Assembly (NCBI RefSeq): GCF_000702325.1
Contig: NZ_KL370891.1
Coordinates: 1,631,306-1,695,305, forward strand
Length of the DNA stretch: 64,000 nt
From: Thiomicrorhabdus sp. Milos-T2
Lineage (GTDB): Bacteria; Pseudomonadota; Gammaproteobacteria; Thiomicrospirales; Thiomicrospiraceae
Reading direction: 5' to 3'
The notes under the pieces were generated by a model. That model ran no database searches. It was given only the letters and a program-made list of their open reading frames with translations, and was not told the origin of the DNA. The position numbers and the translations under genes were made by a program. Below, piece after piece: positions 1 through 64,000 of the stretch; within the stretch, counting starts at the first letter, position 1, and each line of letters opens with the position of its first letter.

Positions 1-73
1 CACTTTGCTTTTGAGTTGAAACCGCTACGTCAAAGGTGTCTTTGCTGATGTCTATGCCGATGTATATTTTCAT
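1..73 (-). CDS. IS110-family transposase, N-terminal fragment (runs off window)
   Basis: Reading the minus strand from the ATG at 73-71 gives MKIYIGIDISKDTFDVAVST, followed by QKQS to the window edge. This is the typical start of an IS110-family DEDD transposase, in which the first catalytic Asp lies in the IGIDISK segment. The rest of the gene is outside the window, so its integrity cannot be judged. These enzymes excise and insert IS110 elements. The element's own non-coding end should lie just upstream on this strand (74 to about 360). Confidence 0.8.
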   Translation of the reverse strand, partial: MKIYIGIDISKDTFDVAVSTQKQS

Positions 74-366
74 GTTCGAAATACCTATTTTATGCTAGGA
101 TTTAATTTCGTTTAGTAAGTTCACACTATGGCTATACTAACCTTATGAATACAGGCTAGGAGTCTTGTCCTGCCTAAGATACCGTTCAGTTTATAGTGTG
201 TGGGGATAAAGGTCTTAATCTGATAACCTGGATCACTCTGGGTGTCATTGGCCTGGTAGCAAGATCTCTTTATCCCTTTACTAAGCGTCCTTAATAAATT
301 CTCCACTTCTGGAGAACACTTTCAACATATAAGGCCTGGTAGTTTTTATTTAAACCGCAAAGTTCT
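74..366 (-). other. Non-coding end of the IS110 element; candidate guide (bridge) RNA region
   Basis: About 290 bases between the transposase start and the next gene hold no convincing protein. A perfect 9-bp inverted repeat, GGGATAAAG (203-211) with CTTTATCCC (268-276), encloses about 56 bases, so transcripts of this stretch could form a stem with a large internal loop. In IS110 elements the region upstream of the transposase is known to encode a structured RNA that guides target choice, so this is where such an RNA would be. The exact element boundary is not visible. Partial copies of the window-wide palindrome (GGCCTGGTAG) occur near 250 and 333. Confidence 0.35.
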
Positions 367-1194
367 CTATTTAATGATTTTCTCTATATATTTAGCCACC
401 CCATCCTCTGCATTAGATTGAGCAATGGGTAAATCTGAAAGCAGTCTTTTCACTTGCTGACTGGCGTTCTCCATAACCACTCCATGCCCAACAAGTTGAA
501 GCATTTCAATATCATTCATACCATCTCCCAAAGCCATTACCTCGTTGGCTAAAATGCCACTTTGTTCTAAAATCATTTGTAAGGCATGGCCTTTAGAAAC
601 CCCGATATTCATCACTTCTAAATATTCAGGAGAGGTAAAGGTAATATAAAGCTTGCCCGCTAAATGTTCATTTAATAACGATTCTAAGCTTAATAAGCGG
701 CTATGTTCAGCTGTAAAGTAAATTTTGTCGATATGACTACAATCGATTGTAGAAAAATCCTGAATTTGGTACTCAAAACCAGACTCATGATGCATCGCTA
801 AAAGCTCTTCATGAGGTTCTTCAACTAACCATAAATCTTGCTGATAAAGATTGCGATGAATTCCAAAACCACTAGAGAGTTCAAGTACCGTTTTGACTAA
901 ATCAGCAGGCATATGATCTTCATATAACAACTCACCCTTTGCATTATGCACACGAGCACCATTTGATGTAATGAGATAGATATCCACGCCCAATTGCTGT
1001 GCAATTAAATACACATCTTGATAGTGCCGACCTGTGGCGATCATAAACTGCACATTTTTAGAGACTAAGGTTTGAACAGCATCAATTGTTTTTTGAGTTA
1101 CCTTATGCTCAAGATTCAATAAAGTACCATCAAGGTCTGAGACAACCAATTTTATGGGTAAATCAGTTACCCTGGAATACGTTAGTTTTTTCAT
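367..1194 (-). CDS. Cof-type HAD-IIB phosphatase
   Basis: 275-aa haloacid-dehalogenase hydrolase. Motif I is DLDGTLLN near residues 20-27 (nucleophile and acid/base Asp). Motif IV is GDGMNDIEML near 223-232. Length and the cap between the motifs fit the Cof/YidA (IIB) group, which dephosphorylates sugar phosphates, pyridoxal phosphate or flavin mononucleotide. The substrate cannot be read from sequence. It is probably cytosolic, with no signal peptide. The start at ATG 1194 leaves a typical short lead before motif I. One copy of the 12-bp palindrome lies 12 bases upstream of the start. Confidence 0.9.
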   Translation of the reverse strand: MKKLTYSRVTDLPIKLVVSDLDGTLLNLEHKVTQKTIDAVQTLVSKNVQFMIATGRHYQDVYLIAQQLGVDIYLITSNGARVHNAKGELLYEDHMPADLVKTVLELSSGFGIHRNLYQQDLWLVEEPHEELLAMHHESGFEYQIQDFSTIDCSHIDKIYFTAEHSRLLSLESLLNEHLAGKLYITFTSPEYLEVMNIGVSKGHALQMILEQSGILANEVMALGDGMNDIEMLQLVGHGVVMENASQQVKRLLSDLPIAQSNAEDGVAKYIEKIIK

Positions 1195-1205
1195 AATTTA
1201 ATGCT

Positions 1206-1217
1206 ACCAGGCCTGGT
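1206..1217. repeat. 12-bp iterated palindrome ACCAGGCCTGGT
   Basis: Exact copy, just upstream of the HAD phosphatase gene. It belongs to the window-wide family; see the finding on this palindrome. Confidence 0.85.
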
Positions 1218-1291
1218 TAAGCGTGAGAAGTGTCCGTTCGTTTTATACTAATCAGTCTTATACATTAGAACTTGTATAAAAAACTCGTATA

Positions 1292-1612
1292 TCAGGAACT
1301 CGTATTTTCAGTCGTTATTTCGGTTTTATCTGTACTCTTTATGTCAGCATCCTCAGCTGATACATCTTCATCAGATACATTTTCAGCAGGGTGTAATATT
1401 TCTATTAAACGTTCCACTTGACGAACACAACACCCACTGCCCTGACACGCATAAGTTAGGTTACTCACTTCCTCTAACGTCTTTGCCCCCTGTTTAATGG
1501 TGTCAATTACCTCTTGTTTAGTTACGTCATAACAAACACAGAGGTTTTTATCGAGATTTCTTGTCAATTCTCTTGGTAATTCTTTACTGGATTCTTTAGT
1601 CATAAAATACAT
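1292..1612 (-). CDS. BFD-like [2Fe-2S]-binding protein
   Basis: 106-aa protein whose residues about 24-72 match the BFD (bacterioferritin-associated ferredoxin-like) fold: CVC near the start of the domain and CQGSGCC near its end supply the four cysteines for a [2Fe-2S] cluster. The C-terminal 30 residues are acidic and Ser/Thr-rich and look disordered. Related small proteins release iron from bacterioferritin or act as ferredoxin modules. The partner here is unknown because no bacterioferritin gene is nearby. Two in-frame ATGs (1612 and 1603) are possible starts and neither has a strong ribosome site. Confidence 0.85.
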   Translation of the reverse strand: MYFMTKESSKELPRELTRNLDKNLCVCYDVTKQEVIDTIKQGAKTLEEVSNLTYACQGSGCCVRQVERLIEILHPAENVSDEDVSAEDADIKSTDKTEITTENTSS

Positions 1613-1747
1613 TCTGCCAAAAATAAACTATCAAGATAATTTCGCCTTACTACTATAAACCTAAATACTGTCAACCAAATTACTGTAAACCTAACTACTG
1701 TTAAACTTAATGGGTATATGTATTTTATGATTGATTAAACAAATCTT

Positions 1748-1973
1748 TTAACCACGAAGACACGAAAGCACGAAGACACGAAAGCACGAAGATTTCTAAT
1801 ATCTAATACCAACTTAAATTTAACCAATAACCAAACTAAACGTAATAAATTAGTCGCTTTTACACTTTACAAATGCAGAACTTATAGGCATGACTTAAGA
1901 TCGTTAGGCTATGATTTTCGAATCACTTTTATTTGTTTTTTCAATCTTCGTGCCTCTGTGTCTTCGTGGTTAA
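1748..1973. repeat. Inverted-repeat element with CACGAAGA tandem arms
   Basis: The left end TTAACCACGAAGACAC (1748-1763) is mirrored exactly by GTGTCTTCGTGGTTAA (1958-1973). A second inner pair, GCACGAAGAT (1784-1793) with ATCTTCGTGC (1944-1953), strengthens it. The left arm also contains a 16-base tandem repeat of the type CACGAAGACACGAAAG. The 150 bases between the arms show no gene. It resembles the dispersed CACGAAG repeats seen in many environmental bacteria, and it could be a small non-autonomous element. It lies in the otherwise empty 1613-2036 interval. Confidence 0.6.
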
Positions 1974-2036
1974 TTTTTACAATACTGGATAATCAATCAC
2001 AAAATACGGATACCCAACTTAATGAGTGGGTTATTG

Positions 2037-2945
2037 CTAATTTTTATGACGAAACGCTAGCTCTTGAGCCATTAAAAAACGTACAATATGGGCACTATCT
2101 TCTGAATGAATCTCTTCAAATTCAAAAGCTGTACGCATGGGTTCTTTTACCTTGCTTTTATTAGATTGATAGACGCAACGCGCTTTGGCAAAAACAAATT
2201 CATCATCCATTCTAAATAAAACACAAATTTTATCTGCGTCACCAAACGTTTTAGAGGTAAAAATCGCAAAACCACCTTCACCTAAATTAACTTTTTCTAT
2301 AGGCCACTTTTCATAATCTGAAATTTTTTCATAAGCCTGTTTTAACTTAATAATAAGTTTTTCATAATGATTTAGCTTACTAACTAAAAGCGTAATAACT
2401 CGAGCTAACCAATTACCTTTTTTAGCCAACTCAGGTAAACCTTTTATGTAATTCTCAAGCTTTAGGGGCTTTAACAAAGGCTTATGATACATAAAAACAT
2501 TACCGCGAACACTATGTTCTATCACATCAATTAGTTCAGCGATGTACTCATCAACTCTAATAAAATAAGCTTTAAGTAACGGAAAAACCTTTGATGATTC
2601 TTTTACTTCAGGTAAGACTATTCGATGGTTTTGCTCTTTTTTATCATCTAATTGCGTAAGTTTAGAATGTTCGACGCCTTCTAATATTAAATCGAGTAGC
2701 CAAACCATAAAATCCAGTTTGTGATTTAAGCCTTCAAAAATTTTAACGCTGCCATTTTGTATATGCTTACTATCTTCAAACAAATTATTAAGTTGCTGAG
2801 TTTCTAAAGTAATGAGTTTAAGCTCTTGAGTGGTAAGCAATTGATTTCTTGTAACTTGAAAGCAGCAGCCTTTATTATCTAAAGGCTCAATAAAGTAGGG
2901 TAAACTCACATCAAAACGAAAAAACTGTCTTTTTTCAGCGCTCAC
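2037..2945 (-). CDS. PilZ-like protein with a large helical insertion
   Basis: 302 aa. The N-terminus carries RQFFR (residues 6-10), which fits the RxxxR c-di-GMP-binding signature of PilZ domains. The second PilZ element appears only at residues 220-225, as NLGEGG, where the family usually has D/NxSxxG about 30 residues later; the Ser position is Gly here. The roughly 200 residues between are mostly helical. A split PilZ domain with an inserted helical bundle is the simplest reading, and c-di-GMP binding is inferred only. It lies 39 bases behind a Cache sensor gene on the same strand and is probably co-transcribed with it. Confidence 0.65.
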   Translation of the reverse strand: MSAEKRQFFRFDVSLPYFIEPLDNKGCCFQVTRNQLLTTQELKLITLETQQLNNLFEDSKHIQNGSVKIFEGLNHKLDFMVWLLDLILEGVEHSKLTQLDDKKEQNHRIVLPEVKESSKVFPLLKAYFIRVDEYIAELIDVIEHSVRGNVFMYHKPLLKPLKLENYIKGLPELAKKGNWLARVITLLVSKLNHYEKLIIKLKQAYEKISDYEKWPIEKVNLGEGGFAIFTSKTFGDADKICVLFRMDDEFVFAKARCVYQSNKSKVKEPMRTAFEFEEIHSEDSAHIVRFLMAQELAFRHKN

Positions 2946-2984
2946 TTGACCCCCTTTAAATTTATTGAATTACAACACTTCTAG

Positions 2985-4256
2985 TTATTGCTTGTGTTCT
3001 TTATTTGAAGCCTCAATTTGTTCAAGCAATTTATTCTCTAACTCAATATTAAGGTCTTTTAATTCATTATTTGAAATCACAAGGTCTTCTTGATATTGCG
3101 ACAACATTCTATAAAAGACAAGTGAAATAATTGAAGAAATTAAAATTGAAATCAATACTCCTAACCATGTCAATGTATTGATATGTCTAACTTTTTGATT
3201 ATGTTGATTGCTCAGTCTTTGCTCTTGCACCCCGTAACCATTGGCTAATGAATTTGGGTAAAAACCACTTCCAATAATCCAATCGCTTCCTGGTACGCTC
3301 TTAACATAAGCCAATTTAGAATCTAACCTGCCTGTTGTAGGATTTATCCAATTATAAGGTAAAAAATCAACCGAGGTGCTTTGACTCGCTCTAACCATTG
3401 ATTGATAAAGTTTACGTAAATTAGAATCTTGCATTTCAAAAATGTTTTTACCAACCATATCTGGCCTAGCAAAATTAAGTAATAAATTGCCTTGTGTATC
3501 TATCACAAAGAAATAATCAGGTTCACCTTTACTTATTTGATTAATCGCTTCTAGCAACATTCTGTTCGTTAACTTTGTTGCTGTATCTAAATATTCGCCC
3601 GACCCTAAATACCAATCATAAATACCAAAGTTTTTAACATAGGCTAACTGTTTAAACTGTTTATCTATTGGCTCATTTGGCTTTGTAAACGTATCCCACA
3701 AAAACCCCTGTCCCTGGCTTTTGGCAATTGCGATTTCTTCTTTAATTACTTTTCTACCCGTGGCATCTTCAAAGTCAATAATAGACTTGCCTTCCAAGTG
3801 ACGCAGATAACTTGGCGCTAATTGAAATTTACCATCAAAATCTAAAATCCATATAAAACTTTCTCCACCATTCCAAACCAAAGTTCTTAAGCTTTGAATA
3901 ATCAACTTTTTTAAATCATCTTCGCCCATTGTATTTTTATACTGATTATAGAGCCCAATAGCTATTTTCTGTGCATCATCAACCCTACGTTTAATACGAG
4001 CATGTAATTTTTGGTCAATGATTGACTGGCGATAAGAAACCAAATTAACCATATTATTTACCTTAGAACGAATACGTGATTTTTCCGTCTCTAAGAAATC
4101 TTGGCTAATTTGCTTCATGGCTAATTCATAAGATGCCTTTTCTGCATCCACAATAAAAGAGGCAATAATAAACACCAAAACAGGTATTAAAACAACCGGT
4201 CCTAATGCCAAAATTTGAATGAGGTTTTTTTTATTTTTCAACTTTTGTATCCACAA
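2985..4256 (-). CDS. Membrane Cache-domain sensor without an output domain
   Basis: 423 aa. A first membrane helix (about 12-36) is followed by a long periplasmic part with Cache features (GGESFIWILDFDGK, WYLGSGEYLD, then a second unit ending in WIIGSGFYP). A second helix lies at about 364-386, and a short cytoplasmic coiled coil ends the protein (SNNELKDLNIELENK). Such sensors normally continue into GGDEF, MCP or kinase domains; here the protein stops after about 40 cytoplasmic residues. It could signal through a partner, and the PilZ-like protein immediately downstream is the obvious candidate. The ligand is unknown. Confidence 0.75.
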   Translation of the reverse strand: MWIQKLKNKKNLIQILALGPVVLIPVLVFIIASFIVDAEKASYELAMKQISQDFLETEKSRIRSKVNNMVNLVSYRQSIIDQKLHARIKRRVDDAQKIAIGLYNQYKNTMGEDDLKKLIIQSLRTLVWNGGESFIWILDFDGKFQLAPSYLRHLEGKSIIDFEDATGRKVIKEEIAIAKSQGQGFLWDTFTKPNEPIDKQFKQLAYVKNFGIYDWYLGSGEYLDTATKLTNRMLLEAINQISKGEPDYFFVIDTQGNLLLNFARPDMVGKNIFEMQDSNLRKLYQSMVRASQSTSVDFLPYNWINPTTGRLDSKLAYVKSVPGSDWIIGSGFYPNSLANGYGVQEQRLSNQHNQKVRHINTLTWLGVLISILISSIISLVFYRMLSQYQEDLVISNNELKDLNIELENKLLEQIEASNKEHKQ

Positions 4257-4316
4257 AATTCACTAAACTCAATTAAGCCACAATATACAATTAAAATCAT
4301 CTCATTAGAGTACGAT

Positions 4317-4346
4317 TTTCAAAAAAAAAGCACCCGAAGGTGCTCT
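4317..4346 (-). terminator. Terminator of the SulP gene
   Basis: Hairpin AGCACC-CGAA-GGTGCT at 4329-4344, followed on the minus strand by a run of T (the A tract at 4320-4328). It lies about 30 bases after the stop of the transporter gene. Confidence 0.85.
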
Positions 4347-4373
4347 CTTTACTTACGTTAGCCTAAATATATC

Positions 4374-5966
4374 TTAAGCCTCTTCTTTACCACTTATAGA
4401 AACATGGTAATGAGGGTCTTCTGAAACATTTACCTCTATCAAATCTTTCGCACTTTCCAACAATTTTTGGCACTCAGGGCTTAAATGTTTAAGTGTTAAT
4501 TTTTTACCTACAGCTAAATACTTTTTTGTTAATCCATCTATCGCTTCAATTCCTGTATGGTCATAGACACGAGAATGTTTAAAGTCAATTTTTACACAGT
4601 CAGGATCATTTTTAGGGTCAAAACTATCCACAAAGTTTTTAGCCGATGCAAAGAACAGAGGACCTTGAACTTTATAGGTTTTAATGACTTTGCCATTAAC
4701 CTCATCAGTGGTTTCTTGCAACATAATACGCTGTGCGTGTTGCCAAGCAAAGACCAATGCAGAAACAATAACTCCTGCAATTACAGCAACAGCAAGGTCA
4801 AACATAACCGTTAATACCGTCACTAAAACCATAATAAAGGTATCTGCTTTAGACATACCGCGCATAATGTTCCAACTAGACCAATTAAACGTAGCAATAA
4901 CCACAAAAAACATCAACCCTACCAGCGCCCCGATGGGAACCATTTCAATCCAAGACGAAGCAATTAATACAATCATTAATAAAACTAAAGCAGCTGTAAT
5001 ACCTGACCAACGACCGGTTCCACCAGAATTCACATTAATCATTGATTGACCAATCAAGGCACAGCCACCCATCGTTCCAAACGTACCAGCAGTGCAGTTT
5101 GCCGCACCTAACGCAATACACTCTTTATTCGCTTTACCACGAGTTTCGGTAATATCATCAATTAAGGTCATCGTTAACAACGACTCAACCGAACCTATAA
5201 TCGTTAAAATCACAGCATAAGGAAGAACAATCCACAGAGTCTCTAAAGACCAAAACCCTTCAGGTAACGCAGTAAACCAACTTAATCCTTGAAAACCACC
5301 CTCAACACCATCACCGTAAACCAGAGATTCTAAAGTACCTGAAACGGAAGCCTTATCTCCAACCGTAATGGCATTGATGTCAAAGAAAATAACCACTAAT
5401 GAGACCAATACAATGGCCGCTAATGCAGAGGGAATGGCTTTGGTAATTTTAGGTAATAAATAGATAATTGCCAGGGTTGCCGCAATAATCACAATCATGA
5501 TGTTTAAGGTATCACCACTTAACCAATTACCTGAAGCATCTTTAAACTGAGTAAACTGCGCAAATAAAATAATAAGCGCTAAACCATTAACAAACCCAAG
5601 CATAACCGGGCTTGGCACCATGCGTATAAATCGCCCCCACTTCATCACACCAATAAATATTTGAAACACGCCCATCATAATGACTGCCAAAAATAAGAAG
5701 CTAGCACCATGCTCCATAACTAAATGCATCATAACGACCGCAAGTGAACCTGCCGCGGCAGAAACCATGCCAGGACGGCCACCAAAAATAGCCGTAATCA
5801 TTCCCACAATAATAGCGGCATATAACCCCACTAATGGATGAACACCGGCTACAAAAGCAAAGGCAACCGCTTCAGGCACTAATGCTAAAGCAACGGTAAT
5901 ACCTGACAAAGTGTCATTTTTATAAGTTCGCCAATGAAATGGCTGTTCTGGCTTGGTATGATTCAT
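4374..5966 (-). CDS. SulP-family anion transporter (probable bicarbonate uptake)
   Basis: 530-aa SulP permease. It has about ten to twelve hydrophobic helices beginning with the conserved ALVPEAVAFAFVAGVHPLVGLYAA segment, the motif GSVESLLTM, and a C-terminal STAS domain (about 435-520, with DHTGIEAIDGL). The family exchanges or imports sulfate, bicarbonate and similar anions. In autotrophic Thiomicrospira relatives SulP proteins are implicated in dissolved inorganic carbon uptake, which together with a secreted carbonic anhydrase in this window suggests bicarbonate. The start at ATG 5966 is fixed by TAGGAG seven bases upstream; a longer reading to 6032 has no such site. Confidence 0.85.
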   Translation of the reverse strand: MNHTKPEQPFHWRTYKNDTLSGITVALALVPEAVAFAFVAGVHPLVGLYAAIIVGMITAIFGGRPGMVSAAAGSLAVVMMHLVMEHGASFLFLAVIMMGVFQIFIGVMKWGRFIRMVPSPVMLGFVNGLALIILFAQFTQFKDASGNWLSGDTLNIMIVIIAATLAIIYLLPKITKAIPSALAAIVLVSLVVIFFDINAITVGDKASVSGTLESLVYGDGVEGGFQGLSWFTALPEGFWSLETLWIVLPYAVILTIIGSVESLLTMTLIDDITETRGKANKECIALGAANCTAGTFGTMGGCALIGQSMINVNSGGTGRWSGITAALVLLMIVLIASSWIEMVPIGALVGLMFFVVIATFNWSSWNIMRGMSKADTFIMVLVTVLTVMFDLAVAVIAGVIVSALVFAWQHAQRIMLQETTDEVNGKVIKTYKVQGPLFFASAKNFVDSFDPKNDPDCVKIDFKHSRVYDHTGIEAIDGLTKKYLAVGKKLTLKHLSPECQKLLESAKDLIEVNVSEDPHYHVSISGKEEA

Positions 5967-6081
5967 AAAAGCTCCTAAACTTGAAAGAGTGCAAATTCTA
6001 ACAAAAACGCAGTACAATTGTGGGATATTCAATACCTTAGTTACCCCAACGTACTTTTAAGACAAACATAGGAAAATATTT

Positions 6082-6237
6082 ATGTGGATTCACCATATTG
6101 GCGAAATTGCCATAGGATTTTTTGTATTACTTATTTTGATTCACTTTGGCTTACATTTTCTTTTTAAATATCAAAAGATGAAAAAAAATAAACAAAACGC
6201 AAATAAAGTTAAAGAATCTTCAATACCTTCCGATTAG
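6082..6237 (+). CDS. Small membrane protein, 51 aa
   Basis: Starts MWIHHIGEIAIGFFVLLILI. One strongly hydrophobic helix (about 6-28) is followed by a Lys/Asn-rich cytoplasmic tail ending SSIPSD. AGGAAAA lies about 7 bases upstream. It is transcribed away from the SulP gene and ends in a strong hairpin at 6251-6288. No family recognised. Confidence 0.6.
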   Translation: MWIHHIGEIAIGFFVLLILIHFGLHFLFKYQKMKKNKQNANKVKESSIPSD

Positions 6238-6250
6238 CCAAATACAACAA

Positions 6251-6288
6251 AAAAGCCCAACCTACCAGGCCTGGTAGGTTGGGCTTTT
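6251..6288. terminator. Bidirectional terminator built on the iterated palindrome
   Basis: A perfect 19-bp inverted repeat without a spacer, from AAAAGCCCAACC to GGTTGGGCTTTT, with ACCAGGCCTGGT (6264-6275) at its centre. T tracts follow on both strands. It separates the convergent 51-aa gene and ppnP and would serve both. Confidence 0.8.
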
Positions 6289-6312
6289 AATGTGTAAATT
6301 GGCTAATACTAA

Positions 6313-6627
6313 TTAAGCGGTATATGAACAGCAGTAATCCGCAATAGAATTCACTTTAATTCCAAACTTTGAGTTTGCAGGTACATCAAAACTCGTTCCA
6401 TTTGGAATCGCTTTCCACTCTGTTTCACCAGGTAATAAAACTTCTACATCACCTGATGCCATTTCCATATTTTCAGCTAACTCAGTACCAAACTCATATT
6501 CGCCAGGCATCATAATACCCAGTGTTTTTTTGCTACCATCTGCAAAAATAACAGTGCGGCTAGTTACCTTGCCATCAAAGTATACAGAAGCTTCTTTTAA
6601 AACCGTTACATTTTCAAACTTAGACAT
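6313..6627 (-). CDS. ppnP: Pyrimidine/purine nucleoside phosphorylase PpnP
   Basis: 104-aa cupin-like protein of the PpnP (YaiE, DUF1255) family, covering the whole family length. The conserved [13 protein letters not shown] segment and the W-K-A-I-P-x-G-x-S-F region are present. The family phosphorolyses several nucleosides to the free base and ribose 1-phosphate in the cytosol. It stands alone between a terminator and the DUF2721/gloA pair. Confidence 0.9.
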
Positions 6628-6679
6628 CTTATTTCCTTTTCCAAAACCTGTTATACAAAATTTTTGGCGTATTTTACAT

Positions 6680-7171
6680 CTATTTGTCTTGAGCTCTTTG
6701 CATAAAATACGTTGCCATAAATATTTCTCTAATAAATAAGCTCAATGATGCCATGAAAGCGCCCATTCCTAGAATGAAAAGAGAAGCTATCAACAGCCCT
6801 CCATCAAATTCAAAAAATGAACTTAGAAAAAGAATCATAATCACAGAAGCCACTAATAAACCTGTCAAAATGCAAAACAAAATCGCTGCATTCATATTCT
6901 TGGCTCTTATCTGCAAATAATGCCTTTGTCTTTTTAACGATGTCGACGTTTCAGCAGATATATCACTCCCTCTTCTATTCTGTCCTTCATCACTCACAGC
7001 TTGATTAATTTTAATGTTCAATCTCTCAATACGATCAGTAATTCGAGCCAATCGCTGTGACAGAACCCCTAAAATTGCTCCAACGCCTGCAATTAAAAAA
7101 ACTGGCGCAACTGAGAGTTGAATTAAATGAGATACGGTATTAACTGCGGTATCTTCAATTGGAAACATCAT
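6680..7171 (-). CDS. DUF2721 membrane protein
   Basis: 163 aa from [11 protein letters not shown] first hydrophobic segment lies at about 18-38 ([20 protein letters not shown]), then the charged helix [16 protein letters not shown], then two close membrane helices at about 95-140. This arrangement fits the DUF2721 family, whose function is unknown. The ATG at 7171 follows AAGG by about 8 bases and lies 16 bases behind the gloA stop, so the two genes are probably co-transcribed. A longer in-frame reading back to 7273 would overlap gloA and has no support. Confidence 0.8.
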
Positions 7172-7187
7172 ATAAAAGGCCTTGTTA

Positions 7188-7583
7188 CTATTTACGAATA
7201 TGGTTTTCGCCAATAAATTCAATTTGGTAACCATCTGGGTCTTCGGCAAACGCAATGATGGTTGTGCCTGCATTCATTGGCCCTGCTTCACGAATAATTT
7301 TACCACCACCCGCTTTTACTGCTTCTGCCGCTTTGTAAACATCAGGCACTTCCACTGCAATATGACCATAAGCATTCCCCAAGTCATAACGGTCTGTACC
7401 CCAGTTATAAGTAAGCTCTAAAACGGTATTTTCTTCTTCATTGCCATAACCTAAAAACGCCAATGTGAACTCTCCTTGTGGATATTCTTTCTGGCGTAAC
7501 AGCTGCATCCCCATTACTTTGGTATAAAATTCGATTGATTTTTGTAAGTTGCCGACTCTTAACATAGTGTGTAATAAACGCAT
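7188..7583 (-). CDS. gloA: Lactoylglutathione lyase (glyoxalase I)
   Basis: 131 aa, full length for glyoxalase I. All four metal ligands of the bacterial Ni-type enzyme are in the expected places: H5, E56, H74 and E122. It converts the hemithioacetal of methylglyoxal and glutathione to S-lactoylglutathione in the cytosol. The start at 7583 has GAGGTAA a few bases upstream. First gene of a probable pair with the DUF2721 gene. Confidence 0.95.
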
Positions 7584-7626
7584 AGTGCTTACCTCTTATT
7601 CAATTTTGATTAGTTCGTTATTGTAT

Positions 7627-8772
7627 TCATTTTGTCCAGCGCCAAGCAATCATAAATGCAAATACCGCCATAATGGTACTTAAACCATAGGCGAATTCCG
7701 CACCACCGGCTGTCCAACTGTAACCTGCTAGCAGCATACCTAAAGCGCCGCCTAAGCCGTGGCTGGAAGCGGCAAATATGGCTTGGCCTTTACCATGGTT
7801 TTTGCCTTTAAAATAGGTATCAATTAAATAGATAGCCGCGGCATGAAATAATCCAAAGCTCGCCGCATGTAACAATTGAGCCAATAACATCCAAAATACA
7901 GAGTCTGCCAAGTTACCAATTAAAAGCCAACGTAAAATAGTTAAAGCAATACTGACTAAAATTAAAAACCGTACAGCATAGTTTCTAAATAACTGACTCA
8001 TCCAAAAGAATACCGCAATCTCAGCCAAAACTCCTAACGCCCACAACAGTGAAATTGTAGTTTTATCATATCCTAATGCCGATAATTGAATCGTATAAAA
8101 CGCATAATAGGCACCATGAGAAAGCTGCACTAAAAAACTTACCACAAGTAAACTGGCGACTTCTGGACGTTTTAAAATAGTCATAAAATCATGACTAACA
8201 CCCTCTTCATGAATACGTTTTCCATCTTTTACAAGATAACTACTTCCCCAGACAATCAGTAAAATAAACACTAAATCAATCGGTACTAAGCCAACACTAA
8301 AATGCTCAATTTGCCAGCCTATGGCAACCACAGCGGCAATAAATCCAATTGAACCCCAAAGGCGAATTTGACCATAGCGATGCTTCTCATCTCCTAAACA
8401 TTGAAAAGTATAGGATTCAAACTGCGGTAAAGAGGAATGCCAAAAGAAACTGAACACCATTAAGGTTAAAAACACCGCCCAATAGTTTTCAAAATAGATA
8501 AGACCCATTGATGCCAAAGCAGCCAGTGCCGTAGCAAGGCGCACCCAAAAAATAGAACGACCACTTCTATCTGCCAACCACCCCCAAATATTCGGAGCAA
8601 CCACTTTGGTAAACATCATAATGCCAAGTAATTGTCCAATTTCAATCGCCGAGAATGATAAAGATTGTAGATATAAACCCATGTAAGGAACGGTGGTTCC
8701 TAACACAGCAAAATACAAAAAATAATGCAGAGAAAGCTTTTTATACGCAGTTTGATATGAACAATCTTTCAT
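7627..8772 (-). CDS. MFS transporter of the 3-phenylpropionate/HcaT-like group
   Basis: 381 aa with about 12 membrane helices. The first loop contains GWLADRSGR (the MFS loop 2-3 signature), and the segment HSSLPQFESYTFQCLG is typical of the MFS_1-like / HcaT group. The substrate is unknown, since no aromatic catabolism genes lie nearby. The start at ATG 8772 places the first helix normally. The weak ribosome site AAGG overlaps a half copy of the GAGACCTTTG mobile-element end just upstream. A reading to 8853 would add a poorly hydrophobic leader. Confidence 0.8.
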   Translation of the reverse strand: MKDCSYQTAYKKLSLHYFLYFAVLGTTVPYMGLYLQSLSFSAIEIGQLLGIMMFTKVVAPNIWGWLADRSGRSIFWVRLATALAALASMGLIYFENYWAVFLTLMVFSFFWHSSLPQFESYTFQCLGDEKHRYGQIRLWGSIGFIAAVVAIGWQIEHFSVGLVPIDLVFILLIVWGSSYLVKDGKRIHEEGVSHDFMTILKRPEVASLLVVSFLVQLSHGAYYAFYTIQLSALGYDKTTISLLWALGVLAEIAVFFWMSQLFRNYAVRFLILVSIALTILRWLLIGNLADSVFWMLLAQLLHAASFGLFHAAAIYLIDTYFKGKNHGKGQAIFAASSHGLGGALGMLLAGYSWTAGGAEFAYGLSTIMAVFAFMIAWRWTK

Positions 8773-8852
8773 AAATAAGAGACCTTTGTACCCAAGGGCG
8801 TAAACACGAGATAGAAGCTTAAGAAAATGAACGCTCGTAAAAGAATATAACA

Positions 8853-8864
8853 ACCAGGCCTGGT
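8853..8864. repeat. 12-bp iterated palindrome ACCAGGCCTGGT
   Basis: Exact copy in the aroC-to-MFS intergenic region, extended to a 16-bp palindrome (CAACCAGGCCTGGTTG). Confidence 0.85.
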
Positions 8865-8956
8865 TGTTTTAATGAACCGACTATTTTTTGTTTTTAGAAA
8901 CCTTTGCATCCTTTGCTTTCTGAAGGATTAAAGGCCCCTGTTTAATTTATTGAAAC

Positions 8957-8998
8957 AAAAAACGGAGTATGTAGGTTCACTAACATACTCCGTTTTAG
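8957..8998 (-). terminator. Terminator of aroC
   Basis: Perfect 14-bp stem, AAAACGGAGTATGT (8959-8972) with ACATACTCCGTTTT (8983-8996), loop of 10, then T residues on the minus strand. It lies 16 bases past the aroC stop. Confidence 0.85.
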
Positions 8999-9014
8999 CT
9001 CTTAGATTGAAAGA

Positions 9015-10115
9015 TTATTCACCAACGTGAGCTAAATCCATAATTGGCGGGACAACATCACCATTTTGCGCACGGTTACGCATAAAGTGATCTAACAAAA
9101 CTATCGCCATTTGCGCTTCAGCAATTGGAGTTGCTCTAATGCCCACGCATGGGTCATGACGACCTTTAGTTACCATATCTACCGCTTCACCATCAGCATT
9201 AATACTTTTACCTGGCGTCATAATACTTGAAGTTGGTTTTAACGCAATATGAGCCACAATATCTTGCCCGGTTGAAATTCCTCCTAAAATACCGCCTGAA
9301 TGGTTTGATAAAAAACCTTCTGGAGCCATTTCATCACGATGCTCAGTGCCTAACTGCCCCGCTACAGAAAAACCATCCCCAAGCTCAACCCCCTTAACCG
9401 CATTAATACTCATTAATGCATGCGCTAATTCCGCATCTAAACGATCAAAAACAGGCTCGCCTAAACCCACGGGGACATTTTTAGCCACAATAGTGATTTT
9501 AGCCCCAACAGAATTTTTCTGTTTGAGTAGGTTGTCCATATACTGGCGAATCTCTTCACTTTTTTCAGGGTTGGGACAAAAGTATTCATTGCTGTTATCA
9601 AATGGCCAGGTAACGTTCTCTACCGTAATTGGCCCAAGTTGAGAAAGATAACCTTTAACCTCAACCCCTAAGCGAGTTTTTAAATATTTTTTAGCAATGG
9701 CACCAGCAGCAACTCGCATGGCTGTTTCACGAGCGGATGAACGCCCTCCACCACGATAATCACGAAAACCATATTTTTGGGTATAGGTATAATCGGCGTG
9801 CGCTGGTCGGAAAGTTTCTGCTACTTTAGAATAATCTTTAGAACGTTGGTCTTTATTATGAATAATCATACCAATCGGCGTACCTGTGGTTTTGCCTTCA
9901 AACACGCCAGATAAAATTTGCACTTCATCATCTTCTCTACGAGCGGTAGCGTGTTTTGATGTGCCTGGTTTTCTGCGGTCAAGTTCAGCTTGAATATCGG
10001 CTTCGCAAAGTTCTAGACCTGGAGGGCAACCATCAACAATGCAACCCAATGCCAAACCATGGCTTTCGCCAAAAGTAGTGACTCTAAAATTTTGACCTAA
10101 TGTATTACCAGACAT
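9015..10115 (-). CDS. aroC: Chorismate synthase
   Basis: 366 aa, the usual size. It begins [20 protein letters not shown], containing the first chorismate synthase signature. [18 protein letters not shown] and GGISTGQDI, the other family signatures, are present. It converts 5-enolpyruvylshikimate 3-phosphate to chorismate using reduced FMN, the last common step to aromatic amino acids. Single gene with its own terminator. Confidence 0.97.
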
Positions 10116-10175
10116 AAACCGTTCTCAAATATTCGTTATAATCTGGGTATTCTATCTAAAAATCAGCTAAAAGTA

Positions 10176-10631
10176 ATGAATTCATTGAACTGGAATACCC
10201 CGCAACCGCCATTTATTTACAAACACATCGTTAGCCAAGAAGATTTAGATTTTTTGGGGCATGTAAATAACAAAAGTTATTTAGCTTGGATGGAGCAAGT
10301 CGCTTGGGCACATGCCAAGTCTGCCGGCATAACTCACGAGAAGCAGAGAGAACTCAACCGCATAATGGCTGTTTATGAAAACTGCATGCAATATAAAGCT
10401 AGTTGCTATTTAGACGATAGCCTTTTGATTGCTACCTGGATTGGCGAACAGCAAGGATGCTGTTTACGAAAACGTCATTTTCAAATTATTCGTGAACAAG
10501 ACCAAAAAACAGTTTTTACCGCAACCGCCACGTATGTCTGTATTGATTTAAAAAATCACCAACCGCGAAAAATTCCAAGCGAATTTATTGAACCCTATCA
10601 AATCAACGCTGGAAGTGCTGGCAATGCTTAG
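10176..10631 (+). CDS. Hot-dog acyl-CoA thioesterase
   Basis: 151 aa, single hot-dog domain. DFLGHVNNKSYLAWMEQVAW near residues 28-47 is the 4-hydroxybenzoyl-CoA thioesterase type signature (Asp plus GHVNN). The family hydrolyses acyl-CoA or acyl-ACP thioesters in the cytosol, and the substrate is not predictable. It is divergent from aroC with about 60 bases between them. Confidence 0.85.
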   Translation: MNSLNWNTPQPPFIYKHIVSQEDLDFLGHVNNKSYLAWMEQVAWAHAKSAGITHEKQRELNRIMAVYENCMQYKASCYLDDSLLIATWIGEQQGCCLRKRHFQIIREQDQKTVFTATATYVCIDLKNHQPRKIPSEFIEPYQINAGSAGNA

Positions 10632-10665
10632 GTATTGAAATACTTAAGTATTGAAATCCACGCAT

Positions 10666-10989
10666 TTAAAGAAATTGGTAAATCAGGTCTCCAAACCCCC
10701 AAATAAAGGTTCCACCAATTACGGTAAAATGGGCTATCCACACTTTTTTATTGTGCCATTTTGAGGGCGATAAATCGGGAATATCGGTATCATGATCGAC
10801 CTTGTCCAGGCCGATATAAAGTCGATTTAATTCAGAATGCAATAAGATATATTCTGTCACAATCGCAAGTAATACCACTAAACTCCCAAAACGGGCAAAC
10901 CACATTGGATCAATAAAAAAACCAAGTATTAGGCCTATAAAACCAAATATCCAGGCGGCTAACAAAAATAAAATACTCTTTTTAGGCAC
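10666..10989 (-). CDS. Small three-helix membrane protein, unknown function
   Basis: 107 aa with hydrophobic helices at about 5-25, 30-52 and 85-105 and a charged central loop (LDKVDHDTDIPDLSPSKWHNKK). The start codon is GTG at 10989, preceded by AAGGATAAA at good distance; no ATG is available. No family recognised. The iterated palindrome lies 22 bases upstream of the start. Confidence 0.65.
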   Translation of the reverse strand: MPKKSILFLLAAWIFGFIGLILGFFIDPMWFARFGSLVVLLAIVTEYILLHSELNRLYIGLDKVDHDTDIPDLSPSKWHNKKVWIAHFTVIGGTFIWGFGDLIYQFL

Positions 10990-11010
10990 TCTTTATCCTT
11001 TTTAAGACTT

Positions 11011-11022
11011 ACCAGGCCTGGT
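11011..11022. repeat. 12-bp iterated palindrome ACCAGGCCTGGT
   Basis: Exact copy (TACCAGGCCTGGTA, 14-bp palindrome) upstream of the 107-aa gene, close to a decayed AGGCCTTTGCAAGAGTCTC remnant of the mobile-element end at 11041-11059. Confidence 0.85.
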
Positions 11023-11094
11023 AGAAATCAAAACAACATGAGGCCTTTGCAAGAGTCTCAACATTCATCACGTATTTAATAATCAGGTAAATCA

Positions 11095-11925
11095 CTAGTT
11101 GCCTGTACGTTTTTTAATGTCTTCAAACGCAGCATTAATGTCCTGCATTTTTTCCGTTGCCGCTTTGATTTCAGCATCATCCATTCCTTTTCCGTGCATA
11201 AAATCGGGATGATGCTCTTTAACCATTTTGCGATAAGCCTTTTTAATATGAGAAAAATCATCCGACTCTTTACATCCCAAAATAGCATACGGATCTTTTG
11301 CCATTTCCGGCTTGGAATAGCTAGAACCGCCTTGCCCGTTCACCTGGTCAATTAACTGTTGAACTTGTTCATCATTGAAATTCATTAAGCGACCTATTTC
11401 AAAAATAAGTTGCAAGGTGTTATCAGATAAACCGTCTAATGAAGCAAAGCTAATCATTTGCATTAAAGCGCCTGCGCGCACTTCAACACCAGATTCGCTT
11501 AATGTTTGGCAATAATAAGAGGTTGGATTTTGATCTTTTTTGGCTCTATTCGCTAATGCAAAAAGACGCTTCTTAGCCGATGCAACAACAACATCGGGTA
11601 AACCTGCTGACTTCATTGCATGCGCCATAGACTTAATGGTGTCGCTCATAAACTCAATTTCAAGCTCACTGATTTTGCCATCGCTTTTGGCGATTTTTGC
11701 CATTAACGCAATAATTTCTTCAGGTACACTCATGCGAGTTTTGGCGTATTGATTACTGGTAAAATTTTTATAAGCTTCATCAAAACTTTCGCTATGTTTT
11801 ACGGATTTATAAGCATCCACGCCAATATCTACCGTTTTGCGCGTGCCTTTAAACAACAGAGCAATCAGTTGAATAAAAAGCCCTAAAACAATTAATACAA
11901 AATACTTTAAATAACGCAAAATCAT
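11095..11925 (-). CDS. djlA: DjlA-like membrane co-chaperone (TerB plus J domain)
   Basis: 276 aa. There is one N-terminal membrane helix (about 5-26), a central TerB/DjlA helical domain (about 60-185, with IAKSDGKISELE), then a Gly/Ser linker and a C-terminal J domain (about 208-272). The J domain carries the HPD triad in EHHPDFMHG needed to stimulate DnaK ATPase. This is the order and length of E. coli DjlA. It acts at the inner membrane with DnaK. Confidence 0.85.
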   Translation of the reverse strand: MILRYLKYFVLIVLGLFIQLIALLFKGTRKTVDIGVDAYKSVKHSESFDEAYKNFTSNQYAKTRMSVPEEIIALMAKIAKSDGKISELEIEFMSDTIKSMAHAMKSAGLPDVVVASAKKRLFALANRAKKDQNPTSYYCQTLSESGVEVRAGALMQMISFASLDGLSDNTLQLIFEIGRLMNFNDEQVQQLIDQVNGQGGSSYSKPEMAKDPYAILGCKESDDFSHIKKAYRKMVKEHHPDFMHGKGMDDAEIKAATEKMQDINAAFEDIKKRTGN

Positions 11926-12262
11926 GCACCTTAATCAAACAAGAGCTTTATAAAAGCGGGTTAAACGAATAAATATTTAATTATTCATCACCCTATCCAT
12001 TCAAAGTGAAGCTTAGGGGATGAACAATTTTAACAAGAAGATAGATTGTACCGAGAAGAGAGTGTTTTACAACGTTGATTAAGAAAACAAGATGTAAATA
12101 GTTGACGCCATAGGAACAAAGAGCCAATTAAAAATTGCCAGTAGCTATTATCAATACCTATTTACTAATATGTGAGAGCTTAGATTAAATCAGATAGCAC
12201 AGAAGTTGAGAAGCCTTTTTAAATACTATACTTTGCCTTAACTTTTGTCACACAGGCTTCCC

Positions 12263-12419
12263 GTTACTTTTTGCAGTTTGGCAAAAAGTAACCAAAAAAC
12301 AAACCCCACTCCATAAATGGGCAAGTTCTAAGCTTGTGAACTGAAAACGCTGAACTCGCTTCGCTCAAACAGCAGCGTTTCTTTAACGTTCACTACACTA
12401 AGAACCTTGCACCATTTAT
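12263..12419. repeat. Compound hairpin repeat (GTTACTTTTTGC type)
   Basis: First hairpin: GTTACTTTTTGC (12263-12274), loop AGTTTG, GCAAAAAGTAAC (12281-12292), a perfect 12-bp stem. Second: a long imperfect cruciform at about 12314-12419 with nested arms ATAAATGG/CCATTTAT, GCAAGTTCT/AGAACCTTGC, GTGAAC/GTTCAC and AAACGCTG/CAGCGTTT around CGCTTCGC. The GTTACTTTTTGC hairpin is of a kind seen as dispersed repeats in many proteobacteria. Confidence 0.6.
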
Positions 12420-12538
12420 TACAAGGGGACTTAAGGCGTTTGTCCAAGCTTCAATATTAAGCATCATAAAATGAAAAATAATTCTAATCTTATTATGCTT
12501 TGTTATTAAATTAGAATCGTAATTAACTGTTATCCTTT

Positions 12539-12550
12539 ACCAGGCCTGGT
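12539..12550. repeat. 12-bp iterated palindrome ACCAGGCCTGGT
   Basis: Exact copy, 33 bases past the stop of the carbonic anhydrase gene. Confidence 0.85.
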
Positions 12551-12582
12551 TAATTATTTAATTGGCTGTGTATATAAAAAAA

Positions 12583-13557
12583 CTAATAAAACTCATATAG
12601 AGAAGGTTCTTGAAGTTGCTCAGCCCAAGACTTTAACATGGCACGAGAATTAACCGGTTGAGTGGGTCTGGCGTTTTCACCCAAAACTTCATTCATTGCT
12701 TCAAGTTGCTCTGCTGAAGCTTCAATAGGGTGTTTAAACACCATCCAATACACCCCTTCTGAGCAAGGAGGAGTCGTAAGTGAGCCACTATACTTGTAAA
12801 ATTCAGTATTTCCTGGAAAAAACATTACCGGATTTAAACTCGCATTACGATGAATTTCTTGTTTCCCAATGGTTTTAGGTAAGTTATCTAATAACGTTTG
12901 AACTTGAGGATTTTCTTCACCTTCTTGAAATATCACCCCTATAACGGCTAAGTTACCATCGCCATCTTTATGCACTAAATGTGCTTCCATTGGGTAATTG
13001 AAGCCCTCTTTTTTGTGTTCACTAGGCGTATGAAAGTGAAACTGCAATAACTCATAACGATGCCCACCCACTTTAATGTAACTCCCTAGCGGGTAATTAA
13101 CTTGCAAGGTATGACCATTGTTTACAATTTTAAGAGGCACATCGCGGTAATGAATATCTAACTGTGGTAAACCCGTCGTACCCACCGCCGCTTTATCACG
13201 TAAATCAATTGGAGATTGGTTTTTACCAATCTTACAACTAATATTTTCTGGCGCTAAATCACCCCAATGCCTTGGGCCACCTTCTCCAGTGTAACCCCAA
13301 TGAACAGCGTGGTGCTCTTTTTCCATATCGTGCTTAGCAGTGTTCTGAGTCTCTTTGTTATGCGATTGAGCAGGCTCTGCTTTTGGCGAATGAGAAGTTG
13401 AATGAGAGCCATCATGACTACCTGTTTTAGCTTTAAGCTCTGCACCCAAGTCAACCAGGGGTGCATGTGATTTTTCTGTTCCGTGTGATTCAGATAAAAC
13501 TTGTGTTGAACTTAAACTTAAAGCGATAAGTAAGGTTTTTAAAGCTAACTTTTTCAT
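12583..13557 (-). CDS. Secreted alpha-carbonic anhydrase with His-rich linker
   Basis: 324 aa. A signal peptide (MKKLALKTLLIALSLSSTQV, cleavage after about 23) precedes a linker (25-86) with ten histidines, then an alpha-carbonic anhydrase domain from HWGYTGEGGPRHWG. Zinc ligands are H174, H176 and H193 (FHFHTPSEH and EAHLVH), and the threonine gate is in SLTTPPCSEGVYW. It interconverts CO2 and bicarbonate in the periplasm, fitting an autotroph that imports bicarbonate. The start at ATG 13557 has TTGGAG 8 bases upstream; a TTG at 13569 inside that site is not used here. Confidence 0.92.
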   Translation of the reverse strand: MKKLALKTLLIALSLSSTQVLSESHGTEKSHAPLVDLGAELKAKTGSHDGSHSTSHSPKAEPAQSHNKETQNTAKHDMEKEHHAVHWGYTGEGGPRHWGDLAPENISCKIGKNQSPIDLRDKAAVGTTGLPQLDIHYRDVPLKIVNNGHTLQVNYPLGSYIKVGGHRYELLQFHFHTPSEHKKEGFNYPMEAHLVHKDGDGNLAVIGVIFQEGEENPQVQTLLDNLPKTIGKQEIHRNASLNPVMFFPGNTEFYKYSGSLTTPPCSEGVYWMVFKHPIEASAEQLEAMNEVLGENARPTQPVNSRAMLKSWAEQLQEPSLYEFY

Positions 13558-13582
13558 TGATGACTCCAAAGAAAGTATGTAT

Positions 13583-13741
13583 GAGACCTTTGCACGAGAG
13601 TATGCGCGAGTAAAAATGGTTAAAACTCACCTGATTTTTGTTGAAAACCTTGTGAATAGCTAGCTATTCCCTACGCTTTCCGCCTCAATCAGGCAAATTT
13701 TCTCTCATTTTTCTTTCGCACCTATCTCATACAAAGGTCTC
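13583..13741 (+). mobile_element. MITE copy A (159 bp)
   Basis: Ends GAGACCTTTGCACGAGA and its complement, centre GAATAGCTAGCTATTC. Short form. Flanks TGTAT/CATAT do not match, so no clear target duplication remains. It sits directly upstream of the carbonic anhydrase gene. Confidence 0.85.
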
Positions 13742-13806
13742 CATATCATAAAACTGACAATTTTTTTACACATTTATGTTTAAAAAACTTTAAAAGCAAT
13801 AAATCT

Positions 13807-13818
13807 GCCAGGCCTGGT
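13807..13818. repeat. Iterated palindrome, one-base variant
   Basis: GCCAGGCCTGGT; the central 10 bases match exactly. It lies downstream of prmB. Confidence 0.7.
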
Positions 13819-13848
13819 AAAGCTTACTGCTATTAAAGTTAAAACATT

Positions 13849-14778
13849 CTAAAGTTGGGCATCTAAAACATCTTGAAACATTTCTAGCTCTGATTTTTGG
13901 ATAGCAAAAACCCCTTCTCCGCCATGTTCAAATTCAAACCAGTAAAGAGGTAATTCTGGATAAGTTTGTTCTACAAAATATTGCGAAACTCCAACCTCAA
14001 CAATCAACACACCATCATCTTTTAAATATTTAGGGGCTTCGGCTAATATTTTGCGAACCAAGTCTAAACCATCATGCCCTGCGGCTAAGCCTAAAGCCGG
14101 CTCTTGTTTAAACTCTTCAGGTAAGGCATTCATTTCAATTTCATCCACATAAGGAGGGTTTGAAACAATCAAATCATATTGTTTGCCTTGTAAGCTCGAA
14201 TACAAATCCGATTCTATGGCATGCGCAAATTCATTTAAGCCAAATTGGTCAATATTTTGTTGCGCTACGTCCAAAGCTTCTGGCGAAATATCAACTAAAT
14301 CTACCTCTGCATTAGGAAACGCCTTTAAAGAAGCTATGCCAATACAACCACTTCCCGTACAAAGGTCTAAAACATGAGTAACCGTTTCTGGATTTTCTAT
14401 CCAAGGGAAATAATTTTGTGCAATCAATTCTGCAATGGGTGAGCGTGGCACAAGTGTATTTTCATTAACAATAAAACGTAGTCCAGAGAACCAAGCTTCA
14501 CCGGTTAAATAGGCGGCCGGTTTACGGGTTTCAATTCGGCGTTGAAACAACTCACTCACTTTCTGCTTTTCTGGCTGAGTTAATTTGGCCTGCCAGTACC
14601 TTTCAGGCACATCTTGAGGTAGTTGCAAAGCAAAAAACACCAGCACTTTAGCCTCATCAAAAGCGTTATCGGTACCATGACCAAAAAATAAATTCGCTTG
14701 TTTAAAGAGACTGCCGCCCCAACGAATAAAATCGGTAACGTTCTCTAAACCTTCATGCTGATAGTTAATATTGGTCAT
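13849..14778 (-). CDS. prmB: Ribosomal protein L3 glutamine methyltransferase PrmB
   Basis: 309 aa SAM-dependent methyltransferase. Motif I is LDLCTGSGCIGIA. The glutamine-methylating NPPY motif is in SNPPYVDEIEMNALPEEF, followed by EPALGLAAGHDGLDLVRKIL, wording characteristic of PrmB rather than of the release-factor enzyme PrmC. It methylates Gln of ribosomal protein L3 during 50S assembly. The mog gene lies behind it on the same strand, separated by 75 bases and a mini MITE remnant. Confidence 0.92.
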   Translation of the reverse strand: MTNINYQHEGLENVTDFIRWGGSLFKQANLFFGHGTDNAFDEAKVLVFFALQLPQDVPERYWQAKLTQPEKQKVSELFQRRIETRKPAAYLTGEAWFSGLRFIVNENTLVPRSPIAELIAQNYFPWIENPETVTHVLDLCTGSGCIGIASLKAFPNAEVDLVDISPEALDVAQQNIDQFGLNEFAHAIESDLYSSLQGKQYDLIVSNPPYVDEIEMNALPEEFKQEPALGLAAGHDGLDLVRKILAEAPKYLKDDGVLIVEVGVSQYFVEQTYPELPLYWFEFEHGGEGVFAIQKSELEMFQDVLDAQL

Positions 14779-14800
14779 CGTAGCGAGCCTTTTTAATTAA

Positions 14801-14833
14801 GAGACCTTTGCACTATGGGCATGCAAAGCTCTC
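14801..14833. mobile_element. 33-bp minimal MITE remnant
   Basis: GAGACCTTTGCA and TGCAAAGCTCTC back to back around 9 bases: both element ends with the interior lost. No target duplication visible. Confidence 0.6.
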
Positions 14834-14853
14834 AAAAACTTTTTTGTAAATTT

Positions 14854-15408
14854 TTAAGCGTTTGGTTTTTTAGCGTGTTTTGGTCTAAAACCTTTAACAA
14901 AACTATCGTCAGTTTCTAGATATGGCCCTTCTATCAAATCCACACAATAAGGAACCGCAGGAAAAACGGCTTCTAAACATTCACCTATTGCTGAAGGTTT
15001 TCCAGGAAGGTTAATAATTAAGCAACTTCCTCTAGTACCCGCAATTTGACGTGACAAAATTGCTGTCGGCACATACTTTAGAGAAACCGCACGCATTTGC
15101 TCAGCAAAGCCATCTAAAATTTTATCGCAAACATTTGCGGTAGCCTCAGGGGTTACATCGCGCTTAGCAGGCCCGGTGCCTCCGGTTGTTAAAATAAGCC
15201 CACATCCCTGATTATCAATCATGTCAATTAAGGTTTGTTCAATCAATGTTTGCTCGTCTTCAATCACCTTAGCGACGGCTGTCCACTCATTGGTTAAAGC
15301 TTTAGAAATCCACTCTTGCATAGCTGGGCCGCCCAAGTCTTCATACTCTCCACGACTAGCACGATCAGATACGGTTACAAACCCAATTTTAATTTCACTT
15401 TTTTGCAT
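14854..15408 (-). CDS. mog: Molybdopterin adenylyltransferase (Mog)
   Basis: 184 aa of the MoaB/Mog fold. GFVTVSDRASRGEYEDLGGP starts near residue 9, the TTGGTGPAKRDVTPEA loop binds molybdopterin, and NLPGKPSAIGECLEAVFPAVPYCVDLIEG is the C-terminal signature of Mog. It adenylates molybdopterin for molybdenum insertion. No other molybdenum cofactor genes are in the window. Divergent from lon, with about 80 bases between starts. Confidence 0.92.
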   Translation of the reverse strand: MQKSEIKIGFVTVSDRASRGEYEDLGGPAMQEWISKALTNEWTAVAKVIEDEQTLIEQTLIDMIDNQGCGLILTTGGTGPAKRDVTPEATANVCDKILDGFAEQMRAVSLKYVPTAILSRQIAGTRGSCLIINLPGKPSAIGECLEAVFPAVPYCVDLIEGPYLETDDSFVKGFRPKHAKKPNA

Positions 15409-15416
15409 CTTCTACT

Positions 15417-15448
15417 CTTGAATCTATTAATTTATGTCCGCATATAAT
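15417..15448 (+). promoter_or_regulatory. Putative heat-shock (sigma-32 type) promoter of lon
   Basis: CTTGAA (15417-15422), 15-base spacer, CCGCATAT (15438-15445): one mismatch to the CCCCATNT -10 element of sigma-32 promoters. A vegetative -10 TATAAT (15443-15448) overlaps it, with TTGAAT 19 bases upstream. It ends about 40 bases before the lon start. Confidence 0.45.
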
Positions 15449-15489
15449 ACCGTATTCTTACAAATATTTAGACGATACCTAAAAAAAAT

Positions 15490-18216
15490 ATGACCGATAA
15501 AACCAATAACAATGACTTGCCAGAAATTGAACAAACCGCAGCTCAAGTAACTGAAAATGAATTAAGCGAAACTTTACAAGTTGCCGATTACGGCGAAGCT
15601 AAGGATATTGTTTTAGCTGATGATATTGATGAAGATGAAGAGCCTGATTTAAATGACATCGACACTTCAAACCACATTCAAGAAAATGTCGATACCGACC
15701 AAATAAAAATTGAAGTCAATGAAGCGCTTGCTCAAAAGTTAATTGATACCGCTAATGCCATACTTGAGGGCGAACATATTGAGGCAAATCCGGGGAGTAT
15801 TTTTGGGCATTTAGCTAAACCTGAACTCACTATTCCCAAGGAGATTTTTCTGCTTCCGGTTAAGGAACGTCCATTTTTTCCAGGTCAACAGCTTCCTGTA
15901 TTGCTCAATAAAGAGAATTGGGAAGAAACCTATGAAGCCATTAAAGCTCGCAAATGCAAATACATCGGGATTATCTTTGTCAACACAGAAAATCACGAAA
16001 AAGCACTGACTACCGATTTTACTCAAATGGGTACCTTAGTCAAAATTCACGACCCTAAAGTCAAAGAAGACTATATTCAACTCATCGCTGAAGGGATTCA
16101 ACGTTTTGAAATAAACAATTGGATTTCAGACAAAGCGCCTTATCGAGCGGGAGTCAATTATCCAAAAGACATTATTGACGGTTCAGAGCAAGAGTTAAAA
16201 GCTTATGGTTTAGCCATCATGAATGCCTTTAGAGAGCTGCTACCTCTAAACCCACTGTATAGCGAAGAATTAAAATATTTTTTAAACAGATACAGCGCCA
16301 GTGAGCCGTCTCAACTGGCTGACTTTGCTGCAAGCTTAACCACCGCTGAAAATGACAAACTACAAGATATATTAGAAACACTCAACCTGTCTGAAAGAAT
16401 GGAAAAGGTGTTGGCGCTCTTTAAACAAGAGATTGAAGTCACTAAATTACAATTCAATATACGTGAGCGTGTTGAAGAAAATCTCTCGGATCATCAGCGT
16501 GAATTCTTTTTACGTCAACAACTTAATGAGATTCAAAAAGAACTTGGAATGGTTAAGGATGACCAAACCTTAGATAGTGATCGTTTTAGAGAGCGTATTG
16601 AAAAACTGACGCTTTCTGAAGAAGCCACCAAAAAAGCGGAAGAAGAACTCAGTAAATTAAGTCTACTTGACCCTCAGTCACCTGAATATAATGTGGCACG
16701 AAATTGGTTAGATTGGTTAACCCAATTACCATGGGGTAAATATAGCGAAGATTTACTCGACCTTAAGCGTGCTAAAAAGGTGCTTGATAAAGGTCATGAT
16801 GGTTTAGAAGATGTTAAAGACCGAATTTTAGAGTTTTTAGCCGTAGGCGCACTTAAAGGTGAAGTGTCTGGCTCCATTATCTGTTTAGTTGGGCCTCCAG
16901 GTGTTGGTAAAACCTCTATTGGCCACTCGATTGCAGAATCTTTAGGGCGTAAGTTCTACCGTTTCTCTGTTGGAGGAATGCGTGATGAAGCAGAGATTAA
17001 AGGTCATAGACGCACTTACATTGGTGCGATGCCGGGCAAGTTTGTACAAGCATTAAAAGATTGCGAAACCGCTAACCCGGTTATTATGCTTGATGAAATT
17101 GACAAAATTGGAGCCTCTTTTCAAGGCGACCCTGCATCCGCCTTATTAGAGGTGTTAGACCCTGAACAAAATCATGAATTTATGGACCACTTCATGGACG
17201 TTCGCTTTGACTTATCTAAAGCGTTGTTTGTGTGCACCGCTAATACCTTAGATACCATTCCTGGCCCACTTCTAGATCGAATGGAAGTAATTCGTCTATC
17301 AGGCTATATCACTGAAGAGAAAATCAAAATTGCCAAACATCATCTCTGGCCAGCTCTACTAGCTGAATCGGGTTTAACCAGAGAACAAGTACAAATTACC
17401 CCTGCAACCATTCGCCATGTCATTGAAGGTTATGCTCGAGAATCTGGTGTACGTAACTTAAAAAAACAGTTAGCTAAATTAGTTAGAAAACTGGCCTTAA
17501 AGTTCGTAACAACCGATTTAAACAGTACTAAAATCCACGTCAATGAACTTGAAGAGATGCTAGGACAACCTCGCTTTACACCCGAAAAAATCAATCAACA
17601 AGTTGGAACGGTTACCGGTCTAGCATGGACATCAATGGGTGGTGCAACTTTAACGATAGAGGCTAGCCGAGTCCATACTTTAAACAGGGGGTTTAAGCTT
17701 TCGGGTCAACTTGGAGAGGTCATGCAAGAATCGGCGGGAATTGCTTACAGTTTTATCTCTTCTAATTTAGATAAATATAAAGCTGATCCTGAATTTTTTG
17801 ATAAAGCCTTTGTGCATTTACATGTTCCCGATGGCGCAACCCCTAAAGATGGTCCAAGTGCTGGGGTAACCATGGCAACCGCCCTGCTGTCTTTAGCAAG
17901 AGATGAAGCGATTAAAACGCCTCTAGCCATGACCGGCGAATTGAGTCTAACGGGGCAAGTTTTGCCTGTTGGAGGAATTCGTGAAAAGGTCATTGCTGCC
18001 AAACGCATTGGCATTAAAGAGTTAATTTTGCCGGAAGATAATCGTAAAGATTATCAAGAACTGCCGGATTATTTACAGGAAGGTATGACCGTAAACTTTG
18101 CAAAACATTTTGATGATGTTGCACGATTGACTTTTAACATTCGAGCGAAGTCCTTAGCGTTAAAAACGTTTCTTGCACAAAAAGCTGCTGAACAAGAAGT
18201 TAGTACTCAACATTAA
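15490..18216 (+). CDS. lon: ATP-dependent protease La (Lon)
   Basis: 908 aa, about 120 longer than E. coli Lon. An acidic, low-complexity extension (about 1-90, with DDIDEDEEPDLNDID) precedes the Lon substrate-binding domain (FLLPVKERPFFPGQQLPVLL). The AAA+ module has Walker A GPPGVGKTS at about 468. The proteolytic domain has the Ser-Lys dyad S790 (DGPSAG) and K833 (GGIREK), 43 apart as in the family. It degrades misfolded and regulatory proteins in the cytosol. The role of the acidic tail is unknown. Two palindrome variants follow the stop codon. Confidence 0.95.
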   Translation: MTDKTNNNDLPEIEQTAAQVTENELSETLQVADYGEAKDIVLADDIDEDEEPDLNDIDTSNHIQENVDTDQIKIEVNEALAQKLIDTANAILEGEHIEANPGSIFGHLAKPELTIPKEIFLLPVKERPFFPGQQLPVLLNKENWEETYEAIKARKCKYIGIIFVNTENHEKALTTDFTQMGTLVKIHDPKVKEDYIQLIAEGIQRFEINNWISDKAPYRAGVNYPKDIIDGSEQELKAYGLAIMNAFRELLPLNPLYSEELKYFLNRYSASEPSQLADFAASLTTAENDKLQDILETLNLSERMEKVLALFKQEIEVTKLQFNIRERVEENLSDHQREFFLRQQLNEIQKELGMVKDDQTLDSDRFRERIEKLTLSEEATKKAEEELSKLSLLDPQSPEYNVARNWLDWLTQLPWGKYSEDLLDLKRAKKVLDKGHDGLEDVKDRILEFLAVGALKGEVSGSIICLVGPPGVGKTSIGHSIAESLGRKFYRFSVGGMRDEAEIKGHRRTYIGAMPGKFVQALKDCETANPVIMLDEIDKIGASFQGDPASALLEVLDPEQNHEFMDHFMDVRFDLSKALFVCTANTLDTIPGPLLDRMEVIRLSGYITEEKIKIAKHHLWPALLAESGLTREQVQITPATIRHVIEGYARESGVRNLKKQLAKLVRKLALKFVTTDLNSTKIHVNELEEMLGQPRFTPEKINQQVGTVTGLAWTSMGGATLTIEASRVHTLNRGFKLSGQLGEVMQESAGIAYSFISSNLDKYKADPEFFDKAFVHLHVPDGATPKDGPSAGVTMATALLSLARDEAIKTPLAMTGELSLTGQVLPVGGIREKVIAAKRIGIKELILPEDNRKDYQELPDYLQEGMTVNFAKHFDDVARLTFNIRAKSLALKTFLAQKAAEQEVSTQH

Positions 18217-18290
18217 AAGTGGTTAATTAAGCTAATGCAGTTGGCTTGTTGTTTGACTTAAAATACCTAAAAAGTTGAAAATCCTGTTTC

Positions 18291-18327
18291 ACCAGGCCTG
18301 TTAAGTTATAAATCTACCAGGCCTGGC
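18291..18327. repeat. Two adjacent variants of the iterated palindrome
   Basis: ACCAGGCCTGTT (18291-18302) and ACCAGGCCTGGC (18316-18327), each one base off, downstream of lon. Confidence 0.65.
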
Positions 18328-18404
18328 TGCTTTAAAGCTTAATTTAAGACTAATTTAAGCTTAAGTTAAGCTTTATTTAATTAATTACTCATTTAATCTT
18401 TTAA

Positions 18405-18563
18405 GAGACCTTTGCACGAGAGTATGCGCGAGTAAAAATGGTTAAAATTTCCCCGATTTTTGTTGAAAAACTTGCGAATAGCTAGCTATTCACTACGTTT
18501 TCCGCCGCAATCAGGCAAATTTTTCCTCATTTTTCTTTCGCACCTATCTCGTGCAAAGGTCTC
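18405..18563 (+). mobile_element. MITE copy B (159 bp)
   Basis: Short form with both ends intact and a perfect 5-bp target duplication TTTAA on each side. It lies between lon and the HDOD relic. Confidence 0.9.
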
Positions 18564-18569
18564 TTTAAA

Positions 18570-18950
18570 TAAAACATAAGCGCCGTTCGAAATTCGCTAA
18601 TCACATCATCGCTAATTACCTCATCTTGAATGCGTAACTCTTTCAATCCATCCTATCCATAACGTTGCATTCCCCCACCACGATAAGCACCCAGAGAAAC
18701 TTCAGATACAATCGCATTCAGCATATTAACTGGCAGATGCCACTTTTAGGCAATAAGCAGACCAATTGTTGCGTGGTTTGGCACAAAAACTGCTAATTTT
18801 TCGCCTGATATAAGGCTGGCAAAGAGATCGAGTTCCGAAACAGGCTGCCATGCTTTTTCTTCATTAATTGAGACCAACATCTAATCACCTGAATTATGAA
18901 ATCGGCGAAACATATAGGCCTCATCACGCGAAGAACCTTTAACATTCGTG
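18570..18950 (-). pseudogene. Decayed HDOD-domain gene fragment
   Basis: The minus strand resembles the 3' half of the intact HDOD gene at 21834-22667: compare CCACGATAAGCACCCAGAGA with CTACGATAAGCGCCTAATGA, and ACTGGCAGATGCCACTTTTA with GTTGGCAAATGCCATTTTTT. An internal stretch is missing and in-frame stops occur. It is a duplicated remnant, not expressed as a full protein. Confidence 0.7.
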
Positions 18951-18991
18951 TCATATTCATAATTTAGGATATTACAAAATAGCAGGATATT

Positions 18992-21583
18992 TTGAGTAAA
19001 AAGATTATGAATATATTAAATAAACTTTCAATTAAACAACGATTATGGCTAAACCTTTTCATAGTTGTTTCTTTTCTAATCTTAATATTTATATCTTCTC
19101 GGGATGCCCTATTGGTGGTAAACCAAGACACTTCAGAACTTGAAAGATTACAGACATCCGAAGCAGCAAAAATTTCCGAGTTCCAAACACAATTTTCTAA
19201 TACCTTACTAAGCATGAACAACTACACCTTAACACTGCAAAAGCAGTATGGTGAAGAGTTTAATGCTCAAATTGAAACGCTTAAACAACTTAATCTTTCG
19301 CAAACTAACCAACCAGAAATTAACTCTTCTGCTGAATCAGAGACAAATGAAAGCTTAGAGGGTAAAAATGCTGAAAAAACCGAACCATCAACCATTAGCC
19401 AAGTCACAACAAATGAGATTGAATCTCCTGAAAACACCCCTAAATTGACTATTAACCAATCTCAAAAGGATTCCACTGAAGCCGATGTTTTAAAGATGAC
19501 TGATATTTTGATGAACATTAAAAAATCAGCCAATTCTTTGGTTTTTTTAAAACGCCAAATACAAGAAACCATTCTCTATGGCATAGATCCTTCTGCAAAA
19601 ACATTAAAAGAAAGTATTCAGACGCTTCTAGATATCGATTCTCTAGATGAAGATACGATTAATTTAATCAATGAGCTAACCATTAGATTACAAAAATCTC
19701 AAGATAGCATGGTTAAAATGGTATCTAGTAATGATCTTTCACATAAGAAAAGTTTTGACCAACAAGGTTTAGGCGATAGCGCTGACAAACTACTTGAATC
19801 GTTAAGCGAAGTTTTTGAAGGGGATTTTGAAAACAGAGAAACTTATGAAACCCTTGTAGAAGCTCGTGATGGTTATCAAGAATCTTTTAATGACCTAAAA
19901 GACTACATGACAACCACTGAACAAAATAACATTACCATTAGTGACTTATCAAAATCTGCGACCTCCATCTTACAAAAACGTGTAGATAAAACCCACAAAA
20001 AAACCGACCATCTAATTAATCATCTAAACTTATTAAGTTCCAATGTTCTAGAGAAAGTGACTTTTATCAGTATCGTAGCATTGGTCATTTCAATGCTTAT
20101 AACACTACTTATCGTCTCATCAATTACTAAGCCATTAGCAAAAATGAGAAAACAAGTGCTAAATGTGGCACAAAATGGAACCTTCAAGGAGTGGACCTCT
20201 CCGGAAGGTAAAAATGAATTAGTGGACATTGGAAAATGTATCCAGATGCTATTTAATTCCGTAAGCTCTGTAACCAATGAAATAAATCAGGTCAGTAAAT
20301 CTTTAGTAGAAGGCGATTTGTCTGCCAAAGTAAACGGCAATTATCAAGGAGAGCTTGCAAGCTTAAAGGATAATTTCAACAGCACGCTTCTACAAGTAAA
20401 AGATACTTTGTCTGAAATTGACCAAGCCAGTAAAGCGCTTGCCAATGGAGACCTTAACACTCAAATAGATTTACACAAATTTAATGGCGATTACCATCAA
20501 GTGATGAATAATTTACAAAGTGCAATCGATATTCAAAAAACGTCGATTTCATCAATTATTGATGTTATGAAAAATATGAGTAATGGAGAGTTTAGCCATC
20601 GCATTGAAGTTGATTTACCAGGTGAATATAGTCAATTAAAAGCGTTCTTAAATAACTCACTTAACACGCTAGAGTCAACAATTGAAACCGCTAATCAGAT
20701 TTTAGATCACTATCAACAAGGAAACTTCTCATATCAAACACGCATTCAATTTGATGGTCGTTTAAACGAATTAAAAGACAACATGGATTTAGTTGCCAAT
20801 AATATGAGTCAAATGCTTCATTCAGTTAAACAGGCTTCTCATGACGCTGTGCACGGCGTTAATGAAATAAGTACTGGTAACCAAGACTTAAGCGAAAGAG
20901 TTCAAGTGCAAGCGTCTGCTTTGCAAGACACCACTCAAAACATGGACACCGTGACCATGTCAATCACTGAATCTTTACAGCAAGCTAAAGATGTCAATAT
21001 ATTGAGTGATTCTGTAAAAACAAAAATTCAGCAAGGAAGTAAAATCGTTACCCAAATGGACAATGCTATGCATGAAATCTCTAGGGCGAGTGAAGAAATA
21101 TCTAACATTACTGAAGTCATTGATAGTATTGCATTTCAGACTAATCTATTAGCGCTTAATGCCGCTGTTGAAGCCGCGAGAGCTGGGGAAGCTGGGCGTG
21201 GGTTTGCTGTAGTCGCAGGGGAAGTAAGAAATTTAGCGGGACGTTCTGCTGATGCTGCAAAACAAATTAAAACCGTTTCTGAAACTAGCTTAAGTAAAGT
21301 CAAAGCTGGGTTAGAACTGAGTCAAAAAACCACACAAACCTTCTCTCACAATCAAAAGTCTGTAGAAGAAGTTTCTGAAATGATTACCATCATGCATAAA
21401 AATCTAGAACAGCAAGTGATAGGTATTGAAGAAATTAGCCGTGCTTTTAATTCACTAGACGACACCACTCAACAAAATGCGGCATTGGTAGAAGAAATTG
21501 CCTCGACCTCGGTGAATATCATCAGTCAAATGCAAGCACTAGAAAACTCTGTGAATAGCTTTAAATTTCTACCAAGACCCTAG
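18992..21583 (+). CDS. Methyl-accepting chemotaxis protein with several HAMP units
   Basis: 863 aa. First membrane helix at about 18-36, then a long mostly helical periplasmic part (to about 350), second helix at about 353-375, then a chain of HAMP-like units ([76 protein letters not shown]). The signalling hairpin has [20 protein letters not shown] near 713-732. It reports to CheA/CheW. No C-terminal CheR-binding pentapeptide. The start is uncertain: TTG 18992 with AGGA four bases upstream, or ATG 19007. It is flanked by relics of the HDOD and tesA genes. Confidence 0.9.
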
Positions 21584-21594
21584 CGCTTTAAAAG

Positions 21595-21745
21595 ATTAAC
21601 GTGCTTTGAGCTCTTGTTAGAGTTCATTCCTCTAAAAGCGTAACTCGTTGCAAAATAATGGGTTGTGCAACTGCATTGGGGTCTAATCCATTGCATTAAA
21701 TCTGGGACTAAGGCGATGGGTTCTAAAAAGAAAGAAATAGTAACC
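21595..21745 (-). pseudogene. Decayed tesA 3' fragment
   Basis: The minus strand encodes FFLEPIALVPDLMQ, closely matching FFIEPVALDPGLMQ near the end of the intact TesA gene at 22873-23640. After that it is frameshifted, although DNA similarity continues (ATAATGGGTTGTGCAACTG against ATAATGGGTTGTGCAGCTG). It marks an old duplication. Confidence 0.75.
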
Positions 21746-21833
21746 CATCCTAAACAGACCATCATTAGTAGAAAGCTGCAAACCTAATAGAGACCTTTAC
21801 GATTTTACAAGGCCGCTTAATATGAGTCTTAAG

Positions 21834-22667
21834 TTAATCTTTAAAGGTATAAGACATTAAAGCGGTGCGAATCTCTTTAACCACATGATCCTCTAACATT
21901 AACTCTTGCATTCCATCTTTTTCATAATCACGCATTTCAGCGCTACGATAAGCGCCTAATGAAATCTCGGACACGATACCACTAGCGACTTTAATCATAG
22001 CGACCATGGCTCTAACATTATCATTTTTAATACGCTCACACTTCTCATTATGGTGCAGCATAATGGCATTTAGCATTTCAGTTGGCAAATGCCATTTTTT
22101 ACCAACAAGCACACCAATAATGGCATGATTTGAACCATAAATAGCTTCTTCTTTTTTTAGCGATAAAATAGGTATAGACATTGAACTTCTAAACAAACCA
22201 TCATATTTGGCTTCATCTTGTGAAGCCAACATCATAGCTCCAACATTATGAAACAGGCCTAACATATAAGCTTCATCACGGCTCACATCAGCCACCCACT
22301 CTGAGATATCTGCCATGCAAAAAGCCACATCAACGCTGTAATCCATAATATCCTTGAGCAAGCCTTGTCCGCCAAATAAATTTTGTACGGCTGCCGCAAC
22401 CACCAAGTTATAAATATTATCTAAACCTAAAATATTAACGGCTTCACGTATTGAGCTAAGGGGTTCAGCGAGTTTGACAACAGGAGAATTTACAATTTTT
22501 AACACCGCTCCAGAAAGCGTAGCATTTTTTTCTATAATTTCAGCTACAACAGCAATACTTGCAAACTTACTCGTAATTTCTTTTTCTAAAAGTAAAATTT
22601 CATCTGGCAACTCAGGGATAGATTGACCACGAATGGCATTCATAGCATTTTGAAATTTTTGCTGCAT
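21834..22667 (-). CDS. HDOD-domain signalling protein
   Basis: 277 aa, essentially one HDOD domain: an N-terminal helical part (LLLEKEITSKFASIAVVAEI), LSSIREAVNILGLDNIYNLV, then LGLFHNVGAMML, SNHAIIGVLVGKKWHLP and IMLHHN. The family is HD-like but usually lacks full catalytic metal sites, and often links chemotaxis, two-component or c-di-GMP signalling. It is convergent with the chemoreceptor gene and has a decayed paralogue at 18570-18950. Confidence 0.88.
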   Translation of the reverse strand: MQQKFQNAMNAIRGQSIPELPDEILLLEKEITSKFASIAVVAEIIEKNATLSGAVLKIVNSPVVKLAEPLSSIREAVNILGLDNIYNLVVAAAVQNLFGGQGLLKDIMDYSVDVAFCMADISEWVADVSRDEAYMLGLFHNVGAMMLASQDEAKYDGLFRSSMSIPILSLKKEEAIYGSNHAIIGVLVGKKWHLPTEMLNAIMLHHNEKCERIKNDNVRAMVAMIKVASGIVSEISLGAYRSAEMRDYEKDGMQELMLEDHVVKEIRTALMSYTFKD

Positions 22668-22872
22668 AACTAAGAAGCGTTCCTAATAATCTTTAATCAC
22701 TTTTTTAACACTACGAACTTGCGTGACATGAACTTACTTGAAATAAACTCGCGTGAAATGAACTCAAGCGACGTGTGTTTTTATAGGATTTCAATTATAT
22801 ACTTAACCTACAAAATGTAGTGAATATGTTTTATATAAAACCGTATCAAATAGACTTAACTCAAACCCTTAT
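22668..22872. other. Intergenic region with a short imperfect direct repeat
   Basis: AACTTGCGTGACATGAACTTA near 22717 recurs 30 bases later as AACTCGCGTGAAATGAACTC. Nothing else recognised in these 205 bases. Confidence 0.4.
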
Positions 22873-23640
22873 TTACCGATTAATGGCTTTATCAATTAAG
22901 GGTGCAATTCTCTTCAATATAATGGGTTGTGCAGCTGAATTGGGATGTAATGCATCCTCTTGCATTAAACCGGGGTCTAATGCAACGGGTTCAATAAAAA
23001 ATGGATCAAACAACAGGCTATTTTTTTGCGCTAAGTCTCGGTACATTTTTTGAAACATTTTGTCATATAAAGGTCCGTAATTTGTAGGCAGCTGTACGCC
23101 AAGTAAAATAACGTTACAGGCTTTATTAACACGTGAACAGGATTCAATCATAGTTTGTAAATTGGCTTGAGTAACTTTTAAATTTTGGCCACGCAATGCA
23201 TCATTGGCACCAAGCTCAAGTATCATAATATCGGGTTTATACTGCTTTAATAATTTGGGTAATCGTTGTTTACCACCTGAGGTAGTTTCTCCACTAATAC
23301 TCGCATTAATGACATTCATATCAGAGTAACGTTTTTTTAATAATGCCGCCCACCCCTTTTCAATATCCAAACCATAAGCTGCGCTTAAACTATCACCCAT
23401 TATTAAGATATTTAAAATCTTACCAGGCCTGGTATCTTTTATAGCGTTACAGTCTTTTGAACAAGAAGAAACTTCATTAAGTTTCAAAGCTTTATCAGCA
23501 ATTGCTTCTTGCGGTTGAGCATAGCTTAGACTAGGATGAAAAATCATACTCACTGTAATAAGTACTGATAAGAGAACTGTTAACAAATGACTGCCAACGT
23601 CGATAAATTTACCACTGTAATTGAATTGCAAGATGTGCAT
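22873..23640 (-). CDS. tesA: Multifunctional acyl-CoA thioesterase I / lysophospholipase
   Basis: 255 aa SGNH hydrolase. Block I is GDSLSAAYG (nucleophile Ser), block II Gly lies in SISGETTSGG, block III is GANDALRG and block V is DALHPN (Asp and His). A hydrophobic export signal (LLTVLLSVLITVSMIF to LSYAQ) indicates a periplasmic enzyme acting on thioesters and lysophospholipids. The ATG at 23640 has AAGGGA 7 bases upstream, which makes this gene overlap the divergent ybbA by 54 bases. An iterated palindrome copy lies inside the gene (23422-23433, residues Thr-Arg-Pro-Gly). Confidence 0.9.
   Translation of the reverse strand: MHILQFNYSGKFIDVGSHLLTVLLSVLITVSMIFHPSLSYAQPQEAIADKALKLNEVSSCSKDCNAIKDTRPGKILNILIMGDSLSAAYGLDIEKGWAALLKKRYSDMNVINASISGETTSGGKQRLPKLLKQYKPDIMILELGANDALRGQNLKVTQANLQTMIESCSRVNKACNVILLGVQLPTNYGPLYDKMFQKMYRDLAQKNSLLFDPFFIEPVALDPGLMQEDALHPNSAAQPIILKRIAPLIDKAINR
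23422..23433. repeat. 12-bp iterated palindrome inside tesA
   Basis: Exact copy, read in frame as ACC AGG CCT GGT. Confidence 0.85.
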
Positions 23641-24303
23641 TATCAGATCCCTTCTGATTCTGAAGTTTTAGATATCATAAAAGCCTGCAACCTAAGTGTC
23701 CAGTCTAAAGAAATTATTGCGATTGTAGGGCGATCTGGTTCGGGTAAATCCACCCTGCTTTCACTTATGGCAGGACTCGAATCACCTAGTTCTGGTAATG
23801 TGAATTTACTTGGCCATACTTTAAATCATTGCTCCGAGGATGAAAGAGCCCAGATTCGTGCACAACAAGTCGGCTTTATTTTTCAAAATTTTCAATTAAT
23901 GCCGAGTATGACGGCGTTGGAAAATATCTTAATGCCATTAGAGTTATTTGAAATTGAAAACGCTCAAGAAAAAGCTCTACAAGCCTTAAAACAAGTGGGG
24001 CTAGAAAATAGAGCTCATCATAGGCCCGCAGAGCTTTCGGGTGGTGAACAACAACGTGTAGCGATTGCAAGAGCCTTTGTAACAAAACCTAAGGTTCTAT
24101 TTGCAGATGAACCCACAGGAAACTTAGATGAAGAAACCGCAGCACAAATCCAAGATCTATTATTTGAATTAAACAGAACAATCAAAACGACTCTTATTGT
24201 GGTCACTCACGATTTAGAATTTGCGCAGCGTTGTCAAAAAAGTTACCACTTAAGCAACGGACATTTACTTGAGCAAATCACTACGGAAGCCACGCATGCT
24301 TAA
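23587..24303 (+). CDS. ybbA: ABC transporter ATP-binding protein (YbbA-like)
   Basis: 238 aa. Walker A GRSGSGKST (about 48-56), signature LSGGEQQRVAIARAF, Walker B VLFADEP and the switch His in VVTHD. Closest to the LolD/YbbA/MacB type that drives FtsX-like permeases. Its place, divergent from tesA and followed by a large permease, is the E. coli tesA-ybbA-ybbP arrangement. The ATG at 23587 is the only start that keeps the IELQDVHY lead strand; its ribosome site is weak. Confidence 0.9.
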   Translation: MTANVDKFTTVIELQDVHYQIPSDSEVLDIIKACNLSVQSKEIIAIVGRSGSGKSTLLSLMAGLESPSSGNVNLLGHTLNHCSEDERAQIRAQQVGFIFQNFQLMPSMTALENILMPLELFEIENAQEKALQALKQVGLENRAHHRPAELSGGEQQRVAIARAFVTKPKVLFADEPTGNLDEETAAQIQDLLFELNRTIKTTLIVVTHDLEFAQRCQKSYHLSNGHLLEQITTEATHA

Positions 24304-26788
24304 ATCCATTAAAAATGAAGCGATTACGGCCTCTAAATGGTTTTTTAGAAGCCTAAAAAAAGGAGATTGGTTGTGGCTGATTATTGCCGTAATTATTGCG
24401 AGCAGTACGGTAACCGTTGTTAAACAACTCGGTGAAACTGTACAACAAAGCATGCTAAGAAAAGCCTCTGAATCCATTGGCGCAGACTTAGTTATTAAAA
24501 GTTCTCGCCCTATTGAGCAACACTGGCAACAACAAGCCATTCAATTGGGTTTAAAAACCTTTAAAAGCACCGCATTAGTCACTATGGCGGCTACGCAAAA
24601 AGACAATGAAGAACCGACTTTTCAATTAATACAACTTAAAGGAATCTCTGCTAATCAACCTTTACGGGGTAAGTTCACGGCTAATAATATTTTGCCTTAT
24701 AAAAAGCTCAATAAACATAGTGTGTGGGTTGAACCTAAATTAGTTTCATTAATGCAACTTGATAAAAACTCTAAAATTATTTTAGGTTCTCAAGAATTTA
24801 GCATAGCTGGCTCCATTGAAAGTCCCCAAGTGATAAACCCAATGGCGAGTTTTGCGCCACAAATTTGGCTTGATTTATCCGTTCTTAAGCAAACAAAATT
24901 AATAGGCCCAGGCAGTAGAGTTAATTACTCATTAGCCGTGTCTGGCCCTGATAAAGCCATTAAACAATTTGCAAAACTAGTTAAACAAAAACCAACACCT
25001 CACTGGCAAGTGGTTTCTGCAAAAGCCCCTTCAGAAGACTTAGGAAACACTTTAGAAACTGCTTGGCTGTTTCTAGACTTATCCGCCTTATCGGCAATTT
25101 TAGTTGCGGGAATGTCCATTCTTATTGCCAGCCGATTCTACTTAAATCGTTGGAAAAATAGCATGGCCTTAATGCGTGCATTTGGTGCTAATAATGGAAA
25201 AATGACTCGTCTCTTTGGTTTTCAACTGACTTGGATTGCGGTTTTTAGTAGCTTAATTGGGGTTTTATTGGGCTACATTATCTCTCTAATCATCCATCCT
25301 TTCTTAGCCAACTTTTTTACCCCATTAGTCACTGCAAACCCCATCACTGCAATGACGATAGGTTTTTTTAGCGGTATTTTGGTGCTATGGACATTTGCTT
25401 GGCAAGCCTTTCAAAGTGCCTTAAAAACCGCTCCCATTCAAATTCTAAAGTCGGTACCAAGTCAAGCTGGGTATGTAAACTGGTTAATCAGCTTTTTATT
25501 ACTCCTGACTTTAGTCAGTTTAATGCTCAATATTAAAAGCATCATTTGGATAGTCATAGGTATTCTAATATTTAGTCTATTGCTCTTTTTAGCCTCAATG
25601 CTACTGCTTAAATTTCTCAATTTTTTACAAAGCCAGAGTCGAGGCTGGTTTAAGATTGCTTTATCTAATCTAAACAAAGAACCAGGCCTGGTACAAATAC
25701 AATTAATTTCAGTGGGCATGGTGTTATTTGTATTAATGTTAATGACTTTTGTAAGGCATGATTTACTGGGTAACTGGCAAGCATCCTTACCAAAGAACAC
25801 ACCCAATACCTTTGTAATGAATATTCAGCCAGAACAAAAACTGGCTGTGGATAAGCTCTTTACAACAATACCCAACAAAAGCGAAGCCCCCATGGTTAGA
25901 GGTCGCTTAGTCAAAATTAACAACCAAACGGTACTAGCCAGCCAACAAGCAAATGAACGTGGCAAACGGCTATTACAACGTGAATCCAATATTGCGATCT
26001 TGGATACCATTCCAAGCCACAATCAAATCGTTGCAAAATTAAATCACAGCCCTTCACAACCCTTCGTATCGGTTGAACAAAGTATCGCTGAACTATTTGG
26101 TATTAAGCTAGGTGATACACTAACCTTTAATATCTCTGGACAAAATCTTAACTACCAAGTCACCAGTATTCGTAAAGTTGACTGGCAAAGTTTTAAACTC
26201 AACTTCTTCTTTATCATTGAGCCTGTAGAGACTAGAAGTCTTCCTTTTACCTATATAAGCAACTTTTACTTACCCGTTGATGATAATGAAATCGCCCCAC
26301 ACTTAACGCAACAACTCGCTATCAAAACGCCGGGCGTTCTTCTAATAGATGTAAGAAAAATTATGACGCAAATACAAGATGTAATGAATCAAGCAAGTTG
26401 GGCAGTCTCTGCTCTTTACCTTTTTACTCTACTCGCCAGTGTAGGCGTACTATTTACTGCCACACTAGCAAGTCAACAAACCCGAATACAAAGTTGGCTA
26501 CTTCTCAGAACACTTGGCGCTCAAAATAAAGAGATTATAAAAATAGGGTTAACTGAATTTGTTTTTTTAGGAGGCCTCGCAGGAATCTTAGCCGCAAGCT
26601 TTGCTCAAATTGCGAGTTTACTGATTAGCGTTTATTTACTTAAAACAGAGCCAACAGTAGACCTAACCGTTTGGCTACTGAGCTTGATATCAGGCAGTAG
26701 TTTACTGTTAATAATTGGTTTAATAACTCAATGGAACTACCTTAAACAAAGTCCCCAAAAGCTTAAAAAGTATTTAACAAATAACTAA
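24296..26788 (+). CDS. ybbP: FtsX-family ABC permease (YbbP-like)
   Basis: 830 aa. An N-terminal helix (about 28-46) is followed by a large extracytoplasmic domain, a first set of three FtsX helices at about 255-380, two more helices at about 390-445, a second extracytoplasmic domain and a final FtsX set at about 700-820. Partner of the ATPase before it; the pair probably exports or extracts lipophilic substrates in the envelope, but the substrate is not known. The ATG at 24296 overlaps the ybbA stop by 8 bases and has GGAAG upstream. It contains an in-frame iterated palindrome (25681-25692, Pro-Gly-Leu-Val). Confidence 0.88.
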   Translation: MLKSIKNEAITASKWFFRSLKKGDWLWLIIAVIIASSTVTVVKQLGETVQQSMLRKASESIGADLVIKSSRPIEQHWQQQAIQLGLKTFKSTALVTMAATQKDNEEPTFQLIQLKGISANQPLRGKFTANNILPYKKLNKHSVWVEPKLVSLMQLDKNSKIILGSQEFSIAGSIESPQVINPMASFAPQIWLDLSVLKQTKLIGPGSRVNYSLAVSGPDKAIKQFAKLVKQKPTPHWQVVSAKAPSEDLGNTLETAWLFLDLSALSAILVAGMSILIASRFYLNRWKNSMALMRAFGANNGKMTRLFGFQLTWIAVFSSLIGVLLGYIISLIIHPFLANFFTPLVTANPITAMTIGFFSGILVLWTFAWQAFQSALKTAPIQILKSVPSQAGYVNWLISFLLLLTLVSLMLNIKSIIWIVIGILIFSLLLFLASMLLLKFLNFLQSQSRGWFKIALSNLNKEPGLVQIQLISVGMVLFVLMLMTFVRHDLLGNWQASLPKNTPNTFVMNIQPEQKLAVDKLFTTIPNKSEAPMVRGRLVKINNQTVLASQQANERGKRLLQRESNIAILDTIPSHNQIVAKLNHSPSQPFVSVEQSIAELFGIKLGDTLTFNISGQNLNYQVTSIRKVDWQSFKLNFFFIIEPVETRSLPFTYISNFYLPVDDNEIAPHLTQQLAIKTPGVLLIDVRKIMTQIQDVMNQASWAVSALYLFTLLASVGVLFTATLASQQTRIQSWLLLRTLGAQNKEIIKIGLTEFVFLGGLAGILAASFAQIASLLISVYLLKTEPTVDLTVWLLSLISGSSLLLIIGLITQWNYLKQSPQKLKKYLTNN
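25681..25692. repeat. 12-bp iterated palindrome inside ybbP
   Basis: Exact copy, read as A CCA GGC CTG GT, a different frame from the copy in tesA. Confidence 0.85.
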
Positions 26789-26841
26789 TGAGGCTTGCGC
26801 ACAATCTCTCGTTATCAACAATCAAAATAAATAAACAATAA

Positions 26842-27000
26842 GAGACCTTTGCACGAGAGTATGCGCGAATAAAAATGGTTAAAATTCACCTGATTTTTGT
26901 TGAAAAACTTGCGAATAGCTAGCTATTCCCTGCGTTTTCCGCCGCAATCAGGTGAATTTTTCCTCATTTTTCTTTCGCACCTATCTAGTGCAAAGGTCTC
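26842..27000 (+). mobile_element. MITE copy C (159 bp)
   Basis: Short form, perfect ends, target duplication AATAA on both sides. It lies between ybbP and the 48-aa gene. Confidence 0.9.
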
Positions 27001-27112
27001 AATAAACAAATAGTTTTGATTTTCAGTACAAAATCAACCCCAAAATTAGGAATATTTTGCACCCTCTAAGATCGTATTCACTACCTAGACTTATCACTCT
27101 TGATAGAAAAAT

Positions 27113-27141
27113 TTGATATTTACAGTAAATAGTAATAAAAT
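27113..27141 (+). promoter_or_regulatory. Promoter of the 48-aa gene
   Basis: TTGATA (27113-27118), 17-base spacer, TAAAAT (27136-27141), 32 bases before the start codon. Confidence 0.55.
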
Positions 27142-27173
27142 ATAACTAAATAACTTAAATAAGGAGTTTAGTT

Positions 27174-27320
27174 ATGGATAATTCACAGTTAGAGAAAAAA
27201 CTCAGTGAAACGTGGAAACATCTTTTAAACGCCAGTTTAAAACATAATGAAGAACTTGCGTCTTCACTTTTAAAAGATATGATTCAACTTGAAATTGAAC
27301 AGAAAAAAAGTCGTCATTAA
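27174..27320 (+). CDS. Small helical protein, 48 aa
   Basis: Reads MDNSQLEKKLSETWKHLLNA and continues to QKKSRH. It is charged, amphipathic and predicted helical, with no membrane segment. AAGGAG lies 7 bases before the ATG and a good promoter precedes it, so expression is likely despite the size. No family recognised. Confidence 0.65.
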   Translation: MDNSQLEKKLSETWKHLLNASLKHNEELASSLLKDMIQLEIEQKKSRH

Positions 27321-27375
27321 TTGACTTAAAACTGCCCGAAAGTGGCTAGAAAAAGTTAACTAGTTGTTTTTATTT

Positions 27376-27559
27376 GAGACCTTTGCACGAGATAGGTGCG
27401 AAAGAAAAATGAGGAAAAATTTACCTTATTGCGGCGGAAAATGCAGGGAATAGCTAGCTATTCGCAAGTTGTCGCCCAACGGAAGTGCCCTTGGGGTAAA
27501 ACAAAAATAAGGTGAATTTTAACCATTTTTACTCGTACATACTCTCGTGCAAAGGTCTC
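27376..27559 (-). mobile_element. MITE copy D (184 bp)
   Basis: Reverse orientation. It carries the extra 25-base module CGCCCAACGGAAGTGCCCTT (and a few more bases). Target duplication TATTT on both sides. Confidence 0.9.
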
Positions 27560-27582
27560 TATTTGAATATTGAGAAAATAAG

Positions 27583-27659
27583 TGGTCGGAATGACAGGAT
27601 TTGAACCTGCGACCACTTGTCCCCCAGACAAGTGCGCTACCAAGCTGCGCTACATTCCG
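27583..27659 (-). tRNA. tRNA-Pro (GGG)
   Basis: 77 bases including encoded CCA. Acceptor CGGAATG pairs with CATTCCG. The anticodon arm CTTGT-CTGGGGG-ACAAG gives anticodon GGG. The T arm contains GGTTCAAATCC. It follows merR, as in many gammaproteobacteria. Confidence 0.95.
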
Positions 27660-27755
27660 ATATAGAATTTTATTTAACATTCTTTTTTGTTCTTTTAGTG
27701 AATAAAAGATGGCTAAATAAAAGTTTTAGGTGTGTTTTTTGAAGTTCGTTATTTT

Positions 27756-27767
27756 ACCAGGCCTGGT
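27756..27767. repeat. 12-bp iterated palindrome ACCAGGCCTGGT
   Basis: Exact copy between tRNA-Pro and the end of the merR-type gene. Confidence 0.85.
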
Positions 27768-27805
27768 TACTTTTAGAATCAATTAAATTCTAAAATCATT
27801 CAAAA

Positions 27806-28201
27806 CTAATAACGCTTTTGAATGTAATTCCTGAATTCTATCAATTCGTTTTTCATTTGTTGAAGTTCTTCAACCGTAGTCTTTTGTTCAACATTTAAAG
27901 AAGCATCTGACAAATCCACATCTCTTTTAGAAAGACGGGATTTTGCTCCAGGAATGGTAAATCCCTGATCATGCAATAAGCTTTTAATCTCTAGTACCAA
28001 AATAACATCATTTTTTTGGTAATAGCGACGGCCACGGCGCTTACTGGGTTCAAGCTGAGGGAAAACTTGCTCCCAGTAACGCAGAACGTGAGATTTTAAC
28101 TGACAAATGTCAGCGACTTCACCAATGGTGAAGTACTTTTTATCTGGCAACTCTATTTCAAGTTGCTCAGCAAATTGACTCTGATTCTTAGGCTTGACCA
28201 T
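27806..28201 (-). CDS. MerR-family transcriptional regulator
   Basis: 131 aa. The N-terminal winged helix has [23 protein letters not shown] (about 23-45) and [27 protein letters not shown]; a dimerising helix forms the C-terminus. No cysteine or other effector motif stands out. The gene always tends to follow ihfA in this cluster and overlaps it here by 14 bases, so the two are co-expressed. The regulatory target is unknown. Confidence 0.9.
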
Positions 28202-28481
28202 GATTGTCTATTTGAGCACGCAATTTTTGTCCAGGCTTAAATGTTACCACTCTTCTCGCAGAAATGGGAACATCTTCACCCGTTCTTGGGTTACGTCCTG
28301 GACGAGGTGCTTTGTCACGTAATTCAAAATTACCAAATCCTGATAATTTTATTTGCTCACCTGAAACTAATACATCACTAATTTCATCGTAAAACTGTTC
28401 TACTAACTCTTTAGATTCTCGCTTATTAAAGCCAAATGTCTCTGCTAAGTCTTGCGCTATGTCAGCTTTGGTCAACGTCAT
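28188..28481 (-). CDS. ihfA: Integration host factor subunit alpha
   Basis: 97 aa, HU/IHF fold. It starts [20 protein letters not shown] and has the DNA-binding arm [23 protein letters not shown]. The arm proline and the position after pheT identify the alpha subunit. It bends DNA at specific sites as a heterodimer with IhfB. Confidence 0.95.
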
Positions 28482-28528
28482 ATTTTTTCCTATTACGTTT
28501 ATTTTATTTGTTCGTTTATTTTATATTT

Positions 28529-28732
28529 GAGACCTTTGCATGAGATAGGTGCGAAAGAAAAATAGGCGTAAGTACCCCTTGAGGGTAAAAAATTTACCTG
28601 ATTGCGACGGAAAACGCAGGGAATAGCTAGCTATTCGCAAGTTGTCGCCCAACGGAAGTGCCCTTGGGGTACAACAAAAATCAGGTGAATTTTAACCATT
28701 TTTACTCGCACATAGTCTCGTGCAAAGGTCTC
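28529..28732 (-). mobile_element. MITE copy E (204 bp)
   Basis: Reverse orientation, with two extra modules (TACCCCTTGAGGGTA and the CCCAACGGAAGTG block). Target duplication TATTT; the right copy overlaps the pheT stop codon, so insertion occurred exactly at the gene end. Confidence 0.9.
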
Positions 28733-28735
28733 TAT

Positions 28736-31123
28736 TTATCGAAGTTCGGCATTAATGGCTTTGGCCGCCGTTAATACTTCAGAAACTAAGTTCTCGACTT
28801 CTTCATCTTGTAAAGTTCTGTCTTGGTGCTGTATACGCAAAGTAATTGCGATACTTTTTTGTGAATCCTCAATCCCTTGGCCACGATAAATATCAAAAAT
28901 ATCTATCGACTGCAAAATATCTGATTTAACAGAATTTACACAGTCAATTAAAGATTGGACAGATTGAGATTCATCCATCACAAAAGCTAAATCTCGCTGA
29001 ACTTCTGGAAATTTAGAAATTGCAGATGCCTTAGGTACATCCATATTTAGGAGTGCATCTTGACGTATTTGGAACATAAATACCGTTCCACTCACACCCA
29101 TGGTTTTGACTAACTGAGGATGTAATTGCCCCATGACTCCAATCTCTTTACCGTCTAGAGTAATAGAGGCTGATTGCCCTGGATGTAATGCAGGGTTAGT
29201 ACAGGTTTCATAACTTACTTTATCTGCTTTATGGCTCATGCCTAGAAGGGTTTCAACATCCCCTTTCATATCATAAAAATCAACGTTACGATTTTCTACA
29301 TCCCAACCAGCAATGTTTGCTGAACCAACAATAGCACCACCAAACATAGGAACTTGCGTTGCACCCGTAGAGTCAGCATCATTTTTATAAAAGACTAGAC
29401 CCGTTTCAAACAAACGTACACGAGATTGCTGACGATTTTGATTGTAAGCCATACTTTGAAGCAAGCCGGTAAACAGAGTGGTACGCATAGCTTTCATATC
29501 ATCTGAAATTGGGTTTTTAAGCACAACATACGGTAAATCAGGAGCAATTAATTTTTGCTTGTCTTCAGCAACAAAACTGTAGGTCACCACTTCGTTGTAA
29601 CCGCGTTGTACTAAGCCTGTTTTAAGTGCGTTCAAAGACTGTTCAGATTCAAGTAGCTCATTTAGTGTCATTGGTGCCATAACCGGCGTTTCTGGTAAGC
29701 TGTTATAACCATAAACGCGACCAATTTCTTCAATTAAGTCCATTTCAATCGCCATATCAAAACGGAATGATGGAGAAGTCACTGTCCAACCTAAATCACT
29801 GATTTGAATCTCAAAACCAAGATCAACAAAGATTTTTTCTACTTGCTCATTTTCGACTGCAACCCCTAAACGACTGGCAATAGTCTCACGGCGCAGTTCA
29901 ATAACCGCAGGTTTTGGTAAATAATCTTCTGAAATAACAGAGTTAAATGCAGAAACTTCACCACCGGCAATTTCAGTAAACAATTGGAGCGCACGATTTA
30001 ATGCTCGCTCAGGTAGCATTGGATCAACACCACGTTCAAAACGCATTGATGAATCCGTGTGTAATCCATAATTACGTGCTTGGCCAGTAATTGCTAAACG
30101 TGAAAAGTGAGCGCATTCAAAAAAGATTTTACTCGTTGTATCCGTCACTGATGTTGATAGACCGCCCATAATACCCGCTAAGGCAACCGCACCACTATCG
30201 TCAGCAATCACTAAGGTATTATCTGAAAGGCTGATTTCTTTTTCGTCTAGAGTCACCAACTTTTCGCCCGCATTGGCCATACGAACTTGAATATCGCCTT
30301 GAAGCTTATCCAAATCAAAAGCATGCATAGGCTGACCAAGTTCCATTAATACATAGTTGGTAATATCCACCACTAAACTTAATGAACGAAGACCTGAACG
30401 TTGGAGTTTTTGAACCATCCAAGAAGGTGTTTGAGCCGTTGTATCAAAACCAGAAACCACACAACCTAAATATTTAGGACACGCTTGCTCCTGTAAAACC
30501 ACAATGTTTTGAGAACAAGCTGAAGTGCCAGCCAACTCTTTATCTTCAAAAGGTTGATTAAAAGGCGCACCACTAATCGCATGAACATCACGTGCTAAAC
30601 CTAAAATACTAAAACAATCCGCACGGTTTGGAGTTAAATCTACATCGATACTTGAATCATTTAAATCTAAGTACTCACGAACATCTTGGCCTACAGGGGC
30701 ATTGTTTGGTAAAACCAATAAACCATCAACGCCATCATCAGGTAAACCAATTTCAGTGGCACCACATAACATTCCGTGCGAAGGAACGCCACGTAACTTA
30801 GCTTTTTTGATTTTAAAGTTACCTGGAAGCACTGCACCAACTTTAGCACAACAAGCTTTCATGCCAGCAACCACATTTTTAGCACCACAAACAATTTGTA
30901 CCGGTTCTTCTTCACCAACATCAACTTGTGTAATGTTTAATTTGTCTGCATCTGGGTGTTTTTCAACTGAAAGAACATGACCGACTACCACATTGGTAAA
31001 TTCACCAGCAACAGGTTCAATACCATCAACTTCAAGGCCTGCTAAACTTAATCCTTCAGACAATTCATGAGTGTTCCATTGTGGATTACTCCACTCTCTT
31101 AGCCAATTTTCACTAAATTTCAT
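28736..31123 (-). CDS. pheT: Phenylalanyl-tRNA synthetase beta subunit
   Basis: 795 aa, normal length. An N-terminal tRNA-binding EMAP-II-like domain (about 40-150, [15 protein letters not shown]) is followed by the B3/B4 editing domain, B5, the class II-like core and a C-terminal anticodon-binding FDX-ACB domain ([20 protein letters not shown]). It works as an alpha2-beta2 tetramer with PheS, charges tRNA-Phe and edits Tyr-tRNA-Phe. It follows pheS by 23 bases. Confidence 0.97.
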
Positions 31124-31135
31124 ATTTCTATTCTC

Positions 31136-31146
31136 ACCAGGCCTGG

Positions 31147-31147
<1 letters not shown>
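31136..31147. repeat. 12-bp iterated palindrome between pheS and pheT
   Basis: Exact copy in the short spacer. Its last base is also the last base of the pheS stop codon. Confidence 0.85.
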
Positions 31148-32145
<998 letters not shown>

Positions 32146-32254
32146 TTAATAAATGTCCCAAAACGGTTTAATAGATAGGAAACATTTCACTAATCAAATG
32201 AAAAGTAATTCATGTGATTAATAAAATCTTACTTAGCTACTGATTTTATAAGTT

Positions 32255-32469
32255 GAGACCTTTGCACGAGAGTATGCACGAGTAAAAATGGTTAAAATTC
32301 ACCTGATTTTTGTTGGAAACCTTGCGAATAGCTAGCTATTCCCTGCGTTTTCCGCCGCAAACGAAGAACTCGACGCCCGAAGGGGTAAGTCGAGAATCAG
32401 GCAAATTTTTTACCCTCAAGGGGTACTTACGTCTATTTTTCTTTCGCACCTATCTCGTGCAAAGGTCTC
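32255..32469 (+). mobile_element. MITE copy F (215 bp)
   Basis: Forward orientation with two hairpin modules in the right arm (CTCGACGCCCGAAGGGGTAA-GTCGAG and TACCCTCAAGGGGTA). Target duplication AAGTT on both sides. Inserted between pheS and rplT. Confidence 0.9.
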
Positions 32470-32490
32470 AAGTTGTTAAAACTTAATTGA

Positions 32491-32524
32491 ATAAAAAAAA
32501 TAGGGGACCAAAGTCCCCTATTAA
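32491..32524 (-). terminator. Terminator after rplT
   Basis: TAGGGGAC (32501-32508), loop CAAA, GTCCCCTA (32513-32520), then eight T residues on the minus strand. It separates the ribosomal genes from pheS. Confidence 0.88.
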
Positions 32525-32550
32525 ATTACTGGCTTAAACCAGTAAGCAAA

Positions 32551-32907
32551 TTAAGCTAATGCTGCTTTTGCTTTTTCAGCGATTGCAGTAAAGGCTGCTG
32601 CATCATGAACTGCAATGTCAGCTAGTACTTTACGATCTACTGCGATACCGGCAACATTTAGTCCGTTAATAAAACGGCTATATGTCATATCGTTCATACG
32701 AGCTGCTGCGTTAATACGCGCAATCCATAAACGACGGAACTGACGTTTTTTAGTACGACGGTCACGGTATGCATATTGACCTGCTTTGATTACTGCTTGC
32801 TTAGCAACACGAAATACTTTGCTACGCGCTCCGTAATAACCTTTAGCTGCTTTTAATACTTTATTGTGTCTACGGCGTGCGATGACACCTCTTTTAACTC
32901 TTGCCAT
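32551..32907 (-). CDS. rplT: 50S ribosomal protein L20
   Basis: 118 aa, full length. Starts [19 protein letters not shown] and contains [20 protein letters not shown]. It is required early in 50S assembly and represses its own operon in relatives by binding the mRNA near rpmI. 15 bases behind rpmI. Confidence 0.98.
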
Positions 32908-32922
32908 TTCTCAAATCTCCAA

Positions 32923-33120
32923 TTAAGCGAACGGTAGCATGCGGCGAACCATCGCTACATCGTGATCGTGAATCATACTTCCAGAACGAAGTTGACGCTT
33001 ACGCTTAGTCGACTTCTTAGTCAGAATATGACGAAGGTGAGATTGTTTACATTTGAAACGACCTGAGCCAGTTTTTGAGAAGCGCTTTTTAGCACTACTA
33101 TTTGTTTTCATCTTTGGCAT
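32923..33120 (-). CDS. rpmI: 50S ribosomal protein L35
   Basis: 65 aa, full length. Contains [20 protein letters not shown] and ending MVRRMLPFA. Between infC and rplT as usual. Confidence 0.98.
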
Positions 33121-33321
33121 TGCATGAAACTCCGCATTTAAGTGTCACTCAATAAATTGAGCCACTTCAGTTTTATATTAAACCCAAATAACCGAAATTA
33201 TTTTAGATTCATTCTTGGAACAACGAACAGCACTGAGGGAGCTGCACCAGAAATTTGTTTAAACTCATAAACAAACCCCAGCTGTTGTGTAGCAACTTAA
33301 AACGTTATAAACGACTTAAAA
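33121..33321 (-). promoter_or_regulatory. infC-rpmI spacer, possible L20 operator
   Basis: 201 bases, long for this operon. On the RNA strand a stem forms from TTGTTTA (33254-33260) and TAAACAA (33268-33274), and AGCTG/CAGCT can close it further out. In E. coli the L20 autoregulatory site lies here. Whether this structure binds L20 is inference. Confidence 0.35.
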
Positions 33322-33879
33322 TTACTTTTTCTTTGTTGGAGCAACCATCATTTGCATTTGACGGCCTTCCATCTTAGGCATTTGTTCAACGGTTGCAACC
33401 TCTTGAATATCATCCCTAACACGTTCCAACATTTTAAGTCCCAGTTCCTTATGAGTGATTTCGCGGCCACGGAACCATATAGTTACCTTGACACGATCTC
33501 CCTTTTCTAGGAATTTCATCAGGTTGCGTAGTTTGACCTGATAATCTCCCTCCTCAGTTCCTGGGCGAAACTTAACTTCTTTAACCTGGACTTGCTTCTG
33601 CTTTTTCTTAGCTTCATGCTGCTTTTTCTGCTGCTGGTAAAGGTATTTACCATAGTCCATGATTTTACAAACAGGTGGATTAGCTTTCGCAGTAATTTCA
33701 ACCAGATCTAAACCCGCTTCAGCTGCTTGAGCTAATGCATCCTTAATTGATACAACGCCGGCTTGTTCGCCTTGCGCATCAATCAGTCGCACTTCAGGAG
33801 TGCCTGATATTGCTTTGTTAATTCTGTCTTTTGGTGCTTCTGGTTGTTGCGGTCTACCACGACCTCTTCTAATTGCTAT
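33322..33879 (-). CDS. infC: Translation initiation factor IF-3 with a non-AUG start
   Basis: 185 aa if begun at ATA 33879. The N-domain continues upstream of the first ATG/GTG-type codon (GTG 33792), as [20 protein letters not shown], which is needed for a complete IF-3. There is no ATG in this stretch. GGAGG (33892-33888) lies 8 bases before ATA 33879 and 14 before ATT 33873. Rare AUU/AUA-type starts on infC are known and let IF-3 repress its own translation. IF-3 binds 30S subunits and checks start codons. Part of the thrS-infC-rpmI-rplT run. Confidence 0.88.
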
Positions 33880-33939
33880 AGCTATATCCTCCAGTTAATT
33901 TAATCTTTTCAATGCATTTTTGTTCGAGCAAGATTATTT

Positions 33940-35868
33940 CTAATCTTCAATGACTCGACCAAGTTGTGCAATGTCTGTTGTTAACATACTAACAAGTGCT
34001 TCGAAATCATAAGATCCTAGGTTTTCTCCGTTTCTTGCACGAACATTGACAGTATCATTTTCCATTTCTTGGTCTCCTACAACCAAAATATATGGAACAC
34101 GTTGCATTGTGTGTTCGCGAATTTTAAACCCTACCTTCTCATTTCTCAAGTCCGATTCGACTCTAAACCCATGTTTTTTCAATTTTTTAGTCATTTTAAC
34201 CACATAATCACTGTGGACGTCGGCAATTGGAGCAATAACACATTGAACTGGAGCTAACCAAGTTGGGAAACGTCCTTCATAATGTTCAATTAAAATACCA
34301 ACAAAACGTTCAAGTGAACCTAAAATTGCACGGTGAATCATAACAGGATGATGTTTTTCATTATCTTGTCCAATGTAAACAGCATTTAAGCGTTCTGCTT
34401 GAGTCATTGAAAAATCTAGCTGAATCGTTCCACACTGCCAAACACGACCAATACAATCTTTTAATTGAAATTCAATCTTAGGGCCGTAAAACGCACCTTC
34501 ACCAGGCTGTAATTTATAATCAAGACCCGCATCTTTAAGAGTATCTTCAAGTGCTTTTTCAGCTAAATCCCATACCGCATCAGCACCTACTCGTTGCTCT
34601 GGGCGTGTTGAGAATTTAACCGCAATGTTATCAAATCCAAAATCAGCATAGGTTTCAAACACCAAATCAATACAGGCTTGAACCTCTTCTTTTATCTGTT
34701 CTTCTGTACAGAAAATATGAGCGTCATCTTGTGTAAACGAACGTACACGCATTAAGCCGTGTAATGTTCCAGAAGGCTCATTACGATGTACAGTACCAAA
34801 TTCTGCTATTCGAATTGGTAAATCACGATAACTCGTTAAGTGACGGTTATATACCTGTATGTGTCCAGGACAGTTCATTGGTTTAACCGCATAATCACGG
34901 TTATCGGTTTCTGTCGTGAACATATTGTCTTTAAATTTATCCCAGTGACCTGATTTTTCCCATAGCGAGCGATCTAAAATAAATGGTGTACGAATCTCGT
35001 CATAGTCATTTTCAACTAACTGCCCACGCATATACTCTTCAACGATGCGGTATAAAGTCATACCTTTAGGATGCCAAAAAGCCATCCCTGGAGCTAAATC
35101 TTCAACATGAAATAAATCTAATGTTTTACCTAACTTACGATGGTCACGCTTTTCAGCCTCTTCCATCATATGTAAGTAATCTTTTAATGATTGTTTATCT
35201 GGGAAAGCCACACCGTAAATACGTTGCAGCATTTTGTTATCTGAATTACCACGCCAATAAGCTCCCGCCACATGGGTTAACTTAAGTGCTTTGATAAAAC
35301 CCATGTTAGGAACATGAGGCCCTACGCACATATCAACGTATTCTTCGTGAAAATAAAATCCAAATTCTGTTTCATCTGGTAAGTCACGAATTAATTCTAA
35401 TTTATAGTCTTCACCACGAGCCTCAAAGGTTGCGATGGCTTCTTCGCGTGAAAGCATTTTCTTAACAACAGCATATTTAGTTTTTGCTAAGGCTTGCATA
35501 CGCTTTTCAATTTGCTTTAAATCGTCTGGCGTAATTTTGTAATCCATATCAATGTCATAATAAAAACCGTTATCAACAACCGGTCCAATTGCCATTTTTA
35601 CATCGGGAAACAATTGCTTTAATGCATGCCCCAATAAGTGCGCACAAGAGTGACGCATAATATGAACGCCGTCTTCATCTCTCATGGTAACAATCTCTAA
35701 CGATGCATCCTCTGTAATCAAGTCGCACGCATCTTTCAACTGGCCGTTAACACGCCCCGCTACCGTCGCTTTTGCAAGTCCCGTTCCAATACTTTCAGCC
35801 ACTTGCATAACTGAAATAGCGTCGTCGAACTGTTTAGTAGAACCATCTGGTAACGTAATGATTGGCAT
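33940..35868 (-). CDS. thrS: Threonyl-tRNA synthetase
   Basis: 642 aa, normal length. TGS domain (1-62), editing domain with the [12 protein letters not shown] histidines, class II core with the zinc Cys in [10 protein letters not shown] and motif 2 around [16 protein letters not shown], and the anticodon-binding domain at the C-terminus. It charges tRNA-Thr and removes mischarged Ser. First gene of the translation cluster, 60 bases upstream of infC. Confidence 0.98.
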
Positions 35869-36207
35869 CGATTTATTCTCTTATCTGTGATAATTACATC
35901 GTTAAAAAATTAAGCCCGCTATTTTAGCATTTTACTGACGTAAATAAATAAATTTTTAGCCCAGGCATAAAACTTTTATAACGCCTTAATCAATTAAAAC
36001 TCAATTTAAAACCTTATAAACAAAAAAAGCACCAGGCCTGGTGCTTTAAATTAATGACTTAAAAGAATTAATATCAACTAAGAACTTTATACAAATCAAG
36101 CGTAAAACAAAATTTCAGTAAAACGGTTTAACTTTATTTAGGCAATAATCTTCTAAATTTCTTATACATTCACCAACTTTTGAAAAGCGCCTTTCATTAG
36201 AGACATA
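35869..36207. other. Intergenic region thrS-HDOD, terminator only
   Basis: 339 bases upstream of thrS. Apart from the palindrome-based terminator at 36026-36047 nothing specific is seen; thrS regulatory sequences should lie in 35880-36000. Confidence 0.4.
36022..36047 (-). terminator. Terminator of the second HDOD gene, built on the iterated palindrome
   Basis: AAAGC-ACCAGGCCTGGT-GCTTT (36026-36047), a perfect 22-base palindrome, followed on the minus strand by a T run (36028-36022). Its centre is an exact copy of the window-wide 12-mer (36031-36042). Confidence 0.8.
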
Positions 36208-37083
36208 TTACATCCCCATTGATTGAGCCTCATCAATCGCTTCATGAATTAATTCATCATAACTTTCAATTGCTAACCCAAAATACTCCAACGCATTTAA
36301 TAATGCTTCTGAAGGTGCCTCGCGCTCTTCATCCGTAAGATCAGCTATTCCATTCTCATAACCTGCTCTAAAAACCCCTTGTTCTGATAAAAAGGTTAAA
36401 TAGGCATTTGCCTGAAAAGCGGGTTCCGCTTTAGATGGAGTATGATGAAAAGCCACCCCCATAATCACACCTTTAGGAAACTTCCACTGTTGCAACAACC
36501 GAGCACTCATCAATGCATGATAAGTACCAAACACTTTGTTTTCAGACTGGGGTAGCTTATCTATTTGGTAATCAGCCAATCTAATGACCTCTAAATATTT
36601 CTCACGATCTTCAATGGCCAACAAGTAAATACCAATATCTCGCATTAACCCTGATAAAAAAGCCTCCCCTGTATCAATATGAAGGTTTTTAGCTAACTTT
36701 TGAGCCACAAACGCTGAAAGCATTGCGTGCTTCATAAAATGCTTTTCACTAAATGGTGGCTTGGATTTAAATGAAGATTTATAGTTGATAGCATGCGCCA
36801 TCACACGAACATCTTTAATCCCAACCCTAACAATGGCTTCAGACAAATCTGCAATTGGCACCCCTGTTGAATATTTAGCCGTGTTCACCACACCAATTAA
36901 ACCCGCGGCTAACCTAGGGTCTTGCGCAATAAGCTGAACAATATCTTTAAGCTCTAGGGCTTCATCACTTGAAATTGCACGCTCTAGCTTAACCAAGGCA
37001 TCTGGAAAATGTGGCAAATCATCCAGAGCCTTAAGCCTTTCTATAATGGCTCGACTAACATTGGGGTTAGCTGTGGCTGACAT
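36208..37083 (-). CDS. HDOD-domain signalling protein (second)
   Basis: 291 aa. HDOD domain from about 15 to 220: LPHFPDALVKLERAISS, LIAQDPRLAAGLIGVVNTAKY, LSEAIVRVGIKDVRVMAHAI, FLSGLMRDIGIYLLA (DIG in place of a metal HD) and VAFHHTPSKAEP. Short C-terminal tail. Signalling or scaffolding role is inferred. The ATG at 37083 has AGGA upstream; the longer reading to 37128 is unsupported. Divergent from the thiamine locus. Confidence 0.85.
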   Translation of the reverse strand: MSATANPNVSRAIIERLKALDDLPHFPDALVKLERAISSDEALELKDIVQLIAQDPRLAAGLIGVVNTAKYSTGVPIADLSEAIVRVGIKDVRVMAHAINYKSSFKSKPPFSEKHFMKHAMLSAFVAQKLAKNLHIDTGEAFLSGLMRDIGIYLLAIEDREKYLEVIRLADYQIDKLPQSENKVFGTYHALMSARLLQQWKFPKGVIMGVAFHHTPSKAEPAFQANAYLTFLSEQGVFRAGYENGIADLTDEEREAPSEALLNALEYFGLAIESYDELIHEAIDEAQSMGM

Positions 37084-37289
37084 AAAAAATCCTATATAAA
37101 ATTTACTTAAAATTAGCGCTGGAGACAATAAAAACAGCCGTAAAAAAATACAAATAAATACAATTAATAAGAAATACTACCCACCTCTACAAACATCCGC
37201 AAGTTTATTCCTCTGTTTTTAACCCGAAATCAACCTAAAACTCCTAACACAGTAAAACCCCATTTTTTTATAAGCCTATAAAAATAAGA

Positions 37290-37317
37290 TTGATTTTTAA
37301 GCGAAAACAGGCATAAT
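37290..37317 (+). promoter_or_regulatory. Promoter of the thiamine locus
   Basis: TTGATT (37290-37295), 16-base spacer, CATAAT (37312-37317). Transcription would begin just before the riboswitch. Confidence 0.5.
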
Positions 37318-37326
37318 AACTTGCAA

Positions 37327-37425
37327 TTGCCTAGGGGTGGTTGCTTAAATTATTAAGTATGCCTGAGAGTTTTTTAAACAACCCTATGAACCTGATCCAG
37401 TTAATACTGGCGTAGGGACAGGCTG
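37327..37425 (+). promoter_or_regulatory. TPP riboswitch (THI box)
   Basis: Contains the thi-box landmarks in order: GGGGTG (37334-37339), CTGAGAG (37373-37379), AACCTGATCCAG (37389-37400) and TACTGGCGTAGGGACAGG (37405-37422). The outer stem P1 can pair GCCT (37329-37332) with AGGC (37420-37423). It senses thiamine pyrophosphate and should reduce expression of the TonB receptor gene downstream. Confidence 0.92.
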
Positions 37426-37428
37426 ATT

Positions 37429-37522
37429 ACAGGGACTGTTTGCCAAGTTTAAAAAACTTAGGCAGCTGCAAAAATTCCCTGTGAGTCCTGTCCTTTTAAA
37501 CATTTTAAAAGGAACAAAAATG
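37429..37522 (+). promoter_or_regulatory. Riboswitch expression platform that hides the ribosome site
   Basis: CCTTTTAAA (37492-37500), loop CAT, TTTAAAAGG (37504-37512): a perfect 9-bp hairpin covering AAAAGGA, the ribosome site of the receptor gene. A competing structure can form: GGACAGG (37416-37422) with CCTGTCC (37487-37493), and ACAGGGA (37429-37435) with TCCCTGT (37476-37482). The first helix uses both the 3' side of P1 and the 5' side of the hairpin, so ligand binding would close the ribosome site. This is inferred from base pairing only. Confidence 0.6.
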
Positions 37523-39577
37523 CTACAACGCAAGCCCCTTTCATTGGCCATCGGCCTCGCCCTCTCTCAACCTGCCATAGCGGCAACCGAACTAAAACCT
37601 GTTACGGTGAGTGCAGATTTACGCAACGCCTCTACTCAAGAAATTGCCGCGAGCGTCTCAGTGACCGAAGAACCTGAAATTTTAGACCAAGGTGCGGAGC
37701 ACATTGAAGATATTCTACTGAAAACGCCAAATGTTAATATTTCTGGTGAATCTTCTCGTGCCAGACATATTCAAATTCGGGGTATTGGTGAAAGAAGTGA
37801 ATATACTGGCTCACCAAATTCTAGTATCGGCTTTGCCATTGACGATATTGATTTTAGTGGTATAGGAATGACAGGTAATCTATTTGATACCAAACAAGTT
37901 GAAATACTTAGAGGCCCTCAATCAACTCGCTATGGCGCGAGTGCTTTGGGCGGTTTAATTAACATCCAAACCAACGATCCCCAAGCAGAAAGAGAAAGCT
38001 CGGTTGAAGCAACGGTTGGACAAGACAGCCTTCGCCAAGTGGGGATCATGACAACTGGGGCATTTTCGAAAGATGACAAGGCACCTCAATATAGAATCGC
38101 GATTCAAAAAACACAGGATGATGGTTTTCGACATAATGCCACCCTTGGGAAAAGTGATACCAACGGTCATGATGAATTAAATGCCCGAGCCAAGTTTCGT
38201 TTTTTTCCAGATGACGATACACAAGCTGACTTAACCTTGATGCACGCCAATCTAGACAATGGCTATGATGCTTGGTCTTTAGACAATACCTTGACGACGC
38301 TGTCAGATGAACCTGGAAAAGATACCCAAAGAAGTTCTGCGGCAGCATTCAAGTTAAAATCAAAGGCAAACCCCAACTTTTTAATTGAAAGCACCACCGC
38401 GATTGCAAATTCTGACATGTTATATAGTTATGATGGCGACTGGGTTTATCCGGGTTATCATACTACGGGAGACAACACCTACTTTTTTGCGAACGAAAAA
38501 GAACGTCAAACCCTCACTCAGGATTTAAGATTTGTCTCGACCCCTAAATCTCGAATTTTTAATCAAACAACAAACTGGTTAATTGGTTTTTATGGTTCCA
38601 AACTCGACGAAAACAATCACACAACAGACAATTACGGTACAAACTTAATCAGTGACTATACCTTAAATAAAATGGCGACTTATGGTCAGTTAGACATAGA
38701 CTTTCAAAAAGGCTGGACACTTTCTCCTAGCCTTAGAATTGAAAAACAAAGCATGACCTATTCTGATAACAACAATGAAAACTATTCACCTGATGACGTG
38801 CTTTGGGGTGGCGGATTAAGTCTTAGCAAACAAATCGATAATCACAGCCAAGCCTATGCGAGCATTTCTCGTGGGTATAAGGCTGGCGGTTTTAACACCG
38901 GGTTAGCTCCAACAGAGAGCAACTTAATTCAGTTCGAAAGTGAAACCCTTATGAACTACGAAATTGGTCATAAAGCCAGCTTGTCCAACAACCAGCTAAA
39001 AACAAACATCAGCTTATTTTACATGGACAGACAGAACCCACAGTTTGATGGCTATACATACGTTGGTACTAACTATGTTTTCTATAAAGAAAATTTTGAT
39101 TCTGCTACCAACTATGGTTTAGAAGCAAGTATAGATTGGACACCCAAACCCAATTACAAAATTTTTGCCGCTTTAGGCTTGTTACAAACTGATATCAAAG
39201 GCACTTCAAAATCTGGCGTTCTGACAGAAATATCTGATAGAGACCAAGCCCACGCCCCCAGTTATCAATATACACTTGGCGCACAATATAGAGGCAACCA
39301 AGGCATTTTCCTTAGAGTCGACACACAGGGCATGGACAGTTTTTATTTCAGCAACTCCCATCCTGAAAAGTCTTCTGCCTATGCCATTTACAATGCAAGA
39401 GTGGGCTATGAAGGAAATGACTGGGAAGTTTACCTCTGGGGCAAAAACTTAACTGACGAGCGTTATGCGACTAGAGGTTTTCATTTCGCCAATGAACCGA
39501 CTTATAGCATAGAAGAAACCTATATAAAATTAGGTGACCCTAGACAATTTGGAATCACGGCTAGAGCCTTCTTCTAA
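37520..39577 (+). CDS. TonB-dependent receptor, probable thiamine uptake
   Basis: 685 aa outer-membrane receptor. Signal peptide (MLQRKPLSLAIGLALSQPAIAA), plug domain (about 25-150, with HIQIRGIGERSEY, VEILRGPQSTRYGASALGG and INIQT), then a beta barrel ending GDPRQFGITARAFF with a terminal aromatic. The ligand is inferred from the TPP riboswitch in the leader: thiamine, a phosphorylated form or a precursor. The ATG at 37520 follows AAAAGGA; the longer reading from 37481 would begin inside the riboswitch platform. Confidence 0.9.
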   Translation: MLQRKPLSLAIGLALSQPAIAATELKPVTVSADLRNASTQEIAASVSVTEEPEILDQGAEHIEDILLKTPNVNISGESSRARHIQIRGIGERSEYTGSPNSSIGFAIDDIDFSGIGMTGNLFDTKQVEILRGPQSTRYGASALGGLINIQTNDPQAERESSVEATVGQDSLRQVGIMTTGAFSKDDKAPQYRIAIQKTQDDGFRHNATLGKSDTNGHDELNARAKFRFFPDDDTQADLTLMHANLDNGYDAWSLDNTLTTLSDEPGKDTQRSSAAAFKLKSKANPNFLIESTTAIANSDMLYSYDGDWVYPGYHTTGDNTYFFANEKERQTLTQDLRFVSTPKSRIFNQTTNWLIGFYGSKLDENNHTTDNYGTNLISDYTLNKMATYGQLDIDFQKGWTLSPSLRIEKQSMTYSDNNNENYSPDDVLWGGGLSLSKQIDNHSQAYASISRGYKAGGFNTGLAPTESNLIQFESETLMNYEIGHKASLSNNQLKTNISLFYMDRQNPQFDGYTYVGTNYVFYKENFDSATNYGLEASIDWTPKPNYKIFAALGLLQTDIKGTSKSGVLTEISDRDQAHAPSYQYTLGAQYRGNQGIFLRVDTQGMDSFYFSNSHPEKSSAYAIYNARVGYEGNDWEVYLWGKNLTDERYATRGFHFANEPTYSIEETYIKLGDPRQFGITARAFF

Positions 39578-39596
39578 ACAAGGTTATTTAAATATT

Positions 39597-39624
39597 AAAA
39601 AATCACCAATTAAGGTGATTTTTT
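39597..39624 (+). terminator. Terminator after the TonB receptor
   Basis: AATCACC (39601-39607), loop AATTAA, GGTGATT (39614-39620), then T residues; A residues upstream extend the stem. Confidence 0.8.
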
Positions 39625-39640
39625 ATTTCAGGATGCCCCC

Positions 39641-39883
39641 ATGAAAATTTCTGTTGAAATTAGCTATTACCCGTTACGCCAGGAATATCGTCAACCTATT
39701 TCAGAGTTTTTAACTCGCTTAAGTCAACACCCTTCGCTTGAAGTGGAGTATGGCAAGATGAGTAGTTTTATTTTTGGGGATTATGGTGTCATCATGCCCT
39801 TATTAGAAGCTGAAATGGGCAAGACTTTACGGGTGATACCCAAAAGTGTTTTTGTGATTAAGCTGTCTGGCGGGTGTCACTAA
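39641..39883 (+). CDS. Small YkoF/thiamine-binding-like protein (first copy)
   Basis: 80 aa. It starts MKISVEISYYPLRQEYRQPI; the beta-strand followed by YPL is the entrance of YkoF and related thiamine/HMP-binding ferredoxin-like folds, and SSFIFGDYGVIMPLLEAEM matches their second half. It is a single half-domain, so it probably dimerises. AGGA lies 7 bases before the ATG. Paralogue of 40644-40913. The context (TPP riboswitch, receptor, permease) suggests a periplasmic or cytosolic binder of thiamine or its pyrimidine. No signal peptide is seen, which favours the cytosol. Confidence 0.75.
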   Translation: MKISVEISYYPLRQEYRQPISEFLTRLSQHPSLEVEYGKMSSFIFGDYGVIMPLLEAEMGKTLRVIPKSVFVIKLSGGCH

Positions 39884-39921
39884 GAGACCTTTACACGAGA
39901 ATATGCTCGTGCAAAGATCTC
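39884..39921. mobile_element. 38-bp minimal MITE remnant
   Basis: GAGACCTTTACACGAG and CTCGTGCAAAGATCTC separated by 6 bases: both ends of the MITE with the interior lost. It begins directly after the stop of the first YkoF-like gene. Confidence 0.65.
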
Positions 39922-39952
39922 TAGATTTTTCCCTAAAATTTAGGAGTACATG

Positions 39953-40585
39953 ATGCCAAATACCCAAGGATATGAAGCCAATGCTTCGAGTTATGATGCT
40001 TGGTTTGATGAAAACCCAGCGCTTTATCAAGCGGAAATTGATGCTTTAAAAAGATTGCTTCCATCTGGCAAAGGAATTGAAATTGGCGCCGGTAGCGGGC
40101 GTTTTACCCTGCCACTTGATATTCGCACCGGGTTAGAACCGGCTGATGCCATGCGTGAAATAGCAATAAACCGCGGGCTAAATATGGTCAAAGGGGTGGC
40201 GGAAACCTTACCTTTTGAGGACAATGAATTCGATTTCGCTGTCTTTGTGACCTCGACTTGTTTCTTGGACCAACCTGAAAGGGCTTATCAAGAAGCGGCC
40301 AGAGTCATTAGCGACCAAGGTGCGATTGTGATTGCCTATTTAGAAAAAAACTCTGAATTGGGCAAACTCTATGAAGCCAATAAGCACAATGATCCCTTTT
40401 TTTGTGACGCCACTTTTTATGGCTTTAACGACATCAGCCAATTTTTAAAGGCCGCTGAATTTGAAATCATGGAATCGGTGCAGACTGTGTTACCCTCTTC
40501 AGACAAACACGCCCCCACCGATATTTTACCTGGCCATGACCAAGGCACCTTTGTCGTCGTGAAGGCGCAAAAATTAAAAATTTAA
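39953..40585 (+). CDS. Class I SAM-dependent methyltransferase
   Basis: 210 aa. Motif I is GIEIGAGSGRF. LPFEDNEFDFAVFVTSTCFLDQPERAYQEAARVI is the UbiE-type region after motif II. The substrate is unknown. It lies between the two YkoF-like genes in the thiamine locus, so a role in modifying a thiamine-related compound is possible but unproven. Two adjacent ATGs (39950, 39953) follow TAGGAG; 39953 has the better spacing. Confidence 0.85.
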   Translation: MPNTQGYEANASSYDAWFDENPALYQAEIDALKRLLPSGKGIEIGAGSGRFTLPLDIRTGLEPADAMREIAINRGLNMVKGVAETLPFEDNEFDFAVFVTSTCFLDQPERAYQEAARVISDQGAIVIAYLEKNSELGKLYEANKHNDPFFCDATFYGFNDISQFLKAAEFEIMESVQTVLPSSDKHAPTDILPGHDQGTFVVVKAQKLKI

Positions 40586-40643
40586 CCTTCTGAGATTAAA
40601 CTTCTAAAAGACAAAAAGTCTAATAAAAATAAAGAGAACAAAT

Positions 40644-40913
40644 ATGAAAACCTCTGTAGATATTAGTATGTACCCTCTCCGTGAAGAATACTGCCAACCG
40701 ATTATCGATTTTATCGATGCATTAGAACAACATCCTAATGTTTCTGTACAACGTAACAGTATGTCAACTCATATATACGGAGAATACCAAGATGTGATGA
40801 GCACGCTTAATACTGAAATTTTAAACGTATTAGAACAAATTCCTGAAACCATTTTTGTTATTAAGTTAATTGGTACTGACCGTGAAAAGGCAGTAATTGA
40901 TTCTTGTGGATAA
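40644..40913 (+). CDS. Small YkoF/thiamine-binding-like protein (second copy)
   Basis: 89 aa, MKTSVDISMYPLREEYCQPI and VQRNSMSTHIYGEYQDVMST: clearly related to the 80-aa protein at 39641-39883 (same YPLR-EY-QPI core). The C-terminus ends IFVIKLIG plus a charged tail. Its stop overlaps the permease start by 17 bases, which ties it closely to thiamine transport. Confidence 0.75.
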   Translation: MKTSVDISMYPLREEYCQPIIDFIDALEQHPNVSVQRNSMSTHIYGEYQDVMSTLNTEILNVLEQIPETIFVIKLIGTDREKAVIDSCG

Positions 40914-41508
40914 TTCATTACTCACTGCAATCATTGAAGCGGCTTTAGCTCAATCGGGTTGGGAATGGTTAGCAGCAAGCTTGGGGATTTTATATGTCAT
41001 TTTAGCGGCTAAAGAGTCTATTTGGTGTTGGCCTGCGGCTTTAGCTAGCACGGTTATTTATACGGTATTGTTTTGGGAAGGCCAACTTCCTATGCAAGCC
41101 CTTTTGAATTTTTACTATATGGCGATGGCGGTTTATGGCTTTATTTTATGGAGAAAAAATGGGCAAGAAGATAATACGGTTGAGATTAGTCGTCGTCCTT
41201 TAAAGTTTCATATTATCTACATTCTATCAGGCCTGGTAACTTCTGGATTAATTGGCTATTATTCAGCTTCTTTTGCGGATACTCGGTTACCTTATTTAGA
41301 TGCCATTGTTATGGTGTTTTCAGTCATGACAACCGTACTTATGGCTCGTAAGGTGATTGAAAATTGGATTTATTGGATAGTGATTGATAGTTTTGCTATT
41401 GCACTTTACTGGCAGACAGGATTTTATGTCACCATCATTATGTTTGGCGTATATCTAATACTTGCTGTTTATGGGTATTTAAACTGGAAGAAACTGCAAA
41501 TTCATTAA
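40897..41508 (+). CDS. pnuC: PnuC-family permease, probable thiamine transporter
   Basis: 203 aa with about seven membrane helices. ESIWCWPAALASTVIYTVLFWEGQLPMQALLNFYYMAMAVYGFILW is the PnuC family core. Members move nicotinamide riboside or, in the PnuT branch, thiamine; the TPP riboswitch and TonB receptor point to thiamine. TTG at 40897 with AAAAGG 6 bases upstream is the best start (GTG 40906 is the alternative). It contains a one-base variant of the iterated palindrome (41226-41237). Confidence 0.88.
   Translation: MILVDNSLLTAIIEAALAQSGWEWLAASLGILYVILAAKESIWCWPAALASTVIYTVLFWEGQLPMQALLNFYYMAMAVYGFILWRKNGQEDNTVEISRRPLKFHIIYILSGLVTSGLIGYYSASFADTRLPYLDAIVMVFSVMTTVLMARKVIENWIYWIVIDSFAIALYWQTGFYVTIIMFGVYLILAVYGYLNWKKLQIH
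41226..41237. repeat. Iterated palindrome variant inside pnuC
   Basis: ATCAGGCCTGGT, one base off, encoding Ser-Gly-Leu-Val. Confidence 0.65.
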
Positions 41509-41526
41509 ATATCAACCTAAAGCCAC

Positions 41527-42531
41527 TTAGCCGTGATTTCCATTAAAAAAACACGGCTGAGCCATCCATTTTTCAATATCTTCTTCACCTAAAACATTCA
41601 TTAAAAATAATAACACTCTATAAACGTTTCGTACCTCAGTTAAATCAGGAATATAAGCCTTGTCGTTCATTGCTTTAGCATACTGCTCAACAAATATTGT
41701 TAACTGCTCGGTCGTTAATAAATATTCTAAAATAATAAAATCTAATTCTATCGGAGCAAACACGAAACAATCTAAATCGTAGATACCCTTTACAACCCCA
41801 TTTTCTTCAGCAAACTGATCCCATCTCAAATCCATCATTAACGGTACAATTTTACTTAACGATATATTACTAACCCCTTCTATAGACTCTTTTATATATC
41901 CTGCCTTTTTTGATGTCGAATCAAAATTATCATTTAGCGAGTTAGCCAGCTTATTAATTGTGAGTTTTATACGTGCTTGCCAATCTTCTAATTGATTACG
42001 AGTGTTTGCTGAATGTTCTCTACTTGAAATCAAACCAATATTTTCGACTGCATGGCTATGCGAGTCAGCCATAAATTGGCTCAATTGTTTGACCGTATCA
42101 TTATTCACCCTAGTACCCGATAAAAATTCTCCAGGAAGTTTTTCCAAAACCACCGCACAGGCTTGTTTGCTATTTAGAGAATCGAAGACACAAGGAATAC
42201 GTAAATGAGTAATTTGCGACAAATATGGATAACTAAAATGCGCATTTTGGTAGGACTGACACAAAGTCAAACCAAATAACGCATCCATACCCAACCAAAA
42301 ATCAGTCGCCGTAGCTTGCTTGTTATAAGCTTTAACAACGGCAGACTTCACACCTTTCAATCTATCAATATATTCAAGCCCCTCTATTAACCAAATATCA
42401 CTACTACTGTCTTCATACAGGCCTGGTAGTTTTTGCATTTTTTCAAGTTTTTGATAAGGTTTTAAATCAGACTCTTTATAGCTTATAAAAGGTGATTTTT
42501 GATTTTTATAATCAATATAGTTTTGGTTCAA
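41527..42531 (-). CDS. APH-fold kinase-like protein
   Basis: 334 aa, a diverged aminoglycoside/choline/thiamine kinase fold. MDLRWDQFAEENGVVKGIYDLDCFVFAPIELDFIILEYLL (about 232-271) contains the catalytic-loop Asp (usually HGD, here MDLRWDQ) and the metal-binding DLD. The N-lobe is weak. The substrate is unknown; it is convergent with pnuC with only 18 bases between stops, so thiamine or a similar small alcohol is a reasonable guess. A partial iterated palindrome lies inside (42417-42428). Confidence 0.6.
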   Translation of the reverse strand: MNQNYIDYKNQKSPFISYKESDLKPYQKLEKMQKLPGLYEDSSSDIWLIEGLEYIDRLKGVKSAVVKAYNKQATATDFWLGMDALFGLTLCQSYQNAHFSYPYLSQITHLRIPCVFDSLNSKQACAVVLEKLPGEFLSGTRVNNDTVKQLSQFMADSHSHAVENIGLISSREHSANTRNQLEDWQARIKLTINKLANSLNDNFDSTSKKAGYIKESIEGVSNISLSKIVPLMMDLRWDQFAEENGVVKGIYDLDCFVFAPIELDFIILEYLLTTEQLTIFVEQYAKAMNDKAYIPDLTEVRNVYRVLLFLMNVLGEEDIEKWMAQPCFFNGNHG

Positions 42532-42744
42532 TTTAACCGTCTCTTAATATATTTTGAATAGGTAATTTGGTCATGATACCCATAAAAACATCTATTTTAT
42601 AGAGAATACGATGGTAATTCATCTAACAAACATTTATAAAATTGACGTAATTAGATATAATCATTCGGTTTTAATTTTAAGGTTACTTTCAATCAACCGA
42701 TTAACCTTGCACCATAAAAAAAGATTAACTAAAGGATATACACA

Positions 42745-43392
42745 ATGAATCTAGATCAAGCGCGCTTTTTCATGGTAGAACAGCAAATCCGCCCTTGGGA
42801 TGTTTTGGACCCTAAAATCCTAGATTTAATCATGGATATTCCTCGTCACCTATTTGTAGAAGCTGGCAATGAAGAACTTGCCTATTCAGATATTGAGCTC
42901 CCTATTGGTCATGAACAATTCATGATGGCGCCTAAGATTGAAGGCCGTCTGTTGCAAGCTCTAGATATTGATGAAGATGATTGTGTCTTAGAAATTGGTA
43001 CAGGCTCTGGTTACTTAACAGCTCTCATGGCAAATTTAGGTAAATCAGTTACCAGTGTCGAACTATACGAAGATATTTTAAATCATGCAAAAACCCGATT
43101 AGCGAGTTACCAAAACATTGAGCTCCTGTCTGGTGACGCCGCTAATGGCTGGGAAGATGGACACAAATACGATGTTATCGTACTAACAGGTTCAACCCCT
43201 ACTGTTCCACAAAGCTACAAAGAACAACTTAATTTGGGTGGTAGACTTGCCATTGTTACAGGTAATGCCCCAGCAATGACCGCTCAAGTCATTACTCGTA
43301 TTAGCGACCAAGAGTGGGAAACTGAAACCTTATTTGAAACAGATTTAAAACCATTAATTTCATCCCACTCTAATTCAAAGTTTACTTTTTAA
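42745..43392 (+). CDS. pcm: Protein-L-isoaspartate O-methyltransferase-like protein
   Basis: 215 aa. MVEQQIRPWDVLDPKILDLI at the N-terminus, PRHLFV, the motif I segment VLEIGTGSGYLTALMA and GGRLAIVTG fit the Pcm family variant often found upstream of tolC. That variant may not repair isoaspartate in every organism. Cytosolic. AAAGGATATACACA precedes the ATG. Confidence 0.85.
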   Translation: MNLDQARFFMVEQQIRPWDVLDPKILDLIMDIPRHLFVEAGNEELAYSDIELPIGHEQFMMAPKIEGRLLQALDIDEDDCVLEIGTGSGYLTALMANLGKSVTSVELYEDILNHAKTRLASYQNIELLSGDAANGWEDGHKYDVIVLTGSTPTVPQSYKEQLNLGGRLAIVTGNAPAMTAQVITRISDQEWETETLFETDLKPLISSHSNSKFTF

Positions 43393-43877
43393 ATAAAGTT
43401 TACTTTTTAAACATGAAACAGTTTTTATTTAAACCTATAGTACATTACCCAAATATATTTAGACCTTTTCAAGAGCTGATGAATGAATAAAAAGGCTATC
43501 ACTCAAAAAGGCTATTAACCTCTAACTTCAGCCTAAAAAATCCGCCCAATAGTTGCGGACTTTTTAGGCTAAGTCTAAACATTTTTTCACCTTTTGTTTA
43601 CAATTCCTACTCAAAAAAAGACTTCATATCAAAGATTTACAATCAAGTTACCTTTCGTTGATTTCAATACACTAAATTCAATTAACAATCTCAAAACTCG
43701 TGATTTTTTCGCATCACTCTTAAAATATAATGACTAAAAATCAACATCATAAGTATTTTAATATCATCAACAATAAATTTTTTTGAATTTTATTTTACCA
43801 TTTAGTTCCTTACAATCAGCGCCTGACATAAATTTAGTTTATGCTACATAAACCCCATTAATAATAAGGAAATTCAC
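43393..43877. other. Intergenic region before the oxidase operon
   Basis: 485 bases. It holds the pcm terminator (43531-43569) and a partial MITE-end sequence AGACCTTTTCAAGAG near 43463. The AT-rich stretch 43680-43860 should contain the operon promoter, but no clear -35/-10 pair was identified. Confidence 0.4.
43531..43569 (+). terminator. Terminator of pcm
   Basis: GCCTAAAAAATCCGC (43531-43545) pairs with GCGGACTTTTTAGGC (43555-43569) with one mismatch. Confidence 0.65.
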
Positions 43878-45335
43878 ATGGATTTGATTAGTCTTTATCC
43901 TACGTGGTTTGAACCGACTGTTGGTTCTGGCTGGGTTGTCGCGCTGATTGCAACATTCCACGTACTTGCCTCTCACACATCAGTGGGTGCAGCTCTATTG
44001 TTTGCGTATCTCTCTCATAAAGCTTACCGAGAAGATCGTGATGACCTGATTGATTTTATTAAGAAATACGGTCTTTTCTTAATGGTCTTTACCTATGTTG
44101 CCGGTTCGATTACGGGCCCAGGCATATGGTATTCCACTACTGTAGCCAGCCCGAATGGAATTGGCGCCTTAATTCATTCGTTCGTTTGGAAATGGGCGAC
44201 TGAATGGGTCTTCTTTGTTATCGAGGTTGTCGGTGTTTACATGATTGTGTATCTCGTCGGTAAAGTCGATAAGAAAACCCATATGAAAATTTCTGTAATT
44301 TTCGGTATTTCATCCTTTGCCACCATGATTATCATTGTGGGTATTCTGTCTTTCATGATGCTGCCTGGAAAAGAACAATGGTTTACGGAAGGCGGTTATC
44401 TAAACGGTTTCTACGGCACAAATACCTTTATTCAAATGGGGATGCGTGTCGCCTTTATGTTCACCATGACGGCAGTTGTCGGTGGAATCGTTGTCGCAGG
44501 CATTAAAGACCCTGCATTTAAGAAAGAGATGGCTCGTAAATTGGGTTGGTTAGGGATTGTTTCAACGGTGACCGGCGCCCTTTTATTCCAATGGTATTTA
44601 ACCGCCGTGCCTGATCAAGCTTTATTGGTGATGGAAAACCGTCTACCAAGCTATTTTGTGCCCAGTATTATGGCTGTATTAGCAGGAACCTTAACCTACT
44701 TTGTGATTACCATGCTTCGCCCTCAAGTCTTGATTGAAGGCTTTGCCGGTGCAATGACCGTGATTATTCTGGTTGCCGGTTTATGGCCTGAAGAAACGGC
44801 TCGTGAATCTATGCGTAAACCTTGGGTTGCGGGTCAGTATGTTTACTCTAACCAGGTGATTGGTAGAGACGTGCCAGGTATGAACATTAAATCACAATTG
44901 CCCACCATTGAAAAAGTTGGGATTTTAAAAGCCCACCCTTTTACGCCTGACGCTCTAAAAACGGTGACTGCTGATAATAAAATCCAAGCAGGTCAATATA
45001 TCGCGATGGTTTACTGCTCTAATTGTCACTCACCGAGTAAAACAGGGATTCGTCCTCTTCACCGTTACTTCCAAGAAGGCATTACACAAGCACGAATGGA
45101 AAACTATGTTAAGGGTGTTTTAACAACGGGTAATATCGCTTATATGCCTAAAATGCCAATGCTGGATTCAGAAGTCGAAGCATTGTCAGCTTATTTAGTC
45201 ATGAATAAAAATCAAGGGCAAGGTGCTGTCGTTGCTGCTATCAAGCAAGAAGTGAACGACCGTAATCGTGCATTGGCTGAAAAAATGTCAATGGATAAAG
45301 TTGCCTCTGCAAATATCTCACAGGAGGTGAAATAA
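43878..45335 (+). CDS. Cytochrome bd-superfamily oxidase subunit I with fused cytochrome c domain
   Basis: 485 aa. About nine membrane helices resemble CydA: helix I with FHVLASH (H28, H33), a helix with TEWVFFVIE (E109, E116) matching the paired glutamates of CydA, and MRKPW (312-316) where quinol oxidases have GRQPW. After the last helix a periplasmic cytochrome c domain follows, with CSNCH (380-384) and a methionine-rich MPKMPML. A haem c and an altered quinol site suggest electrons enter from cytochrome c. AAGGA lies upstream. First gene of the operon; the next start overlaps its stop. Confidence 0.85.
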   Translation: MDLISLYPTWFEPTVGSGWVVALIATFHVLASHTSVGAALLFAYLSHKAYREDRDDLIDFIKKYGLFLMVFTYVAGSITGPGIWYSTTVASPNGIGALIHSFVWKWATEWVFFVIEVVGVYMIVYLVGKVDKKTHMKISVIFGISSFATMIIIVGILSFMMLPGKEQWFTEGGYLNGFYGTNTFIQMGMRVAFMFTMTAVVGGIVVAGIKDPAFKKEMARKLGWLGIVSTVTGALLFQWYLTAVPDQALLVMENRLPSYFVPSIMAVLAGTLTYFVITMLRPQVLIEGFAGAMTVIILVAGLWPEETARESMRKPWVAGQYVYSNQVIGRDVPGMNIKSQLPTIEKVGILKAHPFTPDALKTVTADNKIQAGQYIAMVYCSNCHSPSKTGIRPLHRYFQEGITQARMENYVKGVLTTGNIAYMPKMPMLDSEVEALSAYLVMNKNQGQGAVVAAIKQEVNDRNRALAEKMSMDKVASANISQEVK

Positions 45336-46585
45336 TGGATGCTTCTCAAGTCACTCAGGTCACTGATATGCTTTACGCCCTGCGTAATCCAGCAGGTGTC
45401 CCCACTTACCCCATTCTTTTTGTTGGGTTAGGGGTACTCACGTTTGCGTTACATATTTTATTTGTTCAACTCATGTTAGGAACTTCAGCCATTACCATTT
45501 TTGGCGCCTTTAAAAATGATGCAAAATGGCGTCGTTTAGGGGCCGCAATGCTAGAAATTTCTAAGATTTCCGTTTCGGTAGCCATTGTTATTGGCGTGGC
45601 ACCCTTGCTGTTTGTGCAAGTGGTGTATGACCCAAACTGGTATGCCTCTAACGTTTTATCAGCGGTATGGGTCATCGCGTTTATCGTTATTCTTATCTTT
45701 GCCTACTGGGCGATGTATGGTTATTACTTCATGAATAGCAAAGAAAAAGATAAAACCAAAGAACCTAAAGGTAAGGCTTGGATGCTGATTAGTGTTGCCT
45801 TGTTGCTAACGGTTGGGTTTATTATGCACAGCCTATCATCACAAATGTTGCATCCTGAACTTTGGAAAGACTGGTACCAACAAAATGGCGTGCTTGATTA
45901 TTCTGGTACAAAATTACATGCATATAACTTATGGCGTTTTGCATTCTTTATCAGCATGGCGATTCCTGTGGTAGGTGGCATGTTGGTTACTTATCGTCGC
46001 TTTAAAATGGTACGTGCTGATGCCGATATGGAATACCTAGACTTTGCTGCCAATGTGGGTAAAAAATGGATTGCCATTGGTTCGGTTATTGCCTTCGTTT
46101 TTTATGTTGCATGGATGATGACGGTTCCTGAAACAGCAGGGAATTTTGCCACGTCTCTTTGGGGAATCTTAGGCGGTGTTGCTGTGCTTCTACCTGCTAT
46201 TTGGTCAGCCATTCGTCTTAATGGTAGCTCATACAACATGTGTAGTTACATGGCGCTGCCAATTGCATTGGTCGCTGGCTTAACCATTGCAATCGTTCGC
46301 GAAATGCTACGTTACGACATCCTAAATGGTTTCTTCCACTACGATTTCATGGATTATAAAATTGTAATGGACTGGTATTCAACAGGAATGTTCTTCTTAA
46401 CCTTTGCCATTGTGGGTGGCGTGGTACTTTCTTACTTCCTAACCGTTGCTTGGAAAGCCGGTCAAACGGTGGGTGTCTATACACCAAGTGCCTTTGTTAA
46501 CAGACTGGGAACGCTTTCCATCTGGATTGTTGCCCTTTGGGTATTGCAGTTCTTTGTTGTTGGTTTTTATGTGTGGGCAAGATAG
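45335..46585 (+). CDS. Second membrane subunit of the bd-like oxidase
   Basis: 416 aa with about nine or ten membrane helices. The N-terminal LHILFVQLMLGTSAI resembles the haem-ligand helix of CydA (HFLFVPLTLG) more than typical CydB, so it could be a CydA-like partner. It overlaps the first subunit by one base (TAATG), a sign of coupled translation. It is probably the obligate partner in the oxidase complex. Haem content cannot be settled from sequence. Confidence 0.75.
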   Translation: MDASQVTQVTDMLYALRNPAGVPTYPILFVGLGVLTFALHILFVQLMLGTSAITIFGAFKNDAKWRRLGAAMLEISKISVSVAIVIGVAPLLFVQVVYDPNWYASNVLSAVWVIAFIVILIFAYWAMYGYYFMNSKEKDKTKEPKGKAWMLISVALLLTVGFIMHSLSSQMLHPELWKDWYQQNGVLDYSGTKLHAYNLWRFAFFISMAIPVVGGMLVTYRRFKMVRADADMEYLDFAANVGKKWIAIGSVIAFVFYVAWMMTVPETAGNFATSLWGILGGVAVLLPAIWSAIRLNGSSYNMCSYMALPIALVAGLTIAIVREMLRYDILNGFFHYDFMDYKIVMDWYSTGMFFLTFAIVGGVVLSYFLTVAWKAGQTVGVYTPSAFVNRLGTLSIWIVALWVLQFFVVGFYVWAR

Positions 46586-46600
46586 GAAAAGGAACGGATT

Positions 46601-47029
46601 ATGAAAAAATTACTATTATTAAGTGCCGTGACTGGTCTTACTTGCATGCTGCAAGCACCGGCTAGCTTTGCGCTAACGGGCGGCATTTCTGCAGAAGAAA
46701 ACGCAAAGCTACGCGCTGAATACCCTATGCCTTCAGCAGAAATGCTGGGCGATAACTGTTCAGCATGCCACGGGACTAACGGCGCAGAATTTAATGAAGC
46801 CATGCCGCCTCTAGCCGGTATGGACAAGAACAACTTCATCAAATTGATGAAAGAATATCGTGAAAATAAGTTTCCATCGATTGTGATGCATGACGTCGCC
46901 CACGTTTTTTCTGATGAAGAGATTGAGGCAATGGGAGATTTCTTTGCCAAGCAAAAACCTGAACAATGGACTCGTCCAGATTGGAACAAGTCAATCAAGC
47001 AGCATGCAGAGGAGCACAGTCATGAATAA
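46601..47029 (+). CDS. fccA: Flavocytochrome c sulfide dehydrogenase, cytochrome subunit
   Basis: 142 aa. Signal peptide (1 to about 24), one haem site CSACH (53-57), then PPLAGMDKNNFIKLMKEYRENK typical of FccA/c4-like cytochromes, and a His-rich tail (EEHSHE). It receives electrons from the flavoprotein encoded next and passes them on in the periplasm. It overlaps fccB by 8 bases. GGAAAAGGAACGG precedes the ATG. Confidence 0.85.
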   Translation: MKKLLLLSAVTGLTCMLQAPASFALTGGISAEENAKLRAEYPMPSAEMLGDNCSACHGTNGAEFNEAMPPLAGMDKNNFIKLMKEYRENKFPSIVMHDVAHVFSDEEIEAMGDFFAKQKPEQWTRPDWNKSIKQHAEEHSHE

Positions 47030-48320
47030 AATAACACGACGCGACCTGATTAAACTTTTTGGTACCACAGCCTTGAGTACTGGCTTAATGGGTGCATCAA
47101 GCTTGGCCTTTGCCAGTAAAAGTGCACACATTGTTATTGTTGGAGGTGGTGTGGGGGGTGCGGCTTCCGCCAAATATATGCGATTACTTAACCCTGACGT
47201 TCGCATCACCATTGTTGAACCAGAGCCAAAATACATTTTTTGTCCAGGCAGTAATGAAGTGGTTGCAGACTTTGATACTCTTGAAAGTCTAACGGTTGAT
47301 TTCAACACCTTGAAATCACGCTATGCGGTCAATATCATTCAAGATCGAGCGACTGAAATTGATTATGCGGCCAAAAAGCTGAAACTCGCCAAAGGAGATG
47401 TTTTATCTTACGACAAGCTAATCGTCTCTCCTGGCCCAGACTTTAAATATGATGCCGTTGAAGGCTTCAGTAAACAATTGGCAGAAGGCAACTTCCCTGC
47501 CGCTTGGCACGCTGGACCACAAACACTGGTATTAAGAGATCAAATTAACGCGCTTCCACAAGGTGGCACCGTGTTGATTACTTCACCGGTTGACCCTTAT
47601 CGTTGCCCTCCCGCCCCTTACGAGCGTGCCTCTTTTATCGCTAATAAATTAAAAACCGTCAACCCAACGGCTAAGGTGATTATTTTAGATTCAAAAGATG
47701 ACTTTATTTTCCATGACGTCTATCTTGATTACTGGGAAAAAATGCATGGACTAGGCACTCCTGATGCGCGCATCGAATGGATTTCTAAAAAATCGGGTGG
47801 TCATGTCACCAAATTAGATACCAAAAACCGTACCCTAACAACGGCTAACGGACAGGTTCACAAAGGGGATGTCATTAATATCATCCCACCAGAAATGGCC
47901 GGTTCTTTCGTGCGAATGAATGGCTTGTCTGAAGGTGATTGGGCACCATTTAACTCAAAAGACTTCTCAACTAAACGGGATAAAGACGTGTATATCATTG
48001 GGGATTCCGCCGCCGCTGACCCCATGCCTAAAACAGGCTATATTGCCAGTAACCAAGCCAAGGTCGTCACTAAAGCAATTCACGCTGAATTGACAGGCAA
48101 AGATATTGGAACGCCGTTTATTACCAATAACTGTGTGGCGTTGGCTGCAGACGATTGGGGAATGACCGTTGCAGAAACTTTCCGATATGCGGGGAACAAC
48201 AAGCCTTTTGAAGAAAGCTATATCATGTCTGATCCGACAAAAAACCCATTTTATCGTCATATTCGTGCTGAAGTGGCGAAAAACTGGCAACGTACTTTCC
48301 GTAAAGACATCTATAGCTAA
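47022..48320 (+). CDS. fccB: Flavocytochrome c sulfide dehydrogenase, flavoprotein subunit
   Basis: 432 aa. Tat signal with twin Arg (TRRDLIKLFG), FAD-binding IVIVGGGVGG (about 37-46), the redox-active Cys in YRCPPAPYERAS (C195) and in FITNNC (C371), and a second FAD contact DVYIIGDSAAADPMPKTGYIA. These are the marks of sulfide-oxidising FccB/SoxF. It oxidises sulfide to zero-valent sulfur or polysulfide in the periplasm. The ATG at 47022 with GAGGAG 7 bases upstream is clear; the longer frame from 46890 lies over fccA. Confidence 0.93.
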   Translation: MNKITRRDLIKLFGTTALSTGLMGASSLAFASKSAHIVIVGGGVGGAASAKYMRLLNPDVRITIVEPEPKYIFCPGSNEVVADFDTLESLTVDFNTLKSRYAVNIIQDRATEIDYAAKKLKLAKGDVLSYDKLIVSPGPDFKYDAVEGFSKQLAEGNFPAAWHAGPQTLVLRDQINALPQGGTVLITSPVDPYRCPPAPYERASFIANKLKTVNPTAKVIILDSKDDFIFHDVYLDYWEKMHGLGTPDARIEWISKKSGGHVTKLDTKNRTLTTANGQVHKGDVINIIPPEMAGSFVRMNGLSEGDWAPFNSKDFSTKRDKDVYIIGDSAAADPMPKTGYIASNQAKVVTKAIHAELTGKDIGTPFITNNCVALAADDWGMTVAETFRYAGNNKPFEESYIMSDPTKNPFYRHIRAEVAKNWQRTFRKDIYS

Positions 48321-48330
48321 GGAGCACAAA

Positions 48331-49029
48331 ATGAAGAAAACTTTATTAATTAGTGCCTTAGCACTCACAACTGGGTTTACCCAATTAGCATCTGCCAATG
48401 AACACGCCGCGCCACAAGCGCAAGCATGGACATTACAACAGTGGCACCAAACACAAAATAATATTCCTAATGGAAATATTTCAAAAGGGGCAGAATTACA
48501 TAAACAAGCCTTGTGTATGACTTGTCACGGTGAAAACGGTGTCGCCCCCTCACGTAATGCGCCAAGCCTTGCAGGGAACAACATTGACTACACCTTTAAA
48601 ACCTTAAAGGACTATCAATCTGGTTTACGTAATGAAGGTCATGGTAAATCTGCAGTGATGATTGCCGCAGCCCAAAGTTTGACACAGCAGGATATGGCTG
48701 ACTTAGCCTATTTTTATGCCGAACAAACTTTGCAGTCTAAAGCGCCAGCACAGGCTTTATCCTCTTCAACTGAGCGTTTGGTCAGAAAAGGCGATGTGAA
48801 AAGAATGATTACACCCTGCGCATCCTGCCACGGTGTTCATGGTGAAGGTAATGAAATCACACCTGCTCTCGCGGGACAGACTGCCCATTACTTTATTCGC
48901 ACCATGAAAGCCTATAAAATCAAACATCGTACCAACGATATTAACCAAGGTATGGGGCAGTTTACCCATGACTTAACCGATGAAGAAATCCATGCACTTG
49001 CGGATTACTATGCATCTCTAAGTAAATAA
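48331..49029 (+). CDS. Dihaem cytochrome c (c4-like)
   Basis: 232 aa. Signal peptide (1-22), two class I haem domains with CMTCH (62-66) and CASCH (163-167), each followed by a PSLAG/PALAG loop. Periplasmic electron carrier. Placed directly after fccB with AAGGAG before the start, it is the natural link from FccAB to the haem c of the oxidase. Confidence 0.9.
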   Translation: MKKTLLISALALTTGFTQLASANEHAAPQAQAWTLQQWHQTQNNIPNGNISKGAELHKQALCMTCHGENGVAPSRNAPSLAGNNIDYTFKTLKDYQSGLRNEGHGKSAVMIAAAQSLTQQDMADLAYFYAEQTLQSKAPAQALSSSTERLVRKGDVKRMITPCASCHGVHGEGNEITPALAGQTAHYFIRTMKAYKIKHRTNDINQGMGQFTHDLTDEEIHALADYYASLSK

Positions 49030-49041
49030 AAGGACAAGGTT

Positions 49042-49140
49042 ATGAATGGTATCAAAGCAATTATTTGGGGTCTAATATTAACGTTTGGTTCAATTGCATT
49101 AATGTGGTGGTTAAGTACCATGACGGTAGTTGCAGTTTAA
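49042..49140 (+). CDS. 32-aa single-helix membrane peptide, candidate oxidase subunit
   Basis: Reads MNGIKAIIWGLILTFGSIAL and ends in MWWLSTMTVVAV: one membrane helix and almost nothing else. AAAGGACAAGG precedes the ATG, and it is 12 bases behind the dihaem cytochrome and before the operon terminator. Small subunits of this size (CydX, CydS, CydH) stabilise bd oxidases, but the sequence is not recognisably one of them. Confidence 0.65.
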   Translation: MNGIKAIIWGLILTFGSIALMWWLSTMTVVAV

Positions 49141-49181
49141 ATTTATTTACACTCGCTTCAACTAGACTCTCCTAAAAGTCG

Positions 49182-49214
49182 CCTCTCAGAACAACTGTTT
49201 TGAGAGGTTTTTTT
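49182..49214 (+). terminator. Terminator of the oxidase-fcc operon
   Basis: CCTCTCAGAACA (49182-49193), loop AC, TGTTTTGAGAGG (49196-49207), then seven T. Confidence 0.92.
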
Positions 49215-49282
49215 GGTTATAACCCCTGATAATGCCTTTCTAATCATAAGGTTATTAAACGATTTACAAACATGAGAATCCT

Positions 49283-49564
49283 ATGAAAACATTAAGAACC
49301 TTATCCTTACTTGAAGGCTCATCCCTCTTACTACTCCTGTTCATTGCCGTTCCTTTAAAACGGATGTTAGACATGCCAGAAGCCGTATCCATAATTGGAC
49401 CAATCCACGGTATATTGTTTATAGTCTTTAATTTAACAATCGTTATTGCAGTGGCTAAATCTCAACTAAAAGCAAGCCATGGCTTAATAGGTTTCATCGC
49501 TTCACTCATCCCATTTGGTAGTTTTGTCTTTAAAGCAAAACTACTAAACAAAACGCAGTATTAA
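49283..49564 (+). CDS. DUF3817 small membrane protein
   Basis: 93 aa, three hydrophobic segments. LSLLEGSSLLLLLFIAVPLKRM, GPIHGILFIVFNLTIVIA and IPFGSFVFKAKL match the DUF3817 family, whose function is unknown. It is followed by the SLAC1-type gene after 22 bases. Confidence 0.85.
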   Translation: MKTLRTLSLLEGSSLLLLLFIAVPLKRMLDMPEAVSIIGPIHGILFIVFNLTIVIAVAKSQLKASHGLIGFIASLIPFGSFVFKAKLLNKTQY

Positions 49565-49586
49565 GAACTTTAACAAAGGAAGAAAC

Positions 49587-50555
49587 ATGATTGAAAGATT
49601 ACAAAACCTAGCCTACTTTCCTGCTAGTTTTTTTGGCATGATTATGGGGCTAACAGGCTTAAGCATTGCCTTTATAAGCTTAGCTCAAGTTTATGAAACC
49701 ACGGCAATATTTTCTAAAATTTCATTCGTATTTACTTTAGTGTTAATGGTGATTTTAATTTTAATGTACAGCTATAAAGTCATGCGCTTTCCTAAAGAAG
49801 TCATTGCTGAATTAGAACACCCTGTTAAAATGAACTTTGTTCCAACAATCAGCATTAGCTTATTGTTATTGAGTATCGCTTTTTATGCTTTGGGTTACAT
49901 TGAAATATCTCAATACACATGGATTATCGGGGCAGCATTACAACTTTCACTAACCTACTGGGTACTTTATAACTGGGTACATCATGACTTCTTTACGCCA
50001 GAGCACTCTAACCCGGCCTGGTTCATCCCAATTGTTGGTAACATCATTGTGCCAATTGCTGGTGTTCACCATGCTCCCATTGAATTAAGTTGGTTCTTTT
50101 TCTCTATCGGAATCATTTTTTGGCTGGTTGTTAAGTCAATATTAGTGAATAGAATTATTTTTCACGCCCCCATACAAGAAAGATTAATTCCAACACTATT
50201 CATCTTTATTGCACCGCCAGCGGTTGGATTTATCTCCTACTTAGCGTTAAACAATCACGAACTTAATCAGTTTGGAATGGTCTTATACTTTTTTGGCTTA
50301 TCTATGACTTTACTCATGATGGTATCAGTTGGAAAATTTATTAAACTGTCATTTGCTTTGTCCTGGTGGGCATATACCTTCCCCTTAGCAGCAATGGCAA
50401 TTGCCAGTTATAAAATGGCGCAAGTCGCACATTCCAATTTTTATCTTTATATCGCCATAGCCATCCATGTAGTGCTGTTTGTTTTAATTCTCAACTTCTT
50501 AGCTAAAACGGTAAAAGCCGTATATCTGAAGCAGATTTGTAATGACAAACACTAA
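49587..50555 (+). CDS. SLAC1/TehA-type anion channel
   Basis: 322 aa with ten membrane helices, the number in the TehA/SLAC1 fold. FFGMIMGLTGLSIAF starts helix I and WFIPIVGNIIVPIAG fits the family. It conducts or exports anions (sulfite, dicarboxylates, nitrate or chloride in known members). In a sulfur oxidiser sulfite export is conceivable, but the ligand is open. It overlaps the next start by 14 bases. Confidence 0.85.
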   Translation: MIERLQNLAYFPASFFGMIMGLTGLSIAFISLAQVYETTAIFSKISFVFTLVLMVILILMYSYKVMRFPKEVIAELEHPVKMNFVPTISISLLLLSIAFYALGYIEISQYTWIIGAALQLSLTYWVLYNWVHHDFFTPEHSNPAWFIPIVGNIIVPIAGVHHAPIELSWFFFSIGIIFWLVVKSILVNRIIFHAPIQERLIPTLFIFIAPPAVGFISYLALNNHELNQFGMVLYFFGLSMTLLMMVSVGKFIKLSFALSWWAYTFPLAAMAIASYKMAQVAHSNFYLYIAIAIHVVLFVLILNFLAKTVKAVYLKQICNDKH

Positions 50556-50940
50556 TATATTCAGTTTAAAAATGGATGCTCGGGACCATGAATGTGATAT
50601 TCAAGGCGTGGTGAACAATGCTCATTATCAGCACTATTTTGAGCATGCTCGCCACCGTTTTTTACTGCATCACAATATTGATTTTGCAGTGTTAGCGAAA
50701 CAAGGTATCTATCTAATGGTCGCAAAAATAGAGATTGAATATAAAGCCTCCTTAAAAGCGCATGATCAATTTCAAATTACCGTTGAGCCAGAAAAAATAT
50801 CTCGGTTAAAAGTTTGTTTTCTACAGAAAATATACAACACACAAACACAGGCACTGATGGCGATTGCAAAAACTACCGTTGTTACCATAGGTAATGACAA
50901 CAAACCACTTCGCAACAGCCCTCTAGACGCACTGTTCTAA
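50542..50940 (+). CDS. Hot-dog acyl-CoA thioesterase (YbgC-like)
   Basis: 132 aa. DARDHECDIQGVVNNAHYQHYFEHARHRF (about 11-39) holds the Asp/GVVNN active-site signature. A cytosolic thioesterase of unknown substrate. Translationally coupled to the preceding transporter gene. Confidence 0.85.
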   Translation: MTNTNIFSLKMDARDHECDIQGVVNNAHYQHYFEHARHRFLLHHNIDFAVLAKQGIYLMVAKIEIEYKASLKAHDQFQITVEPEKISRLKVCFLQKIYNTQTQALMAIAKTTVVTIGNDNKPLRNSPLDALF

Positions 50941-50959
50941 AATACACAAGGATATAAAT

Positions 50960-51289
50960 ATGAAAATAGCTATCACAAGCCCTAATGCAAAAACAATCGC
51001 AGGTCATGCAGGTAAATGCCCTGGTTATTTAATTTTTGAAGTTGAAGATGGTGAAATTATGAATCAGTACCATATTAAGCTTAGTAAAGAACAAGTATTC
51101 AAAAATTTTTCAGGCCCTTTATCAAAGAACCCTCAACATCCTTTAAACGGTATTAACGCCTTTATCACCCAAGGCTTAGGAGACGGTTTAAAACAACGTT
51201 TGGCTAAAGATCAAATTAACGCCTATACAACCGAGTTAACCAACCCTGAAGAAGCGGTTCAAGCTGTCATTAACTGCTTCCATTCATAG
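50960..51289 (+). CDS. NifB/NifX-domain (FeMo-cofactor type) protein
   Basis: 109 aa. KIAITSPNAKTIAGHAGKCPGYLIFEV, QGLGDGLKQRL and NAYTTELTNPEEAVQAVI are typical of the NifX/DUF134-partner fold. Members bind iron-sulfur or molybdenum clusters in transit. No nitrogenase gene is visible here, so it may serve another metallocofactor. Confidence 0.8.
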   Translation: MKIAITSPNAKTIAGHAGKCPGYLIFEVEDGEIMNQYHIKLSKEQVFKNFSGPLSKNPQHPLNGINAFITQGLGDGLKQRLAKDQINAYTTELTNPEEAVQAVINCFHS

Positions 51290-51950
51290 AATACTCCAAC
51301 CTTACGCCCTCGCTATAATCATTTGAACTACTTATTCAGCACCAGGCCTAATGACTCTTTAAAACAAGGAAAGCCAGCAAAATACTGGCTCCTGTGCCTA
51401 AAAAGGAAATAGTTTATTCTAGTTCAATGCACTTGCTGAGTGCAGTGTACTTTGTATACCGACTCAGAAAAAAACGCAAAAATCAGGTACAAAAAAACCG
51501 GCGAAAGCCGGTTCTCTTTTACTAAAGTTTTTAGCGACCGTTTTTGTCAAGGTCAAGGCGGTTAATGCTAAAGCTTAGTAAACTAAGTGACGCTTAAAAC
51601 AACGCAGAAATTCGCAAAACAAGCAGGCTTGTCAATTTTCAAATCCTAACCACAAGGCAATAAAAAACCCCATAAACCTAAAAGATTTACAGGGTTTTAA
51701 AACAAACCATTTTTAGCGAGCGTTTTTGTCAAGGTCAAGGCGGATTCTAACGAAGTTTACAACAAGTAAACGAGTTTGAATCCAACGCAGAGATTGGCAA
51801 AACAAGCCCATAAAAACAAAAAAGCCAGCGTAAAGCTGGCTCTTAATCAAAAAGGAATTAGTTTGTTCGAGTTCAAGGCGCTTTCTGGGGAAGTGTACCT
51901 AAAGTACACGACTCAGGAAGCAACACAGAAATCGAACAAACTAAACCTTT
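51290..51950. repeat. Alternating terminator hairpins and structured repeats behind ilvC
   Basis: Four short hairpins (AGCCAG-CAAAATA-CTGGCT near 51371; ACCGGC-GAAA-GCCGGT near 51497; AACCC...GGGTT near 51668-51697; AGCCAGC-GTAAA-GCTGGCT near 51822) alternate with four related units of about 75-110 bases (near 51412, 51528, 51713 and 51859). Each unit shares a core like TCAAGGCG ... CAACGCAGAAAT between pairing arms. The last is nearly perfect: TAGTTTGTTCGA (51859-51870) with TCGAACAAACTA (51932-51943), and GTGTAC/GTACAC inside. No gene is supported here. Confidence 0.65.
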
Positions 51951-52982
<1,032 letters not shown>

Positions 52983-53100
52983 TTAATTGCACACCTTTAA
53001 AAAGGTATTGCTTGTTACTAATTAATATTTACTTTTAAAATTAAAAAATTGAGGGTTTGAAATGCCCATTAAAGTTATGCGGGCATTATCAACGACTTAG

Positions 53101-53592
53101 CTATACGTGTAAACACTTTTCTCCACGTAAAACGCCAACAGTACCTGAACGTACCGTTTCTAAAATCAACACAGGATCAATTGCACTGATAAAAGCATCT
53201 AACTTTTTAGATTCACCCACCATTTGCACGGTGTAAGTGGTTGCCGTTACATCCACGATATCGCCTCTAAAAATATCTGCTAAACGTTTGTACTCATCAC
53301 GCATTTGACCTGTTGCAGAAAGTTTAATTAACATGAGTTCACGCTCAATGTGCGCTCCTTCCGTTAAATCTAGTACTTTTATAACATCAATTAAGCGGTT
53401 CAAGTGTTTAACAATCTGCTCAATCTGAGCCGCCGTTCCACTCGTTACTAACGTTAATCGAGAGATTGAATCGTCTTCAGTTGGTGCAACAGTTAACGCA
53501 TGAATGTTATAGCCGCGTGCTGAAAACAGACCGGAAACACGAGACAACGCTCCTGATTCATTTTCCATTAACATTGAAATAATATGTTTCAT
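53101..53592 (-). CDS. ilvN: Acetolactate synthase small (regulatory) subunit
   Basis: 163 aa. N-terminal ACT domain (HIISMLMENESGALSRVSGLFSARGYNIHALTV) plus the C-terminal ALS_ss domain. It activates the large subunit and gives feedback control by valine. 10 bases behind the large-subunit gene. Could equally be named ilvH. Confidence 0.95.
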   Translation of the reverse strand: MKHIISMLMENESGALSRVSGLFSARGYNIHALTVAPTEDDSISRLTLVTSGTAAQIEQIVKHLNRLIDVIKVLDLTEGAHIERELMLIKLSATGQMRDEYKRLADIFRGDIVDVTATTYTVQMVGESKKLDAFISAIDPVLILETVRSGTVGVLRGEKCLHV

Positions 53593-53602
53593 TGCTTTAC
53601 AC

Positions 53603-55306
53603 CTATACCAAAATCATTTCATTAAGACCTGCACCAGCAGGAATCATTGGGTAAACGTTTTCTTGTTGATCCGTCATGATGTCAACAAAAACCAAACGGT
53701 CTTTATTCTTATCAGAGAAAACTTCTGCAAGTTGTTCTTTCATTGTTTTAGGATCATCAATTCGAACACCAACATGCCCGTAAGACTCGGCTAACTTGAC
53801 AAAATCAGGCAACGAGTCCATGTATGACATTGAATAACGACGCTCATAAAAGAACTCTTGCCATTGACGAACCATACCTAGAAAACCATTATTTAAGCAA
53901 ATGATTTTGACGGGTAAACCATACTGTAGACAAGTTGACAGCTCTTGAATATTCATTTGAATAGAGCCTTCACCCGTTACACAGATACTGACAGCATCAG
54001 GAAAAGCCATTTGTACACCCATTGCTGCAGGCAGACCAAAGCCCATTGTTCCTAATCCACCCGAATTAATCCAACGACGAGGTTTATCAAATGGATAATA
54101 TTGAGCAGCATACATTTGATGTTGCCCAACATCTGAAGAAACGTAAGCGTCGCCATTAGTGACTTCCCATACCGCTTCAACCGCAGCTTGTGGTTTTATT
54201 TTAGAGCCTGTTGTGTCATAACGCAGACACTTAGTTGCTCGCCACTCTTCAATCTGCGTCCACCAGTCAGCCAACGCCGCTTCATCTGATTTAAGCTCAG
54301 TTTTATCTAAAATGGCATTCATTTCAGTTAACACTTGCTTAACTGGACCAACTATCGGTATATCGACTATCACATTTTTTGAAATTGATGCCGGATCAAT
54401 ATCTACATGAATGATTTTAGCGTCAGGACAAAACTTCTCTAAATTACCGGTTACACGGTCATCAAAGCGAGCACCAATAGCAATAATCAAATCACTGTTA
54501 TGCATTGAAAGGTTTGCTTCATAAGTCCCGTGCATTCCTAGCATTCCTAACGCTTGTTTGTCAGAAGCTGGGAAAGCCCCTAATCCCATTAAGGTTTGCA
54601 CAATTGGGAAACCTAATTTGTGGGTTAGTTTTGTTAGTTCAGCCGAAGCATCACTTAGAACAGTACCTCCACCAGAATATAAAATAGGACGTTTAGCTGA
54701 AAGCATCATTTCAACAGCTTTTTTAATTTGTCCGCTATGGCCTTTTGTTACAGGCATATAGGAGCGCATATCAACTTCTTGTGTATATACATAGGAGCTT
54801 TTGGCGGTTTGGATATCTTTTGGAATATCAACTACAACTGGGCCAGGTCGGCCCGTTGTTGCTAAATAAAACGCTTTTTTGAGCGTATCAGCAAGTTCGT
54901 TAACATCCTTAACTAAGAAGTTGTGTTTTACGATTGGTCTTGTAATCCCAACGGTATCAATTTCTTGGAATGCATCCAAACCAATCAATGCCGTAGGCAC
55001 CTGACCAGTAATACATACCATTGGAATTGAATCCATGTAAGCGGTTGCAATACCTGTAACGGCATTGGTCGCACCAGGACCCGAAGTTACAAGGACCACT
55101 CCTGGTTTACCTGTAGAACGCGCATAACCATCAGCAGCATGAACTGCTGCTTGTTCGTGACGCACTAAAATATGATTTAACTCATCACCGTCAGTATCAA
55201 GGGCATCATAGATGGGCAATACTGCACCACCTGGATAACCCCATATATGCTCTACCCCCTCGTCCTGAAGATAATGTACCAGGATTTGGGCACCAGTCAT
55301 TTCCAC
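53603..55306 (-). CDS. ilvB: Acetolactate synthase large subunit
   Basis: 567 aa thiamine-diphosphate enzyme. [13 protein letters not shown] and the catalytic Glu in [20 protein letters not shown] (N-domain), with the ThDP/Mg motif [15 protein letters not shown] ... [10 protein letters not shown] in the C-domain. It makes acetolactate from pyruvate. GTG 55306 has AGAGGAA 7 bases upstream and is the likely start; ATG 55300 is too far from it. Could also be named ilvI. Confidence 0.96.
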
Positions 55307-55702
55307 AACTTAGTTCCTCTTAGTAATGGGGTATTTTTACAAACTAAGAGCTTTACACAAGAATAGCTGCAAAGGTCTATGGTTAGAAATAGCAAGATAA
55401 AATCTTGGAATTCAAACGCAGAAAAATACCTAATATTAGTTAAAAATCACCACTTAATGTTTTAAAGCGGGAAGGGAGGAATTATATAAGATTTTGTAAC
55501 CTTTTAGAACCACAACTAAAGACTTTTAGACAGTTTTTGTGACAAAAGAGCCTTAAATATTAATGTTTTAATACTTACTTGCAATATAAACGCTCTCGTT
55601 AATAGGTCTTTAACCTATTTTTGGCATTAAATTGCAGCTCAAGACTCATTTCATTATTATGATTATCAATCACTTTAAGGATTTAAAATTAAATAAGGAT
55701 TA
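55307..55702. other. Intergenic region upstream of ilvB
   Basis: 396 bases. It holds one decayed MITE-end pair (AGAGCTTTACACAAG and TGCAAAGGTCT, about 55347-55379) and a weak plus-strand hairpin AATAGGT-CTTTA-ACCTATT near 55601. No leader peptide rich in branched-chain codons was found, so attenuation control is not supported. Confidence 0.4.
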
Positions 55703-56257
55703 TTATTTTTGATACTCAGGTCTTAGCAAATATTTACGGTAGTGATTTAGCTCATCAATTGATTCCATAATATCTGCCAAGGCTAAATGCGCCCCACTCT
55801 TGTTATGTGATTGATACACTTTTGGAGCCCAACGACGCGAAAGTTCTTTAAGGGTGCTTACATCTAAATTTCGGTAATGAAAAAATCTTTCTAATAAAGG
55901 CATCTGTTCAACCATAAAACGTCGGTCTTGACAGATACTATTGCCACACATCGGAGATTTCCCCGCAGGAACATAGTTCTGTAAAAACTCAATGGTAAGA
56001 CGTTCAGCTTCTTGCATTGAAACCTGACTCTCTTGCACTCGTTGAGTTAGTCCCGATTTACCATGATGAGTCACACACCAGTTATCCATTAAATCTAATT
56101 CAGCTTGTTCAGTTTTAACGGCAATAACAGGACCTTCCGCCAAAACATTCAGCTCACTATCGGTAACAACCGTCGCTATCTCAATTATTTTATGGGTTTT
56201 AGGCTCAAGCCCGGTCATTTCTAAATCAATCCAAATTAAATTGTTTTCTGACTTCAT
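55703..56257 (-). CDS. orn: Oligoribonuclease
   Basis: 184 aa DEDDh exonuclease. [23 protein letters not shown] (first Asp and Glu), [18 protein letters not shown] and [16 protein letters not shown], and the HLALADI segment hold the catalytic residues. It degrades 2-5-nt RNAs and pGpG from c-di-GMP turnover. The start at 56257 (MKSENNLIW) matches family length; starts 6 codons upstream are possible. Confidence 0.96.
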
Positions 56258-56306
56258 TTTTTTATCTCTCATCACTTCAGTAGAGCTTTAAAGGCGGTTG
56301 AAATAG

Positions 56307-56385
56307 GGACTTTTGCACGAGTCGAGGGATGTAAGACAAAGAACTATAATCTTTTTAACCATTCTTTGACTCTTACAGAGGTCTC
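56307..56385. mobile_element. Degraded MITE remnant
   Basis: GGACTTTTGCACGAG at the left and AGAGGTCTC at the right, with TTTTTAACCATT inside. Decayed and without target duplication. It fills part of the orn-M48 spacer (56258-56548), which otherwise shows nothing. Confidence 0.5.
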
Positions 56386-56548
56386 AAATTAGAAGCTTTA
56401 CGCTTTTTTTAAAGGATTCCCTATCACGACACTAGCTCTTAACATACAATATGCGCTTATCTTAACGTAGAATTTAAACAGAAAACACATTGATTCCCAC
56501 AATCAGGAATCATCAAAAAACAGATATAAACATAGAAATAGGCAGATT

Positions 56549-57814
56549 ATGAATTGGATTACCACGCTCTTTTTAAGCGCACTATTTATTAACCTCTTTA
56601 TTGAAGTTTGGTTAAACATTAAAAATCAATTTCATATTGGAAAAAACCGTAATCAAGTACCTGAAGACTTTAGTCAAACAGTAAGTTTAGAGGCACACCA
56701 AAAAGCCGCTGATTATAGCCGTGCAAAATTACAACTTGGCCGTTTAGGGCTATTTTATGATGCCGCTATTTTATGGTTAATGACTTTAGGGGGAGGTTTT
56801 CAAAGTATCTATTCTGCATGGCTACAAAGCGGACTTGAAAATATCTGGCTAGAAGTTGGTTTTTTGCTTTCCACCTTATGGATTTTGTCTATTCTTCACC
56901 TTCCATTTACTTTATTAAGTACCTTTAAAATTGAGGCTGAGTACGGTTTTAATAAAACCACTCCAATGAAATTTATTAGTGATTTATTCAAGCAATGGGT
57001 ACTAATATTGGTAATTGGCCTACCATTAATATGGGTGATATTAAGCATAATGACTCAATTTATCGACCAGGCCTGGTGGTTTTATACTTGGGTTGTTTGG
57101 ATGAGTTTTCAGTTAATTATTATGTGGGCATACCCAAAATGGATTGCGCCTATATTCAACAAATTTACACCGCTTGAAGATGAGGAAATGAAAAGACGAA
57201 TCACCAACTTATTAGAACGAACAGGCTTTGAGTCTAATGGTATTTTTGTTATGGATGGTTCATCACGCTCGGGTCATGGTAACGCCTACTTTACCGGCAT
57301 GGGTAAAAACAAACGTATTGTTTTCTTTGATACCTTATTAGAAAGCCTTACACCTGAAGAAGTAGAGGCCGTCCTTGCACACGAATTAGGGCATTTTAAG
57401 CATGGTCATATTCGTAAACGTTTAATTGAAGGTACCGCTTATAGCTTAATTGGTTTAGCGTTATTGGGCTGGCTCATTCAATTACCCGAGTTTTACTCAG
57501 GCTTAGGAATGGTCAGTCAATCACCCGCTATTGCTCTATTATTATTTATGACCGCGATACCGGTTATGTTCTTTTTTCTGGGACCTATTGGTGCATTTAA
57601 AAGTCGTAAACACGAATTTGAAGCCGATGCTTTTGCGGCACAACATGTAGGTGCTGAACACTTAATTTCAGCATTGTTAAAAATGTACCGTGACAATGCA
57701 AGTACTTTAACCCCAGACCCTTTGTTTTCGGCTTACCATGATAGCCATCCACCAGCAAAGATTCGTATAGATCATCTAAAGTCTCTTGCTAAGCAAAATA
57801 AAACTTCAGAATAA
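56549..57814 (+). CDS. M48 family zinc metalloprotease (Ste24/CAAX-protease-like)
   Basis: 421 aa integral membrane protease. About seven helices, HELGH at 278-282 (zinc ligands and catalytic Glu), with the third ligand in HEFEADAFAAQH, and C-terminal DSHPPAKIRIDHL. The length and N-terminal half match the Ste24-type subfamily. It probably clips misfolded or signal-bearing membrane proteins. The iterated palindrome lies inside (57066-57077; Gln-Ala-Trp). A MITE begins two bases after its stop codon. Confidence 0.92.
   Translation: MNWITTLFLSALFINLFIEVWLNIKNQFHIGKNRNQVPEDFSQTVSLEAHQKAADYSRAKLQLGRLGLFYDAAILWLMTLGGGFQSIYSAWLQSGLENIWLEVGFLLSTLWILSILHLPFTLLSTFKIEAEYGFNKTTPMKFISDLFKQWVLILVIGLPLIWVILSIMTQFIDQAWWFYTWVVWMSFQLIIMWAYPKWIAPIFNKFTPLEDEEMKRRITNLLERTGFESNGIFVMDGSSRSGHGNAYFTGMGKNKRIVFFDTLLESLTPEEVEAVLAHELGHFKHGHIRKRLIEGTAYSLIGLALLGWLIQLPEFYSGLGMVSQSPAIALLLFMTAIPVMFFFLGPIGAFKSRKHEFEADAFAAQHVGAEHLISALLKMYRDNASTLTPDPLFSAYHDSHPPAKIRIDHLKSLAKQNKTSE
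57066..57077. repeat. 12-bp iterated palindrome inside the M48 gene
   Basis: Exact copy read as GAC CAG GCC TGG TGG, a third reading frame relative to the copies in tesA and ybbP. Confidence 0.85.
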
Positions 57815-57816
57815 AT

Positions 57817-58075
57817 GAGATCTTTGCACGAGAGTATGTACGAGTAAAAATGGTTCTAGGTGCCCCTTGAGGTAAAAATCCACCCGATTTTTGTTGTACC
57901 CCAAGGGCACTTCCGTTAGGCGACAACTTGCGAATAGCTAGCTATTCCCTACGTTTTCCGCCGCAAACGAAGAACTCGACGCCCGTAGGGGTAAGTCGAG
58001 AATCAGGCAAATTTTTTACCCTCAAGGGGTACTCACGCCTATTTTTCTTTCGCATCTATCTCGTGCAAAGGTCTC
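57817..58075 (+). mobile_element. MITE copy G (259 bp, largest)
   Basis: Forward orientation with all extra modules: the CCCAAGGGCACTTCCG block in the left arm and the CTCGACGCC...GTCGAG and TACCCTCAAGGGGTA hairpins in the right arm. One base of the left end is changed (GAGATC). Flanks share AAAT only. Open frames inside it are not genes. Confidence 0.88.
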
Positions 58076-58159
58076 AAATATTTTATAAACTTGAGCTTTG
58101 TACGAAAGGAACTTGTGCAAAACTCTTACAAGACCAATAAATAGTGTTAGGAAATACTT

Positions 58160-58513
58160 ATGAGCAATCCATCTCCATTGATTCTAGAATTATTAAGTCA
58201 ACATTGCGAAGACATGCCAAAAGGCACTAAACCCATTATTATTCCCACCATTGAAAGCAATTTAAGTATTTTAGAAGGCTGGGAAGCCCCTTTAAGCTAT
58301 GCAAATATTGCAAAAACCTTCAATTTTAAAAATTACCACCAAACCATTGCTTTTGTAAATGCTGTCACCTGGCTAGCAAATAAAGAAGACCACCACCCAA
58401 GAATCTGCTTTGACTATAACCGTTGTGAGATCACTTTAACCACTCATAGCGCTAAAGGTTTGACGATGAACGATATGATTATGGCTGCCAAAATTAATGC
58501 TTTGCTAGACTAA
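58160..58513 (+). CDS. phhB: Pterin-4a-carbinolamine dehydratase
   Basis: 117 aa. NKEDHHPRICFDYNRCEITLTTHSAKGLTMNDMIMAAKI carries the [E/N]xxHHP...TH...GLT-x-ND signature with the three active histidines. It regenerates tetrahydropterin and can act in pterin recycling without phenylalanine hydroxylase. Full length. Preceded by a MITE and followed by rsgA after 66 bases. Confidence 0.9.
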   Translation: MSNPSPLILELLSQHCEDMPKGTKPIIIPTIESNLSILEGWEAPLSYANIAKTFNFKNYHQTIAFVNAVTWLANKEDHHPRICFDYNRCEITLTTHSAKGLTMNDMIMAAKINALLD

Positions 58514-58579
58514 ATTGACACAATTCATTCAAATAGACCCTTACAAGAGTCGGGAATGTAAAAAAAGTGAAAAAGACCA

Positions 58580-59632
58580 ATGGCTAAACGTAAGTTAACG
58601 CACCAACAAAAACGACGAGTTGCGGATAAGAATCGTTCTAAAAAATCGGAAAAAGCTGAAAACATCCCTACCAATAACCTATCTCAACTGGGAGAAGAAC
58701 AACCAGGCCTGGTCATTACTAGTTTTGGTAAACGTGTACTTGTGGAAGACCGTAATGGTGAAAATCATAGCTGTGCTATTCGCCAACACCTTGGTAAATT
58801 AGTTGCTGGCGACAAAGTGGTCTGGCAAAGTGATTTAGAAGAGAACACCGGTGTCGTGGTTAGAGTTGAACCTCGCACCCATGAACTTAGCAGGCCTGGC
58901 TTTAGAGGGCAAACCCGGATGATTGCCGCTAATATAGACTTTATTGGGATTGTTATGCCGGTTGTTCCAGGCATTCACCCCGACATGATTGACCGCTATT
59001 TAATCGCGGCGAATCAACTCAACATTCCCGTCATTATTATCATTAACAAAGTTGATTTACTAAATAATGAAGACGACTGGGAAGCCGTAGCTGAACTACT
59101 AGAACCCTATGATTCTATGGGTATAGAGCTTATTCCTGCTTCAACCGTTTCAAGCGAAGGTTTAGAAACCTTGCAAGAATTTATGGCCGGTAAAAACAGT
59201 GTTTTTGTAGGATCATCAGGTGCAGGAAAATCTTCACTTATCAATGCGTTGATTCCCGATTTAGACATTAGAGTGGGACACTTATCTGAAGCGACTGGCT
59301 TAGGTAAACATACAACAACGAATAGCATTTTATATCACTTAAACAAACCAGATGCCTCTAGTGGAGAAATTTTAGCTACCGGAAACTTAATCGATTCGCC
59401 AGGTGTCAGACAGTTTAGCCCCGCACCCTGCTCTCTTTCAGAGCTAGAAAGTTATTACCCAGACTTTTCTCCATTTCTAGGCCTGTGTAAATATAAAAAC
59501 TGTAGCCACTCTATTGAACCAAACTGTGCCATAAAGGCTGCCGTCGACCAAGATGAAATTGCACTTAGTCGATATCAAAGTTTTCAACGTTTATTAGAAG
59601 AGTTTAAGAGCAATGAAACTGAACAGTCTTAA
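58580..59632 (+). CDS. rsgA: Ribosome small-subunit-dependent GTPase A
   Basis: 350 aa. N-terminal OB fold, then the circularly permuted GTPase with IINKVDLL (G4) before the P loop GSSGAGKSSLIN (G1) and DSPGVRQF (G3). The C-terminal zinc knuckle is CKYKNCSHSIEPNC. It helps late 30S maturation. It contains one exact palindrome copy (58702-58713, Pro-Gly-Leu-Val) and a shorter variant at 58891-58899. Confidence 0.96.
   Translation: MAKRKLTHQQKRRVADKNRSKKSEKAENIPTNNLSQLGEEQPGLVITSFGKRVLVEDRNGENHSCAIRQHLGKLVAGDKVVWQSDLEENTGVVVRVEPRTHELSRPGFRGQTRMIAANIDFIGIVMPVVPGIHPDMIDRYLIAANQLNIPVIIIINKVDLLNNEDDWEAVAELLEPYDSMGIELIPASTVSSEGLETLQEFMAGKNSVFVGSSGAGKSSLINALIPDLDIRVGHLSEATGLGKHTTTNSILYHLNKPDASSGEILATGNLIDSPGVRQFSPAPCSLSELESYYPDFSPFLGLCKYKNCSHSIEPNCAIKAAVDQDEIALSRYQSFQRLLEEFKSNETEQS
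58702..58713. repeat. 12-bp iterated palindrome inside rsgA
   Basis: Exact copy, read as A CCA GGC CTG GT; a 9-base CAGGCCTGG core recurs at 58891 in another frame (Arg-Pro-Gly). Confidence 0.85.
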
Positions 59633-59666
59633 GATGACTTAATCCTTATTAAGGTTATGTAACTAA

Positions 59667-59850
59667 GAGACCTTTGCACTAGATAGGTACGAAAGAAAAA
59701 TGAGGTAAAATTTACCTGATTGCGGCGGAAAGCGCAGGGAATAGCTAGCTATTCGCAAGTTGTCGTCCAACGGAAGTACCCTTGGGGTACAACAAAAATC
59801 AGACAAATTTTAACCATTTTTACTCGTGCATACTCTCGTACAAAGGTCTC
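59667..59850 (-). mobile_element. MITE copy H (184 bp)
   Basis: Reverse orientation, same module content as copy D. Target duplication ACTAA on both sides. Confidence 0.9.
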
Positions 59851-59870
59851 ACTAAGTTAATATTATGTAA

Positions 59871-60047
59871 CTAAGGGGTTACAAACCAAACCGATATTAA
59901 ATATAAAAACGCCATACTTGCCAAAATGGTTGCAACCCAAAATAAAAATACAAACCCAATATTAACGGGTTTTCTTATGGCGTTTAGGATCAACCAACTA
60001 ATAACGGTTAAAACCAAAGCAACAAGTAACAGGCGTATATACATCAT
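59871..60047 (-). CDS. Small two-helix membrane protein, 58 aa
   Basis: MMYIRLLLVALVLTVISWLI and a second hydrophobic stretch (IGFVFLFWVATILASMAFLY). GGAG lies 6 bases before ATG 60047. No family recognised. A TTG reading to 60059 would start inside the ribosome site. Confidence 0.6.
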   Translation of the reverse strand: MMYIRLLLVALVLTVISWLILNAIRKPVNIGFVFLFWVATILASMAFLYLISVWFVTP

Positions 60048-60341
60048 AATAAACTCCAATTCTCTTTTAATTTTTTATTGTTAATAAGTCTATCATTCAA
60101 ATAAGATAACGTGATTGAATCATTATTATTTAGTTCATTATTTTTTTCAAAACAAACCGATATTCAAGATCTATTTGTTGTTTATTGATTGTTTAAATAA
60201 CATCTTGCGAATGAATACAGAGTTTTCGATAAATTTAAGAGTTACTCAAGTCTTCTTTCTTGACTCTAGCTGCCATTTCGTATGTAATTGCATCCAGGGT
60301 TAAAGCCCGAAACTTTTTAACAGTGCTTTAGGAGAGTACAA

Positions 60342-60647
60342 ATGAAAAATACATTAATTGCACTAGCTGCGGCTGGTTTAGTTTCTTTCGGAGCAGCTGC
60401 TCAAGCTGGTGATGCAACTGCTGGTCAATCAGCTTACGCTACTTGTGTAGGTTGTCACGGTGCCGCTGCTGAAGGTGGTGTTGGTCCTAAGCTTGCTGGT
60501 CAAGCTGCTGCTGATATCGTAGCTAAGCTTCACAAGTATAAAGCTGGTGAGCAAATGGGTCCTATGACTTCAATGATGGCTCCAATGGCTGCTGGTCTTT
60601 CTGATGCAGACATGGAAAACATCGCTGCATACGTTTCTTCTCTATAA
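60342..60647 (+). CDS. Class I cytochrome c, monohaem
   Basis: 101 aa with signal peptide (cleaved after AQA, about residue 22). Mature protein about 79 aa with CVGCH (35-39), GPKLAGQ, and a Met-rich MGPMTSMMAPMAAG giving the axial Met. Periplasmic electron carrier. AGGAG 10 bases upstream. Ala/Gly-rich with repeated GCT codons, which suggests high expression. A strong terminator follows. Confidence 0.92.
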   Translation: MKNTLIALAAAGLVSFGAAAQAGDATAGQSAYATCVGCHGAAAEGGVGPKLAGQAAADIVAKLHKYKAGEQMGPMTSMMAPMAAGLSDADMENIAAYVSSL

Positions 60648-60664
60648 TTTTAGAGCTTAACGTA

Positions 60665-60704
60665 TAAAAACCACCTTGGGTTTTGCCTTAGGTGGTTTTT
60701 TTTT
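60665..60704 (+). terminator. Terminator of the monohaem cytochrome gene
   Basis: AAAAACCACCT (60666-60676) with AGGTGGTTTTT (60690-60700), then T residues. Confidence 0.9.
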
Positions 60705-60941
60705 GCCTACAGTTTTTTGCCTACAAATTAGATAGTTAATACACTCGTACAATGAATTTAGGCAAAGCCTTATTTTTTAGACTTGATTTAATCGCCCTAT
60801 CGCTTTAAATTAAGTGATGTAAACAAACTGAGAACTTTGCACGAGATGGACTCAAAAGAATTAATGGTTTAATTTCACCAATTTTTTTTGCTTATCCCTC
60901 TCATAAAAGCTTTCAAACGACAATATCAAGAGAGAACCAAT

Positions 60942-61238
60942 ATGAAAAAACTACTGATTGCAACATTGTCAACAGGCTTACTTATTTCAGCAAATGTTCA
61001 AGCTGAAGCACCTGCTACTCCTGCTAAAGTAGCAATGTGTGTTGGCTGTCACGGTGCTAACGGAAATAGCGTTGTACCTAACTTTCCTAAATTAGCCGGT
61101 CAACATGCCAGTTATTTAGAAAAGCAATTAAAAGACTTCCGTGATGGCTTCCGTAAAGATGCAACCATGGCGGCTTTTGCAAAAGGGTTGACAGATGCAG
61201 AGGTTAAAGAATTAGCAGCGTATTACGCAGCACAATAA
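60942..61238 (+). CDS. Class I cytochrome c (c553/c4-like), monohaem
   Basis: 98 aa. Signal peptide (MKKLLIATLSTGLLISANVQ, cut near 21), CVGCH (33-37), PNFPKLAGQHASYLEKQLKDFRDGFR. A second small periplasmic carrier, not a close copy of the first. AGAGAGAA precedes ATG 60942; the in-frame reading from 60888 has no start signal. A half MITE end (GAGAACTTTGCACGAGATGG) lies just upstream at 60829. Confidence 0.92.
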   Translation: MKKLLIATLSTGLLISANVQAEAPATPAKVAMCVGCHGANGNSVVPNFPKLAGQHASYLEKQLKDFRDGFRKDATMAAFAKGLTDAEVKELAAYYAAQ

Positions 61239-61251
61239 ACTTTAACAACAT

Positions 61252-61300
61252 TGCTATTCAATAAAAAAGCGCCTTATTGGCGCTTTTTTATTGAATAGCA
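61252..61300. terminator. Bidirectional terminator, perfect 22-bp stem
   Basis: TGCTATTCAATAAAAAAGCG-CC (61252-61273), loop TTATT, and its exact complement (61279-61300). A and T tracts serve both the cytochrome gene and the convergent oxidoreductase. Confidence 0.9.
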
Positions 61301-61314
61301 TACAAAGTTCTATC

Positions 61315-64000
61315 TTAAAGTAAGACCTTCTCTACCCCGCCTTTTTGTAGCTTAGCAATAAAGTCCTCTTTCCAACTATCACCATTATGATTTTTAACCA
61401 ATTCAACAACAATATAATCAGTTTTTAAACCGGTCTCACCCTCATAACGATTAAGACCTTGCTGACATGCCGGACATGAAGTAAGAAGCTTAACATTACC
61501 CTCTTTAGCCTTTTCTTCACCCGTTAACTCAATAATGCCTTTTTTAAGCTCTTCGGCCTTTCTAAAGCGCAATTGCTCGGCAATATCAGGGCGAGAAGTT
61601 GCTAATGTACCAGCTTCAGAACAACAACGATCACTTAACTGCACTTCTTCGGCTTTTAACAAATTCTTCGCAACATCTGTACCTTCACGCAATTTCATAG
61701 GATCGTGACATGGTGCGTGGTATAGATATTTCGTTCCAGTTGCATTTTCTAGAGCAATCCCTTTTTCTTCTAAATATTCGTGTATATCCAATAAACGACA
61801 TCCAGGGAAAATACGTCCAAACTCATACTTAGTAAGCTGATCGTAACAGGTACCACAAGAGACAATGACCGTCTTTATATCAAGATAGTTCAAGGTATTA
61901 GCAACACGGTGGAACAAGGCACGGTTTTCCGCCGTAATCTGATTACCCTTCTCCTCTTGACCCGCCGCCGTTTGAGGATAACCACAACATAGATATCCAG
62001 GTGGTAATACAGTTTGAGCTCCCGCTTCAGAAAGCATAGCAATAGTAGCCATACCAATATCACTAAACAGTCTTTCAGAACCACAGCCAGGAAAATAGAA
62101 AACTGCATCAGAATCTTCATTTACCTTAGCAGGGTCTGAAACAATAGGCACAATGGTGCTGTCTTCCAGTCCAAGCACCGCTCGCATGGTTGGTTGATTA
62201 GGCCCAGTGTTAAGAGGTTTCTTCACAAAATTAATGACCTGCTGTTGAACAGGAGCAATGCTTGAAGATTTTCCTGGTATATAGCTAGTTGAGTCTTTCT
62301 TCACCAGCCCCATTGAACGGAACATTTTGTTACCCAGAGTAATAAAGTTTGCACTCCAACCAATCATTGCTTTACGCATCAGTTTAATGGTCACTGGATT
62401 CTTAGTATTTAGAAACCATAAAGCAGCTTTGGTGGTAATAGAGAAACGTTTTTTACCCATTTTAGTTAAGATATTTCGCATACGTATAGAAACATCACCA
62501 AAATCGATATCTACAGGACAAGGTGCTTCACAGTGATGGCAGGTTGTACAATGATCAGCCACATCATTCATAGCATCAAAATGCTGTAATGAAATACCAC
62601 GACGGGTTTGCTCTTCATACAAAAAGGCTTCTATCACTTGCCCTGTTGCTAAAATTTTATTGCGTGGAGAATAAAGTAAATTTGCTCTTGGAATATGCGT
62701 CTGGCAAACAGGTTTACATTTACCGCAACGTAAACAATCCTTAATATCATTATTAAGCTCATCAAGCTCATTGGCTTCTAAAATAATCGCTTCTTGATTG
62801 ACTAAACTTAATGAAGGTGTATAAGCATTATCTAAACCTGAACCAGGTAATAATTTACCTTTATTGAAATGGCCTTTTGGATCAACCTCTTTCTTGTATT
62901 TTACAAAAGCTTCTATCTTAGAAGGCTCTAAATACTGGAATTTAGTTAACCCTATTCCATGCTCTCCTGAGATAACACCACCTAATCGGTGAGCAATTTC
63001 CATGATACGGTCAACTAATGTTTCAGCAAGATGCACCATTTCATAGTTTCCTGAATGAACAGGGATGTTGGTGTGAATATTTCCATCACCAGCATGCATA
63101 TGTAAAGCAACAAAAAGTCGTGCATTACGAATCTCTGCATGAATCGTATCTAACTTATTATGTAACGCCTCAAAATCATGGCCAAGGAAGGTTTTTGCCA
63201 AAAATTCTTTTACTTCAGTTCTATAAGAAAGTACGGTTTCTCGACGTAAGAATAAACCAGCTAAAGTATCACCTTCGCGGATATTTACATGAAACTCCTC
63301 TGCTAAAAGATCCAAACACTCATTAGCTGGGCTATGTAAACGTTCTAACTTACCTAACCAGCGAGCCTTAACCGTCTTAAAATGTTCTAGCGTTTCTTCA
63401 ACCTTACCTCTAAAGTAATTAGCAGGACCAGAGATATCTTCAAAATCATCTGCCTGACTAAATTCCGGAATATCACCTTCAAAGTATTCAATATAAGCAT
63501 TCAAAATATCAACCTTGTTCTTGATAGACATCTCGATATTGATTTTCTCAATTTCAACATTGTATTCATTCAATCTATCAAGCGGTATAACAACATCTTC
63601 ATTGATCTTAAAGGCGTTAGTATGTGAAGAAATCGCCGCTGTACGTGAACGATCTAACCAAAAACGTTTACGAGCTTCATCACTTACTGCAATGAAACCT
63701 TCTGCATTTCGTTTATTGGCTAATGCCACAATTTCAGTACAAGTATTCGCAACTTCAAAGCCATTTTCGCCACAAATATCAGCAAGAAGTAACATCTTAG
63801 GAAGTTCTTTACGACTGGCTTTTGTATTATATTTTACGGCTTTAATATAACGATCATCTAAATGCTCTAGCCCTGCAATTAAGATACCTTCTTTTTTCTT
63901 AGACTCAATATAATCAAGGATTTCAACGATAGCAGGAACCGCTAAACTTAAATCGGTTCCAAAAAACTCTAAGCATACAGTACGAGTATGAGATGGCATA
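61315..64000 (-). CDS. FAD-linked, Fe-S oxidoreductase (DUF3683/GlcD-GlcF-like), N-terminus beyond window
   Basis: At least 894 aa, 5' end outside the window. The visible part starts in a FAD-linked oxidase region and contains its C-terminal cap (LHMHAGDGNIHTNIPVHSG, GGVISGEHGIGLTK). Then come two 4Fe-4S motifs (CLRCGKCKPVC and CTTCHHCEAPCP) and two CCG domains (YFPGCGSERLF, LCCGYPQ, SCGTCYDQL, HAPCHDPMK, CCSEAG, CPACQQG). This GlcD plus GlcF-type fusion oxidises a 2-hydroxy acid such as lactate or glycolate, or a related compound, and passes electrons to quinone or cytochrome. The substrate is not determined. Confidence 0.85.
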   Translation of the reverse strand, partial: MPSHTRTVCLEFFGTDLSLAVPAIVEILDYIESKKKEGILIAGLEHLDDRYIKAVKYNTKASRKELPKMLLLADICGENGFEVANTCTEIVALANKRNAEGFIAVSDEARKRFWLDRSRTAAISSHTNAFKINEDVVIPLDRLNEYNVEIEKINIEMSIKNKVDILNAYIEYFEGDIPEFSQADDFEDISGPANYFRGKVEETLEHFKTVKARWLGKLERLHSPANECLDLLAEEFHVNIREGDTLAGLFLRRETVLSYRTEVKEFLAKTFLGHDFEALHNKLDTIHAEIRNARLFVALHMHAGDGNIHTNIPVHSGNYEMVHLAETLVDRIMEIAHRLGGVISGEHGIGLTKFQYLEPSKIEAFVKYKKEVDPKGHFNKGKLLPGSGLDNAYTPSLSLVNQEAIILEANELDELNNDIKDCLRCGKCKPVCQTHIPRANLLYSPRNKILATGQVIEAFLYEEQTRRGISLQHFDAMNDVADHCTTCHHCEAPCPVDIDFGDVSIRMRNILTKMGKKRFSITTKAALWFLNTKNPVTIKLMRKAMIGWSANFITLGNKMFRSMGLVKKDSTSYIPGKSSSIAPVQQQVINFVKKPLNTGPNQPTMRAVLGLEDSTIVPIVSDPAKVNEDSDAVFYFPGCGSERLFSDIGMATIAMLSEAGAQTVLPPGYLCCGYPQTAAGQEEKGNQITAENRALFHRVANTLNYLDIKTVIVSCGTCYDQLTKYEFGRIFPGCRLLDIHEYLEEKGIALENATGTKYLYHAPCHDPMKLREGTDVAKNLLKAEEVQLSDRCCSEAGTLATSRPDIAEQLRFRKAEELKKGIIELTGEEKAKEGNVKLLTSCPACQQGLNRYEGETGLKTDYIVVELVKNHNGDSWKEDFIAKLQKGGVEKVLL

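Follow-up and report, generated by a model that had tools for sequence, protein, structure and literature searches.

Can a single bacterial operon carry electrons from sulfide to oxygen? The question is raised by six genes of Thiomicrorhabdus sp. Milos-T2 that follow one another on the plus strand at positions 43878–49140 of the window, the whole 64,000-nucleotide stretch of NZ_KL370891.1 analyzed here, and are followed by a terminator-like hairpin. An earlier note had read them as one unit encoding an oxidase of the bd superfamily, its partner, a flavocytochrome c sulfide dehydrogenase (FccA and FccB), a dihaem cytochrome c, and a small membrane peptide. The features are as follows.

43878–45335, plus strand: subunit I (485 aa), with eight long helices predicted in a CydA-like membrane core, and a C-terminal haem c domain (ORF, Foldseek, VIA-align)
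45015–45029, plus strand: haem c motif CSNCH, subunit I residues 380–384 (sequence)
45335–46585, plus strand: subunit II, 416 aa, CydA-like paralogue with no CxxCH (ORF, Foldseek, hhalign)
46601–47029, plus strand: FccA, monohaem cytochrome c, 142 aa, one CxxCH (Pfam Cytochrom_C above cut-off)
47022–48320, plus strand: FccB, 432 aa, predicted sulfide dehydrogenase flavoprotein (flavocytochrome c type), twin-arginine-like N-terminus (Pfam)
48331–49029, plus strand: dihaem cytochrome c, 232 aa (two Cytochrom_C stretches above Pfam cut-off)
49042–49140, plus strand: hydrophobic peptide of 32 aa that may be an accessory subunit of one helix (ORF)
49181–49208, plus strand: terminator-like hairpin, 12 pairs and a T tail (hairpin search)

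The reading frames agree with the six consecutive, overlapping or nearly touching genes of the earlier note, with junctions between −8 and +15 nt. Subunits I and II overlap by 1 nt, given the first ATG as the start of subunit II; 15 nt separate subunit II from FccA, FccA and FccB overlap by 8 nt, and the dihaem cytochrome c lies 10 nt after FccB and 12 nt before the peptide. The terminator placed at the end of the operon was also recovered, as a hairpin with a T run whose stem is the longest of the 10 found in 43390–49300 (shuffle mean 5.9).

The predicted structure of subunit I (pLDDT 78.9) returned bd oxidase chains in all of its best 19 Foldseek rows and superimposed on chain 6rx4_A with a VIA-align Z of 24.0 over 302 residues (rmsd 3.5 Å). 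As modeled, subunit I has the CydA fold that qualifies a chain for the bd oxygen reductase superfamily. The Pfam CydA family PF01654 gave no match to subunit I, while a control search with it was positive in 10/14 named genomes; Pfam and NCBIfam together yielded nothing useful except a weak cytochrome c, and sequence and profile searches of solved structures found cytochromes c only. The proposed bd-superfamily oxidase therefore stands by fold and motifs and not by a Pfam CydA match, whose absence ruled out a canonical quinol CydAB.

Four residues of subunit I, H28, E116, E310, and R313, are invariant in 47/47 aligned rows. A weak profile alignment with CydA (hhalign Prob 29.6, E 5.7e-4) sets H28 and E116 opposite a conserved His and Glu of CydA, puts F193 in the column of the b558 His, and drops the second CydA Glu onto G96, beside a 12-residue insertion, where E109 is a candidate. 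E109 was also considered as the counterpart of the first CydA Glu and dropped, since the profile alignment does not show it. For the CydA alignment, 9/30 loci passed the motif filter, one of them with an X. In the structure model, only residues 244–259 connect the sixth and seventh long helices (212–243 and 260–280), so subunit I has no long quinol loop.

The C-terminal domain of subunit I matches Pfam cytochrome c models below the cut-off (E 0.0011 and 0.013), though C380, C383, and H384 of the CxxCH motif, together with M423, are invariant in 47/47 rows, which upholds the fused haem c of the earlier note. Work by Murali in 2021 reportedly defined OR-C and OR-N as cytochrome-c-type reductase families of the bd superfamily. 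In OR-C, a haem c is joined to the CydA-like polypeptide, a trait also seen here. Subunit I also resembles both families by description, as PMC10839748 gives them a CydA-like core, a missing quinol site, and cytochrome c as the proposed donor.

The oxidase partner of the earlier note needed reassigning, as a bd-like chain of another kind than CydB. Its model (pLDDT 90.1) returned bd oxidase chains in the first 14 Foldseek rows, and hhalign paired it with subunit I at Prob 95.3 (E 2e-8) and gave no match to CydA (E 0.25); membership in the bd family follows from this link to subunit I and from the fold. No CydB family match was found in Pfam or NCBIfam, and a search of solved structures with the subunit II profile returned nothing. 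By sequence and model, then, the oxidase has two CydA-like chains, subunit II being a paralogue of subunit I rather than a CydB. At one locus (L042), subunit II is split over two overlapping frames, by a frameshift or an assembly error. Compared with canonical CydAB, the operon shares the CydA fold of subunit I, with H28 and E116 as possible counterparts of the high-spin haem-site His and Glu by the weak profile alignment, and differs in the missing Pfam match and long quinol loop, F193 in place of the b558 His, the fused haem c, the CydA-like second chain, and the presence of donor genes in the same operon.

The donor side was assigned as the earlier note had it, with Pfam domains above cut-off in FccA, FccB, and the dihaem cytochrome c alike. 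FccB scores 130.2 bits for FCSD_central and 34.6 bits for FCSD-flav_bind, both above the Pfam cut-off, matches 5n1t_A in phmmer with an E of 1.4e-87, and carries C74, C195, and C371. The catalytic pair C195 and C371 is kept in 62/62 FccB rows linked to the oxidase, in 2/2 beside a haem-copper oxidase, and in 47/48 others; C74, the likely covalent FAD anchor, is present in 34/62 linked rows and absent from 28/62. FccB thus combines the FCSD domains, redox cysteines, and FAD cysteine of flavocytochrome c sulfide dehydrogenase, and sulfide oxidation is predicted. The dihaem cytochrome c is present in 44/46 loci with Fcc downstream of the oxidase and 6/7 with Fcc upstream, and relatives of the small peptide (30–33 aa) in 18/46 and 0/7, respectively. 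The peptide has no family match in Pfam or NCBIfam and is like CydX only in size, hydrophobicity, and position.

Linkage was scored where FccB lay on the same strand and ≤5 kb from subunit I. Among 65 named loci with subunit I, FccB is adjacent in 53, six end at a contig edge, and six have no FccB, leaving 59 judgeable loci. Linkage in 53/59 rules out chance neighbors or a local oddity: the neighborhood of oxidase and Fcc is not by chance. High-scoring places among the relatives were linked in 26/27, the remaining one lying at a contig end. In a class sample of 369 genomes, 15 matched, five of them through the cytochrome c part alone (E 6.6e-6 to 9.8e-4), so that 10 with a long match were counted as oxidase; Fcc was linked in 7/10 (for FccB neighborhoods in this sample, G303 was checked on its own). 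The gene order is kept in several families, and many other sulfur oxidizers share the putative operon; an order confined to this genome, which the earlier note had named as a refutation, is thus not what was observed.

The trees agree with this linkage. The 62 linked FccB rows and three others form one clade of 65 with support 100, and the Fcc-linked oxidases all fall on one side of a single branch with support 94; both trees are quick searches with long-branch warnings. The FccB tree holds 112 rows, 110 of them different, and several linked rows are one genome under two names (e.g., L067 and L219). A filter for a full reading frame passed 10/30 of loci L124–L153, and the linked rows include L073_2507, a second FccB at a distance of 5.5 kb from its subunit I.

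A parallel unit is present in the same genome, where a second FccA/FccB/dihaem-c set, with 61% (FccB), 41% (FccA), and 41% (dihaem c) identity to the operon set, adjoins a haem-copper oxidase. A comparable run, FccA-FccB-Cox2-Cox1-dihaem c, lies on a single strand in G055, and no Fcc was found beside Cox2-Cox1-dihaem c within the 6,707-base contig of G034. Behind a near-constant oxidase, the type of FccA-FccB-dihaem c varies: in the tandem operons of one genome, 2,708 oxidase bases are identical, yet the cassettes differ and contain two FccB types. In Hydrogenovibrio JE_KL2, FccB is 92.8% identical and the dihaem c only 55.6%, so FccAB and the dihaem c are not always inherited together. The second set beside a haem-copper oxidase and the exchange of cassettes support a coupling of Fcc to the oxidase.

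Our preferred reading, which we hold to be probable though well short of secure, is that the operon encodes a sulfide-oxidizing respiratory unit in which a cytochrome-c-fed, possibly sulfide-tolerant bd-superfamily oxidase serves a sulfide dehydrogenase. From sequences and models, we infer its haem content, the placement of haem c on the periplasmic side, each electron transfer, the role of O2 as acceptor, and sulfide tolerance. Periplasmic FccB would oxidize sulfide using FAD and the Cys-Cys pair, passing electrons to the FccA haem, then to a soluble or loosely bound dihaem c, and on to the fused haem c of subunit I on the periplasmic side. From there, electrons would reach the high-spin haems of the CydA-like core, the site at which O2 would be converted to water. 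Subunit I would thus receive electrons at its haem c, in place of the entry served in ordinary bd oxidase by quinol and haem b558. FccA-FccB-dihaem c would be an exchangeable donor cassette, and subunits I and II the fixed oxidase. A likely advantage is respiration unblocked by sulfide: in E. coli, the bd oxidases are sulfide-resistant, whereas about 1 µM inhibits the haem-copper bo3 enzyme (PMC4815019).

Gene order, the FccB clade, the placement of the Fcc-linked oxidases on one side of a branch, the catalytic disulfide in 62/62 linked rows, and the parallel unit all favor the chain from sulfide through FAD, FccA, dihaem c, and fused haem c to O2 drawn in the earlier note, but not as an obligatory route, because the cassette occurs without the oxidase, the oxidase occurs without Fcc, and the genome has a ccoN-type haem-copper oxidase. 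The first and last of these facts also feed an alternative that we regard as unlikely yet deserving of weight, in which Fcc supplies a general cytochrome c pool that drains mainly to a different oxidase, either a cbb3-like enzyme or the second haem-copper one. The bd-like complex, regulated together with Fcc, would then draw on that pool when O2 is low or sulfide high, and would have no electron route of its own. The Thiomicrorhabdus genome has both a second COX1 and a ccoN-like haem-copper oxidase, which could serve the same cytochromes; FccA-FccB-dihaem c is found without subunits I and II in two genomes (G002:C30 and G007:C74); and FccB is much commoner in the class sample than the oxidase (133/369 versus 10/369 genomes), so that the oxidase is missing from most of the sampled genomes that have FccB. 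Also counting against the preferred reading, the oxidase has no Fcc beside it in 6/59 named loci, 4/4 paralogous places in the genus, and 3/10 long matches of the class sample, C74 is lost from 28/62 linked rows, and FccAB and the dihaem c part company in Hydrogenovibrio JE_KL2. Against a shared pool stand the pairing of a single FccB clade with a single oxidase clade in different families, the retention of the dihaem c beside the oxidase even without Fcc (G171), and the parallel Fcc/dihaem-c/oxidase units.

We consider it improbable that the bd-like complex is instead a cytochrome c:quinone oxidoreductase driving Fcc electrons uphill to quinones for NADH and CO2 fixation, a role considered for the Nitrospina bd-like protein (PMC3578206). 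Autotrophs whose electrons enter at the cytochrome-c level require such a step, and the subunit I fold is also close to the membrane subunits of alternative complex III and polysulfide reductase (VIA-align Z 15–18). CydA chains score clearly higher (Z 21–24), however, a long quinol loop is missing, and the conserved E310/R313 motif resembles that of CydA. Least probable of all is that the complex scavenges O2, peroxide, or NO to protect the cell, with Fcc as a convenient donor, or that FccB acts on a sulfur compound other than sulfide. In favor, a role of bd oxidases in detoxification is under discussion (PMC10839748), Thioalkalivibrio induces an fccAB pair next to its thiocyanate dehydrogenase (PMC5744179), and the tandem operons pair two FccB types with one oxidase. 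Against it, no linked row has lost the catalytic disulfide, and Thiobacillus W5 reportedly has a monohaem Fcc that is a sulfide dehydrogenase (PMC5744179).

A bolder form of the respiratory-unit reading is tentative and, on balance, doubtful: FccAB and the dihaem c would dock on the cytochrome-c-fed, unpoisoned bd-family oxidase as a physically assembled, quinone-free sulfide:O2 oxidoreductase, with the cassette (and, in the second unit, also the oxidase) swapped as a module.

Bd-like chains without a quinol site occur in Nitrospina, Nitrospira, and Kuenenia, clustered with nitrite oxidoreductase and with mono- and dihaem cytochromes c; 14 helices are predicted for the chain and no fused haem c is mentioned there, and nitrite oxidoreductase takes the place of FccAB as donor (PMC3578206). 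Fcc of Allochromatium, Thioalkalivibrio, and Thiobacillus W5 has the same FccB domains and cysteines, and a monohaem FccA is described for Guyparkeria, Thioalkalivibrio, and W5 (PMC6504805 and PMC5744179). Compared with these systems, Fcc is here tied to an oxidase, and its FccB clade stands apart from the other sampled FccBs. No description of FccAB and a bd-family oxidase in one operon was found in the openly licensed literature searched, as far as its text was available, though one may still be published; the parts are known, and their conserved combination may be new as far as that search reached. Genome surveys may overlook the oxidase because standard family models miss it. For Guyparkeria sp. 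SCN-R1, PMC6504805 lists only cbb3 and ba3, while another Guyparkeria strain (L091) carries the oxidase-Fcc cluster.

Bd-family proteins without a quinol site have been called enigmatic (PMC3578206), and their use of cytochrome c unconfirmed (PMC10839748). By pointing to sulfide dehydrogenase as a candidate natural donor, and in bacteria that can be cultured, the operon makes the cytochrome-c-donor question testable. If the proposed respiratory unit is real, it would explain how sulfide oxidizers may keep respiring where sulfide is high enough to block haem-copper oxidases.

The 2.66 Mb genome of Milos-T2 is divided between two contigs, and the operon at 43878–49140 comprises six genes on the forward strand:

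43878–45335, +, subunit I of the bd-like oxidase (CydA-like core with a C-terminal haem c)
45335–46585, +, subunit II (CydA-like second chain)
46601–47029, +, FccA
47022–48320, +, FccB
48331–49029, +, dihaem cytochrome c
49042–49140, +, 32-aa peptide
49283–50552, directly downstream of the operon, DUF3817 protein and SLAC1-family channel gene (Pfam)

The junctions measure, in order, −1, +15, −8, +10 and +12 nt, and a terminator-like hairpin lies 3′ of the sixth gene. The earlier note's description of six overlapping or near-touching genes closed by a terminator is borne out, with junctions spanning −8 to +15 nt. A promoter scan found 13 sites versus 14.6 in shuffles, that is, no excess, and is uninformative on transcription.

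Searches of subunit I against Pfam and NCBIfam gave no match, save weak cytochrome c matches at residues 365–441, and a PF01654 search of the whole genome found nothing (the control was positive in 10 of 14 named genomes). An AlphaFold2 model of subunit I (pLDDT 78.9, with residues 1–17, 88–95 and 315–324 mostly poor) retrieved bd oxidase chains in Foldseek rows 1–19 (best E 5.7e-5), and VIA-align returned CydA chains at ranks 1–10 (Z 21.3–24.0), followed by alternative complex III subunits (Z 17–18) and polysulfide reductase (15.2). Residues H28, E109, E116, R190, F193, R309, E310, R313, C380, C383, H384 and M423 are invariant in 47/47 aligned rows. In a profile alignment that is itself weak (Prob 29.6, E 5.7e-4), H28 and E116 fall on the conserved His and Glu of CydA, and F193 on the histidine of the CydA VKFVH stretch, the b558 ligand; E310-x-x-R313-K-P resembles the E-x-x-R-Q-P of CydA. 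Because eight long helices precede haem c in subunit I, CydA having nine helices, the haem c should lie on the periplasmic side. A profile comparison shows kinship between subunits II and I (Prob 95.3, E 2e-8); the subunit II model (pLDDT 90.1) retrieves bd chains in Foldseek rows 1–14, and the subunit II sequence lacks CxxCH.

On the donor side, FccA is monohaem, the dihaem c encoded next after FccB contains two cytochrome c stretches (Pfam), and FccB contains the two FCSD domains, with hits to sulfide dehydrogenases of solved structure at E values of 1.4e-87 and 4.7e-87. Among 62 FccB rows linked to the oxidase, the redox cysteine pair C195/C371 is retained in all and C74, the likely counterpart of the covalent FAD cysteine, in 34. 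The other 28 have Pro or Gly at this position (Halothiobacillus, Thiothrix, Thiobacillus, Thiomonas and others), and in these FAD may be bound non-covalently. A third, divergent FccB is encoded on contig C1 of Milos-T2 (L121:8460–10769). The gene before it specifies a lipoprotein-like cytochrome of 341 aa that has Asp-rich repeats and a single CxxCH and may be an FccA anchored at the cell surface. Three more FccB genes of alternating orientation lie within 6 kb at locus L192 (G013:C66).

A search for the same gene order in sulfur oxidisers, suggested in the earlier note, placed FccB beside subunit I in 53 of the 65 loci found by scanning named genomes with subunit I (FccB >500 bits, same strand, ≤5 kb). 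FccB is downstream in 46 loci, upstream in 7 and absent in 6; the contig edge is reached in 6. The downstream loci carry subunit II (46/46), monohaem c (46/46), dihaem c (44/46) and the small peptide (18/46); in the two lacking dihaem c, L060 and L068, the last cytochrome frame runs off the contig end. The upstream loci, from Halothiobacillus, Halothiobacillaceae and Guyparkeria records, read FccA-FccB-I-II-dihaem c. Recorded hosts include Thiomicrorhabdus, Hydrogenovibrio, Thiomicrospira, Sulfurivirga, Thiothrix, Thioalkalivibrio, Thiomonas, Thiobacillus, Hydrogenophilus, Marinobacterium, Rubrivivax and the alphaproteobacterium Roseospira; the six Fcc-less loci come from Campylobacterota (3) and from Thiobacillus, Thiobacillaceae and Gallionellaceae records (3). 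Among 58 relatives, 25 genomes match subunit I at 27 high-scoring places, 26 of them adjoined by FccB and the 27th stopping at a contig end. In a class-level sample of 369 genomes, long subunit I matches were obtained in 10, with FccB adjacent in 7, while FccB occurs in 133. The relatives also hold four lower-scoring places (49–51% identity):

L046–L049 (genomes G014, G031, G020 and G023), paralogous subunits I and II with monohaem c, no FccB

Genes resembling RegB/RegA-type redox two-component systems, judged by eye, stand alongside L049 and the Fcc-less L101. At L042 (G018), subunit II is split into two overlapping frames, by frameshift or assembly error.

In a quick FccB tree (112 rows), all 62 linked rows fall inside one clade of 65 (support 100), and one branch of the quick subunit I tree (76 rows; support 94) parts 13 Fcc-less rows from 58 linked and 5 truncated ones. 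The three unlinked rows of the FccB clade belong to the second contig of Milos-T2, G002 and G007, the latter two in FccA-FccB-dihaem c sets. These trees fit, but do not prove, a single origin of the Fcc-oxidase linkage. The cassette, FccA-FccB-dihaem c, varies behind the bd-like oxidase. Between the window and G021, identity is 93% for subunit I, 82% for subunit II and 94% for the peptide, versus 41% for FccA, 46% for FccB and 48% for dihaem c. T. heinhorstiae HH1 (L029, G014:C3) has two complete operons in tandem, whose 2,708 identical oxidase-gene bases could be an assembly error, with cassettes of two types (FccA 46%, FccB 47%, dihaem c 57% identity). The cassette members are not strictly linked to one another: in JE_KL2, identity is 92.8% for FccB versus 55.6% for dihaem c.

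Several layouts argue against an obligatory chain. At L225:4830–8401 (G007:C74), the upstream methyltransferase gene of the window is followed by the cassette with no space for subunits I and II, a natural oxidase-less variant; the G002:C30 set lies among other neighbours; and G171 has I-II-dihaem c without Fcc. Because of these layouts, we infer that dihaem c stays with the oxidase and that Fcc can serve another partner. Exchange of modules also shows in a second unit of Milos-T2 itself:

Contig C2, L120:5192–10797, second FccA/FccB/dihaem c set, divergent from haem-copper oxidase genes

Here dihaem c-COX1-COX2 is divergent to FccA-FccB-haem o synthase, and protein identity to the window is 60.6% (FccB), 40.6% (FccA) and 41.4% (dihaem c). 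Genes for haem o synthase, an SCO-like protein and a P-type ATPase are close by. Against haem-copper models COX1 and COX2 score below cut-off, and we regard the oxidase as ba3-like. Four of the 58 relatives encode a strong homologue of this COX1; FccB lies next to it in two of them, Milos-T2 and G055 (FccA-FccB-Cox2-Cox1-dihaem c, one strand). Since the G055 FccB falls outside the linked clade, the Fcc/haem-copper link seems, from the tree, to have arisen more than once.

In the literature consulted, cytochrome c oxidation by OR-N enzymes is considered likely but unconfirmed (PMC10839748), the bd-like oxidase of nitrite oxidisers is termed enigmatic (PMC3578206), and one-haem Fcc is described in Guyparkeria and Thioalkalivibrio (PMC6504805, PMC5744179). 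By analogy with E. coli bd enzymes (PMC4815019), a reasoned guess is that the bd-like oxidase would resist sulfide. The best reading of the operon oxidase is a cytochrome-c-fed bd-superfamily enzyme serving sulfide dehydrogenase via dihaem c, in which electrons would pass from sulfide dehydrogenase to dihaem c and on to the oxidase. As far as the literature was searched, the components are known singly, and their conserved, exchangeable combination appears new.
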